NCBI GenBank assembly: GCA_021157815.1
Contig: JAGGVT010000003.1
Span: forward strand, 1-17,120
Direction: 5' to 3'
Length of the DNA: 17,120 nt
DNA from: a bacterium
Lineage (GTDB): Bacteria > JAJVIF01 > JAGGVT01
How positions within the stretch are numbered: the stretch's first letter is position 1; each line of letters starts with the position of its first letter. The notes beneath the pieces are model-generated. The model worked only from the letters and a program-made list of their open reading frames with translations. It did not search any database and was not told the origin of the DNA. This document shows positions 1 through 17,120 of the stretch, piece by piece. The position numbers and the translations under genes were made by a program.

Positions 1-415
1 ACGCTTTGCGATATCCTGATTTCATTATCAGTTCGATATCTTTTTCGCGGCCTTTTCCAAGGCCGTACATTTCAATTCGCCTGTATGGATAAGGGAGCGC
101 AAGTTCGAGTTGATAGAGAAGGTCATCGACCCCCTGATCGAGCAGTTGGGAAACATCGAAAAAGACAAGTCGAATCATGTCAGTACGTCGCGGCTGCGAG
201 AATTTTCCGTTTACCCATGCGAGTATTCGGCTGCCATCAAGCGCGACAAGGTTATAAATGGATTCATCTTTCGCGCATTCAGCTATCTGCCTGTCCAGCA
301 TGTTGATTTCAACGTTGGATGGTTCCTCCTCAATTCCGAGCACGTGGTTTCGAAATGCAAGAAGCTTTTCAGCTGAAATCTTTTGAGCATCAAGCGGTAT
401 CCATTTAACTGACAT
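1..415 (-). CDS. Partial protein, possibly GNAT-like N-acetyltransferase (3' end outside window)
   Basis: Reading the minus strand from the ATG at 415 gives 138 uninterrupted residues running off the left edge, beginning MSVKWIPLDAQKISAEKLLA. A good Shine-Dalgarno (GAGG, 7 nt before the ATG) fixes the start. The visible part has a helical N-terminus, then alternating strands (LVALDG, ILAWVNGKF, MIRLVFFDV), a helix (LLYQLELALPY) and a stretch ending in a GYRK-like motif. This order, ending in K-x-GYRK, resembles the acetyl-CoA-dependent GNAT fold, in which a Gly-Tyr/Phe near the end is common. The acetyl-CoA pyrophosphate loop (Q/R-x-x-G-x-G/A) is not convincingly visible, so the assignment is tentative. 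It is transcribed divergently from the TPR gene at 494 across a 78-bp gap. That it is a real gene is far more certain than its function. Confidence 0.55.
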   Translation of the reverse strand, partial: MSVKWIPLDAQKISAEKLLAFRNHVLGIEEEPSNVEINMLDRQIAECAKDESIYNLVALDGSRILAWVNGKFSQPRRTDMIRLVFFDVSQLLDQGVDDLLYQLELALPYPYRRIEMYGLGKGREKDIELIMKSGYRKA

Positions 416-444
416 ATTCAAACCTCACCATACTGCTCGGCGTT

Positions 445-461
445 AATGATATGTTATCATT
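445..461. promoter_or_regulatory. 17-bp inverted repeat in a divergent promoter region
   Basis: AATGATA-TGT-TATCATT is a perfect 7-3-7 inverted repeat in the 78-bp gap between the divergent genes starting at 415 (-) and 494 (+). Its placement would suit an operator for a dimeric regulator acting on one or both genes. It is AT-rich and short, so chance is possible. No regulator gene for it is evident nearby. Confidence 0.25.
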
Positions 462-493
462 CCCTGCATATCAATATATTAGGAGAGATCATT

Positions 494-2143
494 ATGCCGG
501 ATGAAAATTCAATAAGAGTTGATCTTCCTGAATTGGATGCGGAATCGAAAAAGCTTCTCGAAGACGCTCAAACTCTATTCAGCGATTTTGTCAACGCTCG
601 CATGCGAGCGGGAAACCTTCCGGGTGAGCCTGACAACTCACCGCGCGGCAGGGCAATCGAGCGAATCGAAAAGGTCCTTGAGAAATATCCCGATGATCCC
701 CGCCCAAACTACATCCTGGGAAACATACTTCACAGCATGGGTGAATTGCCGAAAGCTGAATTACTCCTTTCCAAAGTGTACAGGCTTAACGTTAAGCATT
801 TCGACCTAAACAGGCTTCTTGCGGAAATTCTTCTCGAGCGCCGTGACTTCGCCGGTGTCGAAAGCCATATTGAAGCGATGATGAAAATTGATAAAACCCG
901 CCCCGAGATTTATGAGATGAAAGCTGAGATGGCAAGGCTGAAAAAGGATTATCCAGCCCGATTATCCGCAATTGAAAAGCTTCTGGATATGATGCCGCTT
1001 GATGAACGCCTTGCAATCGCTATTGCCACAACGTACGCCAATATGAAAAAAATCAAAGAGGCATCAAAGAAGCTTGAGGAGTATCTCGAACAGCTGCCGT
1101 CATCACCTGAGATCAATTTTCAACTTGCCAATTTATACACTGATCTTGATAAACCAGGCGACGCTCTGCCGCTATATCGCCGAACGCTTGAATTGAACCC
1201 GGATCACAACATGGCTCGTTTTGAACTTGCCAACCTGCTTGATGAAGTCGGAAAACCAAAGGAAGCGCTTGATTTATACAGGGAATACATGGACGCTATA
1301 ACAGAGGATTCAGATGCCTGTTACAACGCCGCCGCAGTGGCTGAAAGACTGGATAACCATCCGCTTGCTATTCAGTATTACCTGAATTTCCTAAGGCTTA
1401 CCAGGAATAAGGAAGATTTCGATGATGTTATCGGGTGGATAAATGACAACGCGTCAGGATATATCGATGATGGTGAACTTCAAATAGAACTCGCCCATGC
1501 TTACATAGAGCAGGAGGATGCCCAAACCGCGCTTGAAAAGCTGGAAATCGCGCGTGAAGCGGGACATAATCACAGGCGCGCAAATCATCTTAAAGGGCTG
1601 GCGTATCAAATTCTCGGCGAACATAAAACCGCTGTGGATTGTTTCAAAAAGGCGATGGAATACGATGATGATGCGGATAAGGATGGTTTCACCGATGATG
1701 ACATCCTTATCGCGGCGGGTGAATCGTTTCTTGATTTGGAAAGTTATCCTGACGCTGAGGAAACCGCGCGGGAAATTATCAAGGGCGAGGCTATGAAAGA
1801 GGATGGCTATACTCTTCTTGGGGATGTCCTTCTTGAGAAAGGTGATTCTGGCAACGCGCGCAAACAATTCAAAAACGCCCTTATGGCTAACATATTCAGT
1901 TTTGACGGTCTTTTCGGTCTGGGAGAGGTTTTGGATGCCACTGAAAATCACGAGGATGCCGCGACCGCGTTTCGGCTCTGCCTTGAAATAAACCCCAATG
2001 ATGAAGACACCGTATATCGTCTCGGCATGGATTACATGCGACTGGGATATCAGGAGTGGGGAAAGTATTTCCTCAACAGGTATGTAAATGAGTTCCCCGA
2101 TGGCGAATTTAATGATGATGCCCGTAAGATGCTTAACGCCTGA
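494..2143 (+). CDS. Large tetratricopeptide-repeat (TPR) protein, probably cytoplasmic
   Basis: 549 residues from MPDENSIRVDLPELD. I prefer this start over an ATG at 446 because AGGAG at 481-485 lies 8 nt upstream of the ATG at 494, and the extra 16 residues look non-native. Roughly a dozen degenerate 34-residue TPR units follow an N-terminal leader, with recurring W/L-G-Y/F-A-P spacing, for example FELANLLDEVGKPKEALDLY, LKGLAYQILGEHKTAVDCF, LLGDVLLEKGDSGNARKQF and GLGEVLDATENHEDAATAF. TPR solenoids are protein-protein interaction scaffolds. No signal peptide, membrane segment or enzymatic domain is visible, so it is probably a cytoplasmic adaptor. An acidic loop at residues 391-403 (D-x-D-x-D-G-x-x-D-x-D) resembles a calcium-binding loop. 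A STAS/receiver regulator lies 186 bp downstream on the same strand; co-transcription is possible but not shown. Confidence 0.9.
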   Translation: MPDENSIRVDLPELDAESKKLLEDAQTLFSDFVNARMRAGNLPGEPDNSPRGRAIERIEKVLEKYPDDPRPNYILGNILHSMGELPKAELLLSKVYRLNVKHFDLNRLLAEILLERRDFAGVESHIEAMMKIDKTRPEIYEMKAEMARLKKDYPARLSAIEKLLDMMPLDERLAIAIATTYANMKKIKEASKKLEEYLEQLPSSPEINFQLANLYTDLDKPGDALPLYRRTLELNPDHNMARFELANLLDEVGKPKEALDLYREYMDAITEDSDACYNAAAVAERLDNHPLAIQYYLNFLRLTRNKEDFDDVIGWINDNASGYIDDGELQIELAHAYIEQEDAQTALEKLEIAREAGHNHRRANHLKGLAYQILGEHKTAVDCFKKAMEYDDDADKDGFTDDDILIAAGESFLDLESYPDAEETAREIIKGEAMKEDGYTLLGDVLLEKGDSGNARKQFKNALMANIFSFDGLFGLGEVLDATENHEDAATAFRLCLEINPNDEDTVYRLGMDYMRLGYQEWGKYFLNRYVNEFPDGEFNDDARKMLNA

Positions 2144-2257
2144 ATATCATAACCAGTTATTTTGTGGTATCGGCAAAACAGTAACCCGCTCCCTATCGGC
2201 AGGCTTTTTCAGGAACTACTGACTACATAACTGACACATACTGAATCAATCCTGTCC

Positions 2258-2274
2258 GAATAATGCAATTATTC
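2258..2274. promoter_or_regulatory. 17-bp inverted repeat upstream of STAS/receiver gene
   Basis: GAATAAT-GCA-ATTATTC is a perfect 7-3-7 inverted repeat about 55 bp before the ATG at 2330, in the range expected for an operator or promoter-overlapping site. It has the same 7-3-7 geometry as the inverted repeat at 445-461, with a different, equally AT-rich sequence. No convincing -35/-10 pair was found beside it. The rest of the 186-bp gap (2144-2329) shows no clear terminator or gene. Confidence 0.25.
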
Positions 2275-2329
2275 AAATTCAGAAGTGGATATTAATTAGT
2301 GATAAGGAAATTTTTATTCGAGGTGAGAA

Positions 2330-3136
2330 ATGCTAGAAGCAAGAGTCGAGTGCATTCGGGAAACTGCGCGCATTGTTTATAATGGGGATACTGTGGATAT
2401 CGGTGATGGGCCCCTTGTTGAAGTTGAAGACCTGTTAAAAAGAGGGGTGACAAAACTCCTGGTCAACCTTGAGGGAATGTATTACCTTAACAGCGCCGGA
2501 ATCTCCACTTTCCTTGCAACCCATAAACTTGCCAATGAAAAAAAGGCGAAACTTGCCCTTTATAACCTGCATCCCAACGTTGAAAAGGTCATTCGCATGA
2601 CCAGAATGGAAACCCTTCTTCCATGCTTTGATAATGAATGTGAAGCCGCTCGTTATCTCGATGCTATTCCCGGCGATTCATCTATTACAACGCGCGATAC
2701 GATTATTGTGATTGAGGATACAATCGACATTAGCACGTCGCTGAAAAATGTATTTGAGGAATTCAAACAACTTCTCATGTACAAAATAATTAAAATGAAA
2801 GATCTCGATGGCGCTTTTAATGAAATAATGGATTTAAAAGAAACGGGTTTGATTATCCTTGATGTAAATCACACACCCACCAGTGTAATGAGGTTCCTTG
2901 AAAAGGTTAAAACAACCGATTGCTTAAAGCATATTCCAATCCTTATCGCTACACCGGATGAACTCATTTCAAACGCTCATTTCTTGATTCGAAACGGCGC
3001 TGATGACATGCTGCGATATCCATTCAACAAATATGAGGTAGCATCACGAATCAGGTTCGTGTTGTATCATCAACGTAAAGTTGAAGAAAAGGAACAGGAA
3101 AAAGAAAAAGCCATGATCGCAATGGCTTCTCGATAG
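2330..3136 (+). CDS. STAS domain fused to a degenerate response-regulator receiver domain
   Basis: 268 residues; the start is supported by GAGGTGAG just before the ATG. Residues 1-110 look like a STAS (anti-sigma-factor antagonist) domain: LLVNLEGMYYLNSAGISTFL carries N54-S55-A56-G57 where SpoIIAA/RsbV proteins have D-S-S/T-G, the loop whose serine is phosphorylated by an anti-sigma kinase. Residues 123-245 resemble a receiver (REC) domain: TIIVIED supplies acidic E129/D130, LIILDVN supplies the likely phospho-acceptor D178, LIATPD supplies T208, and GADDMLRYPF matches the GADDYLxKPF end, except that the conserved Lys is Tyr230. A basic/acidic coiled tail (KVEEKEQEKEKA) ends the protein. It is probably a cytoplasmic partner-switching regulator of sigma-factor activity or another output. 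No kinase or SpoIIE-type phosphatase is in the window. The missing Lys suggests altered or absent phosphorylation switching. Confidence 0.8.
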   Translation: MLEARVECIRETARIVYNGDTVDIGDGPLVEVEDLLKRGVTKLLVNLEGMYYLNSAGISTFLATHKLANEKKAKLALYNLHPNVEKVIRMTRMETLLPCFDNECEAARYLDAIPGDSSITTRDTIIVIEDTIDISTSLKNVFEEFKQLLMYKIIKMKDLDGAFNEIMDLKETGLIILDVNHTPTSVMRFLEKVKTTDCLKHIPILIATPDELISNAHFLIRNGADDMLRYPFNKYEVASRIRFVLYHQRKVEEKEQEKEKAMIAMASR

Positions 3137-3194
3137 GAATCTGCGTGAGCCACCAGATTGGTTTCTCAAAAGTTAGTCTTAAAATCTGAGTTTC

Positions 3195-3266
3195 CCTGTC
3201 ATCCTAAGCGAACCTGTCATCCTGAGCGAACCTGTCATCCTAAGCGAACCTGTGATTCTGAGCGAA
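3195..3266. repeat. Four tandem copies of an 18-bp repeat (CCTGTCATCCTRAGCGAA)
   Basis: Copies at 3195-3212, 3213-3230, 3231-3248 and 3249-3266. The first three differ only at one A/G position (CTAAG/CTGAG); the fourth has three changes relative to the second copy (CCTGTGATTCTGAGCGAA). The last copy runs into GCGAAGGATCT, giving the intergenic motif GTCATCCTGAGCGAAGCGAAGG known from many bacterial genomes. It lies 58 bp past the stop of the STAS/receiver gene in non-coding DNA. It is probably a dispersed intergenic repeat that has expanded locally; the function is unknown. Confidence 0.85.
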
Positions 3267-3360
3267 GCGAAGGATCTATTCGCGATGACGCAAATAATTC
3301 CCATCAGATATAATCATTAACACAGTAGCATATAGATTCTTCGCTTCGCTCAGAATGACA
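3251..3360. repeat. Inverted repeat with 28-bp arms (palindromic intergenic element)
   Basis: The left arm at 3251-3278 and the right arm at 3333-3360 are reverse complements at 26 of 28 positions (core TTCTGAGCGAAGCGAAG). The spacer of 54 bp is non-coding. The left arm overlaps the fourth copy of the 18-bp tandem array. A transcript could form a long stem, but no U-tract follows, so a terminator is not indicated. The remainder of the gap, 3361-3515, holds nothing I can assign. Confidence 0.8.
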
Positions 3361-3515
3361 ATTATAGCCATTTTCCTGAGATCTGATACACCTTTCGTGA
3401 TATGACGCAATGGAGAATGTTCTCATTTTGAAAGCAATTCAGTATTAATTACAAATATTTGTGCTTTTTTCAATTATGAAACGAAGTCGTGAGAAATCAA
3501 GCTACGCTAAATTGG

Positions 3516-4520
3516 TTAACTTCCAGCTGGCACATCGTAGATGGAAATTACGTAATCATACGGTAATTCTATTTCTGAAAGGTTATCTGTGGTTAGAAGC
3601 GGATTTGTCACATCAAAATCCTCAATGGATGATTCAGATATAACATCATTTACTGATATTTCATCGAGATTTTCAAAATGTGAAATATATGTTTCGCCAT
3701 CAATTTCGAGGTAGATATACATCGTTTTGGCACTGGAATCGAACCCACACAGGAATTTAGCATCGGCATTCTGCAGAAGTTCAGCGAAGTAATCGAAATT
3801 TTCAACGATTATAAACTCGGAAGAACCTGCTTCATTAATCAATTCAGAAAAGGATTTGGGAAATTCGTTCTTATCAGAATAGCAGCTTTTGATTTTTGAG
3901 TACAGGTAATTGCCAAGCTGTAAAGTGAAAGCGTACACAACACGATCGTTGTAATCATCCACATCCTCGATTTTCTTTGTCCCCTTTAAGGCACAAAGTG
4001 AATCAAGGTCTGACAGGTATTTTGTGTAATATTCATCCGGATTCATTTCAACTGGTGAATCTGATAGAGTCGGGAATATTTCAAAACGGTTGATTACTGT
4101 AATTTCTTCACCTGTATCTTCAAGAAGTTCCCCATCGAAATTCACATAATCCAACCGTGCGATGCCATAATCATCGATTGAGTAATTGAAAGCGCCAAGA
4201 TTGTGTTCTTTGGGAAATTCCGGCAGTTTATCCACAACATACGCTGTCTTCCCTTGAGATAAATCCATGGGCCAAAACATTGGGAAACCGGATTGAACAA
4301 ATTCGTAGATACTCTCAGGGAGCACACCTGTCGCTTTTTGATACATGAGCAGGTTTGTGGCAAATGATTCGAAAGTTGTCGCCTGATTGACACAGAATTG
4401 CGATGTGTCCTCAATGTAAATCGAATCCGCCCTGGTAATTGCCTGCGCGGAGCAAATCCGGGTTGAGGGCATCATAAGCAATACCATTACAAGAAGTAAG
4501 TATAAAGGATACTTAATCAT
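3516..4520 (-). CDS. Secreted protein of unknown function
   Basis: 334 residues. GGAGG 7 nt upstream of the ATG fixes the start at 4520. Residues 1-25 form a signal peptide: K3, a hydrophobic core YLLLVMVLLMM, then a likely cut after CSA. The mature part is acidic and rich in Asp, Glu, Ser and Tyr, with no motif I recognise as catalytic. Two similar segments occur: around residues 50-86 (MYQKATGVLPESIYEFVQSG) and 200-231 (SDKNEFPKSFSELINEAG). Each is a helix followed by x-P-x-S-h-x-E-h-h, reminiscent of the G-x-h-P-x-S-L-x-E-L segment after the helix in pseudopilin-like proteins; this may be an internal duplication. It is probably periplasmic or surface-exposed. It is followed by no clear terminator and precedes the repeat-rich gap. 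Its neighbour at 4716-5948 is also exported but has its own terminator between the two, so they are probably separate transcription units. Confidence 0.85.
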   Translation of the reverse strand: MIKYPLYLLLVMVLLMMPSTRICSAQAITRADSIYIEDTSQFCVNQATTFESFATNLLMYQKATGVLPESIYEFVQSGFPMFWPMDLSQGKTAYVVDKLPEFPKEHNLGAFNYSIDDYGIARLDYVNFDGELLEDTGEEITVINRFEIFPTLSDSPVEMNPDEYYTKYLSDLDSLCALKGTKKIEDVDDYNDRVVYAFTLQLGNYLYSKIKSCYSDKNEFPKSFSELINEAGSSEFIIVENFDYFAELLQNADAKFLCGFDSSAKTMYIYLEIDGETYISHFENLDEISVNDVISESSIEDFDVTNPLLTTDNLSEIELPYDYVISIYDVPAGS

Positions 4521-4654
4521 TTTAAGCCTCCATATAATAATCTCTCATACATAAGAATAATATGCAATCTTGATGCCATTATTCTCTATTATTAATATGA
4601 CAAGCTTTAACCACTTTAGTTTAGTGAATTTTAATCAATTTTAAGTTTTTTGGC

Positions 4655-4688
4655 AAAAAAAACGACCCGGAAACATCCAGGCCGTTTT
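4655..4688 (-). terminator. Rho-independent terminator of the 4716-5948 gene
   Basis: On the minus strand an 11-bp stem (AACGGCCTGGA / TCCGGGTCGTT, with two G-T wobbles) encloses a TGTT loop and is followed at once by eight T. It begins about 28 nt after the stop codon of the lipoprotein gene. This is a textbook intrinsic terminator, and it separates that gene from the downstream secreted-protein gene at 3516-4520. Confidence 0.85.
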
Positions 4689-4715
4689 GGAATTTCGAGT
4701 TAATTCGTAATTTCC

Positions 4716-5948
4716 CTACCAGCTTATCTCGATTGTGTCATGGTGGAACGGCATTGCTGAAATCAATTCCTCTTTCATTGTGAGGAGATCCATCATGTAG
4801 ATCATTGATTCCTCCTGCCCATCACCGCTCATATCCTCTCGAGCAGAAGTATAAATGACCCATGTGCCATCGCCTGAAATCACAGGATAGAGGTCATGAT
4901 AATCGTTATCAGTAACTTTCATCTTCTGGCCGTTCGCCATATTAAACACATAGATTTCCCAATTGCCTTTTCGTTTTGTCGTTTCCGGTTCAGAAGCCTC
5001 AGGTTCTTTTACCTCTTCCTCATTTTCTTCCACGCCTGCATCTTCAATATCATCCGCGCCGTCAATTGGTTCACTGCCATCAACAGAATCAGCTGCGTTG
5101 CCATCACCTGCGGAATCTTCCAGTTTTCCACCATCATTGGCAGAAACGGGTACACTGGCTTCCTCTTCCTCTTCCTCAACCACGTCATCATACGGTTCAT
5201 TCAATTGGTAAACAATAATCTGCCTGTCATCGGAGATGTCGGGATAATATTCTTCCAAGTCCGGTGTACGAGTCATGTTCTTCACTTCTCGTGTCGCCAA
5301 ATTGACTAAAAAGACATCCATCTTTTTGGTTTTTCCGGTTGGCGCTGAATATAGGACCATCTCGCCATCAGCTGTAATTCTCGGATATGATTTCTGGGAC
5401 AGCCTTTCCTGAATCAGGATTCTCTCATCCGGATTGTCCATTTTCATCATGTAAAGGTCAGCGCTTGAGCCCATGAATTCCCTGACCATGAAAGTCAGAA
5501 TTGAGCCGTCCGCGGATATTGAGGGAGCGTACTCACAATCCTGGCCTGTATCTGTAATCATTGTTGTCTCGCCGGTGTCAACCTGGACTTTGAAAAGATC
5601 GAAATCAGGGAAGAAAGGATTTGTTCCCATGTCGTTCACACTTGAACAATATACGACAGTATTGCAGTCGCGTGTGATTGTCGGAAAAACCTCAGCCGCC
5701 GGAGATGGTGTATCCGATAGTTTCAACACCAGTTCCGCCTTTTCTCCAATGGGGCCTTTATCCGCTCTGAGAAGGTAAATTTCAAAATTGTATTCTTCAT
5801 CGATATCGGAGCGAAATACGCAGAGTTTCTTATCCGCGGGAACATCCCGCCTGCGTGACGGGTCAACTATTTTATTCGACGCGCAGGAGGAAATCAGAAA
5901 TGCTGCTAAAGCAAAAACGAATGGAATTACTCTTAAGTATCTAATCAT
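4716..5948 (-). CDS. TolB/PD40-type beta-propeller lipoprotein with acidic linker
   Basis: 410 residues; GAGG lies 6 nt before the ATG. The signal sequence (residues 1-21) ends in lipobox LISSC, so C22 should be lipidated. At least five PD40-like blades with the Y/F-P-x-I-S-x-D-G-x-x-h-h-Y pattern are visible: around 86-103, 138-156, 187-202, 234-249 and 350-369 (e.g. YAPSISADGSILTF, SYPRITADGEMVLY, LYPVISGDGTWVIY), each followed by D-h-Y/F-x-M/V strands. Such propellers occur in TolB and in peptidase accessory domains and bind proteins or glycans; no protease triad is present. Residues 254-324 are an unusual acidic, low-complexity insert (runs of Glu, with Asp, Ser, Ala, Gly) between the fourth and fifth blades. 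It is a single-gene unit, with a promoter candidate at 5999-6026 and a strong terminator after it. The partner is unknown; it is not TolB itself because no Pal/Tol genes are nearby and it lacks the TolB N-terminal domain. Confidence 0.85.
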   Translation of the reverse strand: MIRYLRVIPFVFALAAFLISSCASNKIVDPSRRRDVPADKKLCVFRSDIDEEYNFEIYLLRADKGPIGEKAELVLKLSDTPSPAAEVFPTITRDCNTVVYCSSVNDMGTNPFFPDFDLFKVQVDTGETTMITDTGQDCEYAPSISADGSILTFMVREFMGSSADLYMMKMDNPDERILIQERLSQKSYPRITADGEMVLYSAPTGKTKKMDVFLVNLATREVKNMTRTPDLEEYYPDISDDRQIIVYQLNEPYDDVVEEEEEEASVPVSANDGGKLEDSAGDGNAADSVDGSEPIDGADDIEDAGVEENEEEVKEPEASEPETTKRKGNWEIYVFNMANGQKMKVTDNDYHDLYPVISGDGTWVIYTSAREDMSGDGQEESMIYMMDLLTMKEELISAMPFHHDTIEISW

Positions 5949-5998
5949 TTGAAACCTCGTTCAAAATGCGAGAAATTCATAAAAAGAAACAAGTTAAA

Positions 5999-6026
5999 AT
6001 TTTATCATTATCAGGTTTCTTTTCAA
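5999..6026 (-). promoter_or_regulatory. Sigma-70-type promoter candidate for the 4716-5948 lipoprotein gene
   Basis: Minus strand: -35 TTGAAA (6021-6026), 16-bp spacer, -10 TAAAAT (5999-6004). Transcription would begin about 45 nt before the ATG at 5948. Both boxes match the consensus at four or five of six positions. It is a prediction from consensus only. Confidence 0.45.
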
Positions 6027-6051
6027 GTATTATGCCAACATCATACTGATT

Positions 6052-7569
6052 TTGATTTGCCATGCCGCATTTAAACAATTAAAATCTCATACAGTGTTCC
6101 GCAAGATAACATACGGCTTGATTATTATCCTTACACTGAATCTGGTTGTATGGCTGGTAACAGCACTCAAATTTATCCAGTATCCCTACTCCCTCGATTT
6201 CGGCGAAGGAATTCTTCTGGCTCAGTCATCGATGCTGGCCCATGGAAAAAATATTTACCCGTCGATAAACAATTACCCTTTTATCGTAAGTAATTACCAT
6301 CCACTTTATCCGTTTGTCGCGGGAATACCATTTCTCTTTTCAAATCCGGGACTGTGGAGCGGACGGCTTCTCACACTCCTGTCGGCAATCGGCAGCATGT
6401 TTTTAATCGGCAGGATAGTTCACAGGTCATCCGGCAAGATTGAGATTGGAATTCTCGCCGGACTTCTTCCGCTGTGCCTGAACTATCCGTACAACTGGGC
6501 TTTTGTTTATCGGGTTGATTATCTCGGCGTGTTTTTATCATTGCTGGGATTGTATCTCTATATGTACCCACCCAAAAAGGGCGGGATTTTAATTTCGATA
6601 ATCCCTTTTATCCTTGCGTTTTTCACAAAACTGAATTTCGTCCTTGCTCCAATCGCCTGCCTGATTGACCTGTTTGTAAAAAGAGACAGGCAGCGACTGC
6701 AATATCTAGTCGTGCTAATCGTCGGAATCGCTGTTCCTTATCTTCTTATCAATGCCGCAACCGGATTCGGCATGTTCCATCACACTTTCTCTTATACCGT
6801 CAACGCATTTCATCCCGGGCGAATGGTTGAGGGATACCGCGAGATAATTGGCTTTACTCTTCTCCTGTGGTTTCCAGTTGTAATTGGAATCGCCAATTCC
6901 AAAGGTAAATTCAAGACTCTGATTATTTCATACCTTCTGATGATTGTTGCGAGCCTTGTAACATACGGCGCTGAGGGAAGCGATTCGAATTATTTCATCG
7001 AGCTGCTTTTCGTTCTACCCATGGCCGCGTTGATATGGATTCCAAACGCTGACGAATCCAAACCGGAGAAATCCACTCAATTAAATCTTCGATGGCTGGT
7101 TCTTTTATCAATCGTGCTGTTTTGCTTTGCCGGGCGTGTCATGGAAAGCGGGGAATTTGGAAAAGCTCACGGCTTGAATAACAAGATTGAGGGTGGGCAA
7201 AAAATCGATATGTTTATAGGTAACTGTGCGGGTGAGGTTATCAGTGAGGATTTATCGTTTTTAGCCAGGAACAACAAAGAGATGCTGTTTCAACCTTATA
7301 TCATGAGCCTTCTAGCGCGAAAGGATAAATGGGACCAGTCTCGTTTTGTCGAGGATTTAAGAAACAAACGATTCAAGCTGCTTGTTCTGCGATTCGATGT
7401 CAACAACCCGTATCACACAGACCGTCCGGGCGCATACGGTAAAGCCGGCTTTGACAGGTTCACGGATGAAATGGAACAGGCGATTATGGAAAGCTACGAT
7501 GTATTTTATCCTATCAGCATGGGCAAAAAAAAATGGTATCTGTACATGCCCAAGACACAGGAGAAATAA
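6052..7569 (+). CDS. GT-C-type membrane glycosyltransferase (PMT/ArnT-like)
   Basis: About 505 residues, ten or so hydrophobic segments. After the first membrane helix (about residues 21-41) comes YPYSLDFGEGILLAQSSMLA with D49 and E52, the acidic loop typical of GT-C glycosyltransferases that use lipid-phosphate-linked sugars on the outer face of the membrane. It is followed by HGKNIYP and YHPLYPF, also common in these families. The last 150 residues (about 365-505) form a soluble, probably periplasmic domain. The start is unsure: the longest frame begins with TTG at 6052 without a good Shine-Dalgarno; in-frame GTG (6094) or TTG (6118) are alternatives, the latter just before the first helix. 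It is followed without gap by the exported propeller gene at 7570, so they form an operon. The glycan acceptor and the sugar are unknown. It is unrelated in sequence, beyond the fold, to the second GT-C protein at 14348-15823. Confidence 0.8.
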   Translation: MICHAAFKQLKSHTVFRKITYGLIIILTLNLVVWLVTALKFIQYPYSLDFGEGILLAQSSMLAHGKNIYPSINNYPFIVSNYHPLYPFVAGIPFLFSNPGLWSGRLLTLLSAIGSMFLIGRIVHRSSGKIEIGILAGLLPLCLNYPYNWAFVYRVDYLGVFLSLLGLYLYMYPPKKGGILISIIPFILAFFTKLNFVLAPIACLIDLFVKRDRQRLQYLVVLIVGIAVPYLLINAATGFGMFHHTFSYTVNAFHPGRMVEGYREIIGFTLLLWFPVVIGIANSKGKFKTLIISYLLMIVASLVTYGAEGSDSNYFIELLFVLPMAALIWIPNADESKPEKSTQLNLRWLVLLSIVLFCFAGRVMESGEFGKAHGLNNKIEGGQKIDMFIGNCAGEVISEDLSFLARNNKEMLFQPYIMSLLARKDKWDQSRFVEDLRNKRFKLLVLRFDVNNPYHTDRPGAYGKAGFDRFTDEMEQAIMESYDVFYPISMGKKKWYLYMPKTQEK

Positions 7570-9498
7570 ATGAGAACATTGCATATCGCGGTTTTGGTTT
7601 TCTTCATGTTTTTCGGGTATGCGACAGCTGATGAAACGCCCGATTATGACTACTTTTTCCTTTTCAATGGCGGTGTTTTCATTCACGAAACCGGAGAACC
7701 GTTAGAAGCATTCACGCATTTTTCTATACCGCCCAAAAAGCCGTACTCCAACATTGTCCAGATGGGTGACATGACATCCGACGGCGTTCTTATCGCGGTT
7801 TTGAAAGGTGATAACGAGCATGAATCTCGAATTGACCTCGTTCGAATTGACCCTGATTTGAAATTGACTCCGATGTTCGCGCTGATTAAAAGAGAGAAAC
7901 TTGGTGATGGATTGAAAGTTGACAGGTCATTCGGGGATTTGGATATAGACCCGCATGCAAATGAAGTTGTTTTTTCGGTCATTGAACGAGTCTCAAAAAT
8001 AGGCGCTATAACTGAAGCGGATTACTCATCGAAAATTTATCGAATGCCATTGAAAAGCGGCAGCTGTGAGACAATCGGTGAATTTGACTCTGAATGTAAA
8101 GCTGTTTCCGCCGGGGGTGGAATTGCGGCTGTTACAATTCTGACCAAATTACTTTCCGGACAACGGAACATGATAAAAATGCTTCCTCCAGATGAAACTG
8201 CATGGTTTGACATCAACGTTCAGGACCTCGACATTAAAAGCATTGATCTAAGCGATGACGGAAGATCCCTGCTTCTTCTTGGAAAAGCGCCGTCAAAGAG
8301 AAATCCATATAAACTGTTGCGGATAAAACCCTTCGGCAAATCCGGCGTTGAGGTTGACATGCTTGATGAGTTCGCTAAAACCGATGTCGGAACCGATTAC
8401 AGGCATGCTCTGTCAGGCGATTCGATTATCTTTCATCGCAAATGCGATACGCCATGGGGTGAAACATGGGTTAATTTCCTCCAGAATTCAGATAGCGCAT
8501 TGTTCCCACTTGTTCGCCCTGATCTGCAAATGGAATACACACCGCTTAAGCCACGTAAAACGGATTCAATCATACTCTCCTATGCCTTAATTTCAGATAC
8601 TGTAAACAGTATTCAGGCTAGTGGCAGGATTCAGCCATGCGGATCGAACGGCGATGAAGGCTCAGTGTTTATCGATATAATCGAAGATAATCATTCAGCA
8701 AGGGTATTTGACTGCGCTTTCAACGAATTGAAATCATGCGATATCGGCAGTGAAAACAATCTTCATGGGATTTATTATGAGAACGACAGTCTGTTCTCAA
8801 TCGCGCAGATTGAACTTGGGGAAAGGCTTCTTTCGTTTGAATCAATCTCGTACGGCAATCTGATGGAACATACCCCTTACGGTGACACCGTTCAGCGCGA
8901 CATTCATCTGGCATGGAATATCGGCGGACGAATGTTGGGCATTCAAATCCCTGAAAGCAACATGTGCATTGGCGGCGATGATGACAACCTGCACCTTGTT
9001 CTGCATTACCCGTCAAAGGGAATGTTTCCCGTTTCCGATTATTTCACGCCACTTTACATGCTCAATCGTGACAACTGGATGATAGAACATCCCAGATATC
9101 TCCCAAAAGCAAAGGAGACATCGTGCTATTTCGTCCGCTCATTCGAGGATGATGACGGCAATCTGTATTTGCTGGACTCTCTTCATTCGCGGATTGTTAA
9201 ATACAGTGAAAATCGAAAAAAACTTTCTGAACTCGGATGGCTTCCTGAAAATATGCCGCCGCTTGCATTCCCAACCGACATGGCGCTGCATAATGAGAAG
9301 CTTTACATTCTAGACCCGATAAACAGTCGCGTTGTGGTTTTCACACTGGATGGCAAACCGATTCAGGATATTCATCTCGATTCCGACTACGCATCGCTGG
9401 ATAACACTCTTTTTGGCAAAATTGATGAAACCGGCATATTTATTGTGAACCTGGATGATAAGCTGGAAATGAGGTTTGATATTGCGGGGCAGTATTAG
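7570..9498 (+). CDS. Exported beta-propeller / NHL-repeat protein
   Basis: 642 residues. The ATG directly follows the stop of the glycosyltransferase gene, with AGGAG 7 nt upstream inside that gene's last codons, so translation is coupled. Residues 1-20 are a signal peptide (hydrophobic core IAVLVFFMFFGY, cut after ATA). Residues 40-480 are rich in short beta strands and WD40/PD40-like blades, e.g. DLDIDPHANEVVFSV and SIDLSDDGRSLLLLG. The C-terminal part has two NHL-type blades: GNLYLLDSLHSRIVKYS (about 530-546) and EKLYILDPINSRVVVFTLDG (576-595). NHL propellers bind proteins or carbohydrates and are often extracytoplasmic. No catalytic motif is recognised. The coupling to a GT-C enzyme suggests a role in the same surface or periplasmic process; that is inference. 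No clear terminator follows. Confidence 0.82.
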   Translation: MRTLHIAVLVFFMFFGYATADETPDYDYFFLFNGGVFIHETGEPLEAFTHFSIPPKKPYSNIVQMGDMTSDGVLIAVLKGDNEHESRIDLVRIDPDLKLTPMFALIKREKLGDGLKVDRSFGDLDIDPHANEVVFSVIERVSKIGAITEADYSSKIYRMPLKSGSCETIGEFDSECKAVSAGGGIAAVTILTKLLSGQRNMIKMLPPDETAWFDINVQDLDIKSIDLSDDGRSLLLLGKAPSKRNPYKLLRIKPFGKSGVEVDMLDEFAKTDVGTDYRHALSGDSIIFHRKCDTPWGETWVNFLQNSDSALFPLVRPDLQMEYTPLKPRKTDSIILSYALISDTVNSIQASGRIQPCGSNGDEGSVFIDIIEDNHSARVFDCAFNELKSCDIGSENNLHGIYYENDSLFSIAQIELGERLLSFESISYGNLMEHTPYGDTVQRDIHLAWNIGGRMLGIQIPESNMCIGGDDDNLHLVLHYPSKGMFPVSDYFTPLYMLNRDNWMIEHPRYLPKAKETSCYFVRSFEDDDGNLYLLDSLHSRIVKYSENRKKLSELGWLPENMPPLAFPTDMALHNEKLYILDPINSRVVVFTLDGKPIQDIHLDSDYASLDNTLFGKIDETGIFIVNLDDKLEMRFDIAGQY

Positions 9499-9561
9499 GA
9501 TTATCGTAGGAGCGTCGCTTGTTGCCCCATGGGTTAATATGTTTTCACGAATGATGAATCT

Positions 9562-9596
9562 ATCGTAGGGGTGGGTTTTAAACCCACCCCTACGAT
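9562..9596. repeat. Perfect 35-bp palindrome
   Basis: Two 17-bp arms (starting ATCGTAGGGGTGGGTTT) flank a single central T. It lies 64 bp past the stop of the propeller gene. No T-run follows on either strand, so it is more like a palindromic intergenic repeat than a terminator, although the stem could still stall transcription or stabilise the mRNA 3' end. A third copy of the arm's first nine bases, TATCGTAGG, occurs at 9502-9510. Confidence 0.85.
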
Positions 9597-9648
9597 GTAT
9601 CGCCGCGAAAATGACATATTAAACATCGACTTCAGGGCTCATCAATTG

Positions 9649-9715
9649 TAACCCGGTGTCCCTTCACCGGGGTAATGCGTGAATCAGCCAATTTCACGGG
9701 AAAATAAATTCCCGT
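9649..9715. repeat. Two adjacent hairpins in the propeller-htrA gap
   Basis: Hairpin 1 at 9649-9674: TAACCCGGTG and CACCGGGGTA pair at nine of ten positions around a 6-nt loop. Hairpin 2 at 9696-9715: ACGGGAA / TTCCCGT, 7-bp stem, loop AATAAA. With the palindrome at 9562-9596 they make three stem-loops in about 155 bp. The gap 9499-9814 contains no gene I can support; these hairpins and the promoter candidate at 9743-9771 are its only features. Confidence 0.6.
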
Positions 9716-9742
9716 ATAAACACACTCTTCAAAACACCGATA

Positions 9743-9771
9743 TTGAACTTGCATGACTCTGGCTGTATCTT
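9743..9771 (+). promoter_or_regulatory. Promoter candidate for the HtrA-like gene
   Basis: -35 TTGAAC (9743-9748), 17-bp spacer, -10 TATCTT (9766-9771), predicting a start about 37 nt before the ATG at 9815. An overlapping alternative pairs TTGCAT (9749-9754) with TAAAAT (9771-9776), spacer 16. Each is only a partial consensus match. No heat-shock or SigE-type consensus was recognised. Confidence 0.35.
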
Positions 9772-9814
9772 AAAATAATGATTTCAATAACAATATAGAC
9801 AAGGGATGATATAA

Positions 9815-11380
9815 ATGAAAAACATGAGAAATTTTAACCAACCGCCAGAAAGAAAATCATTTTCATGGATTGCGACTCTTCTGGTTTTCGGGCTTTTATG
9901 CATCGGAATCGGATTTGTGATTTCCGCTAATTTCAACGCGATTCCTGAAACTCGCGCTGATAATATTGCGACAGCTGCAAGTTCACCGCAAAGAATCCAA
10001 GATGAAGGGACGAATATTCTCCGTCAAACACAGGAAAGTTTCCGCTCGATTGTATCAATAGCAAAACCGGCTGTTGTTACAATTGAGACCAAAAAAGAAG
10101 CTATGTCGTCGCCGTTTAATATCAGGCCTCATATCGGACCTGACGACAACTTCTATTTCTTCGACCCGTACAAGCGTGATGATAAGAACAAATCTAATGA
10201 TGAAAAAGATTATGCTATCACCGGCGGAAGCGGCTTTTTCGTTTCACCTGACGGCTATATTCTGACCAACAATCATGTGGTTGACAAAGCTGTTGAGATT
10301 ACCGTAATCACTGAAGACCAGAACAGTTACGACGCTGAACTTGTCGGCACTGACCCTATGACTGATGTGGCTCTTTTAAAAATCGCAAACACTCACTCAT
10401 TCCCCTATCTTGAACTTGGAAACAGTGAAAACGCGTATATTGGCGACTGGGTAATCGCAATCGGAAGCCCAATCAGGCTGGCGCAGACTGTAACAGTCGG
10501 AGTTGTTTCCGGCAAGAATCGCGAGGATGTTCATGTCGGCGGTATCGATTACTCGAATTTTATCCAGACAGACGCGGCAATCAATTTCGGAAATTCAGGC
10601 GGGCCGCTTCTTGATATTAACGGAAAAGTAATTGGAATAAACTCTGCTATTGCCGGTGGCGCGAATATCACCGGGATTGGCTTCGCGATTCCATCCAACC
10701 TTGCGAAATTTGCCTATGAAAATCTTAAATCCCACGGTGAGGTCGTTCGAGCGTGGATTGGAGTTACCATTCAGCCTGTTGATTCCGACATGGCTCTCCA
10801 TTTCGGACTGGATAAGCCAATGGGAGCATTGGTGAATACCATTGTTGACGGTGATCCCGCGGAACAAGCGGGATTGAGAATTGGAGATCTCATACTGGAA
10901 ATTGACAACGAGGAAGTTACATCACCGGCAATGCTCAGCAGGATAATCGCTGAAAAGGAAGTTGGAAAACCAATTGAATTCAAAGTTCTTCGAAATAAAA
11001 AGCGCATGACGTTCAAGGTTACTCCATCACGCCGTCCTGCTGATGTTTCAGCAAAACTTGAAAACAAACCCGTTGAGAAGGAATCCCCGATCGGGCTTAG
11101 TATCACTGAACTGACAGAAAGAGTACGAAAGGAGCTCAAAGTGCCTGAGAACATAGATGGCGTTATGATTACAAAGGTAAAAAAGAACTCCATAGCTGCT
11201 GATAAAATGCTTTTTATCTATGACATCATTTCCGAGGTTGACAATGTTAAGATAAAATCGATTTCCGATTATGAAAATGCACTTAAAAATGCTGATAATG
11301 TCGCCCTGATAAAAATATTCCGCCAGAATGTCGCGGGAAGCGGATGGACAAGTTTGTATATTGCTGTACCTCTGGATTAG
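9815..11380 (+). CDS. htrA: HtrA/DegP-family serine protease with two PDZ domains, membrane-anchored
   Basis: 521 residues, slightly longer than typical DegP/DegQ. It is a periplasmic quality-control protease/chaperone. Residues 16-40 (WIATLLVFGLLCIGIGFVI core, preceded by R13-K14) form an uncleaved anchor or signal. The trypsin-like domain (about 80-305) has the full triad: H154 in LTNNHVVD, D184 in TDVALLKI, S261 in NFGNSGGPLL, plus the QTVTVGVVSG strand. PDZ1 (about 308-405: RAWIGVTIQ, GDPAEQAGLRIGDLILEID) and a more divergent PDZ2 (about 425-515: IGLSITELTERV, IDGVMITKV, LFIYDIISEVDN) follow. An insert rich in Phe, Asp and Lys (about 98-132) takes the place of the LA loop. The start has AAGGG about 10 nt upstream; a second ATG at 9824 is possible. 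It is monocistronic, with a promoter candidate at 9743-9771 and a terminator at 11414-11441. Family assignment is certain; the DegP/DegQ/DegS subtype is not. Confidence 0.95.
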   Translation: MKNMRNFNQPPERKSFSWIATLLVFGLLCIGIGFVISANFNAIPETRADNIATAASSPQRIQDEGTNILRQTQESFRSIVSIAKPAVVTIETKKEAMSSPFNIRPHIGPDDNFYFFDPYKRDDKNKSNDEKDYAITGGSGFFVSPDGYILTNNHVVDKAVEITVITEDQNSYDAELVGTDPMTDVALLKIANTHSFPYLELGNSENAYIGDWVIAIGSPIRLAQTVTVGVVSGKNREDVHVGGIDYSNFIQTDAAINFGNSGGPLLDINGKVIGINSAIAGGANITGIGFAIPSNLAKFAYENLKSHGEVVRAWIGVTIQPVDSDMALHFGLDKPMGALVNTIVDGDPAEQAGLRIGDLILEIDNEEVTSPAMLSRIIAEKEVGKPIEFKVLRNKKRMTFKVTPSRRPADVSAKLENKPVEKESPIGLSITELTERVRKELKVPENIDGVMITKVKKNSIAADKMLFIYDIISEVDNVKIKSISDYENALKNADNVALIKIFRQNVAGSGWTSLYIAVPLD

Positions 11381-11413
11381 AAATGAGTTGATATATCGAC
11401 TCCCCCCCTTAAT

Positions 11414-11441
11414 CCCCCCGCGAGCGGGGGGAGTTTTTTTT
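11414..11441 (+). terminator. Rho-independent terminator of the HtrA gene
   Basis: CCCCCCG-CGAG-CGGGGGG forms a 7-bp all-GC stem with a tetraloop, followed by AG and eight T (11434-11441). It lies 34 nt after the HtrA stop. A second C-run upstream (11402-11408) could pair instead with the same G-run, extending to ACTCCCCC/GGGGGAGT. It is a very strong intrinsic terminator. Confidence 0.85.
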
Positions 11442-11455
11442 GCACTATAAACAAT

Positions 11456-11667
11456 GGCTCTTCAATAAATCGTGTGGGTTAAGTTTAGATTGAGTAAAAA
11501 AAGGGGATTGTCCCAACCAAGTGAATAAACACAGTATAAATAAGGGGTTACAGCATAGTATATTGATAACATCAGATTTGAAGCCTCATGTGGACGTACC
11601 CCGTTATCGGGAAATGCCCTTTTTTTTTACGGGAGGGCAAATAACCCACACAGTTTATTGAAGCGCC
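11456..11667. mobile_element. Non-autonomous MITE-like element, 212 bp, with TIRs and 8-bp target duplication
   Basis: The ends at 11456-11481 and 11642-11667 are inverted repeats matching at 23 of 26 positions; both start GGC, then share CTTCAATAAA and GTGTGGGTTA. Directly outside both ends is the identical octamer TAAACAAT (11448-11455 and 11668-11675), the expected target-site duplication. A second, nested inverted pair lies inside: GTAAAAAAAGGGGATT (11494-11509) against 11613-11630 (AATGCCC then nine T, AC). A shorter GGGGTTAC/GTACCCC pair is also seen, so the element as a whole can fold back. There is no open frame for a transposase, so mobilisation would need one in trans. The 8-bp duplication is compatible with several IS families; the parent family cannot be named from this copy alone. 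It sits between the HtrA terminator and a tandem array, in a 545-bp gap. Confidence 0.85.
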
Positions 11668-11716
11668 TAAACAATATATCTGATCTATTACTATCGATGG
11701 TGAGAAACAACACTCT

Positions 11717-11823
11717 CCCTCCCCGCTTGTCGAAGACCCTGAGCGTAGCCGAACGGGTCGAAGACCCTGAGCGTAGCCGAACGGGTCGAAGACCCTGAGC
11801 GTAGCCGAACGGGTTGGGGAGGG
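11717..11823. repeat. 28-bp tandem repeat, three identical copies, bracketed by inverted C/G blocks
   Basis: Units begin at 11729, 11757 and 11785 (GTCGAAGACCCTGAGCGTAG, then CCGAACGG), 28 bp each with no differences seen. The array is bracketed by CCCTCCCC (11717-11724) and GGGGAGGG (11816-11823), which could close a stem. Each unit holds an internal imperfect inverted repeat (ACCC...GGGT). The ORF readable through it on the minus strand is an artefact. No spacers occur, so it is not a CRISPR array. The rest of 11824-11925 is a short G-rich/T-rich stretch with a possible -10 box. Confidence 0.88.
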
Positions 11824-11892
11824 CTGGGGCTGGGGCTTCTTTTTTGCGATACTTTTAAAACAGGCTCTAAAGCGCAGTGCTTTTCGGTATGA

Positions 11893-11898
11893 TATAAT
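11893..11898 (+). promoter_or_regulatory. Possible -10 box for the TPR-lipoprotein operon
   Basis: An exact TATAAT sits 28 bp before the ATG at 11926. The hexamer 17 bp upstream (AAGCGC) is not a -35 match, so the call rests on the -10 alone. Because of the HtrA terminator and the repeat-rich gap, a promoter is expected in this stretch. Confidence 0.3.
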
Positions 11899-11925
11899 CC
11901 TGCTTGTCTTGTATGGACATACATT

Positions 11926-12549
11926 ATGCGAATACTGACTGTTGCATATCTGATTTTCATTCTTCTTTTCATGGTTTCATGCCAGGAAACATCACGAACA
12001 TCGCCTGACAGATTTGATCCTGAAAAACGCGCGCAAATGACTCAGGAGGCAGCGGCTTTTCTCAGATTAAGCGAACTTCATTTCACGAATGGATACAGGG
12101 AATATGGACTAGCGGATCTCAAGCGCGCGTTTATGAAAAACCCGTACGACCAGGAATCATTTGTTCGTGTAACCAAAATCCTGGAAGATGAGGAAGACTG
12201 GGAAACGCTGGTTGATTTTTTCAATTACGCCATCTACAAGTACGGCGCTCACGCGATTCTATACAGGAACGTCGGGATATGCTATTACAGAATCGGTGAA
12301 TACCACAAGGCGGCGAATTCATTCAGATTCGCTGTCGCGCTGGAATCAATCAATCCCCAGAATTATGTCTATCTCGCTCAGACATACGAGAAACTCAATA
12401 AACCTGAGGATGCTTTAAGCACATGGAAACTCCTTTTGATTATTCTTGACAGATTGCCCATGGCACAAAACTCACAAGAATTTCGCGAACAAGCCGAAAC
12501 AAATAAGGAAAAGTTGGAACGTTCGATGGGCATCGCCCCATCCGGTTGA
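11926..12549 (+). CDS. TPR-containing lipoprotein
   Basis: 207 residues. Residues 1-18 are a signal sequence ending in MVSC, so C19 is the likely lipidated residue (Met at -3 is unusual but tolerated). The mature part has TPR-like helical pairs: about 42-74 (ELHFTNGYREYGLADLKRAF), 90-108, 111-142 (ILYRNVGICYYRIGEYHKAA) and 146-177 (YVYLAQTYEKLNKPEDALST). It is likely an outer- or inner-membrane-tethered scaffold in the periplasm, in the manner of BamD/NlpI-like TPR lipoproteins, but it is not recognisably one of them. The Shine-Dalgarno is weak (GGA about 10 nt upstream). The gene ends 13 nt before the start of the next, so they form an operon. Confidence 0.85.
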   Translation: MRILTVAYLIFILLFMVSCQETSRTSPDRFDPEKRAQMTQEAAAFLRLSELHFTNGYREYGLADLKRAFMKNPYDQESFVRVTKILEDEEDWETLVDFFNYAIYKYGAHAILYRNVGICYYRIGEYHKAANSFRFAVALESINPQNYVYLAQTYEKLNKPEDALSTWKLLLIILDRLPMAQNSQEFREQAETNKEKLERSMGIAPSG

Positions 12550-12562
12550 CAGGAGTTATACC

Positions 12563-12901
12563 ATGGCTCTTATCATAATGTACGCTTTGATGATTTTCGA
12601 TCTTATGATGACACTCATGCATCATGAGCAGGCCGGTGAACTTAATCCAATGTTCGCTAAAATCCTTGCCGGCCAACCAATGATTTTTATCTACCTGAAA
12701 CTTACTTTTAATTCAGTCGCCGCGCTTGGAATTCTGATACTCTTGAAATACCGCCCTTTCATGGGAAAATTATTTGCGTTTATTGGAATGATTATTTACG
12801 CTCTTGTGGCATATCTTCATTTGGAAGTTTATAGAATAAACAACGGGCAAACTCCCCTTCTGCCGGATGTAGTATCATTCATTGACCATTTAATATATTG
12901 A
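12563..12901 (+). CDS. Small three-helix membrane protein, DUF5658-like
   Basis: 112 residues from the ATG at 12563, chosen because AGGAG (12551-12555) lies 7 nt before it; a longer frame from 12446 would overlap the upstream gene by 104 nt and lacks such a site. Three hydrophobic helices are visible: about 2-19, 41-62 and 67-88. The segment D13-x-x-x-T, then G25-E26-L-N28-P29, matches the D..LT..L..G..E.NP pattern I associate with the DUF5658 family of small inner-membrane proteins, whose function is unknown. The C-terminus (91-112) is a short polar tail. It is co-transcribed with the TPR lipoprotein. It ends 11 bp from the convergent radical SAM gene, with no terminator visible between them. 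Confidence 0.75.
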   Translation: MALIIMYALMIFDLMMTLMHHEQAGELNPMFAKILAGQPMIFIYLKLTFNSVAALGILILLKYRPFMGKLFAFIGMIIYALVAYLHLEVYRINNGQTPLLPDVVSFIDHLIY

Positions 12902-12912
12902 TTATTGTTTGA

Positions 12913-14355
12913 TCATTTAGCGATTATTTTTCTTCGAGTGGCATGGTTTATTTCGAGAAATGCCCTGCGAAGAGCACGCAACTCATAAGGTGTTGAATAG
13001 ATTCCGTTTCGCCAGCGATATTTCGCGATTGGTATCATCAATCCAACAAGCCATGAGCATTTCCCGTTTTGCGGATATACATTTTCCTCACGATAATGCG
13101 CACAGGAGAGTACTGTCTGGAATTCCCGGATTTTTCTTATATGTGAATTATTCAACCAGTCCGATTTTGAACCTGTCAATGAATGTGTATCCCATGGTGG
13201 TTCGCCCCAACCCTCCCATGTATCGGGAAACATGGCATGGGATGCGTATGCATCGTCAGTCGAATAAGGCGTGTATCGATAAAGCATCACAGTGCCTGAT
13301 GGTGTAATCGATTTCAATTTGCGAATAAGATTAAAACTCCGTTCGATATCCTTTTGCGGATTCGGCGGATATCCAAGCGTTATTGAATAATCGGGAATTA
13401 ATCCGTGCATGTAGCATTTTTCAGCAAACTCAAGGAATTGGTTTTGAGATTCATCTTTTAAAATGCCGCTGAGGATATCATCATCGCCTGATTCAATTCC
13501 CACAAACACACGGCTGAATCCGCTATTAACCAGAAGCCGCCATTCATCATCGGAGTAGTTCAGAAGTTCATCCGCGCGCGCCATCGACATCCATTTAATT
13601 CGAATATCATGCCTCAGTATCTGCTCCGCTATTTCAAGCATTCTTGATGGTTGGACAAAAGGAGAGTTATCCAAAAATTCAATGCCATCGATTCCAAACC
13701 TGCCTGTAAGAAACAGTATTTCATCCATTACCTGCTCTGGCGGTTTTGAAATCCATTTATGGTCGAATGATTTATTCACAGCGCAAAAGGCGCATGAGTA
13801 AGGGCAGCCGTAACTTGTGTGGATATTCGCAACCCTGTTTCCCATAAGCGTTTTGACGATATATTTTTCAAAGTCGATTAAATCCAGTGCGGGTGATGGT
13901 ATCCCATTGTTAAGATTTCCGTTGATGATTTTCGATTCGCTTATTTCCCCATTTTGAATTGACCTTGCTATGTTCACGACAGCATCCTCGCCGGGACCAG
14001 TGACAACGTAATTGGCAAGGTCAGATTTTGCCGCCAGTTTTGGCCATAAAGACGGATGGTATCCGCCCCATACAAGCGGCAATTCAGGATTGATTGTTTT
14101 AATCTGTTTCGCGATTCGAATTGCTTCCGCGGATTGAAGTCCGGTGAAAGAGCTTATACCCGCGAAAAGCGCGCCATTGAGGAGTTCTCTTAGTTCATGG
14201 TTAGATGGTTTATCGATATGATAATCAATTATTTTTATTTCGTAATTATCATTTCGTAATGCTGATGCGAGTTGTAGAAGATTCAAAGGTGTGCGGAATC
14301 CACCGTGCAAGGTGGCACGCGGTTGTATGAGAATGATTTTTTTTCGATTACTCAT
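12913..14355 (-). CDS. Cobalamin-binding-type (B12) radical SAM enzyme
   Basis: 480 residues. The N-terminal ~140 residues form a Rossmann-like B12-binding-type domain (KKIILIQPRA, LLQLASALR, EIKIIDYH, FAGISSFTG, LVWGGYHPSLWP, YVVTGPGEDAV). The core radical SAM domain has C184-P-Y-S-C188-A-F-C191 for the [4Fe-4S] cluster, VFVGIESGDDDIL (about 283-295) for SAM binding, and GIDGIEFLDNS typical of the barrel. The B12-ligand motif D-x-H-x-x-G is not present, so cobalamin may be bound without a lower histidine ligand or not at all. A C-terminal ~130-residue region is unassigned. Relatives methylate, cyclise or otherwise modify lipids and natural products; the substrate here is unknown. The ATG overlaps the stop of the GT-C gene by 8 nt (ATGAGTAA), so it is the last gene of the operon. 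Confidence 0.88.
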   Translation of the reverse strand: MSNRKKIILIQPRATLHGGFRTPLNLLQLASALRNDNYEIKIIDYHIDKPSNHELRELLNGALFAGISSFTGLQSAEAIRIAKQIKTINPELPLVWGGYHPSLWPKLAAKSDLANYVVTGPGEDAVVNIARSIQNGEISESKIINGNLNNGIPSPALDLIDFEKYIVKTLMGNRVANIHTSYGCPYSCAFCAVNKSFDHKWISKPPEQVMDEILFLTGRFGIDGIEFLDNSPFVQPSRMLEIAEQILRHDIRIKWMSMARADELLNYSDDEWRLLVNSGFSRVFVGIESGDDDILSGILKDESQNQFLEFAEKCYMHGLIPDYSITLGYPPNPQKDIERSFNLIRKLKSITPSGTVMLYRYTPYSTDDAYASHAMFPDTWEGWGEPPWDTHSLTGSKSDWLNNSHIRKIREFQTVLSCAHYREENVYPQNGKCSWLVGLMIPIAKYRWRNGIYSTPYELRALRRAFLEINHATRRKIIAK

Positions 14356-15823
14356 ATTCGTTCTTTATGTAGATAACTCGCCTGCGATTTTCCAAGTTAA
14401 GAATGGAGTCATCATCCGAAATGCTATATTCGAAATAACCACTTGGAGCATCACCGGATGGAATTGAAATTATAATATCTGGCGAGCCAGATTCATCCAC
14501 ATAGTTAATCTGTATGCTCTTGTCGCAGCCAAATCTTTTTTCCAGTGCGAAAAGGTAATAGTAGAAATCGTTTTTGTTAATCTCTCTCGTGAAGCCAATC
14601 TGCACTGGTTGAGCGATTTGCTTTTCCCGCACGATATCAACAAGTTTTTCAGATAAAGCGATATCCTGCTCGTTGATTAACGGCTTATCGGAAGTAACTC
14701 CAGCCCACGCCAGCAGTGAGACTGCGCTTATGAATGCGATTAACACAGTGATTTGCGCTCGCCTTATCGCTGATTTTGTATCCCAGTCAATGTGTCGAAC
14801 AATCAGCCACGTTAGCGGGATGAAGGAAATCAGGCTGTATCGAATTGAGTTTACAGGAAGAAATGTTTCCTCAATTACATAAAACGATGCTGTGTATATC
14901 AGTGACAAAACAAATGCGCCAAATGAGAAAAACAAAAGCAGTGCATCAAATGGGTCGGATAATCTCGCCTTTCTTGTTTCGGGCATGAAAAGAGCAAGAG
15001 GAACAATAATAACAAATAACATCGGAAGGAAATTGATTAGGATTCCATATAGAAAACCGAAAGGATTTATGGAAATGGCGTTAATGGTTGAGTCGATGTA
15101 TGGGCTTGTATCGAAACTGCCGTGCGCATTGTAGTTTCTCAATCCCCACGGCAGGATTACAATGATAAATGAAATCAATCCTCCCAATACCCACGGAATT
15201 ACTTTTTTATTATTTCTGCAAAGCAAAACCGCACCCAGTATCACAAGGGCAATTGTCGGGAAAAACGGTATTGTGCTTTTTGACAGATACGCCAGCCCAA
15301 GCGCGAATCCGGATGGTATAAGCATCCATGCGCTTTTTCTCGACATATGGAATAAATTCAGGAATACGATTATAAGAAGGATTTGAAGATTTTCGGATAA
15401 GCATTTCGATGAGTTGTCTATCATCGCTGCGTGAAGAATCCACACAGCGGTTACAAACAATGCGCTTAATAGGCCGAAAGATTTTCGTGTCAGGAAATAT
15501 AACGCAATCGCTGTTATCAGCATTAATCGCAAAGAGACGGATTTGAGCACATCAAGGTTGAAATCAGGACTGCCGGCGTGCAGTGCAATTACAAATGGAT
15601 AAAACGGGGGGAAATGGCATGAAAGCGAAGGGCTGTGATTCTCTGAATCCATTACCGGCCCATATTCCATCACGAACTCGCCTGATTTCAAAAAGCCTTT
15701 AGCCATTGCGGCCTGTAGTACAGCGCCATGTTCTGGTTCATATATACAAACCGCAAACAGTCGAATCGCGATTCCAATCAGAATCGCAATGGCAAGAGCT
15801 GTTTTAAAACCGTCAGTTTTCAT
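14348..15823 (-). CDS. GT-C-type membrane glycosyltransferase
   Basis: 491 residues from the ATG at 15823, chosen because GGAG (15830-15833) is 6 nt upstream and the ATG overlaps the preceding stop (ATGAAAACTGA); a longer frame begins at 15865 but has no ribosome site and would add 14 polar residues. About ten transmembrane segments are visible. After the first helix (about 7-25) an acidic loop carries E29-x-E31-H (IYEPEHGAVLQAAMAKGFLK), the place of the catalytic acids in GT-C enzymes, followed by HFPPFYPF (70-77), a motif shared with ArnT/PMT-like proteins. LPWGLRNY, a pattern common in these families, is about two-fifths along. The C-terminal ~110 residues are soluble. Substrate is presumably a polyprenyl-phosphate sugar; the acceptor is unknown. 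It sits in the middle of an overlapping three-gene operon. Confidence 0.82.
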   Translation of the reverse strand: MKTDGFKTALAIAILIGIAIRLFAVCIYEPEHGAVLQAAMAKGFLKSGEFVMEYGPVMDSENHSPSLSCHFPPFYPFVIALHAGSPDFNLDVLKSVSLRLMLITAIALYFLTRKSFGLLSALFVTAVWILHAAMIDNSSKCLSENLQILLIIVFLNLFHMSRKSAWMLIPSGFALGLAYLSKSTIPFFPTIALVILGAVLLCRNNKKVIPWVLGGLISFIIVILPWGLRNYNAHGSFDTSPYIDSTINAISINPFGFLYGILINFLPMLFVIIVPLALFMPETRKARLSDPFDALLLFFSFGAFVLSLIYTASFYVIEETFLPVNSIRYSLISFIPLTWLIVRHIDWDTKSAIRRAQITVLIAFISAVSLLAWAGVTSDKPLINEQDIALSEKLVDIVREKQIAQPVQIGFTREINKNDFYYYLFALEKRFGCDKSIQINYVDESGSPDIIISIPSGDAPSGYFEYSISDDDSILNLENRRRVIYIKNEYE

Positions 15824-17120
15824 CATCCACTCCAACTGCCAATGAGTAAACGATGTAGGTTTCATCCCATACTCGTTTTCTCTTTGCTATTTCAAATTTC
15901 AATCCGCTTGCTTTGCAGTGATATGCAAATCTGTCCTGATTCATCCTGTCTGATAGGATTACAAGCGCCTTTCCGCTTTGCTCAAGATATTCCGGCAACT
16001 GTTCAATAAAGGATATTAGCGTTTTGTTTTTATTATCGAACCACGCCATGTCCTCCACACTTTCCGAATTGCTCTCATAAAATGGTGGATTGAAAAGTAC
16101 AAGATCGAATTTCTCTTTTTTAACTTTATCAAAAAGGTTGCTCTGGATAAACTGAATCCTGTCCCCTACTCCGTTCAGATACGCATTTTTACTGGCGGAT
16201 TCAATAGCGTCCGGATTGATGTCAACCGCAACGACATCAGCGCCCAGCCTGGATGCCGCAATCGCGTGAATGCCTGAACCTGTACCTATGTCCAGAACTC
16301 GTTTGCCACATAATTCATGATGCCTTTTCTTCAAAACGTTAAGCAGGATACGGCTTGAATCGTACGGCACAGGATGAAACACACCCGCTCCAACCTTCAG
16401 TCTAATGCCATCAATCTGAAATTCCTTCGATGGAATTATCCGAGGTTCGATGAACTGTTTGTAGTGATAATATCGAAGGCGCTTAATTAATCCGGATTTT
16501 TCAGGTTTCGGTTTTCTCCCCTTCTTTGTTAAAAGCAGGATTGGAAACTGCGGCCATTTTCTATTTGATATCAGTTTGTTTTTGACAACATCCGCAAGGT
16601 GTCTGACACCGGTTCGAGTGCGTATTATTTCCACATCGAATCCGGCATCGTTTGCATAATTGATAAACTCGCTCAGATGGATAAACCATCGTGGTTTGTA
16701 TTTTATCTTTTCAAGTGAATTGCCCGCATCGAATGATTTGTATTTTTCCTTGAGCATCTGGACGCCGTCTATCTCATTGATAAATACAGGAGAATCGTAA
16801 ATCACGGCCCAGCCATCCGGTTTTAATATCCTGTGGATTTCCGCGAGTGTTTTTGATGGATTATTCGAATAATGAAACGAACCGCTTACTGCAATGCCCT
16901 TGAAACTGTTGTTCGTAAAAGGCATTTCCTCCATCATAGCTCGAACCCTAATCAGATTGACATTCGGCTGCTTTTGAAATATATCGCCGGCGCTCAATCC
17001 TGTCGAACCCTCAATAAGCGGGTCAAGTGAGATTGTGCGATATCCAGCCTCGATAAGCCTTCGGCTCAGCCAGCAGTTTCCAGCGCCTAAATCAAGAATG
17101 GGACCATCGCCATCAGGCTC
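15813..17120 (-). CDS. Two-domain SAM-dependent methyltransferase (5' end beyond window)
   Basis: 435 residues are visible; the frame is open to the right edge, so the start is missing. (A TTG at 16997 is internal, because upstream codons continue a methyltransferase motif.) Domain 1, residues 1-200: ILDLGAGNCWLSRRLIEAGY is SAM motif I, with FHYSNNPSKTLAEIHRILKP a typical class I post-motif. Domain 2, residues about 235-435: VLDIGTGSGIHAIAASRLGA (275-294) is a second motif I, VVAVDINPDAI motif II, and FDLVLFNPPFYE (338-349) carries the NPPF signature of HemK/PrmC/TrmN6-type amino- or nucleotide-group methyltransferases. The GVFHPVPYDSSRILLNVL segment (247-264) before it is also typical of that group. 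The NPPF motif suggests an N-methylated planar substrate for domain 2; domain 1 could act on another. Fusion of two distinct domains is unusual. It overlaps the GT-C gene by 11 nt and leads that operon as far as visible. Confidence 0.85.
   Translation of the reverse strand, partial: EPDGDGPILDLGAGNCWLSRRLIEAGYRTISLDPLIEGSTGLSAGDIFQKQPNVNLIRVRAMMEEMPFTNNSFKGIAVSGSFHYSNNPSKTLAEIHRILKPDGWAVIYDSPVFINEIDGVQMLKEKYKSFDAGNSLEKIKYKPRWFIHLSEFINYANDAGFDVEIIRTRTGVRHLADVVKNKLISNRKWPQFPILLLTKKGRKPKPEKSGLIKRLRYYHYKQFIEPRIIPSKEFQIDGIRLKVGAGVFHPVPYDSSRILLNVLKKRHHELCGKRVLDIGTGSGIHAIAASRLGADVVAVDINPDAIESASKNAYLNGVGDRIQFIQSNLFDKVKKEKFDLVLFNPPFYESNSESVEDMAWFDNKNKTLISFIEQLPEYLEQSGKALVILSDRMNQDRFAYHCKASGLKFEIAKRKRVWDETYIVYSLAVGVDDEN

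Follow-up and report, generated by a model that had tools for sequence, protein, structure and literature searches.

The 212-bp foldback element described here, together with its relatives in the same genome, forms a genuine MITE family whose sequence is new although its kind is known, and its unusual part is an inner cassette that is shared with other MITE families. The family is probably a non-autonomous DDE-type transposon (MITE) with ISL3-type ends that carries an independent REPIN-like passenger cassette. The element was found in a stretch of 17,120 nucleotides of bacterial DNA, the whole of which is referred to below as the window.

Structure of the window element

Between its two duplications the element measures 212 bp (11456-11667) and occupies exactly the place that an earlier, sequence-only reading had assigned to it; that reading's 26-bp imperfect terminal inverted repeats (TIRs; 23/26), nested inverted pair and exact 8-bp duplication of TAAACAAT were all recovered at the same positions. 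The two TIR arms (11456-11481 and 11642-11667), each of 26 nt, are complementary at 23 of 26 positions (88%). No ORF of 80 or more amino acids lies inside the 212-bp element, and we agree that no transposase is encoded within it. The outer part, with its ends, is called frame A in what follows. The features of the locus are:

11401-11455, plus strand: left part of a high-copy host repeat, including a terminator-like hairpin (11413-11432) downstream of an HtrA-like gene
11448-11455, no strand: left 8-bp target duplication, TAAACAAT, present as a single copy at paralogous empty sites
11456-11667, plus strand: frame-A MITE, 212 bp, with ISL3-type ends; 96.7% identity to the family consensus
11456-11481, plus strand: left terminal inverted repeat, GGCTCTTCAATAAATCGTGTGGGTTA, 26 nt
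11494-11630, plus strand: inner cassette, long form, common to MITE frames B and C and to sites without a recognised frame
11496-11514, plus strand: nested pair: left arm, which is REP-like and reads AAAAAAAGGGGATTGTCCC
11609-11627, minus strand: nested pair: right arm, a long-form variant whose plus strand reads GGGAAATGCCCTTTTTTTT
11642-11667, minus strand: right terminal inverted repeat, GGCGCTTCAATAAACTGTGTGGGTTA when read from its outer end inward
11668-11675, no strand: right 8-bp target duplication, TAAACAAT, present as a single copy at paralogous empty sites
11668-11726, plus strand: right part of the host repeat

Copies, target duplications and empty sites

A search of the element's own genome (221 contigs totalling 3.2 Mb, with a completeness of 90.9%) returned about 40 long matches to the element, and the TIR pattern, with up to three mismatches allowed, identified 128 ends there, the reversed control pattern identifying none. 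After the loci had been fetched and their ends paired, at least 52 distinct two-ended copies were counted (copy numbers given here are lower bounds), most of them 189-193 or 208-213 bp long, while single copies measure 221 and 105 bp; their median identity to the family consensus is 93.4%, that of the window copy being 96.7%. Copies with different 8-bp duplications, which the earlier reading had advised looking for, are indeed present in this genome: perfect 8-bp flanking duplications, representing 24 different sequences, surround 25 of the 52 copies, and duplications with at most one mismatch surround 34 of them, compared with 0.06 and 0.9, respectively, expected per 52 when left flanks are paired with the wrong right flanks as a control for chance. 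Paired flanks are identical in 37-41 of the 52 copies at exactly eight positions and in no more than 9 of the 52 at the next three positions outward. The duplicated octamers are 89.5% A+T, as opposed to 57% in the flanks. In 18 of the 52 copies the flanks differ at two or more of the eight positions, owing to decay, recombination or misassembly. No copy among the 52 lies inside an open frame of at least 100 amino acids (by a crude ORF call), and the 3' ends of neighbouring genes lie at a median of 45 nt from the copies, the 5' ends at one of 131 nt. Such an intergenic, 3'-end-near setting would follow from a preference for A/T runs in intergenic DNA, and nothing in the setting data shows a host function of the element.

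The window copy itself is embedded in another repeat (11401-11455 plus 11668-11726, probably running on to about 11850), which is intergenic, occurs at about 40 places in the genome and carries a CCCCCCGCGAGCGGGGGG hairpin; three tandem copies of GTCGAAGACCCTGAGCGTAGCCGAACGGG at 11727-11815 apparently interrupt its second hairpin. An empty-site query, in which the flanks of the window copy were fused around a single octamer, aligned without a break at the junction to three of the loci retrieved and, across the genome, to about 40 places with up to 94% identity. Among the host-repeat copies listed, some ten read ...TAAACAATATATCTG..., with one TAAACAAT and without the element. The empty sites sought were found in paralogous form, at further copies of the host repeat. 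Because single-octamer copies without the element exist, insertion is established, by paralogous evidence: frame A transposed into one copy of a different intergenic repeat and duplicated TAAACAAT in doing so. A copy of a different MITE frame (frame B, see below), at locus L124, lies inside the host repeat as well and has a duplication of 9 bp. The family thus shows properties of bacterial MITEs, namely short, non-coding units with TIRs, many copies with differing duplications of fixed length, and empty sites, in this case paralogous ones.

An inner cassette common to several MITE frames

What does the nested inverted pair represent? It had been proposed to be either a structured RNA, which could not be demonstrated, or a trace of two related ends; instead, the pair is seen to bound an independent repeat cassette of about 120-140 bp, whose inverted A5-GGGGACWGTCC arms are spaced by about 94 nt and which is also found in at least two other MITE families that differ from frame A in their ends and in the length of their duplications. 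The inner arm AAAAAGGGGACNGTCC occurs at 173 places in the genome (89 forward, 84 reverse), and many of these matches form inverted pairs, spaced by about 94 nt, that have no outer TIR in their vicinity. About 40 inner-arm loci, fetched for comparison of the cassettes, revealed a short form (about 106 nt from arm starts to ends, with arm starts about 92-94 nt apart) and a long form (about 125 nt). The cassette resides not just in frame A. It is found in frame B, a MITE of roughly 290-310 bp with CACTACTGTCCGGTTAA ends and a perfect 9-bp duplication in three of the six copies measured (L124, L126, L129, L145 and L146 are among its loci), in frame C, which has GAGACCGTTGCAAAA-type ends and a possible 5-bp duplication in one copy, and, without a recognised frame, at L125, L139, L148, L153 and L157. 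Since the cassette-bearing families have 8-, 9- and possibly 5-bp duplications, they should answer to different transposases. Among the MITE-like elements of this genome there is a further family with GGGGCTGTTGAAAAA ends (L038 6743-6873, L041 1706-1836, L079 4042-4172 and L064 1417-1869); the 453-bp member at L064 contains an inserted frame-A copy.

The cassette is REPIN-like in being an inverted doublet of palindromic arms with fixed spacing and a hairpin, and it has the two inverted REP-like palindromes at fixed spacing by which REPINs are recognised. REPINs and REP doublets, which are proposed to be moved by REP-associated tyrosine transposases (RAYTs), also consist of short palindromic arms in inverted orientation and at fixed spacing, are intergenic and form hairpins, and RAYT genes flanked by inverted palindromes are present in those systems as they are here (PMC3116915, PMC2817692). 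In contrast, the arms of the cassette are about 94 nt apart as against 71 bp in the P. fluorescens GI doublet, and its spacer of about 75 nt is, unlike that of REPINs, partly conserved (PMC3116915, PMC2817692). A further difference from REPINs is that its arms do not exactly match the palindromes flanking the RAYTs, and most of the copies seen sit inside DDE-type MITEs. The genome contains nine Y1_Tnp genes; two RAYT-like genes, for which NF047646 is the best family, below cut-off, are flanked by inverted GGGGAC-type palindromes similar, though not identical, to the cassette arms. Y1_Tnp genes at L198, L199 and L200 are each flanked by repeats of their own (ACCCGG..CCGGGT; GGGTGCCGCCCACACATCACG...), which suggests several RAYT/repeat pairs in one genome. 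Folded as single-stranded DNA, a short-form cassette copy has a z of -7.7 and the long form in the window one of -1.6. A MITE that carries a different kind of repeat has a parallel in Porphyromonas gingivalis, where the reported passenger is a minisatellite, a tandem array, whereas here it is a palindromic repeat common to several MITE families (PMC4596501).

Has the cassette moved by itself or been exchanged?

How did one cassette come to lie within several frames? Recombination among MITEs via their shared core is a serious rival to movement of the cassette, and we give it a substantial minority chance of being correct: the cassette would never have moved by itself, MITE copies would have recombined through the common core by template switching or gene conversion, and the frameless sites would be decayed versions of known frames. 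This reading is favoured by L135, a hybrid whose single cassette is flanked by an A-type end on the left and a B-type end on the right, by L142 and L155, where just part of frame C is retained, and by the fact that frames A and B each contain cassettes of the long and of the short form. However, the frameless loci L125, L148 and L153 have kept the cassette boundary at GCAAA...TTTGC, and recombination leaves unexplained how three unrelated end pairs first surrounded one core.

A tree of 81 cassette cores (78 alignment columns), in which most forks are unresolved, separates type 1 (most A, all B) from type 2 (C, several A and the frameless ones) with 99% SH-aLRT, and as frame-A cassettes fall on both sides of this branch, frame A holds both lineages. 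Frame labels are clustered on the tree and change 18 times, the minimum being 4. The A/B hybrid L135 and the two lineages within frame A suggest at least one exchange, rather than any detailed history.

It is also conceivable, if somewhat doubtful, that the cassette is an independent mobile element, which RAYTs would probably move by a single-strand mechanism, and that it has repeatedly inserted into the centre of foldback MITEs from unrelated families, thereby riding three DDE systems. Every two-ended frame-A copy read has the cassette or a collapsed remnant of it (in the 105-bp frame A of L090/L162 a single perfect palindrome is all that is left of the cassette), and the case for its separate movement is for this reason indirect; no empty site or insertion footprint of the cassette's own was found. 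In the mechanism that we propose, the cassette is a passenger at the element's centre and is multiplied along with the MITE; it would have been captured before the frame-A family expanded, and would owe its movement to RAYTs.

Which transposase moves the outer frame?

Frame A would be moved in trans by a transposase of the ISL3 family, given that both its end, GGCTCTTC..., and its AT-rich 8-bp duplication fit published ISL3 elements and a MITE attributed to ISL3. ISArsp7, an ISL3-family member of 1,451 bp with its own transposase, has the IR GGCTCTTCGCGGTT... and an 8-bp DR (PMC6305408). Insertion sequences of this type thus resemble the window element in an IR starting with GGCTCTTC and in an 8-bp DR, but they encode their own transposase and the remainder of their IR is different (PMC6305408). 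Closer in kind is a 187-nt MITE of Microcystis aeruginosa PCC 7806 that has been assigned to ISL3 and is bounded by GGCTCTTCG ends and 8-nt DRs (PMC11448079); it shares with our element the GGCTCTTC-type ends, 8-nt repeats, a size of about 200 bp, the lack of a transposase and a stem-loop. However, the inverted repeat conserved in it spans 9 nt (GGCTCTTCG) as compared with 26 bp here, an ISL3 partner is present in Microcystis whereas none was found in this genome, and the passages describing it make no mention of a shared inner cassette (PMC11448079).

A DDE_Tnp_ISL3 (PF01610) gene was not found in the 90.9%-complete genome, although control genomes do match, and one genome of the same class has an interrupted ISL3 transposase (PF01610) fragment. 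Likewise, no longer, autonomous element with frame-A ends (GGCTCTTCAATAAA; GGCTCTTCAATAAANNGTGTGGGTT) occurred among the ends examined in an assembly that is incomplete and breaks at copies, nor did any of these ends flank a transposase, an arrangement that the earlier reading had advised looking for. Four solitary interior ends (L076, L078, L080, L088), considered as autonomous elements, proved to be truncated MITEs. Of the earlier proposal that the element is moved by a partner elsewhere, the first half, that it has no transposase of its own, holds, and the partner itself was not found; with neither an ISL3 transposase nor an autonomous copy found, the mover is one that we infer. The ISL3 transposase gene may lie in the missing 9% or in an unbinned contig, or may have been lost. 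The element is called ISL3-type by virtue of its ends and is not filed as a proven ISL3 derivative.

Duplications of 8 bp are made by several IS families, and, taken with the failure to find an ISL3 transposase in this genome, this leaves it unlikely, though by no means negligible, that frame A is moved by some other 8-bp-duplicating DDE family (e.g. IS1595-, ISAs1-, IS66- or IS6-like) and that the likeness to GGCTCTTC is coincidental. That would require both the end and the duplication length to match published ISL3 elements and the ISL3-attributed MITE by coincidence; moreover, at loci of DDE_Tnp_1, the sole alternative family searched, frame-A ends were seen only at a neighbouring MITE copy. 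DDE_Tnp_1 genes were accordingly rejected as movers of frame A, the intact one (L113) having GGTACCGTTGCAAAA-type ends that are nearer to frame C. This IS5/IS1182-like gene (L113 1010-2275) lies at a contig edge, and its product is possibly a relative of the frame-C mover.

RNA, terminator and chance readings

Could the unit instead be a structured RNA gene, or a bidirectional transcription terminator under selection, that has spread for its function? We regard this as highly improbable. The whole element does have a strong RNA fold (z -5.2 and -5.8), which its inverted repeats explain, its A-run/G-run arms look terminator-like, and its copies often lie just past gene 3' ends; yet the window has no Rfam match, a terminator scan calls none inside the element, and the unit has spread by transposition, as its target duplications and empty sites show. 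On the same grounds the nested pair was dropped both as outward-facing terminators (the scan) and as a known RNA (Rfam). A chance palindrome beside a chance octamer, which could be entertained for the single window copy and nothing beyond it, has practically no probability left in view of the 52 two-ended copies, flank identity at exactly eight positions and the paralogous empty sites, by which the original claim of transposition rather than a fortuitous palindrome is borne out.

Range and significance

How widely are the element and its cassette distributed? With the phylum sampled by four genomes, and near-identical records possibly missing from some collections, the following results mean 'not seen' and not 'absent elsewhere'. 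The MITE had no matches among plasmids and phages or in 39 other genomes, and the TIR pattern none in three other genomes of the class or in IMG/VR. A TIR scan of GTDB species genomes gave two matches, in a Woesebacteria and a Gallionellaceae contig, which were rejected because they are single ends, in unrelated sequence, and at about the chance level for 19 specified bases in 257 Gb. The cassette had one 21-nt match, at the level of chance, in 191 other genomes, and its arm none in IMG/VR.

What is the significance of these findings? Taken alone, the element belongs to a MITE family of ordinary kind, from a bacterial phylum that has been sparsely sampled. If the cassette is self-mobile, it would be a passenger on elements that are themselves non-autonomous, and would exemplify one miniature element using others as vehicles; the target choice of REPIN-like units would then become a directly testable question.
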